NCBI GenBank assembly: GCA_913775095.1
Contig: CAJYIW010000019.1
Span: forward strand, 434,001 to 498,000
From: an uncultured Siphonobacter sp.
GTDB taxonomy: Bacteria; Bacteroidota; Bacteroidia; Cytophagales; Spirosomataceae
Direction: 5' to 3'
Length of the DNA stretch: 64,000 bases
The translations under genes were made by a program, and so were the position numbers. This document shows positions 1 to 64,000 of the stretch, piece by piece; positions within the stretch are counted from its first letter, which is position 1, and every line of letters starts with the position of its first letter. Under the pieces are notes generated by a model, which saw only the letters and a list, made by a program, of their open reading frames with translations, was not told the origin of the DNA and did no database searches.

Positions 1-412
1 CTACCGTGGCCCAGGTATCGACCATCGTTCCACTGTCTATATAGGCACCTATATTAACATAAGAAGGCATTAGAATTACACCTTTAGAAATGTAGGCTCC
101 GTAACGGGCAACGGCTGGAGGAACGACGCGAACGCCTAACTGATCATAGCCGGACTTGAGTTTCATCTTATCGTGGTACTCAAAAATTCCGACTTCCTGC
201 ACCTGCATGGTTTGTAAGGGGAAATAAAGAACGATTGCCTTTTTTACCCATTCATTAACTTGCCACTCTCCGTTAGCAAGAGGTTCGGCTACACGGAGGG
301 TTCCCTTATCAACTAATTCCACCACAGAGCGAATGGCCTCTTTAGCAGAATCAGTGCTTAGCAACTGGCGATCTTCCCAGATCTGTTCAATCGTTGATTG
401 TAACTCGGTCAT
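1..412 (-). CDS. dapD: Tetrahydrodipicolinate N-succinyltransferase DapD (5' part; runs off the window's left edge)
   Basis: The minus strand from an ATG at 412 encodes 137 residues beginning MTELQSTIEQIWEDR and reading into the window edge, so only the N-terminal half is present. It shows the N-terminal helical domain followed by RVVPPAVARYGAYI and the start of the hexapeptide-repeat left-handed beta helix (SYVNIGAYIDSGTMVDT), which is the DapD signature. The enzyme acylates tetrahydrodipicolinate in the succinylase branch of lysine and meso-diaminopimelate synthesis in the cytoplasm. It is transcribed away from a long AT-rich gap. A TAAATTTG box on the minus strand near 430-445 could be its -7 element. 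Family identity is secure from the motifs; the C-terminus is not visible. Confidence 0.93.
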   Translation of the reverse strand, partial: MTELQSTIEQIWEDRQLLSTDSAKEAIRSVVELVDKGTLRVAEPLANGEWQVNEWVKKAIVLYFPLQTMQVQEVGIFEYHDKMKLKSGYDQLGVRVVPPAVARYGAYISKGVILMPSYVNIGAYIDSGTMVDTWATV

Positions 413-890
413 ATTCAAAAAATGGTTTCTACAAATTTAAGTAGAATCTCTCTTTAATGAATACGACAGTTTGTCACTTTGAATAATACAACAAGTATGG
501 AAAATTAACTTCGGAAATACATTAAGAAACTAGAGGTTAAGTTATTGATATTAAATTAATTAACTTAGTTATAATTAATCCTTATGTATTGAGTATAGTG
601 CAATTTAAAATATTCTATGGTGTGCATTAATGCCTTTGTATGGCAAAAGATTACGGAAGTGATGTGATGAATCTGCTATCCTCAATCAATTCATAAAAAT
701 CTAATACCAGCAATTAACAAATCAAACAATATCAGTATGTCTCTCTACAGGACTCTTAGCTAATATGTACAATCAGATTAGGGTAAGTAAACTTTATATA
801 TTACCTAATTCCTTCAGTATATACATGTAGTTGTTTAAGGTACCGCTGATCATTTCCTATCGTCTTAAATATTGAAAGCAACCGGTAAGT

Positions 891-955
891 TCCCTCGCTT
901 CGCCTGGGATGACAGGAAAGATGTCTTCTATACCTGTCATCCCAGACCGCAGGGA
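891..955. repeat. Imperfect palindrome, REP-like
   Basis: The arms TCCCTCGCTTCGCCTGGGAT and its partner around 934-955 form a hairpin. The inner 13 bases (CTGGGATGACAGG at 904-916 and its complement at 933-945) pair perfectly and the outer part (TCCCT...AGGGA) pairs with interruptions. There is no T-run beside it, so it is not an obvious terminator. Its GC-richness contrasts with the AT-rich surroundings, as expected of an extragenic palindromic repeat. I see no second copy in this window. Confidence 0.6.
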
Positions 956-1257
956 GAGAATTTACTTGTAATTGGGATGTACTTTCCTGTTAACTAGGAA
1001 GTGAAAGCAAACAGGAAAATCATTCGCTTGCAAAGCTGTGTAGGTATCCTCCTACCCCATTTTCCATTACCTTTATCTACCAGGTATGTTCTGTTTATCA
1101 CGTATACTATTGATCAAGCGTCATCTATTCCATATACTTTAAGAGGCTATACAATACACCGTATTTTATCAACAGAGCACGGCGTATCCACGGATAAGGA
1201 TATTTAGTAAAACATAGTCAATAGATAATATTATTAGCAATATTTATAAAATACTAA

Positions 1258-2395
<1,138 letters not shown>

Positions 2396-2410
2396 TTCGG
2401 ATCACGCTTC

Positions 2411-2454
2411 AATGCAAAAGGGACTCCTGAATTTTCAGGAGTCCCTTTTGCATT
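2411..2454. terminator. Bidirectional terminator between gap and folC
   Basis: A perfect inverted repeat with 21-base arms and a 2-base loop. The arms begin AATGCAAAAGGGACTCC. An A-tract on one arm and a T-tract on the other make it usable from both strands. It lies 16 bases after the gap stop and 14 bases from the folC stop. Confidence 0.85.
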
Positions 2455-2467
2455 TCTAGAGTAGAAA

Positions 2468-3757
2468 TTAGAGTTCCTTTACTTCCGCCACAACAAAGGT
2501 ACTACCGCCGATTACCACCAGATCCTCCTCTTTTGCCTGCAACCGGACGTATTCAATGGCTGAATTAACGTCTGGGATGGTAGTCCCCTGAATGCCGTAG
2601 CCCGAAGCTATCTCCTGTAATTTTTCTACGGGCAACGCTCGCGGGGTTGCCGATTGGCAGAAAACATACCGGGCTTCTGCCGGATACAAAGGCAGTATTT
2701 TCGAAAGGTCTTTATCGGCCACAAACCCCAGAATAAACCACAATTGATTATAGCTATAAGAGCGGACTGTTTTCAGAACTTCCCGAATGCCGGCTTCATT
2801 ATGGCCCGTATCGCAATACATCCGGGGATTGTACTGGATGCATTGCCATCGACCTTTCAAACCCGTACTACCCGTGACATTCGCCAGGGCTTCCTGCACA
2901 CTATTGGGTGGAATCACGTAACCCCGTTTCCGTAATACCTCAATGGATTTCAGCACGCCGAGAACATTTTTAGACTGGTAACTACCCGTTAGATCAAGCG
3001 TATATTCCATCGGCTCCGAAACATCAGAATCAATACGCATCTGTTTATGGCCTTCTGCTATCTGTTCATCGGTAACCCGTAAAGAGTCGCTGGCAAACTC
3101 AATAGGGCTATGGGTTTCATTAGCTTTCGACTGAAATACGTCCATTACTTCGGGCTGACGCTCGCTGACGACCACGGGTACCCCCGGTTTGATAATCCCG
3201 GCTTTTTCTGCTGCAATCTTAGGGAGGGTGTCTCCGAGCACATCCGCGTGATCCCAGCCAATATTCGTGATCAGTGATAATTCGGGAGTAATAACATTAG
3301 TTGAATCCAGACGTCCCCCCATCCCTACTTCAATGATGGCGATATCGACCTTCTCTTCGGCAAAAACCTGAAAAGCCAGGGCTACGGTTAATTCGAAAAA
3401 AGAAGGACTTACCGATTGAATAAACATTCGGTTTTTTTCCACGAAATCGATTACTTTTTGTTCCTCAACAGGCTGCCCATTGATCTTGATCCTTTCGCGA
3501 TAATCTTTCAAATGTGGGGAGGTATACAGGCCCGTTCTATAGCCCGCTTGCTGGAAAATCGCCGCCAGCATATGAGAAGAGCTGCCCTTCCCATTGGTAC
3601 CGGCAATATGAATGCTTTTAAAATGTCGATGCGGATTCTCCAGATGCTCAAGCAAGGCATCCGTATTGGCAAAGCCCGGTTTGTAGGCTTTCTTACCTGA
3701 CAGATGAAAAACGGGAAGCTGCTGATACAGGTAATCGATGGTTTCTTGATAAGTCAT
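2468..3757 (-). CDS. folC: Bifunctional dihydrofolate synthase/folylpolyglutamate synthase
   Basis: This 429-residue Mur-ligase-superfamily protein has the ATP-binding loop GTNGKGSSS near residue 55 and TSPHL soon after, then EVGMGGRLDSTN, the folylpolyglutamate synthase signature, near residue 145. The C-terminal domain (CDTGHN..., FVADKD) is intact. It adds glutamate to dihydropteroate and to reduced folates in the cytoplasm. It follows the TonB-like gene on the same strand by 64 bases, but a hairpin with a T-run lies between them, so it may have its own promoter. Length is normal for FolC. Confidence 0.95.
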   Translation of the reverse strand: MTYQETIDYLYQQLPVFHLSGKKAYKPGFANTDALLEHLENPHRHFKSIHIAGTNGKGSSSHMLAAIFQQAGYRTGLYTSPHLKDYRERIKINGQPVEEQKVIDFVEKNRMFIQSVSPSFFELTVALAFQVFAEEKVDIAIIEVGMGGRLDSTNVITPELSLITNIGWDHADVLGDTLPKIAAEKAGIIKPGVPVVVSERQPEVMDVFQSKANETHSPIEFASDSLRVTDEQIAEGHKQMRIDSDVSEPMEYTLDLTGSYQSKNVLGVLKSIEVLRKRGYVIPPNSVQEALANVTGSTGLKGRWQCIQYNPRMYCDTGHNEAGIREVLKTVRSYSYNQLWFILGFVADKDLSKILPLYPAEARYVFCQSATPRALPVEKLQEIASGYGIQGTTIPDVNSAIEYVRLQAKEEDLVVIGGSTFVVAEVKEL

Positions 3758-3768
3758 GGTGATAAAAA

Positions 3769-3793
3769 AATGCGTACTTCAAAAGTACGCATT
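3769..3793 (-). terminator. Terminator of the TonB-like gene
   Basis: An 11-bp perfect stem (AATGCGTACTT) with a 3-base loop. On the minus strand it is followed by seven Ts immediately before the folC start codon, so it ends transcription from the TonB-like gene or attenuates read-through into folC. Confidence 0.75.
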
Positions 3794-3821
3794 TCCAGTA
3801 TATCGTATACGGATAAAGTAT

Positions 3822-4763
3822 CTATTGAGAACGAACGACAAACGTAATGGTACCGGAGGACTGGGCCGCCCGGCTACCCGCAGCATTGGTAGGAACAAAA
3901 TCCAGTCGTTCAATTTCGCGTTCACACTTACGAACGTCAGCGGGACTTAAGGTGCTTTCGACGACTGATTTTGAAATCAGGTTACCATTTTCGTCAATCT
4001 TGATTCGAAAGACTACTTTGCCATCGGAGTTCAGTCCCTGAGGACTGGGCTTACGGCTCCAGGTCCAGCCCGTCATACTCAGCGACGAGCCGCCGCCGGT
4101 TCCACCCCCACCGCCAGAACCTTTACCATACAGGCCCCGTCCGTCTACTTTGCCGTCCGGAGCTCCATAATCACCCACACCTTTATTTCCGGCGGGGCCA
4201 TTATTGTTGCCGCCGGGGTTATCACTGGTGCCGCCGCTGGTACCGTTAGATTTTGCCTTTCCATACAAACCTTTGGTATCGACTTTAGGCTGCTCTACGG
4301 GTTTAGAAACCGTCTTGGTGGGCGTTGAGGGTGCTTTCGTCTCCACCGGCTTCACCTCTTTAGGTTCGGGCCTGGGAGGCACCTTGACGGGACTTTCTAC
4401 TTTGGAGGTTTTCAGAGGGGCTTCCACCGCTTTAGGGGTAGGTACCTTTTTAACGGGCACTATTTCCTTTACTTCCGGTTTCCGTACCCGCTCTTCCTTT
4501 ACTTCTTCTTTTGCAGGCTTGGACTCTTCCCGGCTGGTCAGTTTACTGGGTTTATTTCGGGTCTGTATATCCCCGCTGCCCAGAGCTCCCGAGCCAATAT
4601 TGGCCAGCTCAATCCCTACCATCGGCTCGGGCGGTGGCGTTAACTTCCACATCCCCACCAGCCATAACAGCAAAAACAAAAGAACGTAGACTCCAGTCGT
4701 GACCATCAGGGCCATCGATCGGTTTTTGCGTTCTTCCTGTTCCAGTTGCAAACTGTTATTCAT
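3822..4763 (-). CDS. TonB-family energy transducer-like protein
   Basis: This 313-residue protein has one membrane helix at about residues 17-39, then VGIELANIGSGALGSGD, a long Pro/Lys/Glu/Val-rich periplasmic spacer (about 60-160), a Gly/Asn-rich stretch with two copies of the motif GLYGK (about 165-225), and a C-terminal TonB-like domain (DGKVVFRIKIDENGNLIS, about 245-313). TonB proteins carry proton-motive energy from ExbB/ExbD to outer-membrane receptors. No exbB or exbD is next to it, and some proteins of this architecture do other envelope work. It sits among a barrel protein, a SPOR protein and folC. The fold is confident; the partner receptor is not known. Confidence 0.82.
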   Translation of the reverse strand: MNNSLQLEQEERKNRSMALMVTTGVYVLLFLLLWLVGMWKLTPPPEPMVGIELANIGSGALGSGDIQTRNKPSKLTSREESKPAKEEVKEERVRKPEVKEIVPVKKVPTPKAVEAPLKTSKVESPVKVPPRPEPKEVKPVETKAPSTPTKTVSKPVEQPKVDTKGLYGKAKSNGTSGGTSDNPGGNNNGPAGNKGVGDYGAPDGKVDGRGLYGKGSGGGGGTGGGSSLSMTGWTWSRKPSPQGLNSDGKVVFRIKIDENGNLISKSVVESTLSPADVRKCEREIERLDFVPTNAAGSRAAQSSGTITFVVRSQ

Positions 4764-4830
4764 ATACTACGTGATGATTGATTATACAACGACGGAAATG
4801 CAAAATTGTTACGTACCGGGGGCTAACAAA

Positions 4831-4857
4831 AAACCAAACCTGTTTCGGGTTTGGTTT
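4831..4857 (-). terminator. Terminator of the HU/SPOR gene
   Basis: The stem AAACCAAACC pairs with GGTTTGGTTT across a 7-base loop. On the minus strand the stem is followed by a run of Ts, 24 bases past the HU/SPOR stop codon. Confidence 0.75.
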
Positions 4858-4880
4858 GGTACTTACAAATTCATTGGAAC

Positions 4881-5978
4881 TTAGTCAGCCAGTGACTTGA
4901 GAATCCATAAATTATTATGAAAGTCAGGTCCCAGTTTCTGAGCCATGCTTTGAGCCGCCGCCGCCGTAGGCAGACGTTCTCCGATGACTACCTTCACTAA
5001 ACCCTTCCGGGGACGCATCAGCTGTACTTTATATCCTTTTGCGGTTAACTGATCTTTCATGGTAGTAGCCCGCTTCACGCCTCCAAAACTTCCCGCTACC
5101 AGGTAATACCCTTTCGCCACCTCCGTGCCTTCCACGCTTTGTACGCGGGAGGGTACGACCAGGAATTTCCGGGTGTTCTTAACCGCTTCTTCCTCAACGG
5201 GTTCAGGACTTACTTCAGGGGTGTTCACGATCACTGGTTTCGGTGCCTCAACCGCTACTTTAGGTTTCACCGCTACTTCTGCGTGAATGGGATCGTTAAC
5301 TACACTAACCGGCTGAACTGCTTTCTTTGACTTCATCCAGGAAAAATCCAGGGCAGTCATGGGGTTCATGCTACTCAGGTTGGTTTTCTGACCCGTGTAC
5401 CAGGCTCCGGCAACCGTCACTACCACTAATACCGCAGCGGCAATCCAACGGTTCATGCCTTTAGAGGTATGAACCACTTTCAGGCTGGATTCCGTTAGTT
5501 CTTCAGCCATGACTTCCTCTACAACCGGACTTAGCGTTTCCAGATGCAGGGCAGCCTTCTGACGATTATACGCCGGAATGAAAGCACTGAGTCCGTAGCC
5601 CTCACCGTAGAAATTCACCTTCTCCTGGGGAGCAAAGACCAGCTTTCCTTCGCCGTTCTGGGTAAAGGTACCCAGATGCTCGAAGCGGTACTGCTGCTGG
5701 TTGCGAATTTCCAGCTTTACCTGATCGACAAACTGCTTGAGACGCGTTCGGGTCTCTTCCCGGGAAATATTCTCGGATTTGGACACGTGGTTCGATAACA
5801 GACCGTCATCAAACTGTAACATCTCATTAAACACCAGACGCGTACGAGGTGGCAGAACAGAACCATTGGACAAAAACGATGCGGAATCAAAATTGCCGAT
5901 GAATCCGCCGAATTCGGGGATTACCACACAATCCTGTTCAAAAAGCAGCGTTCGTACGTGTTCGGGAATGGTAGCCAT
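4881..5978 (-). CDS. Membrane-anchored HU/CCDC81-like protein with C-terminal SPOR domain
   Basis: The 365-residue protein begins MATIPEHVRTLLFEQDCVVI and has two tandem HU-like modules of the bacterial CCDC81 type (residues about 1-70 and 72-140, with VIPEFGGFIGN and FEHLGTFTQNGEGKLVF). A single membrane helix follows at about 178-196, then a variable periplasmic spacer and a SPOR domain at about 285-362 (GYYLVAGSFGG...). SPOR domains bind denuded peptidoglycan at division septa; HU-like modules are DNA- or protein-binding folds. The architecture therefore places an HU-like domain in the cytoplasm and a glycan-binding domain in the periplasm. It is flanked by terminators on both sides, so it is probably transcribed alone. 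The molecular role is not established. Confidence 0.85.
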   Translation of the reverse strand: MATIPEHVRTLLFEQDCVVIPEFGGFIGNFDSASFLSNGSVLPPRTRLVFNEMLQFDDGLLSNHVSKSENISREETRTRLKQFVDQVKLEIRNQQQYRFEHLGTFTQNGEGKLVFAPQEKVNFYGEGYGLSAFIPAYNRQKAALHLETLSPVVEEVMAEELTESSLKVVHTSKGMNRWIAAAVLVVVTVAGAWYTGQKTNLSSMNPMTALDFSWMKSKKAVQPVSVVNDPIHAEVAVKPKVAVEAPKPVIVNTPEVSPEPVEEEAVKNTRKFLVVPSRVQSVEGTEVAKGYYLVAGSFGGVKRATTMKDQLTAKGYKVQLMRPRKGLVKVVIGERLPTAAAAQSMAQKLGPDFHNNLWILKSLAD

Positions 5979-6183
5979 GAGATCAAGTGAGGTTGAAATC
6001 GTTAATGCCTAACAATGAAAGACCTGATACCACTCAGATCATTTCAAAGTTTAAAGGTAGAGGATCAACAGTGAAAAGTCAACCCGTGTTTGACGATTTT
6101 AAGGAAATGTAGCGGAGAATCTGGTCTACTGCTGAAGCATAGAGGGGCTAACCCGGTTTGTTTTCAACGGATTAAAAGAAAAA

Positions 6184-6202
6184 GCCCGCCAATATGGCGG
6201 GC
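6184..6202 (-). terminator. Terminator of the TPR/beta-barrel operon
   Basis: The stem GCCCGCC/GGCGGGC with a 5-base loop is followed on the minus strand by a T-rich run. It lies about 24 bases past the barrel gene stop. Confidence 0.8.
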
Positions 6203-6225
6203 CCATGCTTTCGCGTGTTTTTATT

Positions 6226-7923
6226 TTAGAACTGGTACGACACCCCGGCCAGGAAGTTAATGCCCTGCTGTCGGTAATACTGGAACCGTTCAAAATTCTT
6301 GCCAATGATGTTGTTCACCCCTACAAAAGCCGAGATCCGATCGGTAATCAGATACGTCGTCCGCAGGTTGAGGTCAATGATCGGTGGCAGGGTTCTAACA
6401 ATCCCCGAAGCCAGGTTACGACCTTTCAATCCTGACATCACATAAAAGTCCGTACTCAGAATTAGTTTTTTCTGGAACGTCAGGGTGTTACTCCAGGTAG
6501 CGGTAAACGTCGGACGGTGATAGGCAAAATCAATTTGCTTGAGGTCATACCCGTACACATCAAATTTCAGGAACGAACGCCAGAGTTCTTCATACTGATA
6601 ATTCAGCTGACCGGATACGTTCACGACGTTGGAAAATCCATTGTCCTGAGGCTGGTCGTACAGGACCGAGAAACGGGTGGAATCCATACCGGAGTTATTG
6701 AAGAGGTACAGGTTCCGATACCGGCCAAACGATACTTTAGCCTCGTAACTGAAGCCGCCCTGAATCAGACCTTTAGTTCCTACGTAAAAGTCATGTACTT
6801 TCTCCGTATTCAGCAACCGTACATTCGGAGCCAGGAACTGGTTTTCGTCCGTCAGACTAGCCAGGGTATTCCGGTGAACATCGCCCTGATACCCCGCAAA
6901 TACGTGAATATCCTCCACCGGCATCAGGTCCAGTTCAACCACCGGATACGCGTGCGTAGGTTTCGAGAGCGTATTGAGGTTATCCGTTTCATTCACTACG
7001 TTGATTCCCGCCAGTACACTAAAGCGGTCGGTGCGGTACTGGAACGTAGGTTTGATGCGGAACAGGTTCCGGTTATTCACCAGCGAATCATTCCGCTGCG
7101 TGATATAGGCATCCCCCGCCAGGTGAGCAAAGAAGTTTTTTGAAATCGGGAAGGTGGCTTTCAGGTTCGTTCCCCAGTCGTACTCGCTGGCCTGTGTAAA
7201 GGTGCTCAGGGAGCGGAGTTTCGTTTTGATGGAGTAATCAATGACCGCATCTTTACGGGTGTTCTCGATGCCAATACCCACATTGAAGTTATTCAGCACC
7301 TGCTTGATGTCTTCCCGTTTGGGGGTTTCGATGGCCCGGCTGTAGCCGTAGAAGTAATACTGATTCCGATCATACCCCAAATTTCCGGTCAGTTTGACGC
7401 TCCCTCCACTGTACCGGCCATCCACCTGAATGAGCTGATGGCTGGTGCCGGAATTACGCCCATCCACGGGACCCGTGGCCGTGGAGCTATGCAATCCTTT
7501 AATGCTTAACCCGTAGGGCAAGTCATTCCGTGAATTCAGATTCCCTTCCGCGTAAAAACGCCCGTAGTTACCCGCACCGATTTTTACCTCGGAATTAAAC
7601 AGCGAGCCGTCATTCTGAGGTTTGGGCATTTCCGTAACGGCCGGGTTAAACTGCGGAGGAGCAATCAGGAGCTTCTGATCGGTGAACTGATACCTTAACG
7701 GCTGACGATCGGGGCGAGCCGACTGACTCGCCGGTATTTTCTCCAGATTACGGTTCTGGGTGGTCAGGTTGATTTTCCGCTCCCGGATAATGTCAATTTC
7801 TCCGGACTGGATTTCTCCTTCGCTGGGATTCCGGTTCTGGGCAAAGCCGCTCAGGCTGGTGCCCAGTAAACCCACAAAACCCAGGGATTGAAGGATTATT
7901 CGAATAGTTGAATGATGACTCAT
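6226..7923 (-). CDS. Outer-membrane beta-barrel protein (TonB-dependent-receptor-like, short, no clear plug)
   Basis: This 565-residue protein has a signal peptide ending at about residue 29 (LLGTSLSGFAQ), then a 60-residue polar segment, then many alternating hydrophobic/polar strands from about residue 100 to a C-terminal strand ending in phenylalanine (FLAGVSYQF), the usual signal for outer-membrane insertion. The barrel pattern (repeated GxNxxNE, YRQQGINF) resembles TonB-dependent receptors, but no canonical plug domain is visible and the protein is short for that family. It follows the giant TPR gene by 30 bases and shares its terminator, so the two are an operon. The substrate is unknown. 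It could be a plain porin-like barrel. Confidence 0.7.
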   Translation of the reverse strand: MSHHSTIRIILQSLGFVGLLGTSLSGFAQNRNPSEGEIQSGEIDIIRERKINLTTQNRNLEKIPASQSARPDRQPLRYQFTDQKLLIAPPQFNPAVTEMPKPQNDGSLFNSEVKIGAGNYGRFYAEGNLNSRNDLPYGLSIKGLHSSTATGPVDGRNSGTSHQLIQVDGRYSGGSVKLTGNLGYDRNQYYFYGYSRAIETPKREDIKQVLNNFNVGIGIENTRKDAVIDYSIKTKLRSLSTFTQASEYDWGTNLKATFPISKNFFAHLAGDAYITQRNDSLVNNRNLFRIKPTFQYRTDRFSVLAGINVVNETDNLNTLSKPTHAYPVVELDLMPVEDIHVFAGYQGDVHRNTLASLTDENQFLAPNVRLLNTEKVHDFYVGTKGLIQGGFSYEAKVSFGRYRNLYLFNNSGMDSTRFSVLYDQPQDNGFSNVVNVSGQLNYQYEELWRSFLKFDVYGYDLKQIDFAYHRPTFTATWSNTLTFQKKLILSTDFYVMSGLKGRNLASGIVRTLPPIIDLNLRTTYLITDRISAFVGVNNIIGKNFERFQYYRQQGINFLAGVSYQF

Positions 7924-7953
7924 GTTTGGACAGATCTTCGTTGAATGGATTAC

Positions 7954-10900
7954 TTATTTTCCCAGAGCGGCTAACTTTTTACGGGCTTCCTCGACAATGG
8001 CCTTGTCTTCTGCTCCCTCAATAATGGTGTTCAGCAGGGCTTTAGCCTGGAATGCCTCATTCAGACACACGTACACGTCCGATAGAAGCAGGAAACCCCG
8101 GTCAATCCACTGCTGGTCGCTAAATTGCTCCTTGAGTTCATTGATGATCTTATCCCTTGATTCTTTGCATTTTTTCTCTTTGTAAAGGATTTGAGCTACG
8201 TTATAGATGGCTTCGGCTCCGTACGAATCCTTGGCCAGTTTAGCCGTTTTTTCGAATTCCTCGATGGCTTTCTTCGAATCTCCCTTGGCCAGAGCGATTT
8301 TACCCGCAAACAACTGAGCCCGGTTCTGAGCTCCTAATACGGCATTTCCGCCATTGATCACCTCTTTGGCGTGCACCAGTGAAGAATCCAGCTTATTCCC
8401 CTTGAAGTAGGTTTCCATCAATCCTAACTGACCCGCCACCTGATCTTTCTTGTTACTGGAAGTACGCAGCAAAGTCTGGTAGTTATTGGCCGCGGCCCGG
8501 TAGTTTTCGTTCTGATATTCCAGTTCGGCGGCCCGCTGGGCAGCCCGGTTCACAAACTGAGTTTTGTTTTCCCGAATCACCTGGTAGTAATACTTCAGGG
8601 CATTGGTACGGTCTTCCGTGCGGAAGTACGAGTCGGCCAGGTAATAAACGCCTTCCGGTGTGGAAGCACTGGCAGGGTATTTCTGAATGTAACTCTGGAA
8701 GGCTTCAATGGCCTGGGGGTATTTTTCTCCGAAGTATAAATTCTTGGCCGCTTCGTATTTTACTTTCTCCAGCGATTCTCCGTTGGGGTTACTTTGCTCG
8801 TATCCTTTGATAATCGTCGAGAATTCTTCCGGCCGGCCGGCGGAGTTCAGAGCATCCTGTACCCCAATCAGGGCTGACTCGGCACTTTTAGAAGCCGCGT
8901 ACTTACTCAGAATGACCTGATAATCGGCAATGGCTTCGTCGTAACGCTTCATGTTGCTGTAAGCGATGGCCCGTTGCAGATAACCCGCGTGAAGAATGGG
9001 ACTCTGCGTTTGTTGCTTGATGAGGCGGGTGAACTGGGTAACGGCTCCCTGGTAATTCTGCTGATTCAGTTCCACCATTCCTAACTGAAAAATGGCATCG
9101 TCCACGTAGGGAGAATTGGGATACTGATTCAGTAACTGGTTGAGGGTAGTTCTGGCCTCTGCGTATTTATCGGTATATAACAGCGAAATTCCTTTGTTAT
9201 AAAGGGCGTTGTCTTTGTCAGATTTCCCCGTAACCGCTACCTGATCGTAAATCTTCGTGGCCTCGTCGTAACGCTTGGCGACCAGATAGGTATCCGCCAG
9301 ACGAATCATGGCATCTTCGTAATTACTGCGATCCGCCGAAGGTAAGCCCCGAACGGCATCGGTATAGGCCTTAAACTGCGTCGAAGCTTTATCGTACTCC
9401 CGGGTATTGTAATAGGCATACCCTAAGCCGTACCGACTCCGGATTTTAAAGTCCGGCACAATCCGGGACTGTTCATTACTGGCAATCAACTGCGTGTACT
9501 GAGGAATTACCTCAGCGTATTTCTGCTGGGCCGAAGTCGCTTCGGCTTTCCAGAAACGGGCCGCTACGCTCAGGTCCCGATTGTCGGTGTACTTGAGTGA
9601 TTTATCAAAGGCGACAATGGCCTGATCAAATTTCTCGGCATTGAATGCGTTGATGCCAATGTTATACGCCGCCTGCTGATACTGATTGCGTTGTTTGGCC
9701 GTCAGGTTACGCTCCTTGTCCAGATAATCCAGAATCAGGGCGTAATTATTCGAAAGCAACAGACCTTCCCCACGTAGTTCTTTACTTTCACTCAGGTACG
9801 CACTGTTGGGATACGTTTGGATGAACTGATCAAATTCCTTAACGGATTGATTCCCATTACCCAGATCCAGCTGAACTTTGGCATGATTAAAAGCCGCATC
9901 TTCCTGCACTGACTTATTATAGCTCAGCCGACGGGCCTGATCCAGAGCCGCTAATGAATACTGTAAATTATCCGTATTTAAGTAGCTGATTCCCATGTAA
10001 TAGGAAGAATACTGACCCAGGGTATCTTTATTCGCCGCCAGCGGCTTGAACGTATTGATAGCTCCGTTAAAGTCATTCTGCCGATACTGGGAATAGCCGT
10101 ACCGATACGCGGCCGCGGCTGGTAATTTTCCACCCCGGAAATTGGTGTGCATTTTATAATACTCAGCCGCTTTGGGATAATTCCCTTTCTGGAAATAGAC
10201 ATCCGCCGTTAACAGCGACAGGTCATCCAGTTTCTTTCCTGATTTATTTCCTTTTCGCAGAATTGGTTCGGCGTACGAAAGCAAGGGGTCGTATTGTCCC
10301 TGCCGGTAATACGAATGGGCAATCCAGCCGGGAGCTTCGTTACCGAATTCTTTGGAGTTTTCAATCCGGCGAAAATCCAGGACGGCTCCCGCATAGTCTT
10401 CGTTTCTGAACCGAATCACTCCGGCGTAATAACTGGCGGCGGTGGCAAATTCACTGTTGCCCAGCTTGACCACATCCAGCGATTTCAGAGCGGCGGGGAA
10501 ATTCTGGGCATAATACTGGGCCATCCCGAGTTTGAAGGTGGCTTCGGTGCCACTGGCTTTCTCCAGGTAAGGAATCGCCCGGGCGTAATCTCCATTGTTA
10601 TAATAGTAGTTTCCCAGATCGGCGTACAACTGTTTGGCCGCCGGGTGATCGCCGTGGTTTTTGACGAAACGCTCGGAAAGGATTTCAGCCTCGGGCTGAT
10701 TCAGGTAGAGAGCAGACATCGCAATGTAATACTCCGCGTTGACGGCATTCAGATCATTACTGGCCAGTAATCCTTTATTGGTATCCAGATAACGCTGGAA
10801 TTCCTGCCGGGCCGAAGCATAGTTTTTCTTTTCGATAAACTCAATCCCTGAACGGTAATACGTATCCGCCGAGGTATAATTTAATGTATTCTGAGCCAAC

Positions 10901-10989
10901 AGGGCTTGCCCGGAATACAGCGAAAGCAGGCACGACCCCACGAGGGACAAGCGGCGTGTACGCATAGAGAGAGGCTGATTAAAGATCAT
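7954..10989 (-). CDS. Very large secreted tetratricopeptide-repeat protein
   Basis: This 1011-residue protein has a signal peptide (RRLSLVGSCLLSLYSGQALLAQ, cleaved about residue 32) and then TPR-like helical repeats through to the C-terminus; units such as YYNNGDYARAIPYLEKA and AYYNTREYDKASTQFKAY recur roughly every 34-40 residues. It is presumably periplasmic or attached to the inner face of the outer membrane. A second ATG at 10965 (MRTRRLSL) gives a better signal peptide and may be the true start. It is the first gene of an operon with the beta-barrel protein, suggesting a scaffold or assembly role for that barrel; that link is inference. No enzymatic motif is seen. Confidence 0.8.
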   Translation of the reverse strand: MIFNQPLSMRTRRLSLVGSCLLSLYSGQALLAQNTLNYTSADTYYRSGIEFIEKKNYASARQEFQRYLDTNKGLLASNDLNAVNAEYYIAMSALYLNQPEAEILSERFVKNHGDHPAAKQLYADLGNYYYNNGDYARAIPYLEKASGTEATFKLGMAQYYAQNFPAALKSLDVVKLGNSEFATAASYYAGVIRFRNEDYAGAVLDFRRIENSKEFGNEAPGWIAHSYYRQGQYDPLLSYAEPILRKGNKSGKKLDDLSLLTADVYFQKGNYPKAAEYYKMHTNFRGGKLPAAAAYRYGYSQYRQNDFNGAINTFKPLAANKDTLGQYSSYYMGISYLNTDNLQYSLAALDQARRLSYNKSVQEDAAFNHAKVQLDLGNGNQSVKEFDQFIQTYPNSAYLSESKELRGEGLLLSNNYALILDYLDKERNLTAKQRNQYQQAAYNIGINAFNAEKFDQAIVAFDKSLKYTDNRDLSVAARFWKAEATSAQQKYAEVIPQYTQLIASNEQSRIVPDFKIRSRYGLGYAYYNTREYDKASTQFKAYTDAVRGLPSADRSNYEDAMIRLADTYLVAKRYDEATKIYDQVAVTGKSDKDNALYNKGISLLYTDKYAEARTTLNQLLNQYPNSPYVDDAIFQLGMVELNQQNYQGAVTQFTRLIKQQTQSPILHAGYLQRAIAYSNMKRYDEAIADYQVILSKYAASKSAESALIGVQDALNSAGRPEEFSTIIKGYEQSNPNGESLEKVKYEAAKNLYFGEKYPQAIEAFQSYIQKYPASASTPEGVYYLADSYFRTEDRTNALKYYYQVIRENKTQFVNRAAQRAAELEYQNENYRAAANNYQTLLRTSSNKKDQVAGQLGLMETYFKGNKLDSSLVHAKEVINGGNAVLGAQNRAQLFAGKIALAKGDSKKAIEEFEKTAKLAKDSYGAEAIYNVAQILYKEKKCKESRDKIINELKEQFSDQQWIDRGFLLLSDVYVCLNEAFQAKALLNTIIEGAEDKAIVEEARKKLAALGK

Positions 10990-11172
10990 TCAGAACTATT
11001 GAATATAAAAACACATACGTAAAAAGACGATCCGGGGAACGGCGATCAGCTTACATAACTCCAAACGAGGACGTTTTGTGAGGGTTTTACAAAAAAAGAC
11101 AAATAAAAGGGCGGACTCTTCATTTCCATAGACTATTTTCACGGTTTAAACGCAAAGAAATACAAAACCGAT

Positions 11173-12987
11173 ATGATTCAACGACTCGTCGTTTTCGTTT
11201 TTATCGTGTTCTTTCTCTGCGGCTTCGTTTTTGTGCCTGATTCCATGAGTCAAACCCATATACAGTACATCATTTCAATGCCTGAACCCGCCACGCATTG
11301 CGTTCAGGTTGAAATGCAGATTTCAGAGGTAAACCATTCAGACCTCCATCACCAGGGCTATATTGATTTAAAAATGCCCGTCTGGACGCCTGGTTCGTAT
11401 CTGATTCGTGAATATTCCAAAAACGTTGACCGCTTAGAAGCATGGACGGATGACCTCCCGACGGAGGCCCGAAAGATTAGAAAAAATGTCTGGCGGATTC
11501 CGCTGCCTTCACATACCCGAAATGTAAAAGTTCAGTACCAGTTATACGCCAACGAGTTAACCGTTCGAACCAATTTTATTGATGATCAGCAGGCCTATCT
11601 GACCGGGGCCGCTACCTTTTTATTTGCTGAACCCTACGTTCACCTCCCCCACTACGTTAAAATAAAACCTTATTCCGACTGGAAATCAGTATCTACCGCC
11701 TTACCGGCCGTAGGCTGGGATTACCATACCTACCGGGCTGATACATTTGATCTGCTCGTGGATTCTCCGTTTCAGATTGGTTCGCACAAAACTCTGCACT
11801 TTGAAGCCTGCGGTATTCCGCATCAGATTGCCATGGTGGGCTCGTATGCTCCCGTGGATGAAGACCAGTTACTCCGGGATTACCAACGCATTTGTGAAGC
11901 CGCTCTGACGGTGGTAGGACAACACCCCTGTGAGCATTACCTGTTCATCGTTCAGCATACCAACGGGGGCAACGGCGGGCTCGAACACCTGCACTGCACC
12001 ACGCTGCAAACGAATCGGAATACCTACAGTCAGGATAATGCTTACGCCAATTTTCTGGGACTGGTGGCTCACGAATATTTCCACCTCTGGAATGTCAAAC
12101 GGATTCGTCCCGTTGAGCTAGGACCCTTCGACTACGAGAATGAAAATTACACGCACCTGCTCTGGATGGCCGAAGGCTTTACGAGTATGTACGACAACCA
12201 CATCCTTCGCCGGGCTCGCCTGAGTTCCGTAAACAAGTACCTGACGGATGTGGCTTCGGATATTAACTACGTGGTGAACACTCCGGGCACCCGGGTTCAA
12301 TCACTGGCGGATGCCAGCTGGGACGCCTGGATCAAATACTACCGGCCCAACGAAAATTCGATCAACACTCAGTGTTCCTATTATGTCAAAGGGGCGGCCG
12401 TGACGACTGTTCTGAATCTGAAAATTTTACAGGCCACGCAGGGCACTCGTTCGCTTGACGATGTTATGCGGTATCTATACGCCGAGTATTATCAGAAACA
12501 AAATCGCGGCTTTACGGAGCAGGAGATTCAATCCGCTATTGAGCACGTGGCAGGCGAGTCTTTTGATGCATTTTTCAGGGACTACATCTGGGGCGTCACT
12601 ACTATCGATTTTGATTCCTACCTGGCTTACGTGGGTTGTCACCTGGTGAACGAACTGCCAGCGACACTGGCTTTTCTCGGAGCAAACATCGCCCCTAACA
12701 AGAACACGATTACTTCCATCCTTAAAGATTCTCCCGCCTACCGGGCAGGCCTGAATGCTCAGGACGAAGTGATCACGGTGAATGGACAGCCCGTAACCGA
12801 CCTGAACCGATTTATCCTGACTCATAAGCCGAACGACGAACTGTTAGTGGAAGTAAGAAGAGCGGGCTTAATCCGGACATTTGATGTCAAACTAAGCACC
12901 ACTCCTCTCAAAAAATACGTCATCGTTCGGAATGAAACCGTCAGCGAAGAACAGCAACAACTGTTTGATAAATGGGTATGGGCTTGA
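11173..12987 (+). CDS. M61-family metallopeptidase with PDZ domain
   Basis: The 604-residue protein has an N-terminal signal peptide (about 1-25), an N-terminal beta domain (about 30-200), and a gluzincin catalytic domain with the zinc motif HEYFH at residues 300-304 and the third ligand in WMAEGF (Glu334). QHTNGGNGGLEH near 261 is the substrate-binding GGxE-type motif. A PDZ domain covers about 505-585 (GLNAQDEVITVNGQPV). M61 enzymes are aminopeptidases with preference for small N-terminal residues. Export suggests a periplasmic protein-turnover role. It is monocistronic and divergent from the giant TPR gene. Confidence 0.92.
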   Translation: MIQRLVVFVFIVFFLCGFVFVPDSMSQTHIQYIISMPEPATHCVQVEMQISEVNHSDLHHQGYIDLKMPVWTPGSYLIREYSKNVDRLEAWTDDLPTEARKIRKNVWRIPLPSHTRNVKVQYQLYANELTVRTNFIDDQQAYLTGAATFLFAEPYVHLPHYVKIKPYSDWKSVSTALPAVGWDYHTYRADTFDLLVDSPFQIGSHKTLHFEACGIPHQIAMVGSYAPVDEDQLLRDYQRICEAALTVVGQHPCEHYLFIVQHTNGGNGGLEHLHCTTLQTNRNTYSQDNAYANFLGLVAHEYFHLWNVKRIRPVELGPFDYENENYTHLLWMAEGFTSMYDNHILRRARLSSVNKYLTDVASDINYVVNTPGTRVQSLADASWDAWIKYYRPNENSINTQCSYYVKGAAVTTVLNLKILQATQGTRSLDDVMRYLYAEYYQKQNRGFTEQEIQSAIEHVAGESFDAFFRDYIWGVTTIDFDSYLAYVGCHLVNELPATLAFLGANIAPNKNTITSILKDSPAYRAGLNAQDEVITVNGQPVTDLNRFILTHKPNDELLVEVRRAGLIRTFDVKLSTTPLKKYVIVRNETVSEEQQQLFDKWVWA

Positions 12988-13135
12988 AGCCCTGGCTGCA
13001 AAAATCCTGACGACTGAGTGATTGCATAAATCAATGATTGACAAGTGATTACTATGCTAAAATAAGCCTTAGTATTATTTAGTTAGCAAATACTAAAGGT
13101 GCAATCTAGCTATTGACGACATTTGTCTACGTTTT

Positions 13136-13381
13136 TTAATCATCCAGCTCATCAATGGCATCTCCCCAGTCTTTGGCCATTTCTTCAAATCGACGCATGA
13201 CTTTGTCCAGAAAGGGACCGTTCAACATTTCTTTTAAATCATCCTCGCTTGTAATGTCAAACTCATTGATTTTATAGGTCTGTTCAAACAAGCCTGCTTC
13301 CACTTTTACGATGTAGCGATTATTCCAGGCGTACAACGTGATTTTACAGGAAGGATGTGGTACTTCTCCAATGACTTTCAT
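13136..13381 (-). CDS. Small conserved-looking acidic protein, function unknown
   Basis: The 81-residue protein starts MKVIGEVPHPSCKITLYAWN and is acidic, with a C-terminal tail rich in Asp and Glu (AIDELDD). A beta-rich first half and a helical second half are likely. Upstream in-frame codons would extend it to 94 residues, but the ATG at 13381 fits better because the extension would run into the divergent lipoprotein gene's leader. No family is recognised and no export signal is present. It lies head-to-head with the TPR lipoprotein at 13434, 52 bases apart, so the two probably share a promoter region. Confidence 0.7.
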   Translation of the reverse strand: MKVIGEVPHPSCKITLYAWNNRYIVKVEAGLFEQTYKINEFDITSEDDLKEMLNGPFLDKVMRRFEEMAKDWGDAIDELDD

Positions 13382-13433
13382 AATGATTATTAATAAGAAT
13401 ACTCCATGGCAACGAGCCATTTCTACCGCGAAT

Positions 13434-14459
13434 ATGCGACTAGTCCCTTTATTTTTCCTAGTATTATTTATGCTGAGCTGCGGAAATCAGCGGGATCAGG
13501 AAGCGTATCAGTTTTTTCTACGTGGCAATGATCAGTTATTAAAACAGGATTATCCGCAGGCCATTCGTTTTTACTCGGAAGCCCTCAAGAAAAAAGAAGA
13601 TTTTTCTGAAGCATTAACCAACCGGGGCCTCTCCTATCTCCAGCAGGGAGATGCCGAAAAAGCACTGACGGATTTAAATAACTCTCTGAAAATCAATCCC
13701 AAGCTTGGGAGTACGTACCAAAACCGGGGAAATCTTTTTTCTTTGCAGGGACAGTACGCTCCCGCCCGTCGAGACCTGGAAGAAGCCGTCAAACTCATTC
13801 CGGATTCCTCTTCGGCCTGGGCCTTACTTGGCAATGCTCAATACATGACGGGTCAGGAAGATCTGGCTTTTACTTCTTTTGATAAAGCCACCCAGTTGCG
13901 AGCCGCCGACTATACCACCTATGCCTTTCGGGGCTGGATTTATGTCCTACGCAAGGAATATGCCCAAGCACAGGAAGATTTTAAAAAGGTATTGCAGTAT
14001 AAAACTAATGAACCAAGTTCGGTCAATAACCTGGCTATGGTGAGTACGATGCTGGGTAATCCGCAGGAAGGATTGAAGTGGGCCGATCTGGCCGTTAAAA
14101 TTACGGAAGGCAAACTCCTCGCCTACTCCGTAAACAATCGGGCTTTTGCTTTGCTGGAACTCAATCGTCTGGATGAAGCCAAGGCTGAATTAGACCGCTC
14201 CCTTCGTTTGGATGAACACAATGCCTGGGCTTATCGCAACCTGGGCATGTATTACCTGAAAAAAGCAGAGCCTCAAAAAGCTCTCGAAGTCCTGGAAAAA
14301 GCGGAACAAATGGACCCGTCCGTGGACGAACTGAACTATTACCTCGGTAAATCCTACGAATTACTGGGGAAGTCAGCCGAAAAATGCAAAGCCTGGCAAA
14401 AGGGAGCTTCGCTAAAAGAAAAGAAAGCAGTAGAGGCTTTGAAAGCCTGCCAGTCGTAG
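13434..14459 (+). CDS. Tetratricopeptide-repeat lipoprotein
   Basis: Starting at the ATG at 13434, the 341-residue protein begins MRLVPLFFLVLFMLSCGNQ, a lipoprotein signal with the lipid-modified cysteine at residue 16. About eight TPR units follow (for example AIRFYSEALKKKEDFSEALTNRGLSYLQ is one unit, in two halves), ending in a Lys-rich tail. It is probably an envelope lipoprotein acting as an adaptor; no enzyme domain is present. The in-frame start at 13338 would place a long non-signal segment before the lipobox and overlap the divergent gene, so it is rejected. The stop codon lies inside a long inverted repeat. Confidence 0.87.
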   Translation: MRLVPLFFLVLFMLSCGNQRDQEAYQFFLRGNDQLLKQDYPQAIRFYSEALKKKEDFSEALTNRGLSYLQQGDAEKALTDLNNSLKINPKLGSTYQNRGNLFSLQGQYAPARRDLEEAVKLIPDSSSAWALLGNAQYMTGQEDLAFTSFDKATQLRAADYTTYAFRGWIYVLRKEYAQAQEDFKKVLQYKTNEPSSVNNLAMVSTMLGNPQEGLKWADLAVKITEGKLLAYSVNNRAFALLELNRLDEAKAELDRSLRLDEHNAWAYRNLGMYYLKKAEPQKALEVLEKAEQMDPSVDELNYYLGKSYELLGKSAEKCKAWQKGASLKEKKAVEALKACQS

Positions 14460-14525
14460 CCTCTGAGAATTGCACCAGCCGTACGGAATACCGTACGCTG
14501 CCATTCTATCCAATTCTCAGAGGCT
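14458..14525. terminator. Nested inverted repeat between convergent genes
   Basis: A perfect 15-bp outer stem (AGCCTCTGAGAATTG at 14458-14472 with 14511-14525) encloses a second perfect 7-bp hairpin (CGTACGG AATA CCGTACG at 14480-14497). The outer arm starts inside the stop codon of the TPR lipoprotein. There is no T-run directly after it. A terminator or mRNA-end stabiliser for convergent transcripts is the simplest reading. Confidence 0.65.
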
Positions 14526-14593
14526 CACTTTACTCAAAATTCTGACGTAATACTCTCCGTAATTTACTCAAAATAAACGACTTACGAACACCT

Positions 14594-16306
14594 TTAGATG
14601 CCTTTCATGAGGCTTTTAAATTGGTCGAAGTGCTGCTGATTCACCGAAGCATCACTGCTGATTTCCAGTAGTTTAGCTTTTTTATCGTCTAAAATGAAGG
14701 CAGGGAGGCTCTTTTCGAGAGCTTCGTAGGAATCCACGTGCCAATACTCCAGTCCTGCATCCTGAGCCGTGTGCCGGGCGGAGGTTTGATGACGCGTTTC
14801 AAAAAAAGTTTCCAACTCGGGTTGTTGACGTGGTCCTTCAATCATGCGAAAAATACTTCCTCCGGAGTTGTTGATGAGCACAATCCGAAGGTTGGCAGGT
14901 ACGTGCGGATGCCATAAGGCATTTCGATCGTAAAAGAAAGCGACATCGCCGATCAACACAAACACCAGTTGGTCCGTGGTGAGAGCAGCCCCGACCGCCG
15001 TACTCAAGCATCCGTCAATGCCACTGGTCCCACGGTTGGAAAAAACCTGAATGTTTTTTTGAGTACCTACGAAGTTGGCATAACGAACCGACATGCTGTT
15101 GGCCAAATGCAGTTGTGCGGGTTCGGGTAGAACGGACATGACTTCGTCAATGGCCTTGAACTCGGTAAAGGTCTGCGTGGATTGAAAATACGAACGAATC
15201 CTTTGCAATGATTTTTGTTCGGCATTCTCCCACTGCCTTAAATAATCGGTTTCGGGATCGTCATCTCCATGTTTAAAGGATCGCCAGTCTAACGTTTCGA
15301 GTAAGTCCCGAAAAAACGAGTCCGCCTCCAGGCTGAGCTGATGGGTTAAGGTCTGGAAGGGATCGATTAATTCCCGACGGGCCGTCAGGTGATAGTGATA
15401 CCTGGGCTTATATTTCCGCAGAAATAGTTTCAGATTCTTGGAAACGAAGGCGTCCCCGAACGAAATCACTAGTTCCGGCTGAAGGTCTTCCAGCAACTTA
15501 GTATCGGCAGTAGCCAGGAAAAAATCTGGATGCGTAATGAAATTTCCGTGAAGATTAGAAAGGATCTCCCCTACTACGGGAATTCCTAATTCATCTTTGA
15601 TCTGCTTCAGAGTAGTCAGCAGTTTCGCTGAAATCACCTGCTGGCCGGCCAGCACGATCACCCGGTCTGTAGATTCCAGGTGTCCCAGCAATTCTTCCCA
15701 TACGTCCAGGGGTAACTGGCTCTTTCCGCTGGAGCGGGGAATAACCTTAGGAGAACCGTACGCGAAAACCTCACCGGGTCCGGGATAAAAAGGTTCGCGA
15801 ATGGGTACGTTCAGATGAACCGGACCTTTGGGATTTTCTTCAGCTATAGCAATCAATTGATTCATGGTTCGCTCGATGAACCATAGGCTGTCGGCATGTC
15901 CATAATCAGCGGGTAAAGTGCCGGCCTCTTTTACGTGCTTCCCATACACCGAATTCTGATGAATCATCTGCCCATCCTGCTGATGAATCCATTCGGGGGG
16001 GCGGTCTGCCGTTAATACCAGTAATGGAACTTCCAGGAAATAGGCTTCCGCAATCGCGGGTGCAAAATTCAGGGCAGCCGTTCCGGAAGTGCAGATTAAC
16101 ACGACGGGCTTGTTCAGTTGCTGGGCCATACCCAGGGCTACATAAGCGGCGGCCCGTTCATCGGGAATTACCTTGGTCTGAATGGCAGGGTGCCGGGCGA
16201 AAGCCAAAGTTAAAGCGGCGGATCGGGAACCCGGAGCAATAACCGCATGCACGATTCCCCGACGAACGCATAATTCCGCTATGTCTAAAATAGGCTGTAA
16301 AATCAT
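14594..16306 (-). CDS. menD: SEPHCHC synthase MenD (menaquinone biosynthesis)
   Basis: This 570-residue thiamine-diphosphate enzyme starts MILQPILDIAELCVRRG and has the N-terminal motif APGSRSAALTLAFARHP and DERAAAYVALGMA, with the cofactor-activating glutamate, both typical of MenD. The C-terminal ThDP/metal motif is GDVAFFYDRNALW ... NNSGGSIF near residues 455-485. It condenses 2-oxoglutarate with isochorismate to make SEPHCHC in menaquinone synthesis. Other men genes are not adjacent. Length is normal. Confidence 0.96.
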   Translation of the reverse strand: MILQPILDIAELCVRRGIVHAVIAPGSRSAALTLAFARHPAIQTKVIPDERAAAYVALGMAQQLNKPVVLICTSGTAALNFAPAIAEAYFLEVPLLVLTADRPPEWIHQQDGQMIHQNSVYGKHVKEAGTLPADYGHADSLWFIERTMNQLIAIAEENPKGPVHLNVPIREPFYPGPGEVFAYGSPKVIPRSSGKSQLPLDVWEELLGHLESTDRVIVLAGQQVISAKLLTTLKQIKDELGIPVVGEILSNLHGNFITHPDFFLATADTKLLEDLQPELVISFGDAFVSKNLKLFLRKYKPRYHYHLTARRELIDPFQTLTHQLSLEADSFFRDLLETLDWRSFKHGDDDPETDYLRQWENAEQKSLQRIRSYFQSTQTFTEFKAIDEVMSVLPEPAQLHLANSMSVRYANFVGTQKNIQVFSNRGTSGIDGCLSTAVGAALTTDQLVFVLIGDVAFFYDRNALWHPHVPANLRIVLINNSGGSIFRMIEGPRQQPELETFFETRHQTSARHTAQDAGLEYWHVDSYEALEKSLPAFILDDKKAKLLEISSDASVNQQHFDQFKSLMKGI

Positions 16307-16350
16307 GACTATTACATTAGCTACTTAATCAGGTCAACAAAATCTTCATA

Positions 16351-16380
16351 AAAAAAGCCTCCTGATGGAGGCTTTTTTTT
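16351..16380. terminator. Terminator downstream of rpoD
   Basis: The hairpin AAAAAAGCCTCC/GGAGGCTTTTTT with a TGAT loop has T-runs on both strands. It lies between the menD start and the rpoD stop, so it ends the rpoD transcript. Confidence 0.85.
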
Positions 16381-16399
16381 TTCACTGCTTGAAAGATAC

Positions 16400-17263
16400 T
16401 TATCCTAAATACGTCTTCAACGCTTTGCTGCGGGAAGTATGACGTAACCGGCGAATGGCTTTTTCCTTGATTTGACGTACCCGTTCGCGAGTCAGATTGA
16501 ATTTTTCTCCAATCTCTTCCAGCGTCATGGCATGATTTCCATCCAGGCCAAAGTACAGCGTGATGACATCCGCCTCCCGTTGGGTCAGGGTAGACAATGC
16601 CCGTTGTACTTCTTTCCGGAGTGACTCATTGACCAGTCCTGAATCGGGCTTATCTTCGCCGTCATTTTCAAGAACATCCAGTAAGGAGTTTTCCTCTCCC
16701 TGTACGAAAGGAGCATCCATCGAAACGTGACGACCTGAAATCTTCAGGGTATCTACCACTTCTCCGGCGGAAATCTCCAGCACTTCGGCTAATTCTTCTG
16801 GAGAAGGTTCCCGCTCAAACCGTTGCTCAAGTTCCGAGAACGTTTTAGAAATTTTATTCAGGGAACCTACCCGGTTCAGGGGCAGACGAACAATACGGGA
16901 TTGTTCGGCCAGGGCCTGAAGAATAGATTGGCGAATCCACCATACGGCGTATGAAATGAATTTAAAACCACGGGTTTCGTCGAAACGCTGGGCGGCTTTG
17001 ATCAAACCTAAGTTACCTTCGTTGATTAAGTCCCCCAGAGACAGACCTTGATTCTGATATTGTTTAGCTACCGAAACTACGAAACGTAAGTTCGCTTTTG
17101 TCAGTCGCTCTAACGCTAATTGGTCACCTTCACGAATTCTTCGAGCCAGTTCTACCTCCTCGTCCGGGGTGAGCAAATCCACTTTACCAATTTCCTGAAG
17201 GTATTTATCAAGAGATTGGCTTTCCCGGTTAGTGATCTGCTTAGAAATTTTTAGCTGTCTCAT
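16400..17263 (-). CDS. rpoD: Primary RNA polymerase sigma factor RpoD/SigA
   Basis: At 287 residues this is the short form typical of Bacteroidota, lacking region 1.1 and the large non-conserved insert. Region 1.2 is at about 15-50 ([18 protein letters not shown]), region 2 at about 75-135 ([17 protein letters not shown], then [10 protein letters not shown] for -10/-7 melting), region 3 around 140-200, and region 4 with the C-terminal helix-turn-helix [19 protein letters not shown]. It directs transcription from the TTG...TAnnTTTG promoters seen across the window. It stands alone with its own terminator. Confidence 0.96.
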
Positions 17264-17355
17264 CTGGCATCAGAATTTGCTTATGGGTTGCTGATGATTA
17301 TGTAACATGAAATCGTGAATAAAAAATTCAGGAATGGACGCGTATCCTGCAAAAA

Positions 17356-19563
17356 TTAATTGCGGGGGCGACGATTCTCAGAACTTCCGCGTTCTCCGCG
17401 TTCAGGACGTTCGCTACGTTCAGGTCTTTCAGGACGTTCCTGATACCCTTCAGGTTTTGGCAAAAGTACCCGACGGGATAAACGGAATTTTCCGGTTTTC
17501 TGATCTACTTCAATCAGTTTTACCTGAACTTCCTCACCTACTTCCAGCACACCCTTCATGGCGGGGAGACGATCCCATGAAATTTCAGAGATGTGTAACA
17601 GACCATCACGGCCAGGTAAAAATTCTACGAAAGCACCGAAGTCAGTAACCGTTTTCACTTTACCGGTATATACTTCACCTACTTCGGGCACCGTGACAAT
17701 ACCTTTTACACGACCCACTGCTGCATCCATCGCTTCTTTGTTCGTCGCGAAAATGCTGACGTAGCCGCGGCTGTCTTTTTCTTCAATGGTAATCGTGGCA
17801 CCCGTAGTCTTCTGGATTTCCTGAACTACCTTGCCACCAGGCCCGATTACGGCACCGATAAATTCCTGAGGAATTTCGATAACCACGGCACGGGGAGCAT
17901 GAGGCTTCAGATCCGGACGTACTTCGGCAAGGGCTTTCTTCATTTCTCCGAGGATATGAAGACGACCCGCTTTCGCCTGAGACAGAGCTTCGGCTACTAC
18001 CTCGTAGGACAGACCATCGATCTTCATGTCCATCTGACAGGCCGTGATTCCTTTTTCAGTACCCGTTACTTTGAAATCCATATCGCCTAAGTGATCTTCA
18101 TCACCCAGGATATCCGAAAGAACCGCGTACTTACCCGTCTCAGGGTCAGAGATTAATCCCATCGCGATTCCGGAAACAGGGGCTTTAATTTTTACTCCGG
18201 CATCCATCAGAGCCAGCGTTCCGGCACACACCGTTGCCATCGAAGAAGAGCCGTTGGATTCCAGAATGTCCGAAACGATACGAATCGTATAGGGGTTTTC
18301 TGATTCTGGAGGTAATACCTTTCTAATGGCACGCATCGCCAGGTTACCATGGCCGACTTCACGACGTCCAGGTCCGCGGTTTGGCTTTACTTCGCCCGTT
18401 GAGAATCCGGGGAAGTTATAGTGCAGCATGAATTTGTTGTAACCCGAAACCAGGGGCTGATCAACAATCTGCTCATCGAGTCTCGTACCTAAGGTTGCCG
18501 TAGTGATCGACTGGGTTTCTCCGCGAGTGAACACGGATGAACCGTGAGCCCGGGGAAGGTAATCCACTTCGCACCAGATGGGACGAATCTCATCCAGCTG
18601 ACGTCCGTCCAGACGACGACGCTCATTCAGAACCAGGTTACGGGAAGCGTCTTTCTCGATATCATGGAAATACGTTCCTACCAGACTCAGATCTACGGTA
18701 TGATCTTCGGGCAAAGTCGACAGGTATTCCTGACGTACGGCTTTGAACCCTTCTTTACGAATCGCTTTGTTGGGGTTACCCTGAGCAGCGACTGCGTACA
18801 CTTTATCGTAATAATTTGTATATAGATACTTTTTCAGTTCGGGATCGTGAGTCTCGTGGTTGTATTCACGCTTCACCGTTTTACCTACTTCAGCTTCCAG
18901 TTCTTTCTGAGCTACACACTGCAGTTTAATAGCTTCGTGTGCAGTTTTGAGTGCCGTTAACATATCCTCTTCAGATACCTCGTTGCACTCCCCTTCCACC
19001 ATCAGAATGTCGGTATTGTTACCTGCTACGATCAGATCCAGCTCCGCACGCTCAAGCATGGAAGTGGGCGGATTGATCAGATACAAACCGTCAATTTTTG
19101 CTACGCGAACTTCAGAAATAGGACCATTGAAAGGAATATCAGATACCATCAGTGCCGCAGAAGCCGCCAGACCAGCCAGGGCATCGGGTAATACTTCAGG
19201 ATCTGCGGAAATCATCATGATGTTTACCTGAACATCCGCGTGAAAGTCTCCCGGAAAAGTAGGACGCAAGGCCCGGTCTACCAGACGACTCACCAGAATT
19301 TCGTAATCAGAAAGACGACCTTCCCGACGCTGAAAGCTTCCTGGGATTTTACCGGCAGAGGCAAATTTCTCCTGGTAATCTACTGATAAAGGTAAGAAAT
19401 CAGTGCCAGGACGTGCTTCCGGAGCAGCTACGGCAGTGGCCAGTAACATCGTGTCGCCCATGCGAACTACGACAGAACCATCCGCCTGTTTAGCCAGTTT
19501 GCCTGTTTCGATGGTGACGATACGACCATCCGGAAGGCTGAGTTTTTTAGTTACAACGTTCAT
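17356..19563 (-). CDS. pnp: Polynucleotide phosphorylase (PNPase)
   Basis: The 735-residue enzyme has two RNase PH-like domains (about 1-220 and 310-540, with [17 protein letters not shown] in the catalytic core), then a KH domain (about 555-615; [17 protein letters not shown]) and an S1 domain (about 622-692; [15 protein letters not shown]). It degrades RNA phosphorolytically and also makes tails. A 30-residue low-complexity tail of [14 protein letters not shown] repeats follows the S1 domain and may bind RNA or partners. The leader upstream (19578-19678) carries repeats and a hairpin and may mediate autoregulation, as known for PNPase in other bacteria. rpsO lies upstream on the same strand, the common rpsO-pnp order. 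Confidence 0.97.
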
Positions 19564-19577
19564 ATGTTTTCGTTTAG

Positions 19578-19678
19578 ACCGCTTTTGAGACCGCTCTCCA
19601 CTAAGCGAGGGACCGCTGTGTAGCTCATCTGAATGGAGGAACCGCTTTCAAGAGGTTAACCAGACGGTTAATCTGGTT
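19578..19678 (-). promoter_or_regulatory. pnp leader with repeated AGCGGT words and a hairpin
   Basis: On the pnp message strand AGCGGT occurs four times (plus-strand ACCGCT at 19578, 19590, 19612 and 19641). Farther upstream AACCAGA (19658-19664) pairs with TCTGGTT (19672-19678) to make a 7-bp hairpin. The region sits directly before the pnp start. Cis-regulation is inferred from position and repetition only. Confidence 0.45.
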
Positions 19679-19781
19679 TAGTATTGTTTAACTTCGTTTT
19701 CCGCTTTCTATTATGTAAGAGTAAAAAAAGGGGAAGAAGTAACCTGCTCGTCGAAGAAAAATTTTCAGGACAAACGCAAAA

Positions 19782-19819
19782 CAAGTCAGGGAATTCACAA
19801 AAAGGAATTCCCTGACTTG
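19782..19819 (-). terminator. Terminator of rpsO
   Basis: A perfect 15-bp stem (CAAGTCAGGGAATTC) with an 8-base loop, 12 bases past the rpsO stop, followed by TTTTGCGTTT on the minus strand. Confidence 0.85.
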
Positions 19820-19831
19820 ATAATCAACCGA

Positions 19832-20107
19832 TTATTTACGGAGACCTAATTCTGCAATGATTGCACGGTAACGATTAATATCTTTCTTGTGTAGATAGTC
19901 AAGCAGACGACGACGTTTACCTACTAATTTCAAAAGACCTGCCTGAGTAGCGTAATCTTTTTTGTGTACTTTCAAGTGTCCTGTTAAAGAACTAATCCGG
20001 TACGTAAACAGAGCAATTTGCGATTCAGCCGAACCTGTGTCGGTTGCTGACTTGGCATGCCCCTGCGATTCAAAAATTTCTTTTTTCTTGTCGGCAGTCA
20101 GATACAT
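19832..20107 (-). CDS. rpsO: 30S ribosomal protein S15
   Basis: The 91-residue protein starts [16 protein letters not shown] and carries the S15 signature ([19 protein letters not shown], then [16 protein letters not shown]). S15 binds the central domain of 16S rRNA early in 30S assembly. It has a good TACTTTTG promoter box 29 bases upstream and its own terminator, so most transcripts should be monocistronic. Confidence 0.98.
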
Positions 20108-20135
20108 GTGATGCAGCTAATTTAATTGTGAATCG

Positions 20136-20143
20136 CAAAAGTA
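20136..20143 (-). promoter_or_regulatory. -7 box of rpsO (TACTTTTG)
   Basis: On the minus strand TACTTTTGCG occurs 29 bases before the rpsO start codon and matches the Bacteroidota -7 consensus TAnnTTTG exactly. A clean TTG at the -33 position is not seen. Confidence 0.6.
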
Positions 20144-20165
20144 CGCAAATTTTAGATAAAAAACA

Positions 20166-21641
20166 CTAAACCGCCTCGCTTTTTTTCCTGAACGACGAAG
20201 CCTGCGTTTTCCAGCGAACTACTTTTTCTTTCAGACGGCTGAAAGCGATACGATATACGTCTGCTTCAAACAAACGTGAGTCATTCAGGGCTTTGATGAG
20301 AAAGTACACCCCAAAGCCAAACAATACAAGGTTCGACATCCAGGCCGCCAGCGGTACCCACATGCTTCCCTCTTTGGCATACTTGTCTCCCTGAATGGTC
20401 AGGACGTACATCAGAATGAAAAAGACAATGGCGACGAGTACCGGCAGACCGAAACCTCCTTTTTTGATGATCGATCCCAGCGGAGCTCCGATCAGGAACA
20501 TCACCAGACACGAAATAGCCGTGGTGAATTTATGATTCCACTCCAGCTCATTTTTATAAATGTTCTTCCGGCGATCGTACATCAGCAGATCATCGGTTTC
20601 AATAGAGGTCAATCTTGATTTGGCCGAACTCAGGGCACTGGACGTGACATCGGTCTGTTGCACCGCAGGCAGTTTTTCGCGGGCCGTGATTAGTGAATCC
20701 ACCCATCGATTAGGCATGTGAGCCGCCGTTTCGCTCATGGGCTGCAAATGGTAGGAATAATACTGACGGGCCATGGATACAAGTCCCTTCACGGCCAGCT
20801 GGTAATTGTTCTTCAGCGAATCTCCATCCTGCGACAGCTGAGTGATGGATTTCATAATGGCGTGATTCTTGAACTGATCTTCTTCCGTCTCCGATTTTTG
20901 AAAGGCCCGCATACTGATGTACTTTTTGGTATGCGTGAAGGTATTCTTGGCAAAGTCCGTGGTGTTACCGTCCCCGGATGATTTATCCACGTCCTCGACG
21001 TAATCAGTTCCGTTGAAAAGCTCGAAAACCAGATAACTCCCCCCCAGGATCGTGGAGGTCCGGGCTGAATCGGCTACCGTTACGTGACGATTGCCGTTAC
21101 TTTCCGCGTGGTCGTAGATCAGAACGTTCTTCATCGAGCCATCCGCGTACTTCTGGGAAATTTTGATGCTGTACCCCGGCAGGTCGTTATTAAATACCCC
21201 TTCCTTGAAGCTCAGCGTAGCCTTGGTCGTTTTGATGTCCCAGAGCATGCTGTAGCCTTTGAGGTTAGCCCAGGGCTGAACGGTGTTATTGAACCAGAGA
21301 ATAAATCCGGTAATGAAGACCATCACTACGGAAACGGGCCGAATGACGCGGCCCAGGGAAATTCCGGCACTTTTAACGGCCGTCAGCTCCGAAAACTCCC
21401 CCAGGTTCCCAAAGCACATGAGCGAAGATAGCAGGACGGCCAAAGGCATGGACACGGGCACAACCATCAGACTGAAGTAGAAAAACAGTCGCCCGTAGAC
21501 ATCCAGGCCTACGTCACGTCCCGCGATCTCGTCGAAATACAGGAGAATAAAACGAGTAAGGAATATAAACTCGGTAACGGCAAAAGTTACAACGAAAGGC
21601 CCCCAAAAGGCCTTCAAAACTAATTTATCTAATTTCTTCAT
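20166..21641 (-). CDS. LptF/LptG-family permease
   Basis: Starting at the ATG at 21641 (MKKLDKLVLKAFWGPFVVTF) the protein has 491 residues: membrane helices near the N-terminus (about 15-110), a large periplasmic beta domain (about 125-370), and three C-terminal helices (about 395-480, LVMFLIGAPLGSIIKKGGFG). The layout and the sequence GAPLGSIIKKGGFGLPV match the YjgP/YjgQ (LptF/LptG) half of the lipopolysaccharide transporter. It would move LPS from the inner membrane to the Lpt bridge with LptB. Bacteroidota LptF/G proteins are longer than those of Proteobacteria, as here. Which of the two it is cannot be told. A 20-residue upstream extension to 21701 is rejected as non-family. Confidence 0.88.
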   Translation of the reverse strand: MKKLDKLVLKAFWGPFVVTFAVTEFIFLTRFILLYFDEIAGRDVGLDVYGRLFFYFSLMVVPVSMPLAVLLSSLMCFGNLGEFSELTAVKSAGISLGRVIRPVSVVMVFITGFILWFNNTVQPWANLKGYSMLWDIKTTKATLSFKEGVFNNDLPGYSIKISQKYADGSMKNVLIYDHAESNGNRHVTVADSARTSTILGGSYLVFELFNGTDYVEDVDKSSGDGNTTDFAKNTFTHTKKYISMRAFQKSETEEDQFKNHAIMKSITQLSQDGDSLKNNYQLAVKGLVSMARQYYSYHLQPMSETAAHMPNRWVDSLITAREKLPAVQQTDVTSSALSSAKSRLTSIETDDLLMYDRRKNIYKNELEWNHKFTTAISCLVMFLIGAPLGSIIKKGGFGLPVLVAIVFFILMYVLTIQGDKYAKEGSMWVPLAAWMSNLVLFGFGVYFLIKALNDSRLFEADVYRIAFSRLKEKVVRWKTQASSFRKKSEAV

Positions 21642-21727
21642 GGCAGATCCTGTCAATCGGACTCCGGTATAACTACGAAAACGGTGAAACCTATCCTTCA
21701 CCCGCCCGATTTAACATTTCCTAACTG

Positions 21728-22117
21728 TTACCCACCTACGACTTCCCGCAGGCTATCCATCAAACCATCCCAGAGTGCTTTCAGATCTTCTTCATCATTG
21801 TTATCCGAGTAATCGGTGATCTTTAGAAACGTAGAATTGGTCAGATCACTCTGCTCCAGACGAAACTCCATGTAGTTATGCTCCGTTTCGCCATTTTCGG
21901 GTAAAAATTCGTATTTGATACTTTTGTTCTGACGTAAGGAAGTAATTTTTGCGGGGTGATTTTCTCCGTCCCACTCAAAAATCATCGACTGGTTTGAGCC
22001 TACATTGACTTTGTTAGCAAACCATTGCTGAAGCCCCGAAGCCGTGCTGATATAGGAAAAGAGCATCTTGGGAGAGGCCCGAAGCTCGTATTCGGTAACA
22101 AATTTGTACTTAGTCAT
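21728..22117 (-). CDS. START-like (SRPBCC-fold) domain protein
   Basis: A 129-residue protein starting MTKYKFVTEYELRASPKMLF. The pattern SPKMLFSYISTASGLQQWFA followed by FEWDGE is typical of the Bacteroidota START-like/AHSA1-related family, a helix-grip fold with a hydrophobic cavity. No ligand or partner is known. It is 86 bases upstream of the permease gene on the same strand and could share its transcript. Earlier in-frame ATG at 22132 adds only MTKKI. Confidence 0.8.
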   Translation of the reverse strand: MTKYKFVTEYELRASPKMLFSYISTASGLQQWFANKVNVGSNQSMIFEWDGENHPAKITSLRQNKSIKYEFLPENGETEHNYMEFRLEQSDLTNSTFLKITDYSDNNDEEDLKALWDGLMDSLREVVGG

Positions 22118-22248
22118 AATTTTTTTCGTCAATGACGCCTCCAGTTAAATTACTCAAAATCAACAAAATATTCAATTACACAAATGGGTCATTGAAAGAA
22201 TTCTCGATTTTTTTTTCACAAGGTATAGCTTTTCGCTCGAAAAACATA

Positions 22249-22256
22249 TACTTTTG
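22249..22256 (+). promoter_or_regulatory. -7 box of tRNA-Met (TACTTTTG)
   Basis: TACTTTTG followed by CACCACA ends 15 bases before the mature tRNA 5' end. The same TACTTTTGCACCACA string precedes the tRNA-Leu gene at 42903. Confidence 0.7.
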
Positions 22257-22270
22257 CACCACAAAATAAC

Positions 22271-22347
22271 GGCGGGGTAGCTCAGATGGTTAGAGCGTCG
22301 GATTCATAACCCGGAGGTCACGAGTTCGATTCTCGTCCCCGCTACCA
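22271..22347 (+). tRNA. tRNA-Met (CAU), elongator type
   Basis: A complete cloverleaf of 77 bases including an encoded CCA end. The acceptor stem is GGCGGGG/CCCCGCT, the D-stem GCTC/GAGC, the anticodon loop TTCATAA, and the T-arm ACGAG-TTCGATT-CTCGT. It lacks the three consecutive G-C pairs of initiator tRNA in the anticodon stem. A tRNA-Ile with lysidine-modified CAU cannot be fully excluded. Confidence 0.93.
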
Positions 22348-22351
22348 ACAG

Positions 22352-22378
22352 AAAACGCAGGCATTCGCCTGCGTTTTT
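22352..22378 (+). terminator. Terminator of tRNA-Met
   Basis: The stem AAAACGCAGGC pairs with GCCTGCGTTTT around a short loop and is followed by a T-run, four bases after the tRNA CCA end. Confidence 0.85.
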
Positions 22379-22707
22379 GCGTTATGGGCCTTTGGTAGGC
22401 ACATACTTCATCGATTCGGGTGTTTCATACCCTTGCTAAAACTCTGCTAAAGTCTTTCTTTCTGCCGGCAAAAAGCCGTCGGTTTGGCCGCCTTTCCCAC
22501 TTTTCCTCAACCGATTCGCGGCACGCCTTTTTAATCAACTGTTATCCCATTTCCGTCGTTTATCCACTTATCTCGCTGAAAATGGCTGATTCATAAATCA
22601 GAACAAAAACTAAGAAACCTATTCTGCCATATTGACCGTTTGTCAAAACTGCCTTTACCCGGGCAAATAAATGCTTTTATGCCATTTTAAGCTAGTATTT
22701 AGGATTG
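22379..22707. other. Gene-free region after tRNA-Met
   Basis: About 330 bases without a credible gene. It contains TTGCTAAAACTCTGCTAAAG (two near-copies of TTTAGCA(A/G) on the minus strand) and stop codons in all frames. Its place right after a tRNA would suit the remains of an integrated element, but no integrase fragment is recognisable. Confidence 0.5.
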
Positions 22708-23727
22708 TTAATGTAAAATCTTGAAAATTAAATCTTTGAGTATCATTTCCTCGGTCAGTGTTCCTCCGTCTACCCCTTTTGAATAGGCATCGGCCTGTCT
22801 CAGATATTTAATCACCTGAGCTGTTTTGTCAAGGCTGTAGTTTCGCACACCCGTCAGATAATCTTTTACAAAAAAGGGATTGACACCCAACTCGGAAGCC
22901 AGATTCCGCTCGCTTTTGTCGGCAATGGAATGCACCAGTAACAGCTTGCTAAAAAAGTTATAAAGGATAATTAAGGTGGGCTGAATGGGGTTATCCTTCG
23001 GGTTTTTCGCAAAGTGATAAGCAATGCGATTGGCTCGTTCGGTGTTACGCTGGATCAGGGCTTTCTGCAATTCGAAGTTGTTGTAATCCCGGCTGATGCC
23101 CACGAAGCGTTCCACCGTTTCGGCCTGAATGGCTTCGTCTGCTTTTAAGTTCAGAATAATCTTCTCGAGTTCGTTCGCAATCCTTTTGAGATCATTGCCA
23201 ATAAACTCAGTTAACATTTGTAATGCCTTGGGACTGATCTTTACTCCCTTCTCATGACAGTACGCAGCAATCCAATCGGGTATCTTATTGTCATACAGCT
23301 TTTTAGAAGAAAAATAGATCCCTTTTTTATCAGCTGCTTTCACCCAGGCTTTCCGTTCATCCACGGGAGACTTGAAACACAGCACCAGGATCGTTGAATC
23401 GAGTGGATTAACAATGTAATCTTCCAGAAACCGTACGGTATCCTTTGCCTCCAGCCCCTGCATATCCTGAGCTTCCTTCACCATCACCAATTGCCGATCC
23501 GACAGCATGGGGTAGCGTTTGGCGTTCCCTAACAGCGTAGCGACATTGATGTCTTTTCCGTAGAGTACAAACTGGTTGAAATCGCGGGCGGAAGGCGACA
23601 AAGCATTTTCTTCCAGGTAAGCTGCTATCTTGTCAATATAAAAAGGCTCGTCTCCGGCCAGCAGATAGAGGGGAGCAAACTGATTTTTTTTTAACTCTTT
23701 CCAAACCGCTTCGAACGTCTGGGGCAT
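22708..23727 (-). CDS. holA: DNA polymerase III subunit delta
   Basis: The 339-residue protein has the HolA layout: an N-terminal AAA+-like domain (APLYLLAGDEPFYIDKIAAYLEENAL in two pieces, near residues 17-45; ALLGNAKRYPMLSDRQLVMV-like segment near 65-90), a lid domain (about 150-215, LTEFIGNDLKRIANELEKI) and a C-terminal helical collar. It is the clamp-loader subunit that opens the sliding clamp. It is followed upstream by an acpH-like gene 13 bases away, so the two are probably cotranscribed. Confidence 0.94.
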   Translation of the reverse strand: MPQTFEAVWKELKKNQFAPLYLLAGDEPFYIDKIAAYLEENALSPSARDFNQFVLYGKDINVATLLGNAKRYPMLSDRQLVMVKEAQDMQGLEAKDTVRFLEDYIVNPLDSTILVLCFKSPVDERKAWVKAADKKGIYFSSKKLYDNKIPDWIAAYCHEKGVKISPKALQMLTEFIGNDLKRIANELEKIILNLKADEAIQAETVERFVGISRDYNNFELQKALIQRNTERANRIAYHFAKNPKDNPIQPTLIILYNFFSKLLLVHSIADKSERNLASELGVNPFFVKDYLTGVRNYSLDKTAQVIKYLRQADAYSKGVDGGTLTEEMILKDLIFKILH

Positions 23728-23740
23728 ATCTTAACTCAAT

Positions 23741-24340
23741 TTAGAAGGACTCCTGAAGAAATTGCTGACAGCGATTCTGTAAATCGGGCCAGAACTCTTC
23801 GAAATCGGTTTTAAAAAATTCGTATTCATCCGACAACTGTCCGATGCTGCGTTCGATGCCCGCGGCGGGCGGAAACCGAACGCCAATTCCTTTCAATGAC
23901 CATTCAATCCCGGCCAGCGTGGCATAGCCACTGAACCAGTCCCGGCTGGTCATGGAACGAATGGTGCTTTGCATGACCTCAGGCAGGATGGGCTGGTGCT
24001 TCAGTACCACCTGGTAGAACTCCCGGGCGTAGATGGGCAAAGGAACCGTACTGTAAGTGGACCACTCGCGGGCCAGTACGTAATCGTAGAACATATCGAC
24101 CAGTACGCCTGACAACAACCCGAACTCATCGACCAGTCGGTCTTTACTCCGGCGGGTAACGGGATGATGATCCGTGAAGTCGTCAATGATCCGGTGAAGC
24201 CGCACGCCCACCAGCATCTCCCTGGATATGCCTTCGGGGTGGTATTTTTCCAGTCGTCCCTTCACGAATTCGCCCAGCAAATTCCCAACCTGCACGTCTT
24301 GATTGCTGCCCGAAAGTACGGTATGTGCCAGAAAATTCAT
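23741..24340 (-). CDS. Acyl carrier protein phosphodiesterase-like protein (AcpH family)
   Basis: From the ATG at 24340 the 199-residue protein starts MNFLAHTVLSGSN, the typical opening of the AcpH family. Conserved features include GNLLGEFVKGR, VRLHRIIDDFTDHHPV with the HD-like metal-binding His/Asp residues near 60, and VDMFYDYVLAREW. The E. coli enzyme removes phosphopantetheine from acyl carrier protein. Activity in Bacteroidota members is assumed from homology. A TTG two codons upstream is a worse start. It precedes holA by 13 bases on the same strand. Confidence 0.88.
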   Translation of the reverse strand: MNFLAHTVLSGSNQDVQVGNLLGEFVKGRLEKYHPEGISREMLVGVRLHRIIDDFTDHHPVTRRSKDRLVDEFGLLSGVLVDMFYDYVLAREWSTYSTVPLPIYAREFYQVVLKHQPILPEVMQSTIRSMTSRDWFSGYATLAGIEWSLKGIGVRFPPAAGIERSIGQLSDEYEFFKTDFEEFWPDLQNRCQQFLQESF

Positions 24341-24485
24341 GAACAAACAGTAATTTAGTCCGATTTACTATCGATTGGAATGGTTATTTAACCCAGAAGG
24401 TCAGTTTAAACTTCAGCCGTAAAATTTTCAACTGTCTTCTTTCACAAGCCAGCGTATGAAGGTACGTTTGCAAAAAACAAAGCTT

Positions 24486-25001
24486 ATGGAAATTACAAAA
24501 AACAAGGTTGTGCTCCTAACGTACGACTTATCAATCAAAGGCCCCGATGAAGAAGACTTCGAACTGGTAGAAGCCATTAGCGAAGAAGAACCCATGGGTT
24601 ACATTCACGGTATGAGTGGCTATCCGGAGCGATTTGAGCAAAGCCTGGAGGGTTTAAAACCAGGAGATACCTTCGATTTTTCCATTTCTCCTGACGAAGG
24701 CTACGGCCAGCGTGATCCCGAGGCGGTGGTGGACCTTCCCCTTGATGTCTTCCGGGTAAACGGCGAGTTAGATCAGGAATTGCTTCAGGTTGGTAACGTT
24801 TTACCAATGACCAATGAAGACGGCCAGCAAATGAACGGTCGTATCGTTGAAGTCAGCAATGACGCCGTATGGATGGATTTCAATCACCCACTGGCTGAAA
24901 TGCAGTTACACTTCACGGGTAAAATCCTGGACGTTCGTGAAGCCACTCCCACCGAACTAAGCCACGGCCACGTTCACGGGGATGGCGGCGTTCATCACTA
25001 A
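24486..25001 (+). CDS. SlyD-type FKBP peptidyl-prolyl isomerase
   Basis: The 171-residue protein starts MEITKNKVVLLTYDLSIKG and has the SlyD pattern: a split FKBP domain (about 1-70 and 128-150; GMSGYPERFEQSLEGLKPGD) with an inserted-flap chaperone domain (about 75-125; YGQRDPEAVVDLP, VGNVLPM) and a short His-containing tail (SHGHVHGDGGVHH). It catalyses proline isomerisation and has chaperone activity; the tail may bind metal, though it is far shorter than E. coli SlyD's. The upstream in-frame ATG at 24456 adds a basic segment not typical of the family. Confidence 0.92.
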   Translation: MEITKNKVVLLTYDLSIKGPDEEDFELVEAISEEEPMGYIHGMSGYPERFEQSLEGLKPGDTFDFSISPDEGYGQRDPEAVVDLPLDVFRVNGELDQELLQVGNVLPMTNEDGQQMNGRIVEVSNDAVWMDFNHPLAEMQLHFTGKILDVREATPTELSHGHVHGDGGVHH

Positions 25002-25020
25002 GCCTGCGACACAAGATCAG

Positions 25021-25057
25021 AAAAGCCAGCAATGCCTACGGACGTTGCTGGCTTTTT
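25021..25057. terminator. Terminator between slyD-like and dCMP deaminase genes
   Basis: AAAAGCCAGCAA (25021-25032) pairs with TTGCTGGCTTTT (25045-25056) and T-runs occur on both strands, serving the two convergent genes. Confidence 0.85.
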
Positions 25058-25062
25058 CGGTA

Positions 25063-25527
25063 TCAGGATCCCATCGTCGGCACGTATTCTTCTACGGTAA
25101 CGCCAAACTTTCGTAAAAATTCCACACCCTCATCTACGCCGATGCCTTTGTATTTCGCGTAGGAATCTTTGAAAAGAACCCTCGTAATACCCATCGAATA
25201 AATAATCCGGGCACAGGCGATACAGGGCGACAAGGTGACATAAATGGTAGCTCCCTCAATACTGGCTCCGAGTTTTGCGGCGTAAAGAATCGCATTTTGC
25301 TCGGCATGCAGGGCTAGCGAACAACTTCCTTTCGAATCCCGCGGACAACCGACTTCGGGAAATTCATCATCGCAGTTATGCGTTCCGGCCGGCGGACCAT
25401 TGTATCCGATGGAAATAATGCGGGTGTCTTTGGTTAGGACAGCACCAACCTGAGCTTTAATACAATGCGATCGCTTGGCCAGGTTAACGGCCAGATCCAT
25501 AAAAATATCGTCAAAATGGGGTTTCAT
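25063..25527 (-). CDS. Deoxycytidylate deaminase family protein
   Basis: The 154-residue protein starts MKPHFDDIFMDLAVNLAKRS. Zinc ligands are visible as HAE (His74, Glu76) and PCIAC (Cys102, Cys105), the cytidine/deoxycytidylate deaminase signature. The CxxxxxCPRDS region (about 52-66) with extra Cys/His residues is typical of dCMP deaminases that bind a second zinc. It converts dCMP to dUMP for thymidylate synthesis. A TTG at 25542 would add five residues and is less likely than the ATG. Confidence 0.93.
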   Translation of the reverse strand: MKPHFDDIFMDLAVNLAKRSHCIKAQVGAVLTKDTRIISIGYNGPPAGTHNCDDEFPEVGCPRDSKGSCSLALHAEQNAILYAAKLGASIEGATIYVTLSPCIACARIIYSMGITRVLFKDSYAKYKGIGVDEGVEFLRKFGVTVEEYVPTMGS

Positions 25528-25611
25528 GAAATACGCTGACAATCAGATCAAATGAGCGGGAAAGTGAGATATTCTCTCGACTCTTACCTCATTTCATTGT
25601 TTTTGTTCGTT

Positions 25612-25619
25612 TACTTTTG
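25612..25619 (+). promoter_or_regulatory. -7 box of the DUF2911 gene (TACTTTTG)
   Basis: An exact TAnnTTTG match followed by CCG, 42 bases before the ATG at 25662. A -33 TTG at the ideal distance is not obvious in the T-rich upstream sequence. Confidence 0.5.
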
Positions 25620-25661
25620 CCGAAAGTTCCGACAATAAAACGACGTACGCTTACTTAAACT

Positions 25662-26225
25662 ATGAAATTATTTCACCTTGTAGTCCTGCTGGGTCTCGGT
25701 ATGTGCAAAGCCCAGGCTCAGACTGACTCTACGCAGACGGCTCCCTCGACCGAGCTGGTACAACCGCAACTACGCCCCAGCCCCATGGCTATGGCTCAGC
25801 ATAAAACGGAGAATTGTTACCTTAAACTAACCTATGGGCAACCCATGCGGAAAGGTCGGGTGATCTTCGGGAAACTGGAACCCTACGGAAAACTCTGGCG
25901 TACCGGAGCGAATGAAGCCACTGAGCTTACCTTTACCAAAGATGTGAAAATTGCCGGAAGGCCCGTCCGGTCCGGCACCTATACCTTATTCAGCATTCCC
26001 AACGAGAATTCCTGGACCATCATTCTGAATACCGATCTCGGTCAATGGGGAGCATTCAATTATAAGCCTGAACACGATTACGTTCGGGTAGACGTTCCAG
26101 CCGGTAAGAATACGCAGGTGTACGAAGCCCTTACGTTCAAATTCGAAGAAACGAACGAGGGAGCTACCCTTAACCTGATGTGGGATGATGTCAAAGTACA
26201 AATCCCCATGGCCTTTGTGAAGTGA
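25662..26225 (+). CDS. DUF2911 domain protein, secreted
   Basis: A 187-residue protein with a signal peptide (MKLFHLVVLLGLGMCKAQAQ, about 1-20) and a DUF2911 domain from about residue 50 to the end. The family hallmark YGQPMRKGRVIFG...YGKLWRTGANEATE is present in order. DUF2911 proteins are small periplasmic or exported beta proteins common in Bacteroidota; no biochemical function is established. It is monocistronic between its own promoter and a strong terminator. Confidence 0.9.
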   Translation: MKLFHLVVLLGLGMCKAQAQTDSTQTAPSTELVQPQLRPSPMAMAQHKTENCYLKLTYGQPMRKGRVIFGKLEPYGKLWRTGANEATELTFTKDVKIAGRPVRSGTYTLFSIPNENSWTIILNTDLGQWGAFNYKPEHDYVRVDVPAGKNTQVYEALTFKFEETNEGATLNLMWDDVKVQIPMAFVK

Positions 26226-26231
26226 TTGAAT

Positions 26232-26263
26232 GAAAAAGACCTTTCGGCGGAAAGGTCTTTTTC
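26232..26263. terminator. Terminator between DUF2911 and AarF-type kinase genes
   Basis: GAAAAAGACCTTTC pairs perfectly with GAAAGGTCTTTTTC around a 4-base loop; it serves both convergent genes and ends two bases from the kinase stop codon. Confidence 0.85.
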
Positions 26264-26264
26264 A

Positions 26265-27584
26265 TTAGCTGCGTTTGGGACGTAACCAGTCGGGCCGGTT
26301 GGTCGTAACGTTCGCCTTTAATTCATTCAGAATGGAATACAACCCGAAATAGGTTCGATTGACGTACAACCCATGCTGACTTCCCCGGGCCACTTTCGAA
26401 TTACGAATTTCCTCAATGCGTTGCAGCTTATCGGCAAAAGCGTATACCTCCTCAAAATAAGCATCATCTCCAAAGTCAAATGTCTCATCCTTGAAGGGAC
26501 GACCCAATAAATGAATCATCTGGATGAAGAGGCCCGAGAATAATTCTTTTTCGTGGTTGGAGTCCGTAGGATACAGGAATTCCAGATTATAGAAAATCGT
26601 CTGCGTCTTTTCCTGATCGGCCACGGTATCCGGGTTAATCAGGGCAAAGTAATTTTCGTAATAAAACTCAGGAATATCCTTGATGCAACCAAAATCAATG
26701 ACTCCCGTCGTTCCGTCGGGACGCAACAAGAAGTTCCCCGGATGGGGATCGGCATGCACCTGCTTGAGGGTATGAATCTGGAAGTTATAAAAATCCCATA
26801 AGGTCTGCCCGATGCGATCCCGCACCGCTTGACTGGGATTGGTTGCCAGAAACTCACTCATGTGCTTGCCCTCGAGCCAATCCATCGTTAAAATGCGTCG
26901 GGAGGAAAGCTCAGGGTAATAGCTCGGAAAAATCAGTCCGTCAATGTGAGCACAGGCCTGGGTAATTTCATTGCCCCGCCGTAACTCCAGCTCATAGTCG
27001 GTCTCTTCCAGCAAACGAAGCTCCACCTCCGCTGTATAGCGATCTACATCTTTTTCATTCAGTCCAAAGAGGGTTTTCGCCATGGGTTTCACCATCTTCA
27101 GGTCCGAACTGATGCTATCGGCTACTCCCGGGTACTGTACTTTCACGGCCAGATGCTTTCCGTCTTTCGTCGCCTGGTGTACCTGACCGATGGAGGCCGC
27201 CGCGGTGGCTTCCATTTCAAAGGTATCGTACATCTGGCTGGGCGACTTTCCGAAAAACTTCTGAAAGGTCTTGGTTACCAAAGGAGCCGACAGCGGCGGA
27301 GCCGAATACTGCGATAACTGGAAACGTTCAGAGTATTGCTTGGGTAATAAATTGCGGTCCATCGAAAGCATCTGAGCGACTTTCAGAGCCGAGCCTTTCA
27401 GCTGACTCAGGGATTCGTAAATGTCAACCGCGTTGTCTTCGTGAAGCTCATCCCGGCTCAAATCCGGGTTGACGAGCTTCTTGACGTTATGTTTTAAATA
27501 ATTCCCGCCAATTTTTACTCCCGTTTTCACAAACTGCGTGGCCCGGGCTACTTTGGACGTGGGAATGGATTGTTGTGATTTCAT
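26265..27584 (-). CDS. AarF/ABC1/UbiB-family atypical kinase
   Basis: The 439-residue protein has the ABC1 layout: LSQLKGSALKVAQMLSMD near residue 60 (the KxGQ-like N-terminal motif, here read KGSALKVAQ), the AAASIGQVHQA Ala-rich loop near 130, AVKVQYPGV with the catalytic lysine near 148, EETDYELELRRGNE, HADPHPGN near 281 and VIDFGCIKD near 295 as the metal site. The family is known for supporting ubiquinone or other isoprenoid-lipid functions; a menaquinone-using bacterium would use it otherwise. It follows the TetR-like gene by 20 bases, so they form an operon. Confidence 0.9.
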   Translation of the reverse strand: MKSQQSIPTSKVARATQFVKTGVKIGGNYLKHNVKKLVNPDLSRDELHEDNAVDIYESLSQLKGSALKVAQMLSMDRNLLPKQYSERFQLSQYSAPPLSAPLVTKTFQKFFGKSPSQMYDTFEMEATAAASIGQVHQATKDGKHLAVKVQYPGVADSISSDLKMVKPMAKTLFGLNEKDVDRYTAEVELRLLEETDYELELRRGNEITQACAHIDGLIFPSYYPELSSRRILTMDWLEGKHMSEFLATNPSQAVRDRIGQTLWDFYNFQIHTLKQVHADPHPGNFLLRPDGTTGVIDFGCIKDIPEFYYENYFALINPDTVADQEKTQTIFYNLEFLYPTDSNHEKELFSGLFIQMIHLLGRPFKDETFDFGDDAYFEEVYAFADKLQRIEEIRNSKVARGSQHGLYVNRTYFGLYSILNELKANVTTNRPDWLRPKRS

Positions 27585-27604
27585 ACGATCAGGACGAGTG
27601 CAGC

Positions 27605-28243
27605 TTAGCGATTTTGATACACAAATTTGGCCAGATCCAGAGCGGAGTCCAGAGCCGAAGCCCCTAACAGATCGAAAGCCATGTTCACGGCTTTTTCAAT
27701 GGCCGTATCCGTTTTTTCGAATCCTTTGGAAGTGTCCTTGCTCCAGAAATCCAGTAACCAGAGCGTCTGGAGCCAGAACGCGTCCGGATATTTATTTTCA
27801 ATGAGGCGACGGGACTGCACTTCCCGGCTCTCCCGCCCTTCGGCCATCAGGTCTTTGACGAATTTTTCGAACTGATACTTGAATTCCGTCAGAGCCGAAG
27901 GCGTACGAAGGGATCGGTGCTTCCGGGATTCTTCCACACTGCGGATCACAAAACTGCGATTACTCGTCAGCGTTTCAATCCAGGTATAATAAAAGGCCAG
28001 TAACTTCTCCCGAACCGAATACGTCTCATAGACTTCATCCTCACGGAGTCGAGACAGGGTATCTTCAAAAAAGCCCAGCCAGACGCTGCTTTCAATTTGC
28101 TCGAAAGAATTATAATGCTCGTAGAAATCCGCTTCCTTCATCTTGAGTTTCTTGGCAAACGCAAAAATGGTCGGAGGTTGCTGACCATGCTCGAGAAGGT
28201 ATTCGATGTACGAATCTTTAATCTTGGTTAATGAAGCTGCCAT
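27605..28243 (-). CDS. TetR-like transcriptional regulator
   Basis: A 212-residue all-helical protein. Residues about 1-55 form a TetR-type DNA-binding domain (TIFAFAKKLKMKEADFYEHYNSFEQIE, in two halves), with the usual FY..F end of the recognition helix. The remaining helices form a TetR ligand domain with many Trp residues. It is the first gene of the operon with the AarF-type kinase and may control it and itself. The target and ligand are not known. The N-terminal domain is divergent, so DNA binding is likely but not certain. Confidence 0.82.
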   Translation of the reverse strand: MAASLTKIKDSYIEYLLEHGQQPPTIFAFAKKLKMKEADFYEHYNSFEQIESSVWLGFFEDTLSRLREDEVYETYSVREKLLAFYYTWIETLTSNRSFVIRSVEESRKHRSLRTPSALTEFKYQFEKFVKDLMAEGRESREVQSRRLIENKYPDAFWLQTLWLLDFWSKDTSKGFEKTDTAIEKAVNMAFDLLGASALDSALDLAKFVYQNR

Positions 28244-28409
28244 ATGTTACGGGGAAAGATATCTGACTTATCAAACGTGAAAAGACTGCCGGTAGTTCTC
28301 AATTTTCAGAGAATCATCAGCAGATGAAGCAGTTTATTTTCCAGCAATTAACAAATCAACCCCCAGGAGCAAAACCCTAGAAGGATGAACGGCAAAGGTG
28401 TGAACTAAA

Positions 28410-28431
28410 AAAGCACGCTTTCGCGTGCTTT
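28410..28431 (-). terminator. Terminator of the acyltransferase gene
   Basis: AAAGCACGC/GCGTGCTTT with a TTTC loop, followed on the minus strand by a T-run, 15 bases past the stop codon. Confidence 0.8.
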
Positions 28432-28446
28432 ACTGATTTTTCCTGA

Positions 28447-29550
28447 CTACGACAGTTTTCTTTGTAACCATTTACGAACGGGTTCATCGTACCATTTCAG
28501 ACTGACATGGGCCAGCACGATGCTACCGATCAGGATTCCCAGTGCGTACGGCCACGCCTCTGCCAGGGTTATTCCTTTATGATTGCTGATCCAGGCGACA
28601 TAAAAATAGACGATGGGGTAATGGACCAGATACAGGGGATAAGAAATAGCTCCCAGAAATTTACAAATGCGTTGCTCCACGTCTGATTGTATAACCCCGC
28701 TGGCTCCGAGGTAGACGATCAGCGGAAAAATGATGATGATTGCTATGGATTCGTAAATCCCGTTCATCCAGAGGTGCTCTGCTCCGCCGATCCGTGGCAT
28801 GTATAAGACGAGTGCGACCAGCAAGCTGCACCACCGAAAGGCCTGCTTGATTCGGGTGGGTTTGGTGATGCGTGAAAGCAGTAGCCCCGCAAAAAAGGGA
28901 TACATGGTTCGGGTTATTCCCACCCGTACCTGCTCCGCATTCAGCGTCCAGCCCCCGCTTACATCCCCGTTAGGGCTGGTAATCGCCAAATGTGCCAACG
29001 CAGCCGCAGCGATCAGAACAAAGATGCCCAGTGCGGTATTGGATAATTTCCGGATCCCGATGGCGTAGAGAAAATTGGCGATGTATTCGAAGAATAAAGA
29101 CCAGCCTACACTGTTCAGCGGATGCATTTCCTGCCAGCCCCGGATATCCAGGGACAAAGGAACGGGCAAGATGGTATAGCCAATGCCCAGCACCAGCAGC
29201 ATTTTCCAGACGGGAACTGTATGAATAAGCGGCCAGATCGTCGAATCCGTGAAGTAAAACCCGAGGGCTCCCAGGGTCATTCCCAAGACCACCATCGGTT
29301 GCAGCCGAATGAGCCGGTTTTTAAAGAAAGTACCCACCGTCATGGCAGACCAGCGATCATCGTAAGCATAGCCAATCACGAAGCCTGAGAGGAGGAAAAA
29401 GAAGTCAACGGCCAGGTAACCGTGGTTTACCAGAATATCCAGGTGCCCGGTCCCCAGGGGTTCGGTCAGATGAAACGTGACGACGATTATAGCGGCGACC
29501 CCGCGTAAGCCGTCCAGGATCAGGTAATGCGGTTTGGTTGTACTACTCAT
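28447..29550 (-). CDS. Acyltransferase family 3 membrane protein (OafA-like)
   Basis: A 367-residue integral membrane protein with about ten hydrophobic helices. It opens with YLILDGLRGVAAIIVVTFH near residues 9-27, the RGxAAxxV..H motif containing the catalytic histidine of acyltransferase-3 proteins, and has FFLLSGFVIGYAYDDRW near 50. Family members transfer acetyl or other acyl groups to sugars of O-antigen, peptidoglycan or exported polysaccharides. The substrate cannot be read here. It is monocistronic. Confidence 0.9.
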   Translation of the reverse strand: MSSTTKPHYLILDGLRGVAAIIVVTFHLTEPLGTGHLDILVNHGYLAVDFFFLLSGFVIGYAYDDRWSAMTVGTFFKNRLIRLQPMVVLGMTLGALGFYFTDSTIWPLIHTVPVWKMLLVLGIGYTILPVPLSLDIRGWQEMHPLNSVGWSLFFEYIANFLYAIGIRKLSNTALGIFVLIAAAALAHLAITSPNGDVSGGWTLNAEQVRVGITRTMYPFFAGLLLSRITKPTRIKQAFRWCSLLVALVLYMPRIGGAEHLWMNGIYESIAIIIIFPLIVYLGASGVIQSDVEQRICKFLGAISYPLYLVHYPIVYFYVAWISNHKGITLAEAWPYALGILIGSIVLAHVSLKWYDEPVRKWLQRKLS

Positions 29551-29675
29551 GGGTAAAAATCAGGTTCAGAGAGAAAGACGTATAGTCGTAATTCGTGCAA
29601 ATAACTGGATTAACGAAGAGTAACCCTAACCAGAAATAATAATCAGCACACCAATCGGGTCTAAAGGGCATAAAA

Positions 29676-29705
29676 AAAGGACATCCCGTTGTCAGGATGT
29701 CCTTT
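29676..29705 (-). terminator. Terminator of the tRNA-Lys cluster
   Basis: AAAGGACATCC pairs with GGATGTCCTTT around an 8-base loop and a seven-T run follows on the minus strand, four bases after the last tRNA. Confidence 0.85.
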
Positions 29706-29709
29706 GAAG

Positions 29710-29782
29710 TGATTCCGCTGGGATTCGAACCCAGGACCCATACATTAAAAGTGTATTGCTCTACCAGCTGAGCTACAGAATC
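29710..29782 (-). tRNA. tRNA-Lys (UUU), copy nearest the terminator
   Basis: A complete 73-base cloverleaf on the minus strand. The acceptor GATTCTG pairs with CGGAATC, D-stem GCTC/GAGC, anticodon loop centred on TTT, T-arm CTGGG-TTCGAAT-CCCAG. CCA is not encoded. It is identical to the next three copies. Confidence 0.96.
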
Positions 29783-29832
29783 GGTACTCGTAATTTCTGG
29801 TGGTAAAAGCGATCAATCGCCGTACTGTTTGG

Positions 29833-29905
29833 TGATTCCGCTGGGATTCGAACCCAGGACCCATACATTAAAAGTGTATTGCTCTACCAGCTGAGCTACA
29901 GAATC
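29833..29905 (-). tRNA. tRNA-Lys (UUU), second copy
   Basis: Identical in sequence to the copy at 29710-29782, exactly 123 bases away. The 50-base spacers following each of the two copies are nearly identical. Confidence 0.96.
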
Positions 29906-29955
29906 GGTACTCGTAATTTCTGGTGGTAAAAAGCGATCAATCGCCGTACTGTTGG

Positions 29956-30028
29956 TGATTCCGCTGGGATTCGAACCCAGGACCCATACATTAAAAGTGT
30001 ATTGCTCTACCAGCTGAGCTACAGAATC
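29956..30028 (-). tRNA. tRNA-Lys (UUU), third copy
   Basis: Identical in sequence to the other copies and again 123 bases from its neighbour. The spacer on its far side (30029-30128) is longer and only loosely related to the other spacers. Confidence 0.96.
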
Positions 30029-30128
30029 GTACTAATTTGCTGATGATGCGGTAAATTAAGCGGAAACTTTGAGTTAAGGCAAGTCTGGTGGGAACTTAAA
30101 ACTCTACTTCTACTTCTCATTTACTTGG

Positions 30129-30201
30129 TGATTCCGCTGGGATTCGAACCCAGGACCCATACATTAAAAGTGTATTGCTCTACCAGCTGAGCTACAGAAT
30201 C
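30129..30201 (-). tRNA. tRNA-Lys (UUU), promoter-proximal copy
   Basis: Identical tRNA sequence; the first gene of the cluster in transcription order. A strong promoter lies about 45 bases upstream at 30244-30274. Confidence 0.96.
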
Positions 30202-30243
30202 GTTATCTTTGCTTGACAGAAACCCTTTCCGTTTTTGCGAGTG

Positions 30244-30274
30244 CAAAAGTAGTATTATCAGAAGCCGAACGCAA
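30244..30274 (-). promoter_or_regulatory. Promoter of the tRNA-Lys cluster (TTG-N20-TACTTTTG)
   Basis: On the minus strand a TTG (30272-30274) is followed after exactly 20 bases by TACTTTTG (30244-30251), a full match to the Bacteroidota promoter consensus. The -33 element abuts the probable start codon of the divergent plus-strand gene. Confidence 0.8.
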
Positions 30275-31006
30275 GTGTTGAGAGTTAAAATTTTACAATT
30301 TCTTTATCTTTTTTTCGTTCTGGGCTCCGGAATCGCTGTAGCTCAGAACGTCACGGCAAAGATTCAGCAAGCCGATTCTTTGTTTAAAATTCATAATTAT
30401 CCCAGGGCAACCACCGCTTACGAGGAAGCTTTACAACTTTCCCACCGCACCTCTCCCGCAATTTTTCTGAAGCTGGCCTACCTTTATGAACAAAAGAAAG
30501 ACTGGCTCCACGTTCAGTATTACCTCAACCTCTATTACGAGCAGATTCCCGACGAGCGTGTCCTGAGAAAAATGAATGAAATCGCCCGGGACCAGGGATG
30601 GAGAGGATACGAACTGGATGATTTTAATTTACTCGTCCTGCTTTTTAAACAGTATTCGGGATACCTGATTGGCTTACTGCTGATGCTGGGGCTTTATGTT
30701 TTCCTGATTTTGATCGTCAAGCGTTTCAAGCATCAATACATTCCTTTCCGACATAAAGCTCTTTTTTTTCTGTACTGGCTCGGTGTTACCTTACTGGTTA
30801 ACCTTCCCGGCCGTTACCGGCAGGTCATCATCCGGAAACAGAATTCCATTCTTCGGTCGGACCCTTCCGCGGCAGCCTCTCCTACTGAAATCGTAAAAGA
30901 GGGCCACCGGCTTAAAGTGGTAGGTAAATCGGACATCTGGTATCAGGTCCTCTGGGGTAATCAGCTGGTGTATGTGAAGTCCGCCGACGTCTGGATTGTC
31001 CGGTAA
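30275..31006 (+). CDS. TPR-containing membrane protein with C-terminal SH3-like domain
   Basis: A 243-residue protein with a signal peptide or N-terminal helix (RVKILQFLYLFFVLGSGIAVAQ), two TPR-like helical repeats (about 25-110), two membrane helices (about 128-150 and 160-178), and an SH3-like domain at the C-terminus (EGHRLKVVGKSDIWYQVLW, VKSADVWIV). It starts at GTG 30275 or TTG 30278; no ATG suits. The longer frame from TTG 30209 would overlap tRNA promoter sequence and lacks a signal peptide. Bacteroidota aerotolerance-type BatE proteins have a similar TPR-membrane-SH3 layout, but no bat genes are adjacent, so I do not assign that name. Confidence 0.72.
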   Translation: MLRVKILQFLYLFFVLGSGIAVAQNVTAKIQQADSLFKIHNYPRATTAYEEALQLSHRTSPAIFLKLAYLYEQKKDWLHVQYYLNLYYEQIPDERVLRKMNEIARDQGWRGYELDDFNLLVLLFKQYSGYLIGLLLMLGLYVFLILIVKRFKHQYIPFRHKALFFLYWLGVTLLVNLPGRYRQVIIRKQNSILRSDPSAAASPTEIVKEGHRLKVVGKSDIWYQVLWGNQLVYVKSADVWIVR

Positions 31007-31010
31007 GGAT

Positions 31011-31826
31011 TCAGGAGCGGTTCCGCAGGGGAGAGTTTTCTTCTTTGGCCAGGGTATTATACACCATTTTATCCATGAATTTAGGAAACAACTTATTCAG
31101 GAATACCGTCAGCTTCCCCTGAGTGGTCAGGATGAGTTCCCGCTTGCGGTTAACAACTGCTTTGTAGATATGCGAGGCTACCTCCTCCGCTGACATCATT
31201 TTTTCTTCGTCCCGCATGGTTTCTCCCATACTCTGCCCATCTTTACCCAGCGAGGCTACCCGAATATTAGAGGCCGTAAAACCGGGCGAAGCCGTCAGAA
31301 CGTGTACGCCGGTGTGCAGCAATTCCGTCCGGAGAGCTTCCAGAAAACCATTTAAAGCAAATTTAGAAGCTGAGTATCCGCAGCGGACGGGTAAGCCCCG
31401 GTATCCGGCAATGGAGGAGATTCCCACAATACTGCCTTTGGCCGCCTTGAGGTAAGGTAAAGCCGCTTTGGTCGCATAGACACTACCGAAGAAGTTAATA
31501 TCCATCACCTTTCGGATCACCTCGGGGTCCATATCTTCAAACATGGCCCTCATCGAAATTCCGGCGTTGTTAATGAGCACATCGAGGCGACCGTATTTCT
31601 GGATGATCGCCTCAATCATTCGGTCGTTATCAGCCGCCACACTCACATCGGCTACCAGGCTGAGGTAATCAATACCGGCCTTGTTGAGCAGTTGATTTAC
31701 TTCCGTCAGTTTATTCTCGTCCCGTCCGGTAATTACTACTTTACTTCCATTACGGCCAAATTCGAGGGCCAGGGCTTTCCCAATTCCCGACGAACCACCC
31801 GTAATGAGCACTACTTTATCTTTCAT
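31011..31826 (-). CDS. Short-chain dehydrogenase/reductase (SDR)
   Basis: The 271-residue protein has the classical SDR motifs: cofactor loop TGGSSGIG (residues about 9-16), INNAGIS near 86 and the catalytic YSASK near 151-155 with the preceding serine in GISSIAGY. TGRDENK suggests NADP preference (Arg after the second strand). Substrate is unknown. It is convergent with the TPR/SH3 gene with only four bases between the stop codons. Confidence 0.93.
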   Translation of the reverse strand: MKDKVVLITGGSSGIGKALALEFGRNGSKVVITGRDENKLTEVNQLLNKAGIDYLSLVADVSVAADNDRMIEAIIQKYGRLDVLINNAGISMRAMFEDMDPEVIRKVMDINFFGSVYATKAALPYLKAAKGSIVGISSIAGYRGLPVRCGYSASKFALNGFLEALRTELLHTGVHVLTASPGFTASNIRVASLGKDGQSMGETMRDEEKMMSAEEVASHIYKAVVNRKRELILTTQGKLTVFLNKLFPKFMDKMVYNTLAKEENSPLRNRS

Positions 31827-32158
31827 GGTGATGATTATTCATTGCACCAACAAAGTACGTTAATTTTTTGCATTGGCTCACCGAAGCAGATTCACGATGG
31901 CTTTGACTGGCCGCCCTGAATGATGACTACCGGGAAGGTCTTGTTTTCGTCCCATCCCCCAAACTGACTTCAGTCCTCCCTGATGCCGGATTCCTGATCC
32001 TTCGCCGGCTTACCCCGGCAAACTCCATTAAAAAGCAACCTCGGGGGAATCGATTATCCTCTGAAAGTGCTCTATATGAATGAGTTAACAAAGAATCCCC
32101 GACGAGTGCGTATTAAATAGCGATTGACCTCTAGAAATTATTTAATTTTGTAAAGTCA
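31827..32158. other. Intergenic region between SDR and rlmD
   Basis: About 330 bases with no gene. It should carry divergent promoters. A TAATTTTG box at 32143-32150, eight bases before the rlmD ATG, with a TTG at 32124-32126, is the best promoter candidate; the spacing of 16 is short. A small GC-rich inverted repeat (GCCGG...CCGGC) lies near 32010. Confidence 0.5.
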
Positions 32159-33574
32159 ATGAGAAAGAACAAACAGAAAACACCCGTAATTCTGGAAAAT
32201 TTACGGGTTGAAGATTTTGCCGCAGAAGGTAAGTGCCTGGCCCGAAACGATGGTCAGGTTATTTTTATCGAGGGTGAAGTGGCCCCCGGTGATTTGGTAG
32301 ACGTCCGCATTTTCAAAACCAAAAATAGTTTCAGAGAAGGTCGGGCCATTGCCGTGCATGAATTTTCTAATGTAAGGCAGGAGCCTCGCTGTCAGCATTT
32401 CGGCACGTGTGGAGGCTGCAAATGGCAACATATTCAGTACGAAACGCAGCTTGACTTCAAAACGCGTCAGGTTCGTGATTCGCTCGAGCGACTGGCTAAA
32501 ATCCCCCATCCGGGCATTAGTCCGATCATTGGTTCCGCTCAGGAGTACGGCTACCGGAACAAGCTGGAATTCACGTTCTCAACCAATCGCTGGTACACCG
32601 ACGCGGAAATCGCTTCAGGCGATACCCTCGAGCGGCGGGCCGCGGGTTTCCACATTCCCAAACGTTTTGACCGGATTCTGGACATTGAACAGTGTCACCT
32701 GCAACCCGAGCCATCCAATGCCATACGCCTGGCGATCAAAGCTTACGCCGAAGAACGGGACTGGTCATTCTACGACCTGATCAAGCACCAGGGTTTCGTT
32801 CGGAACGTGGTTATTCGTACAGCCAGCACGGGTCAGGTCATGGTAGTGGTTCAGTTTGGCGAGCCTCAGTGGGAGGCCATTAATGAGCTGACTCGCTATT
32901 TACAGGAAACCTTCCCGGTAATTTCTTCTCTTCACGTCGTCGTGAACGAGAAAGTAAACGATACCTTCCAGGATCAGGACGTCATTCACGTTTCGGGGAC
33001 GCCTTACATTGAAGAGCAAATGGAAGGCCTTACCTACCGCGTGGGTCCGAAATCCTTTTATCAGACCAATTCAGATCAGGCGTATACGCTGTATAAAATC
33101 ACCCGTGATTTTGCTCAGTTAACCGGCCATGAACTAGTCTATGACTTATACACCGGAACGGGTACCATTGCCAATTTCGTGGCTCGTCAGGCGGCTTTCG
33201 TCGTGGGTATCGAATACGTTCCTTCCGCCGTGGAAGACGCCAGGGTTAACTCGGAAATCAATGGCGTTTCGAATACCAGTTTCTTCGCAGGAGATATGAA
33301 AAAACTCCTGCGAACTGATTTTTTCGCTGAACACGGAAAACCCGATGTCATCATTACCGACCCCCCGCGGGCCGGGATGGATGCCGACGTGGTAGAAGCG
33401 ATTCTGGAGGCAGCTCCGCAACGCATTGTCTACGTAAGCTGTAATCCGGCCACGCAGGCCCGCGACGTAGCGATGCTGGCCGATGCGTATGAAGTAAAGG
33501 CCGTTCAGCCCGTAGATATGTTTCCTCATACCCATCACGTGGAAAATGTCATGTGGCTTGAAAAGAAGGCCTAG
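32159..33574 (+). CDS. rlmD: 23S rRNA (uracil-C5)-methyltransferase RlmD-type
   Basis: A 471-residue RNA methyltransferase: N-terminal TRAM domain (about 10-65), the iron-sulfur cluster motif CQHFGTCGGCKWQH near residues 78-92, a Rossmann methyltransferase domain with LVYDLYTGTGTIANFVA near 325, ITDPPRAGMD near 400 and the catalytic cysteine in YVSCNPATQARD near 425. It methylates a uridine (U1939 in E. coli) of 23S rRNA. Bacteroidota often have more than one RlmD/RlmCD-like protein, so the exact site is inferred. A promoter box ends eight bases before the ATG, implying a very short leader. Confidence 0.92.
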   Translation: MRKNKQKTPVILENLRVEDFAAEGKCLARNDGQVIFIEGEVAPGDLVDVRIFKTKNSFREGRAIAVHEFSNVRQEPRCQHFGTCGGCKWQHIQYETQLDFKTRQVRDSLERLAKIPHPGISPIIGSAQEYGYRNKLEFTFSTNRWYTDAEIASGDTLERRAAGFHIPKRFDRILDIEQCHLQPEPSNAIRLAIKAYAEERDWSFYDLIKHQGFVRNVVIRTASTGQVMVVVQFGEPQWEAINELTRYLQETFPVISSLHVVVNEKVNDTFQDQDVIHVSGTPYIEEQMEGLTYRVGPKSFYQTNSDQAYTLYKITRDFAQLTGHELVYDLYTGTGTIANFVARQAAFVVGIEYVPSAVEDARVNSEINGVSNTSFFAGDMKKLLRTDFFAEHGKPDVIITDPPRAGMDADVVEAILEAAPQRIVYVSCNPATQARDVAMLADAYEVKAVQPVDMFPHTHHVENVMWLEKKA

Positions 33575-33597
33575 GAAAGATTTATTGGTGATTGTAT

Positions 33598-33625
33598 AAA
33601 AGGCTCAGTTTTTTGAGCCTTTTTT
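33598..33625 (+). terminator. Terminator of rlmD
   Basis: AAAAGGCTCA pairs with TGAGCCTTTT around a 6-base loop and a T-run follows, 24 bases after the stop. Confidence 0.85.
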
Positions 33626-33658
33626 GTTTTCCCATCACCTATATAATCTTATATATAA

Positions 33659-34597
33659 ATGTCTCCTTCCCGTATTGCTTACCTGATTATTGCTCATCAC
33701 CAGCCCGGTCACCTGAATCGTTTAATTCAGCGACTCCAGCATTCTAACGATCATTTTTTTATATACATTGATCAGAGGCAGGACTTACAAAAATTTCAGG
33801 CGGCGGTAATTAATCAGGAAAATTGCCACTGGATCCTACGCAGAAAGTCTATTCACTGGGTGGGGATAGGTACGGTTCAGGCGGAATTGGAGTTACTCAA
33901 AGAAGCCTATCAATTCGGAGCGTTTAGTCAGTACGTATTGCTTAGTGGTTCTGATTACCCTATTAAACCTTTACCGTATATCCGCTCCTTTTTACTGAAC
34001 GAAAAAAGAATTTTCATTCCGGTCCACGGATGTATTTATCCTACCGCGGATGAGCGTTTCCGAAATCGCTACGATCGCTACCATTTTCTTAACAATGACT
34101 ACCTCAACCCCCGAGGTCTTCGCAGCAATCGATTCCCCTTTCATCACATCCGAACGTATCTGACTAAACATCCGATTTCCAGAAGTATACCGACACAAAC
34201 CCGGCTCTATCAGGGGCCCACGTGGGTAGGGTTAACGCAGGCTTTTGTCGATTATTTATTCCGGGAAGTGGATACCAGGCGGCTCGTCAATTTTTATCGC
34301 CACATGTACTGTCCCGATGAAATGTTTCTGCCTTCGTTAGTAAAAAATTCTCCTTTTGAAAAAGACTTATACTTCGATTTTGAACAGAATACCGAAGGCT
34401 TAAACTGGCTCGGTTTGTTTTATACCGACTGGCATACGCCTCACGTAGTATTACCAAAAACGCTCGACGCTTCGGATCTTGATGCTTTGCAGAACAGCCA
34501 TCCTCATGCCCTGTTTGCCCGAAAATTTGATGAGGAAAAATCAGCGGATTTACTTACGCTGATTGATGAGACTATACTTTTAAGAAGTCTGTACTAA
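33659..34597 (+). CDS. GT14 (core-2/I-branching type) glycosyltransferase
   Basis: A 312-residue cytoplasmic protein. It begins with SRIAYLIIAHHQPGHLNRLI, the conserved opening of the branching N-acetylglucosaminyltransferase family, and continues with YVLLSGSDYPIKP near residue 95, RYDRYHFLN near 140 and CPDEMFLPSL near 220, all GT14 features. It likely transfers a sugar during surface polysaccharide or glycoprotein synthesis. It is followed by a beta-helix acyltransferase in the same direction, 58 bases away, consistent with joint action on a surface glycan; donor and acceptor are unknown. Confidence 0.87.
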   Translation: MSPSRIAYLIIAHHQPGHLNRLIQRLQHSNDHFFIYIDQRQDLQKFQAAVINQENCHWILRRKSIHWVGIGTVQAELELLKEAYQFGAFSQYVLLSGSDYPIKPLPYIRSFLLNEKRIFIPVHGCIYPTADERFRNRYDRYHFLNNDYLNPRGLRSNRFPFHHIRTYLTKHPISRSIPTQTRLYQGPTWVGLTQAFVDYLFREVDTRRLVNFYRHMYCPDEMFLPSLVKNSPFEKDLYFDFEQNTEGLNWLGLFYTDWHTPHVVLPKTLDASDLDALQNSHPHALFARKFDEEKSADLLTLIDETILLRSLY

Positions 34598-34655
34598 CTT
34601 TGTAATGTATACTTATGTCTGATTCTTTCTGACCCGCTTTCTGTAACAAAAATTT

Positions 34656-35321
34656 ATGAAGAAATTCATTACGATACTTACTCATCTTAACCTCCAGACG
34701 CTCCGATTTAATTTTAAATATTTCCCGTTTAAACAAGCCATTCGTTTTCCCGTTTTTGTCGCATCTCAGGTTCAATTAAATCAACTCTCCGGCACAGTAA
34801 GCATTGAAGGGCGTTTGTGGCCCGGGAAAGTGAAAATTGGCTATGGCGAAGTAGGGATATTTGACCGTAAACAATCCCGATCCATCTGGCAGGTTTCGGG
34901 AAAAGTTATTTTTAAAGGACATTCCGATATTGGCCACGGGTCAAAAATTTCGGTAAGTGAGGAAGGCACACTTATCCTCGGCGAAAACTTTAATATTTCT
35001 GCCGAAACCTCCCTGATCTGCCAGCGAAAAATAGAGATTGGGGCTGATTGCATGTTATCCTGGGACGTGCTGCTGATGGATACCGACCTGCACACCATTA
35101 AGAACAAAGCCGGAAATATCATTAATGCTCCCAAACCCATTATCATCGGCCCCAACGTGTGGATTGGCTGCCGAACTACCGTTTTGAAAAGCACTCACAT
35201 TCCTCCTCACGCCATTATTGCGGCCGGCAGCATCCTCAGTAAGCCACTCGAAGGCAAAGAAGCCATTTTTGGCGGCAACCCGGTTCGGGTATTAAAAGAA
35301 GAGGTTAGCTGGCATGCGTAG
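34656..35321 (+). CDS. Left-handed beta-helix (hexapeptide-repeat) acyltransferase
   Basis: A 221-residue protein with hexapeptide repeats from about residue 55 to 200 (VSIEGRLWPG, GHGSKISVSEEGTLILGENF, IIIGPNVWIGCRTTVLKSTHIP in pieces), the fold of the LacA/CysE-type acyltransferases. The catalytic histidine is probably in MDTDLHTIKNK near 145. It would acetylate or succinylate a sugar, possibly a product of the neighbouring GT14 enzyme. Its stop codon is the first part of a 56-base palindrome. Confidence 0.87.
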   Translation: MKKFITILTHLNLQTLRFNFKYFPFKQAIRFPVFVASQVQLNQLSGTVSIEGRLWPGKVKIGYGEVGIFDRKQSRSIWQVSGKVIFKGHSDIGHGSKISVSEEGTLILGENFNISAETSLICQRKIEIGADCMLSWDVLLMDTDLHTIKNKAGNIINAPKPIIIGPNVWIGCRTTVLKSTHIPPHAIIAAGSILSKPLEGKEAIFGGNPVRVLKEEVSWHA

Positions 35322-35374
35322 CATTCATAAAAAAAGGGTATCGACGTGTCGATACCCTTTTTTTATGAATGCTA
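35319..35374. terminator. 56-base perfect palindrome between acyltransferase and dnaB
   Basis: Two 27-base arms (TAGCATTCATAAAAAAAGGG and on to TATCGAC) pair without mismatch around a 2-base loop (GT). It starts at the acyltransferase stop codon and ends seven bases before the dnaB stop. The GC-rich inner stem plus seven-T tracts on either side make an intrinsic terminator for both strands. Confidence 0.85.
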
Positions 35375-35381
35375 TCCCTAC

Positions 35382-36989
35382 TTAAAAGGGTACGTCCCCC
35401 ATTCCGTTGCTAAAGCTGCCAAATTCACCCGGTGGTGGCGTCTGGCTCTGCTGATTGACCTTACTGCCGAACGTCTTGGCTGGGGCCTGATTTTCAAATG
35501 ATCCGATGGTATCCCCATTATCTGCCGGAGCAAAACGCGGTGAATCCATCATGGAGAAATCACCACCCCCCAGGTCCGCAAACTTGGTAAATTTATTGAT
35601 GAAGCGTAAGGGTACTGTTTCCGTAGCACCGGAACGGTTTTTCGCAATAATGACCTCTCCAACTCCCGTCGTAGGCTGACCGTTTTCGTCCTGAGTAATA
35701 CCGTAGTATTCCGGACGGTAAAGGAACATAACCATATCGGCATCCTGCTCGATCGAACCCGATTCCCGTAAATCCGAAAGTTGTGGTTTTTTCTCACCAC
35801 CCCGCGTTTCCACGGCCCGGCTTAACTGAGACAGGGCAATGACCGGAACGTTCAGCTCCTTAGCCAGGTTTTTCAAGGCCCGTGAAATCGACGCAATTTC
35901 CTGCTCCCGGTTTCCGCCGCCTTTCGTACTATCGCCCTGCATCAGCTGGAGGTAGTCGATCACAATCAACTGAATGTCGTGCTGCTGCTTTAAGCGGCGA
36001 CACTTGGCCCGGAGTTCCAGGATGGAAAGAGCCGGCGTATCGTCAATAAAGATCGGAGCGGAATTTAACTTGCCAATCCGGGCGTGCAGCTGGGCCCATT
36101 CGTGGTTAGCCAGACTTCCCTTCTTGATTTTTTCACTTTCAATTTCGGCCTCGGCTGAAATCAGACGGTTCACAAGCTGAACCGAAGACATTTCCAGCGA
36201 GAATACGGCGACGGCCTGATTCCAGTCAACGGCAGCATTGCGGCAGGCCGAAAGAATAAAGGCCGTTTTACCCATGGCCGGGCGGGCCGCAATAATGACG
36301 AGTTCGGATTTCTGCCAGCCACCCGTGACGCGGTCCAGGGCCGTAAAACCCGAAGCAACGCCCGTCAGACCATCCCGCAGGTGTTTCTTGGCTTCCAGTT
36401 CTTCCAGAGCCTGTTTCACGACCGCATTCATGTCCGAGAAGTTCTTGCGGATGTTGGATTCCGATATCCGGAACAAATCCTGCTCGGCCTTATCCAGGAG
36501 ATTAAAAACGTCCGTGGTGTCTTCATAGGCCATCTTCAGAACCTCATTAGACGAAGTAATAAGATCGCGTTTGATGGAATTTTCGGCAATTTTCCGGGCA
36601 TACGATTCAACGTTGGCCGCTGAACTGATGCGGCTGGTTAATTCAGCCAGGTAGGCCGACCCTCCGGAGAACTCCAGCGTTCCGTCGTTGCGTAAACGCT
36701 GAGTAACCGTTAATAAATCAACCGGTTCTGAATTGTTAAACAGCGTCAGAACCGCTGAAAAAATTTTCTGGTGAGCCTCCCGATAAAAACTTTCGGGTTT
36801 CAGAATATCTACTACGTTGGTCAACGCATCCCGCTCGAGCATCACTGCACCCAATACCGCTTCTTCCAGATCAACCGATTGGGGAGGAATCTTTCCCAAT
36901 CCCGTATCGAGCCAGCGATTACTGTTGGCGAGCCCTCCTACTGAAGTTGCTGGTTTTCTTGCCGTTATGTTGCGTCGTTTGTCATCCAT
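35382..36989 (-). CDS. dnaB: Replicative DNA helicase DnaB
   Basis: The 535-residue helicase starts MDDKRRNITARKPATSVGG. The N-terminal helical domain (about 30-135) has PPQSVDLEEAVLGAVMLE; the RecA-like motor has the Walker A loop ARPAMGKTAF near residue 240, IDDTPALSI, the Walker B LIVIDYLQLM near 345, ALSQLSRAVE, and RESGSIEQDADMVMFLYRPEYY. A 60-residue disordered C-terminal tail ends GMGDVPF, resembling the acidic tip of SSB. It unwinds DNA at the replication fork. An upstream extension to 37040 is basic and not family-like. Confidence 0.97.
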   Translation of the reverse strand: MDDKRRNITARKPATSVGGLANSNRWLDTGLGKIPPQSVDLEEAVLGAVMLERDALTNVVDILKPESFYREAHQKIFSAVLTLFNNSEPVDLLTVTQRLRNDGTLEFSGGSAYLAELTSRISSAANVESYARKIAENSIKRDLITSSNEVLKMAYEDTTDVFNLLDKAEQDLFRISESNIRKNFSDMNAVVKQALEELEAKKHLRDGLTGVASGFTALDRVTGGWQKSELVIIAARPAMGKTAFILSACRNAAVDWNQAVAVFSLEMSSVQLVNRLISAEAEIESEKIKKGSLANHEWAQLHARIGKLNSAPIFIDDTPALSILELRAKCRRLKQQHDIQLIVIDYLQLMQGDSTKGGGNREQEIASISRALKNLAKELNVPVIALSQLSRAVETRGGEKKPQLSDLRESGSIEQDADMVMFLYRPEYYGITQDENGQPTTGVGEVIIAKNRSGATETVPLRFINKFTKFADLGGGDFSMMDSPRFAPADNGDTIGSFENQAPAKTFGSKVNQQSQTPPPGEFGSFSNGMGDVPF

Positions 36990-37189
36990 AGTTACAATGA
37001 TACGCAAAAAAGGGGGCGTTTTAATAGGTTTTTCGTTCAATATTTTTCAAAAAACTGTTAATTCGCTGATACTGAAAATGAAGATTTGGGTTTGCATCCC
37101 TTCGCGAAAAAAAATAAGTCTACCGCTCGGAATGGTGGCATAACTTTATTACTTTGGTCAGTGAATACGTAACAAAACCTCTGTAGAGT

Positions 37190-38158
37190 TTGATAGAAAA
37201 AACCATTACACTCGACGAAATCTCACTGGTTGACTTTTTGGGCGTCGAGAATACGAATATCCGGGAGCTTTCTGCGGCCTTCCCGATGAGTAAGATCATT
37301 TCAAGAGGGAACGAAATCACCATTCGGGGAACCTCCGCTGAAATCACACGAATCACAGAAATATTAGCCTCTCTTCAAGAGCATTATTTACGCTTTGGTA
37401 AAATCACTTCTGATAACGTAAAAAATTATCTGGGCCAGACCGAGGAAGAAGCGTCGGCTCCCCAGGCTCCCTCGGATGATGACGCTTTCCTTTACGGAAA
37501 CAAAGGGATTGTCATTCGGATGAAAACGGCCAATCAGATGGCCATGGTTGAAGCGGTAGCCAAGCATGACATTGTCTTTGCCGTAGGACCAGCCGGAACC
37601 GGAAAAACGTACACGGCAGTCGCCATTGCGGTAAAAGCCCTGAAAAACAAGGAAGTACGCAAGATCATCATCACGCGTCCCGCCGTTGAAGCCGGAGAAA
37701 ACCTGGGTTTCTTACCCGGAGACCTGAAGGAGAAGATTGATCCGTATCTGCGTCCTATTTACGATGCTCTCGATGACATGATTCCGGCCGAAAAGCTGAA
37801 ATTATACATTGAGAACCGAACCATCGAAATTGCTCCTCTGGCTTACATGCGGGGAAGAACGCTGAATAACGCATTCATTCTGCTCGATGAGGCCCAGAAC
37901 ACGACGCCCATGCAGCTGAAAATGTTTCTGACCCGGATGGGGCCCAATTCTAAAACCATCATTACGGGCGACCGCACGCAGGTGGATTTACCCACGAAGA
38001 TGAAATCCGGTTTAGCGGAGGCACTGCATATTCTGAAAGATATTCCTGAAATTGGGTTTGTTCAATTGGATGGCCGTGACGTGGTTCGACACAAACTCGT
38101 ACGTCTGATCATTGAAGCCTATGAAAAGGCCGAAGCTACCCATGAACCGAAAAGATAA
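37190..38158 (+). CDS. PhoH family ATPase
   Basis: A 322-residue protein starting at TTG 37190 (IEKTITLDEISLVDFLGVEN). A KH-like N-terminal region (about 1-90) is followed by the PhoH NTPase domain with Walker A GPAGTGKTYTA near residue 132, RPAVEAGENLGFLPGDL near 160 and Walker B ILLDEAQNTTPMQ near 228. PhoH proteins are RNA-linked ATPases of incompletely known function. The TTG start is chosen because the family begins EKTI(T/S)L and no ATG exists nearby. Its last codons overlap the start of the M43 gene by 17 bases. Confidence 0.93.
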   Translation: MIEKTITLDEISLVDFLGVENTNIRELSAAFPMSKIISRGNEITIRGTSAEITRITEILASLQEHYLRFGKITSDNVKNYLGQTEEEASAPQAPSDDDAFLYGNKGIVIRMKTANQMAMVEAVAKHDIVFAVGPAGTGKTYTAVAIAVKALKNKEVRKIIITRPAVEAGENLGFLPGDLKEKIDPYLRPIYDALDDMIPAEKLKLYIENRTIEIAPLAYMRGRTLNNAFILLDEAQNTTPMQLKMFLTRMGPNSKTIITGDRTQVDLPTKMKSGLAEALHILKDIPEIGFVQLDGRDVVRHKLVRLIIEAYEKAEATHEPKR

Positions 38159-39476
38159 ATCGTATCCTTTCCTTCGCACGAAGCCGCTCCTGAGCGGCTT
38201 TTTGCTTTGGATTTTATGCCAATCCGTCAGCCTGGGCCAGCGAATCCGGGACTGTGCCTTTGCTCCACTCTATCAGCAACAGGTCCTGAAGCTTAAAAAC
38301 GCGGCTACATCCCGGCAGGCTTTCGAAGATACCATTCAGGCTTACCTGCGGCAGAACCCGAATCGGGGGGGTCGAACGGGCTCCGCTATTATTCGCATTC
38401 CGGTGGTGGTTCACGTCATTCACAATAATGCGGACTCCCTCCGGATTGGCGGCCGGGGAAATTCCAACCTTTCGGTGGAACAGATTGAATCCCAGATTCG
38501 GGTACTCAACGAAGATTACCGCCGAAAGGAAGGCACCAACGGTTACAATAACAACCCCGTGGGAGCCGACATGGAAATTGAGTTTTACCTCGCCAACCGG
38601 GATCCTCAGGGCAATGCCACGACTGGAATTATCCGGCGGTACCGAAACAAAGCGATTTACTCGATTACCGATGTCGATCTGGAAGACATCAGTGCCATCA
38701 GTTACTGGCCATCCGACCGCTACCTGAACATCTGGGTATTACCGGATATTTCTTCGTATCTGGGGTATGGACAGTTTCCGGCCTCGGCATCCGTTCCGGG
38801 CCTTAGTTCTTATTTTCAGGATTTCCCGCATACCGACGGTGTTTTTGTCGCCTGCCAATACGTGGGAACGACGGGCAATATTGCCGACCAAACCTATGCT
38901 CTGGGACGTACCATCACCCACGAAGTGGGCCACTGGCTGGGTCTGATTCATACCTGGGGGGATGACTATTGCGGCACGGATTACTGTGCCGATACTCCGC
39001 CCACGGAATCGGCTAACAATGAAGCGATTTGTAAAGAGAAATATTCTACCTGCATTTCTGGAAAGACTACCCGAAACATGATCGAGAACTTCCTTGATTA
39101 TTCACCGGATGCCTGCATGAACGTTTTTACGCAGGATCAGAAAAATCGGGTAAGAGCCATTTTAGAACTTAGCCCCCGCCGAAGATTACTGGTGACTAAC
39201 ACGAATTTGCTGGAAGAAACGGAAACGTTACAACTGAAAATTTACTCGAATCCCGTTCAGAGCCGAACGCTTTATTTTGATGCTACGTATCAAGGTCTGC
39301 ATTCCGTGGCTTATCAGTTAACGAATGTCCAGGGGCATGTTCTGTTTAGTTCACAGGCCAGTAACCAACCCAGTGGCAGTTACTTCATTCCCCTGAACCA
39401 GCTACCCGCAGGCTCTTACCTTCTAACTTTTAGCACGGATTCCGAACAAACGAGTCGGCGGATCATCATCCCCTGA
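38142..39476 (+). CDS. Secreted M43-family (cytophagalysin/pappalysin) zinc metalloprotease with C-terminal sorting domain
   Basis: A 444-residue protein with a signal peptide (PLLSGFLLWILCQSVSLGQ, about 15-33), a propeptide-like segment, and a metzincin catalytic domain with the extended zinc motif HEVGHWLGLIH (His260, Glu261, His264, His270) and the M43 pattern WGDDYCGTDYC...DTP. The Met-turn is probably in DACMNVFTQDQ. The last about 75 residues (LKIYSNPVQSRTLYFDA ... SYLLTFSTDSEQTSRRIIIP) match the type A C-terminal domain of the type IX secretion system. It should be secreted or surface-attached. An intrinsic terminator hairpin lies within its signal-peptide codons. The start at 38142 overlaps phoH; the ATG at 38112 is rejected. 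Confidence 0.88.
   Translation: MNRKDKSYPFLRTKPLLSGFLLWILCQSVSLGQRIRDCAFAPLYQQQVLKLKNAATSRQAFEDTIQAYLRQNPNRGGRTGSAIIRIPVVVHVIHNNADSLRIGGRGNSNLSVEQIESQIRVLNEDYRRKEGTNGYNNNPVGADMEIEFYLANRDPQGNATTGIIRRYRNKAIYSITDVDLEDISAISYWPSDRYLNIWVLPDISSYLGYGQFPASASVPGLSSYFQDFPHTDGVFVACQYVGTTGNIADQTYALGRTITHEVGHWLGLIHTWGDDYCGTDYCADTPPTESANNEAICKEKYSTCISGKTTRNMIENFLDYSPDACMNVFTQDQKNRVRAILELSPRRRLLVTNTNLLEETETLQLKIYSNPVQSRTLYFDATYQGLHSVAYQLTNVQGHVLFSSQASNQPSGSYFIPLNQLPAGSYLLTFSTDSEQTSRRIIIP
38181..38203 (+). terminator. Intrinsic terminator inside the M43 protease coding start
   Basis: AAGCCGCTC pairs with GAGCGGCTT around a CT loop and is followed by a T-run (TTTTT, then GCTTT). It lies 22 bases after the phoH stop, but within codons 14 to 21 of the M43 protease. 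It probably ends most phoH transcripts and would attenuate read-through. Confidence 0.65.
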
Positions 39477-39553
39477 CCATTGGATAAGTATACCTCCATT
39501 ATCGACTCAGGGACAAAAATAGATTTCAACTTTGGAGCCTAAAAGCAGACTTC

Positions 39554-41632
39554 ATGCGTTGGAATCAATTTCCTTTTCTGCGGTATCTCATCGCTCTGAC
39601 CGGTGGTATTTTGCTGTATCATTATCAAATTCTGTCGTGGAAATCATTGTTGGGAATGACTGCACTTGCAGGAGCCCTGCTGGTAGGCTTTCCATTTGTT
39701 CCAGCGAAAATCAGGTGGTACAGTGGCTTCGCGGGCTTAGGAGTCTTAGTTGGCCTGGGTGGTCTGTTTACCTGGCGAGCCGACGAAACACAGGACCTTC
39801 AGCATGTTATTCACCAGCAAGAACCCATTCTTGCCTATCAGGCGGTATTATCTTCCGCCGTGGAGAAAAAGCCCGGCACCTACCGGGTGATAGCCGAAAT
39901 AAAGGCGGTAAAAGTACCGAAGGGATGGATTTCAGGCAGGGGTAAGATTCTGCTCTTCGTTGACCGGGACGTCACCTTTAAACCGACCTATGGGGATGTC
40001 TTACTTATCCGCAAAAGCCCTGAACGGGTGGAACCTCCCTATAACCCGGACGAGTTTGATTACAGAGCGTACCTCTCTCATCAGGGAATCTACCATCAGC
40101 AATATTTGCATATGTATGATTTCGCCCAGCTCTCCCACCAACCTCCCTCTGGGCTGATTCAGGCAGCCGTGACCTTAAATGAACAAGCGGCTTCGGTACT
40201 TGCTCAAAAGCTGCCCACCCGGGCGGAATATGCCGTAGCGGCGGCCATGCTACTGGGCGTACGTGATGAGCTGGACAACGCTCTGCTTCAGGCCTATTCT
40301 GCCGCCGGAGCCGTTCATGCCCTATCCGTCTCAGGCATGCACGTGGGTATTCTGTTTCTGGTCTTAAGCTGGCTGCTAAGCTCTTTACGCAAAGGCAGCA
40401 TTTATCAAAAGTGGCTTTTCGTGAGTCTGGTTACCGCGTTCCTCTGGGGATATGCCCTTCTGACGGGCTTATCCGGCCCGGTTCTGCGATCAGCGATTAT
40501 GCTGAGTGTCTTCGTCTGGAGTGATACCTTCCGGCTGAGTCGGAATGCCTTCAATACCCTGGCGTTTTCAGCTTTCCTCATTCTGCTATTCAACCCTTAC
40601 AGCTTATTTCAGATCGGATTTCAGCTTTCGTACCTATCCGTCGCGGGCTTGATTTACCTGTATCCCAAACTGCACTGGCTATGGAAATCAGATACCCCTC
40701 TCTGGGCCGAGCTCTGGAGTTTATCCTGCGGAGCCATTGCAGCCCAGCTGGTTACCTATCCCCTCGCGGTGTACTACTTCCATCAGTTTCCGACGTATTT
40801 TTTAGTGGTTAACCCCCTCGTCATGGCCTTTTCAAGTCTGGGACTGATCGTTGGACTGGCTTACCTGATATTCGCCAGCGTTCCTCTGCTGAGCGACTTC
40901 CTGGTTTACGTCCTGAAGCTATCCTTCGGTGGCCTGAATGTGCTGGTCAAAAAAACCGAAAGTTTACCGGGAGCACTGTGGAATGACCTGCTGCTTACGC
41001 CCGTCCAGCTTATTTTCCTATATGGAATTTTAGTATTAATGATTCTGCTTTTCAGTCAGCGGCAAAAAATATACGTCTGGCTTAGTCTTAGTCTCGTTAC
41101 CTTGTTTTCCGGCAGCAAGCTATATGCGTTTACCCAGCATCGACAGCAACAGATCATTTGCATCCATCACCTGAAGAAGCACACGGCGATTAGCCTGATT
41201 AAAGGCCGAGAAATGCTCCTGGTGGCGGATTCAAGCCTGTACAGCGATCGCAGAACCCAATCCCTTCACCTGGTTCCCTTCTGGACGACCCAGGATATAC
41301 GTTCCAAAGTATCAGAATTACCTCTCTCCCAGTGCCGCTCCGTTACCTTCGGAACATTCATCCGCTGGCAGTCCAGAAGTATACTCTGGATTCATGAAAG
41401 CCTCCCAAAGTACACCAGCCTTTCCGTGCATCAGCCCCTCGACCTTTTACTCATCACCAATAATGCCATTCGCTATCCCGGCGACTGGCTTGGACAACTA
41501 CCTGTTAAACAGGTAGTTCTGGATGCTACGAACAGTAAAATGGTGATTAAACGCTGGACTGAAACCTGTCGGCAACTCCGCATTCCCTGTTACGACGTTC
41601 GAACCTCGGGAGCTTTTTTGTACCAGCATTGA
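39554..41632 (+). CDS. ComEC/Rec2-family DNA-uptake channel protein
   Basis: A 692-residue membrane protein. The N-terminus has two to three helices plus the DUF4131-like OB domain (about 1-190; VLLIRKSPERVEPPYNPDEFDYRAYL in two pieces), then the competence domain with about eight helices (about 215-510), including HALSVSGMHVGILFLVLSWL near residue 257 and the LSYLSVAGL segment. The C-terminal part (about 520-692) is short and I do not see a full metallo-beta-lactamase-like domain with HxHxDH. ComEC imports single-stranded DNA during transformation. It stands alone between the protease and elbB. Confidence 0.9.
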   Translation: MRWNQFPFLRYLIALTGGILLYHYQILSWKSLLGMTALAGALLVGFPFVPAKIRWYSGFAGLGVLVGLGGLFTWRADETQDLQHVIHQQEPILAYQAVLSSAVEKKPGTYRVIAEIKAVKVPKGWISGRGKILLFVDRDVTFKPTYGDVLLIRKSPERVEPPYNPDEFDYRAYLSHQGIYHQQYLHMYDFAQLSHQPPSGLIQAAVTLNEQAASVLAQKLPTRAEYAVAAAMLLGVRDELDNALLQAYSAAGAVHALSVSGMHVGILFLVLSWLLSSLRKGSIYQKWLFVSLVTAFLWGYALLTGLSGPVLRSAIMLSVFVWSDTFRLSRNAFNTLAFSAFLILLFNPYSLFQIGFQLSYLSVAGLIYLYPKLHWLWKSDTPLWAELWSLSCGAIAAQLVTYPLAVYYFHQFPTYFLVVNPLVMAFSSLGLIVGLAYLIFASVPLLSDFLVYVLKLSFGGLNVLVKKTESLPGALWNDLLLTPVQLIFLYGILVLMILLFSQRQKIYVWLSLSLVTLFSGSKLYAFTQHRQQQIICIHHLKKHTAISLIKGREMLLVADSSLYSDRRTQSLHLVPFWTTQDIRSKVSELPLSQCRSVTFGTFIRWQSRSILWIHESLPKYTSLSVHQPLDLLLITNNAIRYPGDWLGQLPVKQVVLDATNSKMVIKRWTETCRQLRIPCYDVRTSGAFLYQH

Positions 41633-41696
41633 TGCGTTCGCTGTTTCAGCTTTGACAATTTGCTTCTTTCTTTGCGGATCACAAGTAAGCTCAAGT

Positions 41697-42380
41697 ATGA
41701 AAAAAATAGGTGTTATTCTCCACGGCTAGGGAGTGTACGACGGTACAGAAATTCACGAAGCAACATTAGCCCTACTGGCGATCAAAGAAGCCGGAGCCGA
41801 GTATCAGTGCTTTGCCCCTGATGTTACCCAGCATCACGTCATTAACCATCTCACGGGTGAAGAGATGCCCGAGTCCCGCAATGTTCTGGTTGAATCGGCC
41901 CGCATTGCCCGGGGAGCGGTGAAGGATCTCAAAGAGTTACAGCTAAAGGAAGTCGACGCCCTTCTGATTCCGGGTGGCTTCGGAGCGGCCAAGAACCTCT
42001 CCAGCTGGGCCTTTGATGGTCCGGCTGGTGAAGTACTGCCCGAAGTAAAAGAACTCCTTTTAAAGGCCATTCAGGCTAAAGTAGCCATCGCGTCCCTGTG
42101 CGTAAGTCCGGTCGTGATTGCCAAAGCTCTGGAAGGATCGGAATACCACCCCCTGCTGACACTCGGCACGGCTCAGGAAGCTTCGCCGTATGACATTGCT
42201 GGGTTTGCTTCGGGCATTGAGAGTTTAGGGGCTCAGCATGCCGCAGCCACCATTGAAGAAGTGATCGTTGATGAGCAATTGAAGATTGTCACCGCTCCGT
42301 GCTACATGATGGAAACCGATATTTTGGGCATTCGCCGAAGTACCCAACTGGCGGTACAGAAGTTACTGGAGATCCTGTAA
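41697..42380 (+). pseudogene. elbB: ElbB-type DJ-1/PfpI glyoxalase with in-frame TAG at codon 11
   Basis: From ATG 41697 the frame reads MKKIGVILHG, TAG (41727-41729), then GVYDGTEIHEATLALLAIKEAG and onward to the stop at 42380 without further disruption. E. coli ElbB opens MKKIGVILSGCGVYDGSEIHE, so the amber codon stands where that protein has cysteine. The rest shows the family's features: INHLTGEEMPESRNVLVESARIARG (in two pieces), LIPGGFGAAKNLS near residue 87, a nucleophile-elbow-like ASLCVSP near 125, and the normal C-terminus. ElbB is a DJ-1-superfamily glyoxalase linked to isoprenoid synthesis. A GTG at 41733 could restart translation but would lose the first beta-strand. Either it is a recent pseudogene, a sequencing error or a recoded codon; I cannot tell which. 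Confidence 0.78.
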
Positions 42381-42386
42381 AAACAA

Positions 42387-42414
42387 AAGCGGTAGAGTCT
42401 ATGCTCTACCGCTT
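42387..42414. terminator. Terminator between elbB and the DUF3127 gene
   Basis: AAGCGGTAGAG pairs with CTCTACCGCTT around a 6-base loop between convergent genes. Confidence 0.75.
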
Positions 42415-42425
42415 GGTCAGGTTAC

Positions 42426-42797
42426 TTAGAAAGGTAAATCATCCGTACCGTTGTCCGAAGGCAACAAGGGCGATGATGGAATGTCAGAGGGTTCATTTCC
42501 ACCGATGAATCCGTTGTTATCAACCAGATCCACCCGCCAGGCTCTTGCTTCGGTGTACCAGCGTCCGTTATACTCCCTGGACTCCAGGTTAAAGGAAACT
42601 TTGATTTTATCGCCGGTGGTGTACTGCTTAAAATCGGCTACCTTATCTCCCCAGAGAGAGAAGTTCACTTTTTTGGGATACTGATCTTCCGAAGTCTCGA
42701 TTACAAAGTCCTGTTTAACCCAGGGATTTCCAGTTTTACTGGTTCCATTTACTTCAGGTAACACCTGTTGCAGGATACCTTCAATTTCTAATGCCAT
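42426..42797 (-). CDS. DUF3127 OB-fold protein with SSB-like C-terminal tip
   Basis: A 123-residue protein whose first 90 residues match DUF3127 (MALEIEGILQQVLPEVNG, WVKQDFVIETSEDQYPKKV, SREYNGRWYTEARAWRV), an OB-fold family related to single-strand-binding proteins. A disordered tail follows and ends DNGTDDLPF, like the acidic tip by which SSB recruits partners. It probably binds nucleic acid, but that is not shown for the family as far as I know. It is not the primary Ssb, which is longer. A TATTTTTG promoter box lies at 42861-42868 on the minus strand, divergent from tRNA-Leu. Confidence 0.85.
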   Translation of the reverse strand: MALEIEGILQQVLPEVNGTSKTGNPWVKQDFVIETSEDQYPKKVNFSLWGDKVADFKQYTTGDKIKVSFNLESREYNGRWYTEARAWRVDLVDNNGFIGGNEPSDIPSSPLLPSDNGTDDLPF

Positions 42798-42860
42798 TTA
42801 TTTTTCAATAAGAGGATTTGATTATCAGCACCTAGCCGATGGGCAGTGCCACTGATGGTG

Positions 42861-42868
42861 CAAAAATA
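42861..42868 (-). promoter_or_regulatory. -7 box of the DUF3127 gene (TATTTTTG)
   Basis: TATTTTTGCACC on the minus strand, giving a leader of about 55 bases. It shares its upstream region with the divergent tRNA-Leu promoter. Confidence 0.55.
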
Positions 42869-42879
42869 CGACACAGGGC

Positions 42880-42910
42880 TTGCATTCGCTTCAAAAAAAC
42901 TATACTTTTG
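42880..42910 (+). promoter_or_regulatory. Promoter of tRNA-Leu (TTG-N20-TACTTTTG)
   Basis: TTG at 42880-42882 and TACTTTTG at 42903-42910 are separated by exactly 20 bases. The -7 box is followed by CACCACA, as at tRNA-Met. Confidence 0.8.
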
Positions 42911-42927
42911 CACCACATTAAACAAAG

Positions 42928-43011
42928 GGCGTTGTGGTGGAATTGGTAGACACGCTACTTTGAGGGGGTAGTGCCGGTTCCGGCATGGGAGTTCGAGTCT
43001 CCCCAACGTCA
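42928..43011 (+). tRNA. tRNA-Leu (GAG)
   Basis: An 84-base class II tRNA. The acceptor GGCGTTG pairs with CAACGTC, the anticodon stem-loop is CTACT-TTGAGGG-GGTAG with anticodon GAG, a long variable arm (TGCCGGTTCCGGCA) follows, and the T-arm is GGGAG-TTCGAGT-CTCCC. CCA is not encoded. Confidence 0.94.
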
Positions 43012-43037
43012 CTCTCGTGAGGGGTAAAACCCAGGAT

Positions 43038-43078
43038 AAACCCGATCAATCGGCTTAAAAAGCTGGTTGATCGGGTTT
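43038..43078 (+). terminator. Terminator of tRNA-Leu
   Basis: AAACCCGATCAA pairs with TTGATCGGGTTT; an inner partial stem (GGCTT/AGC) extends the hairpin. A short T-run follows. Confidence 0.75.
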
Positions 43079-43249
43079 TCGGCGTTTAAGGCCCCTGCTG
43101 GATTTTGAAGTATTCAGGGAAAAGAACCTGATTCGGTATAAAATATTATTTGGCCTATACTGACTAATGTCGGTGATGACTACCCAGTAACTCAAAATAT
43201 TATTCTGCCCGGTGAACTTTTTCGGCTCCACGGCGTTTGGTTACTATAT

Positions 43250-43322
43250 CGCGGGATGGAGCAGTTGGCAGCTCGTTGGGCTCATAACCCAAAGGTCACA
43301 GGTTCGAGTCCTGTTCCCGCTA
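43250..43322 (+). tRNA. Initiator tRNA-fMet (CAU)
   Basis: A 73-base tRNA with the initiator hallmarks: position 1 (C) is unpaired with position 72, and the anticodon stem carries three G-C pairs (TTGGG-CTCATAA-CCCAA). T-arm ACAGG-TTCGAGT-CCTGT. CCA is not encoded. Confidence 0.95.
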
Positions 43323-43337
43323 CTTACTTCCCCCTCG

Positions 43338-43368
43338 AAAAGCCGTTCAGAATCTGAACGGCTTTTTT
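43338..43368 (+). terminator. Terminator of tRNA-fMet
   Basis: AAAAGCCGTTCAGA and TCTGAACGGCTTTT form a hairpin with a T-run, 15 bases after the tRNA. Confidence 0.85.
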
Positions 43369-43548
43369 CGTTACTGTTCACCGACATATCTCACAACACC
43401 AGGCTTTCTTTATCCTGATCGAGGAAACATCTGCTGACAAAGCAATACCGACCGTCCAGGCTCTTCATTTTTTCAATTTAACGCTCTCTGATTAATCCTT
43501 CTATCATCAGCCGATTCATTAACCGGATTTACTGAATAGTGGTATTGT
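43369..43548. other. Short gene-free stretch between two terminators
   Basis: About 180 bases bounded by the tRNA-fMet terminator and a further hairpin. I see no ORF, tRNA or clear promoter. A small RNA ending at the second hairpin is possible but unsupported. Confidence 0.35.
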
Positions 43549-43579
43549 AAAACCGCCTTCGTACCGGGAAGGCGGTTTT
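43549..43579. terminator. Isolated terminator hairpin
   Basis: AAAACCGCCTTC pairs perfectly with GAAGGCGGTTTT around a 7-base loop. No gene ends just before it on either strand, so what it terminates is unclear. Confidence 0.6.
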
Positions 43580-43616
43580 GTTTGATATATTCCGTACCAA
43601 GGAAGAGTTAATCCTA

Positions 43617-43624
43617 TATTTTTG
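43617..43624 (+). promoter_or_regulatory. -7 box (TATTTTTG) of the secreted protein gene
   Basis: TATTTTTGCAG lies 31 bases before the ATG at 43656. Confidence 0.5.
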
Positions 43625-43655
43625 CAGCTCATTCGTACGTAATCAATCCCCCTTT

Positions 43656-44396
43656 ATGAAGTTTTTTTCTACTATTCTTTTAAGTATCTTTTCATTAACT
43701 GTTTCAGCCCAGATTGGTATCGGCACGTCAAGTCCACACCCCAGTGCCCAGCTGGAAATTTCCTCCGATGACAAAGGCTTGCTTATTCCGCGGGTGACGC
43801 AGGCAAACCGCCCCGCTTCCCCCACCGACGGATTAATGATCTATCAGACGGATGGCGAGTCCGGCCTGTACGTCTATCAGCAAAATGCCTGGGAACGGAT
43901 GGTAAAAGCGAGTGATAATCCTAATAACTCTTACCTGTATGCTCATTATAGTAAAAGCGGATGGTATACTTGGTCAAGTGGTAGCAATTCGGTAGCGGTA
44001 GACAAAGCTGCCGTTAAGGGAAATGCCGCTTACCCGCCCGTACCTTTTACTCATTCAACATCTTCTCCTGACATTCTAGTATCTTATAATGGTGCAGGAT
44101 CCTCAGTAAAGGTTACTAAAGACGGCTACTATTTAATATCCTTTTCAGTTAGTCCAACCCAAAAGCCTAAGTTGACCTACGATGCCTATTTCATGATAAG
44201 TAATGAAATTAGATCTGATTCCAGAGTGTATTCCAGTGAAGAAAACTACAACTTAAAGGCAACGTCAATCATTTATCTGAAAGCAAATGATTACCTGACT
44301 CTGCACGTGTGTCTTGGTGATTTTGTCTATGGACCTAATCTTCTCTTTTCGAATCAATCCCAGGGTATCAATCTGTTGATTCAGCGTTTAAGGTAA
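43656..44396 (+). CDS. Secreted protein, possible C1q/TNF-like C-terminal domain, function unknown
   Basis: A 246-residue protein starting MKFFSTILLSIFSLTVSAQ, a clear signal peptide cleaved near residue 19. The segment IGIGTSSPHPSAQLEISSD ... GLLIPRVT ... GLMIYQTDGESGLYVYQ (about 20-90) is the common opening of Bacteroidota fibre-like and cell-surface proteins. The C-terminal half (about 100-246) is beta-rich with GYYLISFSVS and SIIYLKANDYLTLHV, resembling C1q/TNF jelly-roll strands; this is pattern recognition only. It sits between tRNA genes and another unknown gene. Codon use near 43900-44300 seems somewhat richer in A and T than in neighbouring genes. Confidence 0.72.
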   Translation: MKFFSTILLSIFSLTVSAQIGIGTSSPHPSAQLEISSDDKGLLIPRVTQANRPASPTDGLMIYQTDGESGLYVYQQNAWERMVKASDNPNNSYLYAHYSKSGWYTWSSGSNSVAVDKAAVKGNAAYPPVPFTHSTSSPDILVSYNGAGSSVKVTKDGYYLISFSVSPTQKPKLTYDAYFMISNEIRSDSRVYSSEENYNLKATSIIYLKANDYLTLHVCLGDFVYGPNLLFSNQSQGINLLIQRLR

Positions 44397-44492
44397 GTAA
44401 CAGGAGTAAAGTACTGGGGAAATGGATTGGCTGGCCCGATTTTTTACAGGCACTAAACATATATTTTTACTTCAAGGTTAACCTGCCTATAT

Positions 44493-45047
44493 ATGATGAC
44501 ATCGCCAACTAACCAGTTACCCCTTTACTTCGAAGAAAAGTACAATCAGGCCTTCAATGATCTCCTGAACCGTCACGCGTTGGCCAGCGATCTGGATCAG
44601 CATTTGGATGAAACCATTGTACGGCACTCGCTTAAACCCGTTGATGTAACTCAAAACCCCACTATCGAACCCGCTCATACTACGACTATGAAAGTACGGA
44701 GTTCGTACGGTACAGTTCAGGAATTTGAAGTTCCTCACTATAAAATTACGTATTCCTGTTCGGGTGATCCCGAATTGCTGGTATCGATTCCCTCCGCTAC
44801 GGATTTGAACCCCGATGCTGTCTTTCTGAATCCTAAAAGTCGTTACCTGGGTTTTGTAATCCCCCTGGAAACCGACGATGAGTCACTGGCCAAATCGCAG
44901 ATCAATGACTACTTCATGGATGCTTTCAAAAACATACTTCATATAAATTTTCAGGTTGAGGCCTATAACCAGAGCCTGAGAGCCCGTCTGAAACGGGACC
45001 TGGCCAACTGGAAAAATAAACAGAAAAAGCCCGCCTTGAACGATTAA
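44493..45047 (+). CDS. Uncharacterised protein
   Basis: A 184-residue cytoplasmic-looking protein without signal peptide or membrane helix. It starts MMTSPTNQLPLYFEEKYNQAF; the middle (about 65-125) is probably beta-rich (SSYGTVQEFEVPHYKITYSC, LLVSIPSATDL) and the C-terminus is a basic helix ending KRDLANWKNKQKKPALND. I do not recognise a family. It has its own terminator. It follows the secreted protein gene by 96 bases, and an operon is possible but not shown. Confidence 0.7.
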   Translation: MMTSPTNQLPLYFEEKYNQAFNDLLNRHALASDLDQHLDETIVRHSLKPVDVTQNPTIEPAHTTTMKVRSSYGTVQEFEVPHYKITYSCSGDPELLVSIPSATDLNPDAVFLNPKSRYLGFVIPLETDDESLAKSQINDYFMDAFKNILHINFQVEAYNQSLRARLKRDLANWKNKQKKPALND

Positions 45048-45053
45048 TTTCCC

Positions 45054-45087
45054 AAAACCTTCCCGCTAAAGCCGGAAGGTTTTTTTT
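45054..45087 (+). terminator. Terminator of the 184-residue protein gene
   Basis: AAAACCTTCC pairs with GGAAGGTTTT around a 10-base loop followed by a run of Ts. Confidence 0.8.
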
Positions 45088-45225
45088 ATCTCTTGCCAGT
45101 CACCTGCCCGCACCTATTCTGATCGGTAGATTTTCGTCAGGCGGAATTAAATATATCTATTCATGCTACCCGATTAAATTTAGGTAGCCTACGTACATAA
45201 ACTTAATTAAAATCAACAGATACAT

Positions 45226-45310
45226 TTGATTTTGTGAGACTATACGTAACTTTAGACCTTGTAAACACTTGTATTTTATGAAACCCTGTCTGGCTTCCGG
45301 ACAGGGTTTA
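45226..45310 (+). ncRNA. Candidate small RNA (promoter plus terminator without a gene)
   Basis: TTG (45226-45228) and TAACTTTA (45247-45254) are separated by 18 bases, close to the promoter pattern. About 25 bases later the stem AAACCCTGTC/GACAGGGTTT (45281-45310) looks like a terminator. The transcript would be about 50 bases. A 34-codon frame starting ATG 45279 overlaps the hairpin and looks accidental. Confidence 0.3.
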
Positions 45311-45509
45311 TTTCAATTACCGTCACTATTTCTTTCCAGGCCTGATTTCAGTCTCACTAGCCTCGCTTATTTACAGAGTTAGGGGCTCCTCTTCCGATCA
45401 TCCTGTAAAATTCATTATAGTTCAGGTAAACTGCTCTCGTTCATATTGTAATAAATTTAATATTTAGCATAATTATACCCATAAAATTCTGTCCTTCTGG
45501 GCATTAATC

Positions 45510-45578
45510 CTTATTTTGCGGCTTAATTGAAAAAGGATTAGTACAAACCTCATCGGTTCTGCTGGTGGGGTTTTTTGT
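45510..45578 (+). ncRNA. Second candidate short transcript
   Basis: A promoter-like TTATTTTGC at 45510-45518 is followed about 30 bases later by AACCTCATC pairing (with G-U pairs) to GGTGGGGTT and then TTTTTTG, a convincing terminator end. No gene lies between. Confidence 0.28.
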
Positions 45579-45749
45579 TAATCAGATGTTAAGCCGCACG
45601 AAACAACTAACATTGGATATTTTCTTCAATGGAATATATTCCCGTGCAGACAAACCATTTTCCTGATTTACGAATTATATTTAAAATAACAGCGATGGCT
45701 TTTATAGTCTTCCCTGACTGTATACTTAGGTTATTTTGCTTAGTACTTT

Positions 45750-46661
45750 ATGCTAGATTTTGTTGCCATAGATTTTGAGAATGCCAATAACGCCCGTTCA
45801 AGTGCCTGTTCTTTAGGAATCACGATTGTCAAAAACGGACGGATAGAAGACACGAAATACTGGCTCATTAAACCCTATCCTTTTGAAATGGGGTATTTTC
45901 AGCAAAGGGTTCATAAAATTGAACTGGCTACGCTGGAAAATGAATTGACCTTCGATGAGTTATGGAGCGAAGTTCGTCCCTTTCTCGAGGGCCAGACGAT
46001 TCTTGCTCACAATGCTTCCTATGATCTCAATCTCTTACGCGGATTAATGGATCATTACGGACTAAGCATGAGCAATTTGCAATACGCCTGTACGGTGGAT
46101 ATGGCCAAAAATACCTGGCCTAATGAACCAAAGCACTCCCTGGGTTATCTGGCCTATTACAATCAAATCAGGTTTGTGCACCATCGGGCTGACGATGATG
46201 CCCGGGTTTGTGCCCTGCTGGCTCTGAAGATGGCTGAATTACACGAAGCGGAAGACCTGGATGACTTGATTTATAAAACCAAAACCAGTAAACGCAACAT
46301 TGACGGGAGTTTCGCCCGGCTACTCCCCCGCCCCCGTCGGAAAGTATCAGTCAGTCAGATTCCCAATCTCCACCAGACTGCGGATCCCGGCCATCCCCTT
46401 TTTGGGAAAATTGTGGTATTCACAGGGGATCTGGCTACGCTCAGCCGTGAAGAGGCCCAACATATGGTCCTGCAGAGGGGCGGAATTGCGGCGAAGAACC
46501 TTTCGCCCCAGACGCATTACATGGTCGTGGGCAAACAGGATGTTATGCTGGTAGGTGAAAACCTGACGTCTTCCAAGATGAGAAGAGCCGAAGATTTCAT
46601 TGGCCGGGGCGTTCCCCTCACCTTGTTGAATGAAGAGGAATTTCTGCGACTCATTGAGTAG
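45750..46661 (+). CDS. DnaQ-like 3'-5' exonuclease fused to a BRCT domain
   Basis: A 303-residue protein. Residues about 1-165 form a DEDD exonuclease: MLDFVAIDFENANN contains Asp8 and Glu10, ILAHNASYDLNLLRGL near 84-99 contains the next aspartate, and HHRADDDARVCALLAL near 143-158 holds the C-terminal His and Asp. Residues about 220-303 form a BRCT domain (GKIVVFTGDLATLSREEAQ, GGIAAKNLSPQTHYMVVG). Such fusions are thought to act in DNA repair or replication, with BRCT as an adaptor. It is convergent with the DUF3891 gene with two bases between stop codons. Confidence 0.9.
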   Translation: MLDFVAIDFENANNARSSACSLGITIVKNGRIEDTKYWLIKPYPFEMGYFQQRVHKIELATLENELTFDELWSEVRPFLEGQTILAHNASYDLNLLRGLMDHYGLSMSNLQYACTVDMAKNTWPNEPKHSLGYLAYYNQIRFVHHRADDDARVCALLALKMAELHEAEDLDDLIYKTKTSKRNIDGSFARLLPRPRRKVSVSQIPNLHQTADPGHPLFGKIVVFTGDLATLSREEAQHMVLQRGGIAAKNLSPQTHYMVVGKQDVMLVGENLTSSKMRRAEDFIGRGVPLTLLNEEEFLRLIE

Positions 46662-46663
46662 CT

Positions 46664-47389
46664 TTACTTCTCGAAAATCCAGCGTTTGTCGGTAACCGCA
46701 GAAGTCTGCATCACGTTGAATAACTCATCATCGTTTTTGAAGGTCATTTGTTCAACGTGGTAGCTTTCTACTTCAACGGTGAATTCAGATGGCCCAAAAG
46801 GCCAGGGGTCGACGCCAATGCTGCCATTTTTGCGTTGAAAAATAAAATACGTAACGCCATCCGGACCTTTACTTATTTCCAGTCGACGCTCCTCCACCGG
46901 AATCTGATCCTGACAGAGAATGAGCGATAATGCGTCACACCATTGCAGAAAGTCGTACGCGTACTGGGCTTCGGCCTGCCTGACTTTGTAATGGTTTCTC
47001 CATTTTTTCTGAAGCTTAGCCTGTTCTTCCAGCAGATGATCCAACTCCTGGGATTGCCCGCGTTTGGATTCGTAGAGATACGAAATGTGCATGGAAATCA
47101 TCAGGGCATTCCAGCGGCTCTTCTCCAGACCAATCCGAATGACGTTTGAGCACTGCGGAACGGAATACTGAATCATTTCAAAATTCAGCGGAGCTCCCGC
47201 TTCCGTGAGGTGATTGCGACCCTGCCAGGGTTCCTGACCGTCATCATGCTCGGTTAAGGCAACCAGCGTCTCTACCCACCGCACCGGACGCTTTTCCACT
47301 TCCCACTGAAGGGCTAATTGCAGGGCCAGCATTCCGTGTGCCTGCTGATGAATCACTTCCCATCCATAAGGTGCCGTCAGAGCTATCAT
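46664..47389 (-). CDS. DUF3891 family protein
   Basis: A 241-residue soluble protein from ATG 47389 (MIALTAPYGWEVIHQQAHGML). WEVIHQQAHG near residue 10, ALTEHDDGQEPWQG near 46-59 and MISMHISYLYESKRG near 97-111 match the conserved His/Asp/Glu positions of DUF3891, which may form a metal site similar to HD-domain proteins. Function is unknown. A TTG seven codons upstream is a weaker start. Confidence 0.85.
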   Translation of the reverse strand: MIALTAPYGWEVIHQQAHGMLALQLALQWEVEKRPVRWVETLVALTEHDDGQEPWQGRNHLTEAGAPLNFEMIQYSVPQCSNVIRIGLEKSRWNALMISMHISYLYESKRGQSQELDHLLEEQAKLQKKWRNHYKVRQAEAQYAYDFLQWCDALSLILCQDQIPVEERRLEISKGPDGVTYFIFQRKNGSIGVDPWPFGPSEFTVEVESYHVEQMTFKNDDELFNVMQTSAVTDKRWIFEK

Positions 47390-47429
47390 TGAATATGTCG
47401 AGTATTTCAAACAAAGCTAAAAAAAACAA

Positions 47430-47455
47430 TACCCACCCGGTAATGCGGGCGGGTA
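47430..47455 (-). terminator. Terminator of the deoxynucleoside kinase gene
   Basis: TACCCACCCG pairs with CGGGCGGGTA with one mismatch. On the minus strand it is followed by TTGTTTTTTTT, making an intrinsic terminator about 100 bases after the kinase stop. Confidence 0.65.
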
Positions 47456-47552
47456 CGGCAACCTGATCAGATTCGCTACGGTTCTCTCTGCTGAAGCTCT
47501 TCCAACTCGCCTCTGGAGAGATTGTAGAGAGTCAGCCTGGTGAATATCATCC

Positions 47553-48164
47553 CTATGCGTACAGCAATGCCCGATCTACTTCTTTCACAATAAACTCGAA
47601 ATCTTCTTTCCGATTCAGGTAATCCAGATGATTAACGTCGAGCACCAGAAGTTTCCCGTCAGTATAACTGCTGACAAATGTTTCGTAATGATTATTCAGA
47701 TCCGTGAGGTAATCTACACTCATGTTCAGCTCAAAATCACGACCCCTTTTCTGAATCTGCCCCAGTAATTTTGGCAGGTCAGCCTTCAGGTAAATCATGA
47801 GATCCGGTGGTTTGACTACATCCATCATGGTTTGAAACAGCGAGAAATACGTCTCGTAATCTACCTGACTCATGTAGCCCGAATGATAGAGATTACGGGC
47901 AAAAATATGGGCATCTTCATAAATCGTTCGATCCTGAATGATGCGTTTCGTCGACTGCATAATCCGGCGGGCCTGATCAAATCGACTCCTCAGAAAATAG
48001 ATTTGTAAATGAAAGGCCCAGCGTTCCATATCGGCATAAAAATCGGCCAGATACGGGTTATTCTCCACGGCTTCGTAGAAGACATCCCACCCGAAATGTT
48101 CAGCTAACATCCGGGCAAGCGTTGTTTTTCCGGCTCCAATGTTTCCGGTAACGGCAATATGCAT
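47553..48164 (-). CDS. Deoxynucleoside kinase
   Basis: A 203-residue P-loop kinase: GNIGAGKTTLARML at residues about 7-20 (Walker A), FYEAVENNPYLADFY near 29-43 (substrate-binding Glu), the DRT motif in IIQDRTIYEDAHIFA near 75, and the lid segment KRGRDFE near 138. This is the dNK/dGK-dCK family, which phosphorylates deoxynucleosides for salvage; base preference cannot be read. Its upstream region has a palindrome GGTTGTTAGCAACC (48210-48223) and a TACTTTTT box close to the start. Confidence 0.92.
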   Translation of the reverse strand: MHIAVTGNIGAGKTTLARMLAEHFGWDVFYEAVENNPYLADFYADMERWAFHLQIYFLRSRFDQARRIMQSTKRIIQDRTIYEDAHIFARNLYHSGYMSQVDYETYFSLFQTMMDVVKPPDLMIYLKADLPKLLGQIQKRGRDFELNMSVDYLTDLNNHYETFVSSYTDGKLLVLDVNHLDYLNRKEDFEFIVKEVDRALLYA

Positions 48165-48328
48165 AGGGAAAAAAGTATATAATTAGATCATCAGGTAATT
48201 TTACTTAAAGGTTGTTAGCAACCATTAAGGCCCCCGGGTGGTTCAAAAATCGGCAAAAAAAAGCGGATTTTTTTATGGGGAAGCCGCGTCTTTAAGGAGC
48301 TTCTAATCTTCCCTTGCTCAAAATAGAT

Positions 48329-48336
48329 TACCTTTG
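48329..48336 (+). promoter_or_regulatory. -7 box of trhO (TACCTTTG)
   Basis: TACCTTTGCAG matches TAnnTTTG exactly, 41 bases before the trhO ATG. No ideal -33 TTG is visible. Confidence 0.5.
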
Positions 48337-48377
48337 CAGTCGAATGATCCACGTTACAGGTGGCTTCTCAATGCATT

Positions 48378-49349
48378 ATGAAATCGTACCAAATCCTTCT
48401 TTATTACATTTATACGCCCATTGAAGACCCTCTGGCGTATCGTGAAGAACACCACCGTTTTTGTCTGGAAAACCATCTGCTGGGGCGGGTTATTGTCGCT
48501 CCCGAAGGGCTGAACGGAACCGTTTCCGGCCTCGTGGAAGATTGCCAGAAGTATATGGACTGGCTACACGCCGATCCGCGTTTTCAGGGGATTCAGTTCA
48601 AAATCGAAAGTCACGAACAGCATGCTTTTCACAAGCTTCACGTGCGGGTAAAGGAAGAGATCGTCAATTCCGATTTACCCGTCGATCCATTGAAACAAAC
48701 CGGCATTCACCTAGAACCGGAAGCCTTCAAGGGACTTTTGAATGACCCCGACGTAGTACTGGTTGACATGCGTTCGAATTATGAGCATAACGTCGGCAAA
48801 TTCAAGGGAGCCATTACCTTCGACATGGAAAATCTCCGCGAACTGCCCGATCATATTGCAGAAATCGAACATCTGAAAGGTTCCGGTAAAAAGATTGTCA
48901 CGTATTGTACCGGAGGTATCAAGTGTGAAAAGGCGTCGGCGTACCTGTTACACCGAGGTTTTGAGAACGTATATCAGTTACACGGGGGAATCATCCGCTA
49001 TGGTCTGGAAGAAGGCGGCGAAAACTTTGACGGCGAATGCTACGTCTTCGACGGTCGGGTCACGACCCCTGTCAACAGCGTAAACCCCAACGTTATTTCA
49101 ACCTGCCACGTCTGCGGAACCGTCACGAGCCGGATGGTGAACTGTGCGAATCCGGAGTGTAACGAACATTTGCCCATTTGCGAAAAATGCGGCTGGGAAA
49201 TGGAAGGAGCCTGTTCGGATGCCTGTCAGTCACACCCCCGCAAACGTCCTTACAATGGCGTAGGCTATTACCCCAAAAAGACCGAGGATTATACCCCTAC
49301 CATGGGCTTCAAGAGTGCCCTGGGGAGCTTTAAGAAAGAACAAGTGTAG
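48378..49349 (+). CDS. trhO: tRNA uridine(34) hydroxylase TrhO (rhodanese-related)
   Basis: A 323-residue protein starting MKSYQILLYYIYTPIEDPL. The N-terminal ferredoxin-like domain (about 1-95; VAPEGLNGTVSG) is followed by a rhodanese domain (about 115-225) with the catalytic cysteine in TYCTGGIKCEKASAYL. The C-terminal segment is Cys-rich (CHVCGTV, CANPECNEH, CEKCGW, ACSDAC), as in long TrhO/YceA proteins, and may bind zinc. TrhO makes the hydroxyuridine precursor of wobble-position modifications. The GTG at 48360 adds six residues and is less likely. Confidence 0.94.
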   Translation: MKSYQILLYYIYTPIEDPLAYREEHHRFCLENHLLGRVIVAPEGLNGTVSGLVEDCQKYMDWLHADPRFQGIQFKIESHEQHAFHKLHVRVKEEIVNSDLPVDPLKQTGIHLEPEAFKGLLNDPDVVLVDMRSNYEHNVGKFKGAITFDMENLRELPDHIAEIEHLKGSGKKIVTYCTGGIKCEKASAYLLHRGFENVYQLHGGIIRYGLEEGGENFDGECYVFDGRVTTPVNSVNPNVISTCHVCGTVTSRMVNCANPECNEHLPICEKCGWEMEGACSDACQSHPRKRPYNGVGYYPKKTEDYTPTMGFKSALGSFKKEQV

Positions 49350-49352
49350 TAG

Positions 49353-49388
49353 CAGGGATCCGGAGAGAACTAACTCTCCGGATCCCTG
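49353..49388. terminator. Terminator between trhO and the GNAT gene
   Basis: A perfect 15-bp stem (CAGGGATCCGGAGAG) with a 6-base loop lies between the two convergent stop codons. Confidence 0.85.
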
Positions 49389-49391
49389 TTA

Positions 49392-49883
49392 CTACTGAAG
49401 TTTTTTACGCATGACGTAATCGTTCATCCAGTACCCGTTACCAATGTAATTATCCTCTTCCCTAGCCATTTCAAAACCCAGTTTTTCGTAGAACTGACGG
49501 GCAGAATTGCTTCGGTTTACGTTTAGTTCCAGGTAGTGACCACCCACCTGAACGGCCCTTGCGGCAACTTCATCCAGTAATAGCCGACCATACCCCCGGC
49601 CCTGGCTGATGGGTAATAAGTAAAGTTTATGGAGTTTTACGATGCCTCCCTGCAGGGGTTCAAAAGCGGCAAATCCCATCGTGGTTTGTTCCGCTTTCCC
49701 CAACAGAAACACCGTATTCCCTTCCATACTCTGCCTCAGGGTTGTGGCACTGTACATCCAGTCCAGCATGAATCTGGACTGCTCTTCGGAGAGGATCTCT
49801 CCGTACGTGGGTTTCCAGACGGTGTACGCAATATTCTGAATAACGGGGATATCTGAAGGCTGGGCCAGTGAAATTTGAAACAT
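49392..49883 (-). CDS. GNAT-family N-acetyltransferase
   Basis: A 163-residue single-domain acetyltransferase. The acetyl-CoA loop is LLPISQGRGYGRLLL near residues 92-106 (Q/RxxGxG/A pattern) and NVNRSNSARQFYEKLGFE near 120-138 is the usual C-terminal half. The acceptor (a protein N-terminus, amine or antibiotic) cannot be told. A TATTTTTG box at 49912-49919 on the minus strand is a likely promoter. Confidence 0.9.
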   Translation of the reverse strand: MFQISLAQPSDIPVIQNIAYTVWKPTYGEILSEEQSRFMLDWMYSATTLRQSMEGNTVFLLGKAEQTTMGFAAFEPLQGGIVKLHKLYLLPISQGRGYGRLLLDEVAARAVQVGGHYLELNVNRSNSARQFYEKLGFEMAREEDNYIGNGYWMNDYVMRKKLQ

Positions 49884-49911
49884 TGTGAGGTAGCTTGACT
49901 TGTTTTTACCT

Positions 49912-49919
49912 CAAAAATA
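49912..49919 (-). promoter_or_regulatory. -7 box of the GNAT gene (TATTTTTG)
   Basis: An exact TAnnTTTG match on the minus strand 29 bases before the GNAT start codon, in the region shared with divergent surE. Confidence 0.45.
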
Positions 49920-49970
49920 CCTATTGAAATGGGTTATCCCAAGGAGGATTTACCCGGATTCATTCGCATT

Positions 49971-50747
49971 ATGTCTGATAAGAAACCAATCATTCTCGTT
50001 ACCAACGACGACGATATTACAGCCAAAGGCATTAGTGTACTGGCAGAAGCCATGCAGGCTTTGGGAGAAGTCATTGTCATTGCTCCCGACCGTCCGCAAT
50101 CGGGCCAGGGTCATGCCATTACCATCAATCATCCCGTTCGCATCAAAAAAGCCCGCTTTTTTGAAAACGCAGAAGTGGCTTACGAAACCACCGGTACCCC
50201 CGCCGACTGCGTAAAAATGGGAAAACACCTCATCCTGAAGGATCGTAAACCCGATCTGGTTGTTAGTGGGATCAATCACGGCAGTAACACCGCCATCAGT
50301 ATTCTGTATTCAGGAACGATGTCGGCAGCCATGGAAGCCGCCATTGAAGGCATTCCGGCGATTGGCTTTTCCCTGGCCAACTATCACCCGGAAGCCGATT
50401 TTTCACACACCGTCGAAGCCATTCAAACGATTGCCCGTCAAGTGCTGGAAAAAGGCCTGCCCAAGCACGTAGCCCTGAATGTAAACTTTCCCGCAAAGTC
50501 TGAAGAACCCTTAAAAGGAATCAAGGTGTGTCGTCAGGCGGATGCCCGTTACCTGGAAAGTTTTCAGCAACGCGAAGACCCCTACGGACGCCCCTACTAC
50601 TGGCTGGATGGCGACTTTGTTAACTTCGACGAGGGTAACGATACGGACGAATGGGCCTTGGCTAATAATTACGCATCCGTAGTTCCCTGCAAATGTGACC
50701 TGACGGCCTACGCCACGATGGAAGTCCTGAAATCCTGGGATTTATAA
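49971..50747 (+). CDS. surE: 5'/3'-nucleotidase SurE
   Basis: A 258-residue protein starting MSDKKPIILVTNDDDITAKG; the NDD metal-binding motif is at residues about 12-14 and VIAPDRPQSGQGHAIT near 40 and SGINHGSNTAISILYSGTM near 92-110 complete the active site. SurE dephosphorylates nucleoside monophosphates and short polyphosphates in stationary-phase physiology. The frame is open back to ATG 49929, adding 14 residues absent from the family; an AAGGAGG sequence at 49941 is too far from either start to decide the matter. Confidence 0.94.
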   Translation: MSDKKPIILVTNDDDITAKGISVLAEAMQALGEVIVIAPDRPQSGQGHAITINHPVRIKKARFFENAEVAYETTGTPADCVKMGKHLILKDRKPDLVVSGINHGSNTAISILYSGTMSAAMEAAIEGIPAIGFSLANYHPEADFSHTVEAIQTIARQVLEKGLPKHVALNVNFPAKSEEPLKGIKVCRQADARYLESFQQREDPYGRPYYWLDGDFVNFDEGNDTDEWALANNYASVVPCKCDLTAYATMEVLKSWDL

Positions 50748-50749
50748 GC

Positions 50750-50873
50750 GTTTGAGCTGGTTAGCAGCTGTTTGATGACGTTTAAACTGGTTTGAAACGT
50801 AAGAAGACGTATAGTCTGACCTCAAACCCAATCAAACATCTTTCTCAAACTCTTTAACTACGTTTTATCAAAC
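50750..50873. repeat. Dyad-symmetric element of phased GTTTGA / TCAAAC words (copy 1)
   Basis: GTTTGA starts at 50750, 50770 and 50790, with GTTTAA at 50780, a 10-base period. After a centre with the small hairpin AGAC-GTATA-GTCT (50805-50817), TCAAAC starts at 50822, 50832, 50845 and 50868. Left and right words are placed almost symmetrically around position 50810, so the strand could fold into a long interrupted hairpin. It fills the space between surE and the GH3 gene. Confidence 0.75.
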
Positions 50874-50921
50874 CAATAAGATTAATCCGTAAAAGTTTAT
50901 AGAATTTTATCCAGTTAAGTT

Positions 50922-52499
50922 ATGGCCGTACTCGGGAGTCTGTTGAAAAGAGGCATTGGGTTGACAGGAACTGTCATCCGCCGCCGCCGCGTCAATGGAT
51001 TGAAATCGCAGCGTAAAGCCTTCATCAAGTTACTCAACAAGGCTCGCTACACTGCTTTCGGTGAAAAATATCAGTTTGAAAAAATACTTTCCTCGGCTCT
51101 GTTCCGTAAAGACGATCAGTTTTACGAGGAATACAGAAAGCTGGTGCCCATTCACGACTACAATAAAATGTACAGTGAATGGTGGTATCTGACGAAAGAG
51201 GGCGAAAAGAACGTTTCCTGGCCGGGCCGGGTGAAGTTTTTTGCGTTGAGCTCCGGAACCTCAGAATCGGCCTCCAAGTACATTCCGGTTACGAAAGACA
51301 TGGTGAAAGCCATGCAACGTACCAGCATCCGGCAGATCATTGCCCTTTCTGAATTCAAAAACCTCTCCAACGAGCTTTTTGAAAAAGGGTATCTGATGCT
51401 CGGGGGAAGTACGGACCTGAAATTCAGTGGCCGTTACTTCGAAGGTGACCTGAGCGGCATCAATGCTTCTCAGATTCCGTTCTGGTTCGAACGTTTTTAT
51501 AAACCGGGTAAAGAAATTGCCCGGATTCGCGACTGGGAACAGAAGCTGGAAGAGATTACCAAACAGGCCAAAGACTGGGATATTGGGTACGTTGTCGGTG
51601 TTCCGGCCTGGATTCAGCTGTTGCTGGAGCGAATCATCAGGCATTATAACCTCAAACACATCCACGAAATCTGGCCGAATCTGGAAGTATTCGGCTGGGG
51701 CGGGGTTTCTTTCGAACCCTACCGGGTTGGGTTTGAGAAGTTACTGGGTAAACCCATTACGTACATTGAGACCTACCTGGCTTCTGAAGGCTTCATGGCT
51801 TATCAGGCTCGTCCGGAGGCCAAAGGGATGCAGTTAGCCCTCAATCAGGGTATTTTCTTTGAATTCATTCCCTTTAACGACGAGAATTTTAACGCCGACG
51901 GTGAAGTAAAGCCGAACGCCAAAACCCTGATGATTGATGATGTTCAGGAAGGCGTGGAATACGCTCTTCTCATCTCGACCTGTTCCGGAGCCTGGCGTTA
52001 CCTGATCGGCGACACCGTTCGTTTTACCGATAAAAAACGCTACGAGATCACCATTACCGGACGGACCAAACATTACCTGAGCATGTGCGGGGAGCACCTT
52101 TCGGTGGATAATATGAACCGTGCCCTGGAATTGGCCTGTCACGAACTGAAGATCTCCGTCCCGGAATTCACGGTGGCGGGTGTTCCTTACCATTCCCTGT
52201 TTGCTCACCACTGGTACATCGGTACGGACGATGCCGTAGACGTAAAAAAGCTGCGGAATCTGATTGATGAGAAGATCAAAGACCTCAACGACGATTATGC
52301 CGTCGAGCGTCGCCATGCTCTGAAAGATGTGCTGGTAACCGTTTTGCCCGTTCAGGCTTTTTACGACTGGATGGCATCGAAGGGGAAAATGGGCGGTCAG
52401 CACAAATTCCCCCGGGTTCTACGCAAAATGATGATTCAGGAATGGGAGGAGTTTTTATCCACCAAAGGATACGAAGCTTCGGTTACGGCTAACAAATGA
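50922..52499 (+). CDS. GH3 family (auxin-responsive-promoter-like) acyl-acid amido synthetase homologue
   Basis: A 525-residue protein of the ANL-like adenylate-forming superfamily. It has FFALSSGTSESASKYIPVT near residues 107-125 (the phosphate-binding Ser/Thr loop), YIETYLASEGFMAYQ near 283-297, STCSGAWRYLIGDTVRFT near 350 and TITGRTKHYLSMCGEHLS near 373-390, the GH3 motifs. Plant GH3 enzymes conjugate amino acids to hormones; bacterial homologues are common in Bacteroidota and their substrates are unknown. Its 3' end overlaps the convergent capA-like gene by 64 bases. Confidence 0.9.
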   Translation: MAVLGSLLKRGIGLTGTVIRRRRVNGLKSQRKAFIKLLNKARYTAFGEKYQFEKILSSALFRKDDQFYEEYRKLVPIHDYNKMYSEWWYLTKEGEKNVSWPGRVKFFALSSGTSESASKYIPVTKDMVKAMQRTSIRQIIALSEFKNLSNELFEKGYLMLGGSTDLKFSGRYFEGDLSGINASQIPFWFERFYKPGKEIARIRDWEQKLEEITKQAKDWDIGYVVGVPAWIQLLLERIIRHYNLKHIHEIWPNLEVFGWGGVSFEPYRVGFEKLLGKPITYIETYLASEGFMAYQARPEAKGMQLALNQGIFFEFIPFNDENFNADGEVKPNAKTLMIDDVQEGVEYALLISTCSGAWRYLIGDTVRFTDKKRYEITITGRTKHYLSMCGEHLSVDNMNRALELACHELKISVPEFTVAGVPYHSLFAHHWYIGTDDAVDVKKLRNLIDEKIKDLNDDYAVERRHALKDVLVTVLPVQAFYDWMASKGKMGGQHKFPRVLRKMMIQEWEEFLSTKGYEASVTANK

Positions 52500-53881
52500 T
52501 GAGCCTGCCGGGGCAGAAAGTGCCGGTCACATAACCAGTCCAGGTGTCGAAGTTCTTTGAGACACAAGGGACTCATAAATTCAGGAACCAGTCCGTCTTT
52601 CACCAGGCGGACTGTTTTTTTTAAATCCAGAAAACGCATCTCATCCGGCTGGCCGGGTTTGGCCCCCCAGTTGTACACGGGTAACACCTGAACCTGGGTC
52701 AACCGTGTTTTTGTCATACCTTTTTCCGAACCTTTTTGAATCGTCAGTTTCAGTAAGGGTACCAGCCGATCCCAGACGAAAATATCGTAGGCCACGAAAT
52801 CTGCCAGCGAGTAAATCGCAAAACCGGCTTTCTTTTCCCCCGAATGCGGATCGGTAAACTCAACGCGTTCCATGGGTTGCGGGTTGTGAGGGTGGCTGCC
52901 CAGAATCACATCTACGCCGCATTCCCGGAAAACGCGGTGATACATCTCCACGGTATGAGCCGAGGGGTAGGCCTGATACGCATTTCCGGTATGGAATAAA
53001 AACACCACGAAATCAGCTCCCCTTTGCCTTACACTGGTAACCTGAGCAGCAATGGAAGAAAGGTCGGCCCCAGGCCGGTTCAGGCGTTGGTAATTGGCCA
53101 GCCATTCCTGACCCGGCTCGGTTTCGAATTTATTCAGATTGGACGTCCAGGAAAGAAAAGCGACCCGAATGCCGTTCCGCTCCAAAATCGGCGGTTCTTC
53201 GGCCTCTTTAGCATCCGTAGCCGTTCCTACGTGGGCTACCTTTTTCTTCTTTAAGAATTCAATGGTTTTTAAAACTCCCTCTTTTCCCTGATCCAGACTG
53301 TGATTATTGGCCGTACTGAGTAAATCATACCCTTTGTAGGAGCCGTTTCCCGAAAAGATGGTAAACATTTCATCGGAACCGTTGAAATGCATATCATTCA
53401 GCATAATCTCGGGTACGGCCGAAGCGGGCCTCTCCTCTACGATGGGGGTCTCGAGATTGGCCACTACCAGATCAGCACTGAAGAACCACTCGCCTACTTC
53501 CTTCCACAAATGCCGGGTAGCCTCGGGATTAACTCGCTCATAGGGCATTAAATCTCCCCCGGCAGAAAGGGTAATGCTGGACTCAGCTACAAACGATTCC
53601 GAAGGAGTAAAATCCAGTGTCTGGGAACGAAAATGTTCTTCCAGATCTCCCTGAGCCTCCAGGGGCGGAGCGATGTAATACTTATAGCCCAGGTAAGCCG
53701 CCCCTTTGTAAGGAGACAGGCGTGGATTTTCTTCAAAATCAGTCAGCGGCTTCCGCCAGGCATTTTTTTTCAGCCAGTATAAGGGCTTATACGCTCGGAT
53801 GAGATTTCGCAATAACCGCTCCCCTTTTCTGGTATAGGGCATTACCGGAAACGGTTGGGCATCTGGATTGATATCTTTCAT
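52436..53881 (-). CDS. CapA-family metallophosphatase-like protein
   Basis: A 481-residue protein. The CapA/PgsA domain covers about residues 103-370: SAGGDLMPYERV, ADLVVANLETPIVEE, STANNHSLDQGKEG and ILGSHPHNPQPMERV carry the Asp/His/Asn metal ligands of a calcineurin-like fold. Related proteins take part in poly-gamma-glutamate synthesis or export, but no other pgs/cap genes are present here. No signal peptide is evident. The last 64 bases lie opposite the end of the GH3 gene. Confidence 0.88.
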   Translation of the reverse strand: MKDINPDAQPFPVMPYTRKGERLLRNLIRAYKPLYWLKKNAWRKPLTDFEENPRLSPYKGAAYLGYKYYIAPPLEAQGDLEEHFRSQTLDFTPSESFVAESSITLSAGGDLMPYERVNPEATRHLWKEVGEWFFSADLVVANLETPIVEERPASAVPEIMLNDMHFNGSDEMFTIFSGNGSYKGYDLLSTANNHSLDQGKEGVLKTIEFLKKKKVAHVGTATDAKEAEEPPILERNGIRVAFLSWTSNLNKFETEPGQEWLANYQRLNRPGADLSSIAAQVTSVRQRGADFVVFLFHTGNAYQAYPSAHTVEMYHRVFRECGVDVILGSHPHNPQPMERVEFTDPHSGEKKAGFAIYSLADFVAYDIFVWDRLVPLLKLTIQKGSEKGMTKTRLTQVQVLPVYNWGAKPGQPDEMRFLDLKKTVRLVKDGLVPEFMSPLCLKELRHLDWLCDRHFLPRQAHHLLAVTEASYPLVDKNSSHS

Positions 53882-53929
53882 AGGGGTATGCTACTAATAG
53901 GGATTGCAGGGGAGAAACCTGATGGATGA

Positions 53930-54577
53930 TCAGCTCCCGGCAATCCAGATTTCTACCTGCCGATAAAATAAGTAAAGGCCCGTTCCCACAAAAACAGCCC
54001 CGCTGACGCGGTTTACCCAGGTAATGACCGTCGGGTTGAGAAAGCGTTTGATTCGCTGGGCAAAAAAGGCAATGGCTACCTGCGTTAGGAAAATGGCCAG
54101 CAGACAAGCCACGAAGTAGGCAATTCTTAAATCCAGTTCGTATTTCAGAACGCCTTTGACATAGGCCGAAACCGACACCCAGATAATGAAGTTGGCCGGA
54201 TTTGTGGCATTGAGGGTAAAGCCGATGCCAAAGAATTTCAGAAACTGGAAAAATCGCGTCTTAGGCTGAGTAACGGGAATCTGAGCCCCGGCCCGCCGAA
54301 TGGTGCTGGTCCCCATCGCGATGAGGAAAATAGAACCGGCAATTCGCAGAAAGGTATCGAAATGGGGAAAATTAGGAATGAAGGACGTCCCGGTTAAGGC
54401 AACAAAGATGAAAATCGAATCACAAAAGATGACTCCCGTAGAAATTCGTAATCCACTTTTCCATCCATAATCAAGGCTGTTACGGATCAATGAAAAAAAC
54501 ACGGCTCCCAGGGTGATACACATCACAAATCCGGACGAGAATCCGAGAAAGAGAGCTTCCCAAAACTGTAAAGTCAT
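53930..54577 (-). CDS. LysE/RhtB-family amino-acid exporter
   Basis: A 215-residue protein with about six membrane helices. It begins LQFWEALFLGFSSGFVMCITLGAVFF, whose small-residue-rich first helix pair is typical of LysE/RhtB transporters, and has IGFTLNATNPANFIIWVSVSA near 125-145, matching the conserved NP segment of the family. It would export amino acids or derivatives; the substrate is unknown. The upstream region is filled by the second GTTTGA element. Confidence 0.87.
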   Translation of the reverse strand: MTLQFWEALFLGFSSGFVMCITLGAVFFSLIRNSLDYGWKSGLRISTGVIFCDSIFIFVALTGTSFIPNFPHFDTFLRIAGSIFLIAMGTSTIRRAGAQIPVTQPKTRFFQFLKFFGIGFTLNATNPANFIIWVSVSAYVKGVLKYELDLRIAYFVACLLAIFLTQVAIAFFAQRIKRFLNPTVITWVNRVSGAVFVGTGLYLFYRQVEIWIAGS

Positions 54578-54618
54578 CTACTAATGGATAAATTCTATAA
54601 ATCGTAAGCTTATAAATG

Positions 54619-54764
54619 GTTTGAGCAAGTTTGAAAAATTTGAGGTTGTTTGAAAGTCAGATGACGTTTGAGTAATTACGATCAATCGTTATTTAACTTT
54701 CAAACCTCTTCAACCTTATTTCATCAAACGTGTCAAACACGCTAAACATCAAACCTGATTAAAC
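54619..54764. repeat. Dyad-symmetric element of phased GTTTGA / TCAAAC words (copy 2)
   Basis: GTTTGA starts at 54619, 54629, 54648 and 54666, with ATTTGA at 54638: steps of 9 to 10, or twice that. The centre is the palindrome ACGATCAATCGT (54678-54689). On the right, TCAAAC starts at 54700, 54724, 54733 and 54749, with degenerate copies TCAACC (54710) and TTAAAC (54759). The words pair across the centre at 54683.5. It lies between the LysE start and the NUDIX stop and covers the last few NUDIX bases. Confidence 0.78.
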
Positions 54765-55307
54765 GCCTCTCAGACGAGCTACTTTCAATAAGCCGTAAAC
54801 GCTCAGGGAATCCGTTATTTGATTGCTCATGACCATGTCAATGGCTTCCGCTAGCGGCAATTTCCAGAGTTGCAGAACTTCCGTTTCATCGAATTCGGTT
54901 TCTCCCTGCTCCAGATTTTCAGCCACAAAAATGAAACCTTCTTCGTCCGTTACGGAGTTAGAGGTATGAATTCGGCCGATCATTTCCCATTTCTGGGCGG
55001 TAAGTCCGGTTTCTTCTTTCAATTCACGCTGAGCGGAAAGCAGGGTATCCACGTCAATATTACCACCGCCCATCGGAATTTCCCAGGAATATTCCTCCAG
55101 CGGATACCGATACTGGCCTACCAGCCAGGTGTTACCTTCCTGGTCAATGGGAATGATGCCGATGGCTTTGTTTTTGAAATGGGCTACTCCATAAATGCCC
55201 GGTGTTCCGGCAGGCGTAATTACTTCTTCGTGGCGAAGGCTAATCCAGGGGTTATCGTACACTTCCTTTGAAGAGACGGTTTTCCAGGGAGATGGTTCAG
55301 TTTGCAT
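54759..55307 (-). CDS. NUDIX hydrolase (ADP-sugar pyrophosphatase-like)
   Basis: From ATG 55307 (MQTEPSPWKTVSSKEVYDNP) the protein has 182 residues. The Nudix box is GGGNIDVDTLLSAQRELKEETGL near residues 87-109; the REL(x)EE core is intact while the first glutamate of the consensus is replaced. VYDNPWISLRHEEV and VGQYRYPLEEYSWEIPMG match the ADP-ribose/ADP-sugar pyrophosphatase subgroup. It would hydrolyse nucleoside diphosphate derivatives. The frame is open for 75 more codons upstream, but this extension crosses the promoter box, so the shorter start is right. The -7 box ends four bases before the ATG. Confidence 0.9.
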   Translation of the reverse strand: MQTEPSPWKTVSSKEVYDNPWISLRHEEVITPAGTPGIYGVAHFKNKAIGIIPIDQEGNTWLVGQYRYPLEEYSWEIPMGGGNIDVDTLLSAQRELKEETGLTAQKWEMIGRIHTSNSVTDEEGFIFVAENLEQGETEFDETEVLQLWKLPLAEAIDMVMSNQITDSLSVYGLLKVARLRGV

Positions 55308-55310
55308 GGT

Positions 55311-55318
55311 GCAAAAAT
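55311..55318 (-). promoter_or_regulatory. -7 box of the NUDIX gene (TATTTTTG), immediately before its start codon
   Basis: On the minus strand TATTTTTG, then CACC, then the ATG. Transcription would begin at or next to the start codon, suggesting a leaderless message. Confidence 0.6.
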
Positions 55319-55351
55319 AGGACATGACCGTGGTTCCGGCATTTAAATCCT

Positions 55352-55359
55352 TAATTTTG
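55352..55359 (+). promoter_or_regulatory. -7 box of the CDF transporter gene (TAATTTTG)
   Basis: TAATTTTGCACG lies 43 bases before the transporter ATG and 34 bases from the divergent NUDIX box. Confidence 0.55.
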
Positions 55360-55401
55360 CACGCCCAAGTTTTCGCACGAGGGTTATTTTTTTTAAAAGC
55401 C

Positions 55402-56418
55402 ATGTCCTTAAGTAAAAAACAGCAACTCATCTGGTTATCGTTTGGGGTAAGCGTTGTATTGATGCTGCTCAAGTTTGTAGCCTGGTGGTTGACGGGTTCC
55501 AGTGCCATTTTATCGGATGCTCTGGAATCCATCGTAAATGTACTGGCCAGCGGATTTGCTACCTACAGCGTCTACCTGGCCTCCCAGCCCAGTGACTTAA
55601 ACCACCCCTACGGTCACGGGAAAATTGAATTCTTCTCCGCGGGCCTTGAAGGAGTTCTGATCCTGCTTGCCGGTATTTTCATCATCATTCAGGCCGTCCG
55701 ACAGTGGATTTACCCCGAACCGATTCAAAAACTGGATACGGGGATGTTACTCGTGGCCATTACCATGGTCGTGAATTACGCGGTGGGTTATTTCGTGGAG
55801 AAAGAAGGCATCAAGCAGTCTTCGCCTTCTCTGATTGCGGACGGCAAACATTTGCAGCTCGATGCCTTTTCGACTCTGATTCTTCTTTTCGGAATTGGAC
55901 TGGTGCTGTTATCCGGATTTCTCTGGCTTGATCGACTCATTTCAATCGTATTTGGGGTAATTCTGATTTTCAATGGATTTCAGATTGCCCGGAAATCGGC
56001 AGCCGGTTTGATGGATGAAGCGGACGACGCTACAGTGAAGCAAGTAGTAGAGATTCTCAAAAATCACCGGAAAGAATACTGGATTGACATTCATAATCTG
56101 AGAATCCAGCACTACGGATCGGATTTACACATCGACTGTCACCTTACCTTACCTTATTACTGGGATCTGGAGAAAGTGCACACCGCCGTCCATGAAGTAG
56201 AAGCCATTATTGACCTGGAGTTCAACTCCCGGGTGGAGGTCTTCATTCACGTTGATCCCTGTCTCCCCGCCTGCTGTCATCACTGTCAGTTAAAAAACTG
56301 CCCCGTTCGTCAGTATCCCAACATGAAGAAGATCAAATGGAACCGGGAGAATCTGGTCTTAAATCAGAAGCATTTCCTGCTGGCACTGGACGGCAATCAG
56401 GAGCCTGATTCTCCATAA
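55402..56418 (+). CDS. Cation diffusion facilitator (CDF) metal transporter
   Basis: A 338-residue protein starting MSLSKKQQLIWLSFGVSVV. Six membrane helices cover about 10-215; the metal-site helix carries SAILSDALESIVNVLASG near residues 34-51 and HPYGHGKIEFFSAGLEG near 68-84, both CDF signatures. The cytoplasmic domain follows (about 220-300), ending in a Cys/His cluster (CLPACCHHCQLKNC) that may bind zinc or another metal. It would export Zn2+, Fe2+ or a similar ion in exchange for protons. The frame extension to 55324 crosses the promoter. Confidence 0.92.
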   Translation: MSLSKKQQLIWLSFGVSVVLMLLKFVAWWLTGSSAILSDALESIVNVLASGFATYSVYLASQPSDLNHPYGHGKIEFFSAGLEGVLILLAGIFIIIQAVRQWIYPEPIQKLDTGMLLVAITMVVNYAVGYFVEKEGIKQSSPSLIADGKHLQLDAFSTLILLFGIGLVLLSGFLWLDRLISIVFGVILIFNGFQIARKSAAGLMDEADDATVKQVVEILKNHRKEYWIDIHNLRIQHYGSDLHIDCHLTLPYYWDLEKVHTAVHEVEAIIDLEFNSRVEVFIHVDPCLPACCHHCQLKNCPVRQYPNMKKIKWNRENLVLNQKHFLLALDGNQEPDSP

Positions 56419-56441
56419 GTCAGCCAGGTAACATCTATCGT

Positions 56442-56488
56442 TTTAAAATGGAAAAGGCCACCCTGAGGGTGGCCTTTTCCATTTTAAA
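56442..56488. terminator. 47-base perfect palindrome between the CDF gene and folE
   Basis: Two 22-base arms (TTTAAAATGGAAAAGGCCAC...) pair without mismatch around the loop TGA. It lies between the two convergent stop codons and has A/T tracts on both sides of the GC-rich core, making a bidirectional terminator. Confidence 0.85.
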
Positions 56489-56497
56489 GTCTATTTC

Positions 56498-57196
56498 CTA
56501 AAGCTGTAAGTATTTCAGGAATTCCTGTTTTTTACTTTCTTCTTCGAACTTACCGCCGTAAAAAGAAGTAACCGTCGAGGAAGTAGGATCTTCAATCCCC
56601 CGCATGGAAACGCAGAGGTGCCGGGCGTCAACCACTATGGCTACGTCTTCCGTACCTAATACCCGTTGCAATTCACGGGCAATCTGCACGGTCATCCGTT
56701 CCTGCACCTGTGGACGCTTGGCAAAGTGCTGTACCAGACGATTCAGTTTGGAAAGGCCGATTACTTTACCACTGGAGATATAAGCGACATGAGCTTTGCC
56801 CATGATGGGTACGAAATGGTGCTCACAGTTGGAATAAAACTGAATGTCCCGCTCCACGAGCATTTCCTGGTAACGGTATTTATTATCGAAAAGCGTGGCA
56901 GAAGGGTAATTTTCGGGGTTTAATCCGCTAAAAATTTCCTTCACGTACATTTTAGCCACTCGCCGGGGCGTGCCTTTCAGGCTATCATCGTTCAGATCCA
57001 GCCCTAACGTCAGCATGATTTCGCGAAAATGTTCCTGAATCTTCTCGATTTTTTCATCGTCGGACAATTCAAAAGCGTCGGCCCGCAGCGGCGTATCAAT
57101 GGAGGTAGCGATGTGGTCTTCCCCCAGTTCTTCATCAGAAAATGCGATTTTATTATCCGACAACAGGGTATTCAACGAAATTTCGTTCGGTTTCAT
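56498..57196 (-). CDS. folE: GTP cyclohydrolase I
   Basis: A 232-residue enzyme. After a 45-residue N-terminal extension the catalytic domain shows GTPRRVAKMYVKEIFSG near residue 74, FYSNCEHHFVPIMGKAHVAYI (zinc-binding Cys and His) near 120-140, IGLSKLNRLVQHFAKRPQVQE near 147, and DARHLCVSMRGIEDPTSST near 190-208. It makes dihydroneopterin triphosphate from GTP for folate, and possibly for other pterins. Its 5' end overlaps queD by 44 bases. Confidence 0.96.
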   Translation of the reverse strand: MKPNEISLNTLLSDNKIAFSDEELGEDHIATSIDTPLRADAFELSDDEKIEKIQEHFREIMLTLGLDLNDDSLKGTPRRVAKMYVKEIFSGLNPENYPSATLFDNKYRYQEMLVERDIQFYSNCEHHFVPIMGKAHVAYISSGKVIGLSKLNRLVQHFAKRPQVQERMTVQIARELQRVLGTEDVAIVVDARHLCVSMRGIEDPTSSTVTSFYGGKFEEESKKQEFLKYLQL

Positions 57197-57575
57197 ACAG
57201 ACGAATTTTTAAGTCAAGCTTGGAATCGAGCTCGGCCCGAAGCTTGTCGTAAATAACTAGGACGATATTCTCGGCCGTTGGGTTGAGATGAGCAAATTCT
57301 TCCGTGTCCAGATTCAGGTTTTGATGGTCAAAACGATCACTGACGTGCGTTTTAATTAGATCGGACAGGTATTTTAAATCAACAACGTATCCGGTTTCCG
57401 GGTCAACGGAGCCCGTCACCTGCACAATAAGTTCATAGTTGTGCCCGTGATAATTCGGATTATTGCAGAGGCCAAACACTGCTTTGTTTTTTTCATCGGA
57501 CCAGGCTGGATTATGCAGGCGATGAGCAGCGTTAAAATGTTCCTTCCGGAACACGGCAACTCTTTTTTCTTCCAT
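57153..57575 (-). CDS. queD: 6-carboxytetrahydropterin synthase / 6-pyruvoyl-tetrahydropterin synthase family
   Basis: A 140-residue enzyme with the three zinc-binding histidines in FNAAHRL (about 14-20) and NYHGHNYEL (about 41-49), CNNPNYHGH nearby carrying the catalytic cysteine, and the DHQNLN and TAENIV motifs. QueD makes carboxytetrahydropterin for queuosine and archaeosine; the PTPS relative makes tetrahydrobiopterin precursors. The substrate is dihydroneopterin triphosphate made by FolE, whose gene it overlaps by 44 bases, so the two are translationally linked. Which of the two activities it has is inferred as QueD. Confidence 0.88.
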   Translation of the reverse strand: MEEKRVAVFRKEHFNAAHRLHNPAWSDEKNKAVFGLCNNPNYHGHNYELIVQVTGSVDPETGYVVDLKYLSDLIKTHVSDRFDHQNLNLDTEEFAHLNPTAENIVLVIYDKLRAELDSKLDLKIRLYETERNFVEYPVVG

Positions 57576-57951
57576 AAGGTACAGGCTTCTGTCTATTGTG
57601 TTTCTTTGAATGGTAGGCCGTCTGAAAGTCTGTCAGCAACACCCGGCCATTCGAGGAAAGAATAATTCTTGCCCCAAATAAACTCAACTCTTTCAACAAA
57701 TGTTCCTTGCTTCCAATAAAATTCGTGCCGGAAAGCTTTCACTTCCCACAGTCTGAACTTCCCATTTCAGAGGAAAATTTGTTGTTATCCCTGAAAACGA
57801 CTGGCGTAGACTCTTTTTTATAGAAAAATCCAAACCATCTTTGGTAGATCGTTTTCCCAAAAGAACGTAATTATTAAAATTATTTATAAATTCACGAACT
57901 TTTATCAACAGCTTAACACCCTAACATCCCCTCTTTTATATCTAACTTTCT
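57576..57951. other. Intergenic region upstream of queD and the sugar transporter
   Basis: About 375 bases, AT-rich near the MFS gene. A 71-codon minus-strand frame (57693-57908) has no family resemblance and is not called. I see no clean TAnnTTTG box for either gene. Confidence 0.5.
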
Positions 57952-59169
57952 ATGTCTCAAACAGCTAAACCGCAGTCGTACCTCGGCCCACTGATCATTA
58001 TTGGTGTGCTGTTTTTCATTTTCGGCTTCGTGACGTGGGTAAACAGTGTATTGATTGTATTTTTCAAAAATGCGTTTCAACTCAGTACGTTCTCCTCTAA
58101 CCTCGTTGCTACTTCTTTTTTCATCTCCTATGCCTTAATGGCCATCCCCTCTTCCTGGTTGCTGAAAAAGACGGGATTTAAAATGGGAATGTCTTTTGGT
58201 CTGGTAACAATGGCGGTCGGTACATTGATTTTCGTTCCGGCGGCAAAAACACTTTCCTACCCTCTGTTCCTGGTGGGCCTCTTTCTGATTGGAATCGGGT
58301 TAACGATCCTGCAAACGGCTTCGAACCCCTACGTAACGATTCTGGGCCCCCGCGAAAGTGCGGCTCAGCGGATCAGTTTCATGGGTGTCGCAAATAAACT
58401 GGCGGGTATTACCAGTCAGCTTATTTTTGGAAGTCTTTTGTTATCGAATGCCACTACTGATAGCTCGGCTACTTTGGAAAAGGTAGTGACTCCGTACATG
58501 ATTTTAACGGGCGTTCTGATCGTTCTGGCCATCTGGATCCGTTTTTCCAATCTTCCTGAAGTATCCGAAGAAGACGATGAAGAGACTACTGAACACTCCG
58601 CCACGACTCGGACGAGTGTCTGGCAATTCCCTAACCTGGTTCTGGGGATTCTGGCCTTATTCTGCTACGTTGGAGCAGAAGTAATTTCCGGCGATACCAT
58701 CATTAACTATGGGTTAACGATTGGTTTTTCCAGTGATGAAGCTAAATATTTCACCGCTTACACGTTATATGGCATGCTGGCGGGTTACATTCTTGGCATC
58801 GTGTTAATTCCGAAAGTGCTTTCTCAGCAGCTAGCCATGCGAATTGGTGCGATCCTGGGGATCGTTCTTTCCATAGCTGCCTTACTGACTTCTGGCTTTA
58901 CTTCGGTATTATGCGTAGCTCTGATTGGATTTGCCAATGCCCCTATCTGGCCTGCCATCTGGCCACTGGCTCTGAATAAACTGGGTAAGTTTACCAAACT
59001 GGCTTCCGCTTTACTGATCATGGGTATTACGGGCGGAGCCTTACTTCCACTGGTGCACGGATACCTTACCGATACGGTAAGTCCTCAATTAGCGTATGGG
59101 CTTTTGATTCCTCTGTATGCCTACATCCTGTTCTATGCTCTGGTCGGTCATAAAAAACAATCCTGGTAA
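57952..59169 (+). CDS. FucP/GluP-type sugar MFS transporter
   Basis: A 405-residue transporter with about 12 membrane helices. It has IIGVLFFIFGFVTWVNSVLI near residues 16-35 (FGF.TWxN, a FucP-family motif), YALMAIPSSWLLKKTGFK near 64-81 and GLTILQTASNPYVTILGPRESAAQRIS, in pieces, near 117-143; the ASNPY motif is characteristic of glucose/galactose/fucose MFS porters. It would take up a hexose with protons. The second gene after ispG is uxaC, but MFS is separated from it by several genes, so a shared pathway is only suggestive. Confidence 0.88.
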   Translation: MSQTAKPQSYLGPLIIIGVLFFIFGFVTWVNSVLIVFFKNAFQLSTFSSNLVATSFFISYALMAIPSSWLLKKTGFKMGMSFGLVTMAVGTLIFVPAAKTLSYPLFLVGLFLIGIGLTILQTASNPYVTILGPRESAAQRISFMGVANKLAGITSQLIFGSLLLSNATTDSSATLEKVVTPYMILTGVLIVLAIWIRFSNLPEVSEEDDEETTEHSATTRTSVWQFPNLVLGILALFCYVGAEVISGDTIINYGLTIGFSSDEAKYFTAYTLYGMLAGYILGIVLIPKVLSQQLAMRIGAILGIVLSIAALLTSGFTSVLCVALIGFANAPIWPAIWPLALNKLGKFTKLASALLIMGITGGALLPLVHGYLTDTVSPQLAYGLLIPLYAYILFYALVGHKKQSW

Positions 59170-59190
59170 GAGCAGCGGGTTAATATAAGC

Positions 59191-59224
59191 AAAGGCCATC
59201 TGAACAGGATCAGATGGCCTTTTT
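59191..59224 (+). terminator. Terminator of the MFS gene
   Basis: AAAGGCCATCTGA pairs with TCAGATGGCCTTT around a 6-base loop and is followed by a T-run, 21 bases after the stop. Confidence 0.85.
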
Positions 59225-59403
59225 CATTATCCAGGATAAGGTTTATGAATTATGGCCGAATATTCATTCTACTATATTCATAGCATAGTCCTGGTCAATC
59301 AGGATACTATTAGCAAAGTCTTGACAGAACATTTCTACCCTCCTGATCGTTAAAATTAAGGTATATTTTTAGTAAATCACTCGCGGATACGCCTGCCCCC
59401 CAC

Positions 59404-59411
59404 TACCTTTG
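59404..59411 (+). promoter_or_regulatory. -7 box of ispG (TACCTTTG)
   Basis: TACCTTTGCAGG, 24 bases before the ATG at 59436; the upstream in-frame TTG at 59409 lies inside this box and so is unlikely to be the start. Confidence 0.55.
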
Positions 59412-59435
59412 CAGGACGAGCTTTTATACAAGTAC

Positions 59436-61448
59436 ATGCAAGTAAAACCGGAATTTCAAATGCCTGATTCCATGGCAACTGGCCCTTTATATAGTCCATC
59501 ATTAACGGCCTATACCCGACGTCCCACGACGCAGGTTCGCGTGGGTGACCTCTGGATGGGCTCGGATTATCCCATTCGTGTACAGTCCATGACGACCGTA
59601 GACACGATGGATACGCTGGGTTCCGTTGAACAGTCCATCCGGATGATTGAAGCCGGCTGCGAACTCGTTCGGATCACGGCTCCCAGTGTCAAAGAAGCTC
59701 AGAATTTAGATCATATTCGAAAAGAACTGAATCGTCGCGGATACCATACGCCGATTTGTGCCGATATTCACTTTACGCCCAACGCGGCTGAATTAGCCGC
59801 CCGTCTGGTAGAAAAAGTTCGGATTAATCCCGGTAACTACGCCGACCGGAAACGATTTGAGATCATTGATTATACCGAACAGGCGTATCAGGATGAGATT
59901 CAGCGGATTCGCGATAAATTCATCCCTTTGGTTCGGATTTGTAAGGAATACGGCACCGCCCTGCGGATTGGCACCAATCACGGTTCGTTATCCGACCGGA
60001 TCATGAGTCGATACGGCGATACGCCGGTCGGAATGGTGGAATCGGCTCTGGAATTCCTGCGGATTTGTGAAGACGAGAACTTTACGAATATCGTTGTTTC
60101 CATGAAGTCCTCTAATCCTCAAGTAATGGTTGAAGCCTACCGACTGTTATCCAGGAAATTACAGGAAGAAAGGCTCAATCCTTATCCCCTGCACCTGGGC
60201 GTAACTGAAGCGGGTGAAGGAGAAGATGGTCGCACGAAATCAGCCATGGGCATTGGTACACTGCTGGAAGATGGCTTAGGTGATACGGTTCGGGTAAGCC
60301 TGACCGAAGACCCTGAATTTGAAATTCCCGTAGCCCGCACGCTGGTAGATCGTTACCAAAACCGGACCGAAACGGCCTCTTTCATTGAACCGATTGACGT
60401 ATTACCCATTGATCCCTACAGTTATTCCCGGCGGATTACGGCAGAAGTGGAGAATTTCGGGGGCAAGAATGTGCCACGCGTCATTGCGGATTACTCCCGG
60501 ATTGACGTCAGCGAGCCCGCCGATTTACAGCCCATCGGACATTTCTACTTACCGGCCACGGATAAATGGGCCATGAACGATTTGGGAGCCGATTACATCT
60601 ATTCCGGTGATCGCCCCGTTCCTTTCATGCTGCCGAATGGACTGAAAGAAATCAGTAATTACAAAACCTGGCTTACGCTCAACGATCAAAGCCGGAGTTA
60701 TCCTCTATTAACTTCAGAGGAATACCTCCTTACCATCCTGAACGGCAGCGTGTTACGGACTACACACTTCATTAAATTAAAAATCGCTGACTGCCAGGGC
60801 GAGCTGCTGAACTATTTACAGGAAGACCCCTATGCCATTCTGGTCATTGAAACCGGGAACACCCACGCGATGGCTGAACTTCGTCGCTTGTTCTTTAAAC
60901 TAGCCCAGCATCGCATTCATTTACCGGTAGTAACCCAGTGGACCCAACCCAATGATTCGGTAAACCAGACGACCCTTTACGCGGCAACGGACTGCGGTGG
61001 GTTACTGGTCGATGGCCTGGGTGATGGCTTATTACTAAAGCAGGCTTATACCGTTGATAATCAGAAAAATAATGCTAAATTTCTAAACTCACTGGCGTTT
61101 GGAATTTTACAGGCGGCCCGCACGCGGATGAGTAAAACGGAGTACATCTCCTGCCCTTCCTGCGGACGTACATTATTTGATTTACAGGATACCACGGCCC
61201 AAATTCGTCAGCGAACGGATCACCTGAAGGGAATTAAAATCGGAATTATGGGTTGTATAGTGAACGGCCCCGGTGAAATGGCGGATGCCGACTATGGGTA
61301 CGTAGGCATGGGAGTTAATAAGATTGCCCTGTATCGCGGTCAGGAAGTAGTTAAACGTTCGGTTCCCTCCGATCGGGCCCTCGACGAACTCATTGAACTC
61401 ATGCGTGAAGACGGCGTATGGAAAGAACCCGAAGCCGTTTTGGAATAA
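59436..61448 (+). CDS. ispG: 4-hydroxy-3-methylbut-2-enyl diphosphate synthase IspG, large type
   Basis: The 670-residue enzyme starts MQVKPEFQMPDSMATG. The N-terminal TIM-barrel domain has MTTVDTMDT and KVRINPGNYADRKRF; a central insert (about 330-560) that small bacterial IspG (about 370 aa) lacks is followed by the iron-sulfur domain with SCPSCGRTLFDLQ and GIMGCIVNGPGEMADAD near residues 580-635, holding the cluster cysteines and catalytic glutamate. It performs the penultimate step of the MEP isoprenoid pathway. Large IspG is usual in Bacteroidota and plants. It begins a run of genes in the same direction. Confidence 0.96.
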   Translation: MQVKPEFQMPDSMATGPLYSPSLTAYTRRPTTQVRVGDLWMGSDYPIRVQSMTTVDTMDTLGSVEQSIRMIEAGCELVRITAPSVKEAQNLDHIRKELNRRGYHTPICADIHFTPNAAELAARLVEKVRINPGNYADRKRFEIIDYTEQAYQDEIQRIRDKFIPLVRICKEYGTALRIGTNHGSLSDRIMSRYGDTPVGMVESALEFLRICEDENFTNIVVSMKSSNPQVMVEAYRLLSRKLQEERLNPYPLHLGVTEAGEGEDGRTKSAMGIGTLLEDGLGDTVRVSLTEDPEFEIPVARTLVDRYQNRTETASFIEPIDVLPIDPYSYSRRITAEVENFGGKNVPRVIADYSRIDVSEPADLQPIGHFYLPATDKWAMNDLGADYIYSGDRPVPFMLPNGLKEISNYKTWLTLNDQSRSYPLLTSEEYLLTILNGSVLRTTHFIKLKIADCQGELLNYLQEDPYAILVIETGNTHAMAELRRLFFKLAQHRIHLPVVTQWTQPNDSVNQTTLYAATDCGGLLVDGLGDGLLLKQAYTVDNQKNNAKFLNSLAFGILQAARTRMSKTEYISCPSCGRTLFDLQDTTAQIRQRTDHLKGIKIGIMGCIVNGPGEMADADYGYVGMGVNKIALYRGQEVVKRSVPSDRALDELIELMREDGVWKEPEAVLE

Positions 61449-61534
61449 AATAAGAAGTAAGTTTAAAGAAACCGCTACTCAACCATTTGGAGAGTTAACC
61501 CGAAACTTTAAACTCAAAACACTAAACGAATTTC

Positions 61535-61726
61535 ATGGAAAATCGAATCAAAAAACAATTTCAGCTGGGCGAAGCCTTTAGCTATTTTTTTCGCGTTTTC
61601 AGAAAAAAGGACCCCTCTCGCCCGGATAGCTTCAACCTGCGGCTCATGCACGGCATTAACAAGATCAGCATTGTGATGTTTTTGTTTTGCTTAATCGTCA
61701 TGATCGTGCGGGCGTTTACCCGTTAA
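61535..61726 (+). CDS. Small single-pass membrane protein, conserved-looking
   Basis: The 63-residue protein starts MENRIKKQFQLGEAFSYFFR and has a basic, Arg/Lys-rich soluble part (FRKKDPSRPDSFNLRLMHGIN) and one C-terminal membrane helix (ISIVMFLFCLIVMIVRAF). I recall similar short proteins in Cytophagales (a DUF6728-like group), but that assignment is uncertain. It is followed by the MmcQ/YjbR gene after 14 bases, likely in one transcript. Confidence 0.72.
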   Translation: MENRIKKQFQLGEAFSYFFRVFRKKDPSRPDSFNLRLMHGINKISIVMFLFCLIVMIVRAFTR

Positions 61727-61740
61727 TCCCATTCGTCGTC

Positions 61741-62103
61741 GTGAATGTAGAATTGTTTCGTGAGCACTGCCTGAGTAAATCAGGGGTTACGGAGGAAACG
61801 CCTTTTGGCCCGGATACACTGGTGTATAAAGTGATGGGAAAGGTATTTGCTTTGACCTCACTGGACGCTGAATCATTTTCCTGCAATCTGAAATGCGATC
61901 CCGAGCGGGCTCTGGAGTTACGGGAACAATACGACTGGATTGTTCCGGGTTTTCACATGAATAAAAAACACTGGAATACGGTTAATAGTCCGGCGGGAAG
62001 TTCGGATGCCCTGATTAGAGAATTAACGGACCATTCCTACGATCTGGTTAAAAGCAGTTTACCCAAAAAATTACAGGCTGAATTAGCTCAGCTTCCCAAT
62101 TGA
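61741..62103 (+). CDS. MmcQ/YjbR-family protein
   Basis: A 120-residue protein starting with GTG 61741 (NVELFREHCLSKSGVTEETP). The pattern EETPFGPDTLVYKVMGKVFALTSLD and the C-terminal HMNKKHWNTV...LTDHSYDLVKSSLPKK are those of MmcQ/YjbR proteins, a CyaY-like fold thought to bind DNA. The ORF is open back to 61687, but that would overlap the membrane protein gene; the GTG gives the typical family start. Its TGA lies two codons before the next gene's ATG at 62109. Confidence 0.85.
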   Translation: MNVELFREHCLSKSGVTEETPFGPDTLVYKVMGKVFALTSLDAESFSCNLKCDPERALELREQYDWIVPGFHMNKKHWNTVNSPAGSSDALIRELTDHSYDLVKSSLPKKLQAELAQLPN

Positions 62104-62108
62104 AAGCT

Positions 62109-62660
62109 ATGGAAACGATTGCCCTGATCCTGTTATTCATTCCTTATCTGGTGATCCGGTATTTCACGGAAGATCACGACACGCCCGCTGACAAAGATCG
62201 TAAGCGTTTCAGGGAAGGTATTGAACTGGTCAAAAACAAGCAATACGAAGAGGCTCACGCCTATTTTTCTCTGCTGATCAATCGTTACCCCAAATCTGCC
62301 ATTGCGTACCTTTACCGGGGGGTTTCCAATTACTATCTTGGCAATCATTATTCGGCCCTGTACGATTTTACTCATTCTGCCTCATTTGACAACACCGAAT
62401 GGGAATGTTTTCTGTATAAAGGACTTTCGCATTTGGAACTGGGTGAAACCGATCAGGCTTTTCTGGAGCTGGATAAAGCGGTCTGGCATTCCCGTTCCGA
62501 GAATCCAAATGTGCTTCGCTTCAGAGGAGAAGCCCGGTATCGGCTCCGCCAGATGGATGCCGCCCGCCGGGACTGGGAACAGGCCGCTCAGCTGGGCGAT
62601 GAAAATGCGGCTCATTACCTTCAAATGCACTTTGGTTCGCCAACCCGACTGAAGAAATAA
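62109..62660 (+). CDS. TPR-containing membrane-anchored protein
   Basis: A 183-residue protein starting METIALILLFIPYLVIRYF, with one N-terminal membrane helix, then three to four TPR units (RFREGIELVKNKQYEEAHAYF, AIAYLYRGVSNYYLGNHYSAL and similar). It may serve as a scaffold. It is the last gene of the ispG run and starts six bases after the preceding stop. A TTG start at 62100 would overlap that stop and is not used. Confidence 0.78.
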   Translation: METIALILLFIPYLVIRYFTEDHDTPADKDRKRFREGIELVKNKQYEEAHAYFSLLINRYPKSAIAYLYRGVSNYYLGNHYSALYDFTHSASFDNTEWECFLYKGLSHLELGETDQAFLELDKAVWHSRSENPNVLRFRGEARYRLRQMDAARRDWEQAAQLGDENAAHYLQMHFGSPTRLKK

Positions 62661-62750
62661 GGTAATTTGGACCGATCTTCATTTATTTTCAAACTTTTTT
62701 GAGGGATAGAGTGAATTTGTCAGGTCTTGACAGAAAAGAACGCTATTCGT

Positions 62751-64000
62751 ATGAACGCCACATTACTTTCTGTTAAGCCGTTCCTGAGCGAAGATTTCCT
62801 CCTCCAAACTGAAACCGCTCGTGTCCTGTATCATGATTATGCACGAGAAATGCCCATAATTGATTACCATTGCCATCTTCCTCCCGATCAGATTGCTGCG
62901 GATAAAAGCTTTGCAAATTTGACCCAGAGCTGGCTTTATGGCGATCATTACAAGTGGCGTGCGATGCGGACTAATGGAGTGGCGGAACGCTATTGCACGG
63001 GGGACGCAACCGATTTCGAGAAGTTCCAGAAATGGGCCGAAACGGTTCCTTATACGATGCGAAATCCTCTTTACCACTGGACTCATTTAGAATTGCAGCG
63101 GTATTTTGGCATTGATCGCGTTCTGAATGGCCAATCGGCTAAAGGTATTTATGAGGAAGCTACGGCTTTACTGAATACACCGGAGTACACGGTGCGGAAC
63201 TTACTTCGCCGCATGAACGTGGAAACCGTCTGTACGACGGATGATCCCTCGGATGACCTGAGATTCCACCAGCAAATGGCTCAGGAAGGACTAGACATCA
63301 AGGTGTTACCTACCTTCCGCCCCGATAAAGCCATGCTTTCGATTGACGACCCCTCGGACTTCAATGCTTATGTGGATAAAATCGAATCGGTCTCTAACAT
63401 TTCCATTAGTACGTACGACGATTACGTAGCTGCTCTGCGTCAGCGTCACGATTTCTTTGCTTCGCTGGGCGGCCGCCTGTCTGACCATGGCCTGGAGCAT
63501 ATGTACACGGCGGAATATACGGAATCTGAAATTCGTACGATTTTTGCCAAAGCCCGTAGTGGTCAATTACCCTCGGCAGAAGATCGTCTGAAGTTCAAGT
63601 CGGCCATGCTCCTTGAATTTGCCATCATGGATTGGGAGAAAGGATGGACACAACAATATCACCTGGGTGCTTTACGCAATAACAACACCCGTTTGCTGCG
63701 TCAGCTCGGCCCTGACACCGGCTGGGATTCCATCGGAGACTTTGGGCAGGCTCGTCCCCTGAGCACCTTCCTGGGGATGCTGGATAACGACGATAAACTC
63801 GCCAAAACCATTCTGTATAACCTCAACCCTGCCGACAACGAAGTATTTGCCACGATGATTGGTAATTTCAACGATGGCAGCACGCCGGGTAAAATCCAGT
63901 GGGGTTCCGGCTGGTGGTTCCTCGATCAGAAAGACGGCATGGAAAAGCAAATCAACGCTCTTTCCAACATGGGACTGCTGAGTCGATTCCTGGGTATGCT
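62751..64000 (+). CDS. uxaC: Glucuronate isomerase UxaC (3' end beyond the window)
   Basis: The frame from ATG 62751 runs 416 complete codons to the window edge without stop. It begins MNATLLSVKPFLSEDFLLQ and contains MPIIDYHCHLPPDQIAADKSF in two pieces near residues 35-55 (metal-binding His-x-His), WLYGDHYKWRAMRTNG near 62-77, CTTDDPSDDLRFH near 163 and ISTYDDYVAALRQR near 220, all UxaC signatures of the amidohydrolase fold. It isomerises D-glucuronate and D-galacturonate to fructuronate and tagaturonate, the first step of hexuronate catabolism. About 50 C-terminal residues are missing. No other uronate gene is visible. Confidence 0.94.
   Translation, partial: MNATLLSVKPFLSEDFLLQTETARVLYHDYAREMPIIDYHCHLPPDQIAADKSFANLTQSWLYGDHYKWRAMRTNGVAERYCTGDATDFEKFQKWAETVPYTMRNPLYHWTHLELQRYFGIDRVLNGQSAKGIYEEATALLNTPEYTVRNLLRRMNVETVCTTDDPSDDLRFHQQMAQEGLDIKVLPTFRPDKAMLSIDDPSDFNAYVDKIESVSNISISTYDDYVAALRQRHDFFASLGGRLSDHGLEHMYTAEYTESEIRTIFAKARSGQLPSAEDRLKFKSAMLLEFAIMDWEKGWTQQYHLGALRNNNTRLLRQLGPDTGWDSIGDFGQARPLSTFLGMLDNDDKLAKTILYNLNPADNEVFATMIGNFNDGSTPGKIQWGSGWWFLDQKDGMEKQINALSNMGLLSRFLGM

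Follow-up and report, generated by a model that had tools for sequence, protein, structure and literature searches.

REP/BIME repeats of enterobacteria and pseudomonads have inverted symmetry and many intergenic copies per genome, and are built on a conserved 20-40-bp palindromic unit with a GTAG/CGTC tag. They are found in convergent and co-directional gaps and rarely between divergent genes (PMC3733652), often at most 15 nt from a stop codon (PMC12306157). BIME-2 elements are gyrase sites in E. coli, where the gyrase motif comprises a ~35-bp central part between two ~47-bp flanks with a period of 10.75 bp (PMC6379681). The TAACTGA direct repeats of Beggiatoaceae, cyanobacteria and a few Bacteroidetes have a 7-bp period, lie mostly just upstream of start codons and have no known binder (MacGregor 2015, PMC4679880). 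Inverted symmetry behind genes is also seen in intrinsic terminators, which have a compact G+C-rich stem and a U-tract.

Here we describe elements in which GTTTGA words face TCAAAC words across a centre, a family of which no description was found in the literature searched. Like REP/BIME, the elements have inverted symmetry and many intergenic copies per genome, and their placement is that of REP/BIME: intergenic, in convergent or co-directional gaps, close behind stop codons. Unlike REP/BIME, they have no conserved palindromic unit and no such tag; only the 6-bp word is common to the copies, and spacers, centres and word spacing vary. With the TAACTGA repeats they share one fixed short word, many intergenic loci and a patchy distribution across distant genera, but the word is different, the arms face inward behind stop codons and the period is ~10, so that membership of the TAACTGA type was rejected on word, orientation and position relative to genes. 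Compared with intrinsic terminators, the elements have neither the compact stem nor the U-tract, and their word is conserved without pair compensation.

Two inward-facing word arrays in the window

The window is a stretch of 64 kb from an uncultured Siphonobacter, and it contains two elements. Copy 2 (54619-54764) has a left arm on the forward strand (54619..54671) with four exact GTTTGA words at 54619, 54629, 54648 and 54666 and one ATTTGA at 54638, a centre of 28 bp (54672..54699), and a right arm on the reverse strand (54700..54764) with four exact TCAAAC words at 54700, 54724, 54733 and 54749 together with TCAACC (54710) and TTAAAC (54759). The word positions given in the earlier note are correct, three of the 11 words having one mismatch each. 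The palindrome reported there for the centre, ACGATCAATCGT (54678-54689), is present but imperfect (10 of 12 positions), and the centre that contains it is not kept in the orthologue. Copy 1 (50750-50873) has three GTTTGA words and one GTTTAA (50780) in its left arm (50750..50795, forward strand) and four TCAAAC words in its right arm (50822..50873, reverse strand). Copy 2 has an inward-facing word score of 8.87 and copy 1 one of 7.02. No other place in the window scores above 2.25, and 200 simulated 64-kb windows (first-order Markov) reach 2.95 at most. As word arrays, both copies are far above chance.

Both copies adjoin stop codons. Copy 1 begins 2 bp past that of a SurE gene (49929..50747, forward strand), and copy 2 begins at that of a NUDIX gene (54759..55532, reverse strand), which is contained in the outermost TTAAAC (54759). 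The next co-directional gene behind copy 2 is of the LysE type (53930..54577, reverse strand). Pfam matches around the two copies are SurE, GH3, PGA_cap (CapA-like), LysE and NUDIX, which confirms the GH3, CapA-like and LysE genes that had been read from the sequence.

A dispersed family in three genera

The source genome is 5.65 Mb in size, and 24 copies of the element were catalogued in all parts examined. Thirteen lie within 1.25 Mb of contiguous sequence, which extrapolates to ~60 per genome. The pattern GTTTGA-N3-33-GTTTGA occurs 354 times in the source genome, compared with 109 times for the pattern read backwards, and the pattern of two left words and one right word occurs 55 times, compared with none backwards. 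Inward-facing word pairs outnumber outward-facing pairs by 118 to 15 (P = 5×10−21). When inward-facing arrays of 6-bp words were searched for de novo in 1.65 Mb of two Siphonobacter genomes, GTTTGA was the word in 12 of the 15 found, and no other word recurred among them. On average, an element has about four words in each arm, GTTTGA on the left and TCAAAC on the right, around a centre with a median length of 26 bp; the arms have a median length of 45 bp and the whole element of 140 bp.

GTTTGA arrays were found in five of the six sampled Siphonobacter genomes, the source included, and were absent from S. aquaeclarae. The same word and the same architecture are present in genus g33 (same family, GC 54%) and in all three genomes of genus g75 (another family of the same order, GC 37-38%). 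The word is thus constant across three genera with GC of 37-54%, and the spacers differ between genera. Nearly all the other genomes scanned (390 in the order and 395 in the phylum) score zero, and the few single matches among them resemble isolated hits. In one genome from another genus of the family, three identical matches to the strict GTTTGA pattern (G063:C1:3055, 50558 and 6806214) look like a repeat of fixed sequence. For most catalogued elements in comparable regions, a related species has an orthologous element at the same gene. The suggestion of a common genomic repeat class is therefore borne out, both genome-wide and at orthologous genes of related genomes, where the earlier note had proposed to look.

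Several origins were considered and rejected. Among 2.9 million viral contigs there are 89 single-contig matches to the strict pattern, and of the contigs scanned for arrays just four attain so much as a low score, which argues against a phage origin. GTTTGA shows no notable enrichment outside arrays, which argues against an uptake sequence. As for REPs mobilised by a RAYT, a RAYT-like Y1_Tnp gene of the source genome (G000:C19:365616-366173, L192; 185 aa, HVH motif) is flanked by other palindromes and by no GTTTGA arrays, a test that covers this one gene, and no Y1_Tnp match was found in carriers G060 and G020. The flanking palindromes are a long repeat pair beginning GTTCCAAGTGTTAAGCTC, and together with the RAYT-like gene they are probably the true REP/RAYT or TIR system of the source genome. 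In genus g75, an intact Y1_Tnp gene (79917-80255) has a pair of overlapping GTTTGA-N4-GTTTGA matches (G285:C112:79631-79656) at a distance of ~260 bp.

Two loci of the source genome depart from the common architecture. A half element (G000:C19:773564, L209) has eight TCAAAC words and lacks the left arm; it lies in a convergent gap and adjoins an apparent canonical terminator. At G000:C5:206700-207025 (L228), the arms are ~170 bp apart with unrelated palindromic sequence between them, as if another repeat had been inserted into the centre.

Arrays with other words in related genomes

Inverted arrays of other short words were observed in related genomes and were not found named in the literature searched. 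Within a joined stretch of 400 kb in S. aquaeclarae (G152:C8:225500-625499, L350-L369), four near-perfect palindromes of the word TCTGTG with 9-bp word spacing (offsets 120058, 139828, 142033 and 274585) lie in convergent gaps, 1-10 bp from a stop codon, with identical spacers in three of them. They appear to be a dispersed family built on a different word. S. aquaeclarae also has inward-facing heptamer arrays close behind stop codons. Other genera of Cytophagales have inward-facing arrays of locus-specific heptamers (TGGATRY, GGATTTR, AATGATR, CAATTAA, AAGTGGT and others; L081:6910, L085:1873 and 3676, L077:7908 and 9537, L092:1019 and 4553, L120:7037), and the source genome has two (G000:C19:54190-54299 and 189592-189767; L176 and L183), with the words TGAGTTT and GTTTAGG, both adjoining stop codons. 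These arrays resemble the GTTTGA elements in facing inward and, in S. aquaeclarae and the source genome, in lying close behind stop codons. They differ in having 7- to 9-bp units, often in near-perfect hairpins, and a word that mostly changes from locus to locus, TCTGTG being the one that recurs, four times in 400 kb. The arrays of S. aquaeclarae near stop codons suggest that gene-end word arrays may occur more widely, each lineage with words of its own.

Placement and terminators at gene 3' ends

Measured from the stop codon, the median distance to the element is 6.5 bp, with 42 of 54 gene ends no more than 26 bp away, and a further 51 bp (median) separates the element from the next start; in the other carriers the placement is the same, with a median of 5 bp past the stop codon. 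Between convergent, co-directional and divergent genes, 10, 34 and 6 elements were counted, respectively, against a background of 85, 372 and 183 gaps, so that divergent gaps are depleted of elements (P = 0.013), a value that is optimistic, as are the placement P-values in general, because orthologous copies were counted separately. Some neighbouring genes were misplaced by our simple gene caller, which scored copy 2 as divergent although it lies behind the NUDIX gene; the number of divergent sites is thus more likely too high than too low. No promoter was apparent behind the co-directional elements, TANNTTTG being present at 0 of 20 sites, several of which have start codons misplaced by the gene caller.

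We defined canonical terminators as a hairpin plus a U-tail, with shuffled sequences as the control. Among co-directional gene ends, 223 of the 384 that lack an element have such a terminator (17% in shuffles), compared with only 4 of the 29 that carry an element (10% in shuffles; P = 3×10−6). At convergent ends, the difference is not significant (94 of 142 without and 8 of 18 with an element, P = 0.12). When gaps were matched for length minus the element, the contrast weakened (5 of 29 vs. 38%, P = 0.04), because many elements lie in gaps that are otherwise short and operon-like. The near-shuffled rate of a hairpin with a U-tail at the co-directional ends speaks against the element itself being an intrinsic terminator; termination or attenuation by the elements is plausible. 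Direct replacement of a terminator was also rejected, since the S. aquaeclarae sites corresponding to copies 1 and 2 have neither an element nor an obvious canonical terminator, although the comparison at orthologous sites comprises five sites, too few. The element at the copy 1 site is absent from BAB-5405 as well as from S. aquaeclarae.

Folding and base pairing

The placement of elements in transcribed gaps directly past stop codons, and the smaller number of intrinsic terminators there, are compatible with a role at the RNA level, an explanation that we regard as a serious rival, though less likely than not. GUUUGA and UCAAAC arms would pair in many registers to form a long imperfect hairpin, or would be bound as RNA, and would thereby protect the upstream message, end transcription or slow the terminating ribosome, as REP hairpins do. 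The predicted RNA fold of copy 2 is good (z = -4.6), but copy 1 has none to speak of (z = -0.9). Across 51 elements, the mean z is -1.0 against a null that keeps the words, 12 of the 51 falling below -2 and thus out-folding it; with spacer shuffling confined to each arm, the mean is -0.85. Word spacing is mirrored across the centre, only slightly. Mirrored spacers of equal length near the centre show full complementarity in 9 of 32 cases, where ~4% would be expected, so that some elements have true palindromic cores. On the GTTTGA strand, the spacers of both arms are poor in C (about 9%) and the centres are balanced; left arms are therefore C-poor and right arms G-poor, so that the arms would pair with each other and not with themselves. 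This C-poverty could go back to a founder unit without C or reflect selection, the substitution pattern being not decisive for avoidance of C after allowing for composition. The near-perfect hairpins formed by arrays of other lineages at equivalent positions also speak for an RNA-level role.

The orthologue alignments speak against it. Compensation at predicted pairs is 6.8%, not above the null of 5.2%, and none of the 42 changed word-word pairs is doubly compensated, so no RNA covariation above the null level was found in these orthologue pairs, and the paired structure for which the earlier note had proposed a covariance analysis did not emerge. A structured or known RNA family was likewise rejected, with no Rfam match at the elements. 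Furthermore, a hairpin requires no universal word, yet one word is used at dozens of loci in three genera. The word is thus retained for its sequence rather than for a helix, and this in turn makes a trans-acting reader probable.

Conservation of the word

In low-gap alignments of orthologous elements, 726 of 747 word positions are identical (97%), compared with 807 of 954 in the spacers (85%; P = 5×10−20) and 1655 of 1798 in the 60-bp flanks (92%). Across all orthologue pairs, the corresponding identities are 93%, 75% and 87%. Between copy 2 and its orthologue in SORGH_AS_0500, words are identical at 48 of 48 positions and spacers at 61 of 85. The two arms are equal both in number of words (142 proximal and 149 distal) and in conservation, 78% and 74% of their words being intact. 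Purifying selection thus acts on the GTTTGA word in both arms, with no base-pair compensation, and the impression that it is the word that is conserved has been put into numbers.

It is against this contrast that a neutral or selfish repeat has to be judged, in which 7-11-bp units would have spread through slippage and inverted copying, the word being simply the founder's sequence, and would have expanded in gaps behind genes, where harm is small. We consider it unlikely. There are clean tandem runs (13 units of GTTTGAAT and five of GTTTGATATG), and units are gained and lost in whole steps between orthologues, with 5 vs. 13 copies of GTTTGAAT at one orthologous site; the presence/absence pattern is insertion-like, divergent gaps are avoided, and the locus-specific heptamer arrays of relatives resemble such a process. 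However, at fixed sites the words are conserved four times better than the spacers, the spacers diverge faster than the flanks while the words remain almost static, and non-orthologous copies have the word in common and not the spacers. Since slippage keeps spacers and words alike, the contrast lies beyond slippage. The short tandem drift proposed earlier does explain the changes in unit number, but it leaves the unequal conservation of words and spacers and the recurrence at dozens of loci in three genera unexplained; pure tandem drift is not supported. The earlier note would have taken the element for an old tandem repeat if compensatory changes and recurrence elsewhere were both lacking. 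Compensation is indeed not above the null, but the recurrence is massive.

Spacing of words and the centre

Neighbouring words are 7-11 bp apart, most often 10 bp (73 pairs), followed by 9 bp (26) and 8 bp (22), with echoes at 20 and 30. The arms have no phase relation to each other (P = 0.55), and in genus g33 the period is near 8.5, which rules out strict helical phasing. Of the phasing first noticed, the preference in neighbour spacing holds and the helical coherence across arms does not. The centre ranges from 0 to 107 bp in length, with clustering at 20-28 bp, and AACGT is enriched in centres (12 of 38 vs. 1.9 expected, orthologues included). The median proportions of centre, arms and whole element resemble those of the E. 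coli gyrase motif, but it is very improbable that the elements are strong BIME-2-like gyrase wrapping sites, whose periodic arms would wrap the GyrA C-terminal domains on both sides of a cleavage centre and relieve supercoils behind genes, given the variable centre, the absence of phase coherence across it and the confinement of the elements to a few genera although gyrase is universal.

A proposed word-specific reader at gene 3' ends

The account that we favour, tentatively, is that of a 3'-end element family read by a putative trans-acting, word-specific factor, most simply on DNA. The factor would recognise GTTTGA in double-stranded DNA. There, all the words of the two arms are one and the same site, so a DNA-binding reader is the simplest; an RNA reader is less simple because it would need two different RNA words equally. 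The word is conserved as sequence and equally in both orientations, as befits an array of DNA-binding sites. Several molecules may load on each element, facing each other across the centre, and the bound cluster could affect RNA polymerase as it passes, or the local topology of the DNA, at gene ends, forming a bidirectional boundary for termination or attenuation or for the anchoring of supercoils. Tandem slippage would gain and lose units while selection retains the word. Several results count against a DNA reader: the arms are not helically coherent, the terminator deficit is weaker after length matching and not significant at convergent ends, some elements have complementary central spacers, and a position next to stop codons is also compatible with a role of the RNA.

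It is conceivable, although rather unlikely, that the elements belong to a patchy Bacteroidota system in which a putative protein on GTTTGA arrays sets up bidirectional boundaries that replace intrinsic terminators, with other words in other lineages. Our data separate arrays in which the word is conserved from arrays in which the palindrome seemingly is, two kinds that are usually pooled as hairpin repeats, and close relatives offer a natural comparison, S. aquaeclarae being without the elements. If a protein does read the arrays, dozens of bacterial genes would have an undescribed factor at work at their 3' ends, and the precise recognition word would make that factor easy to purify and test.
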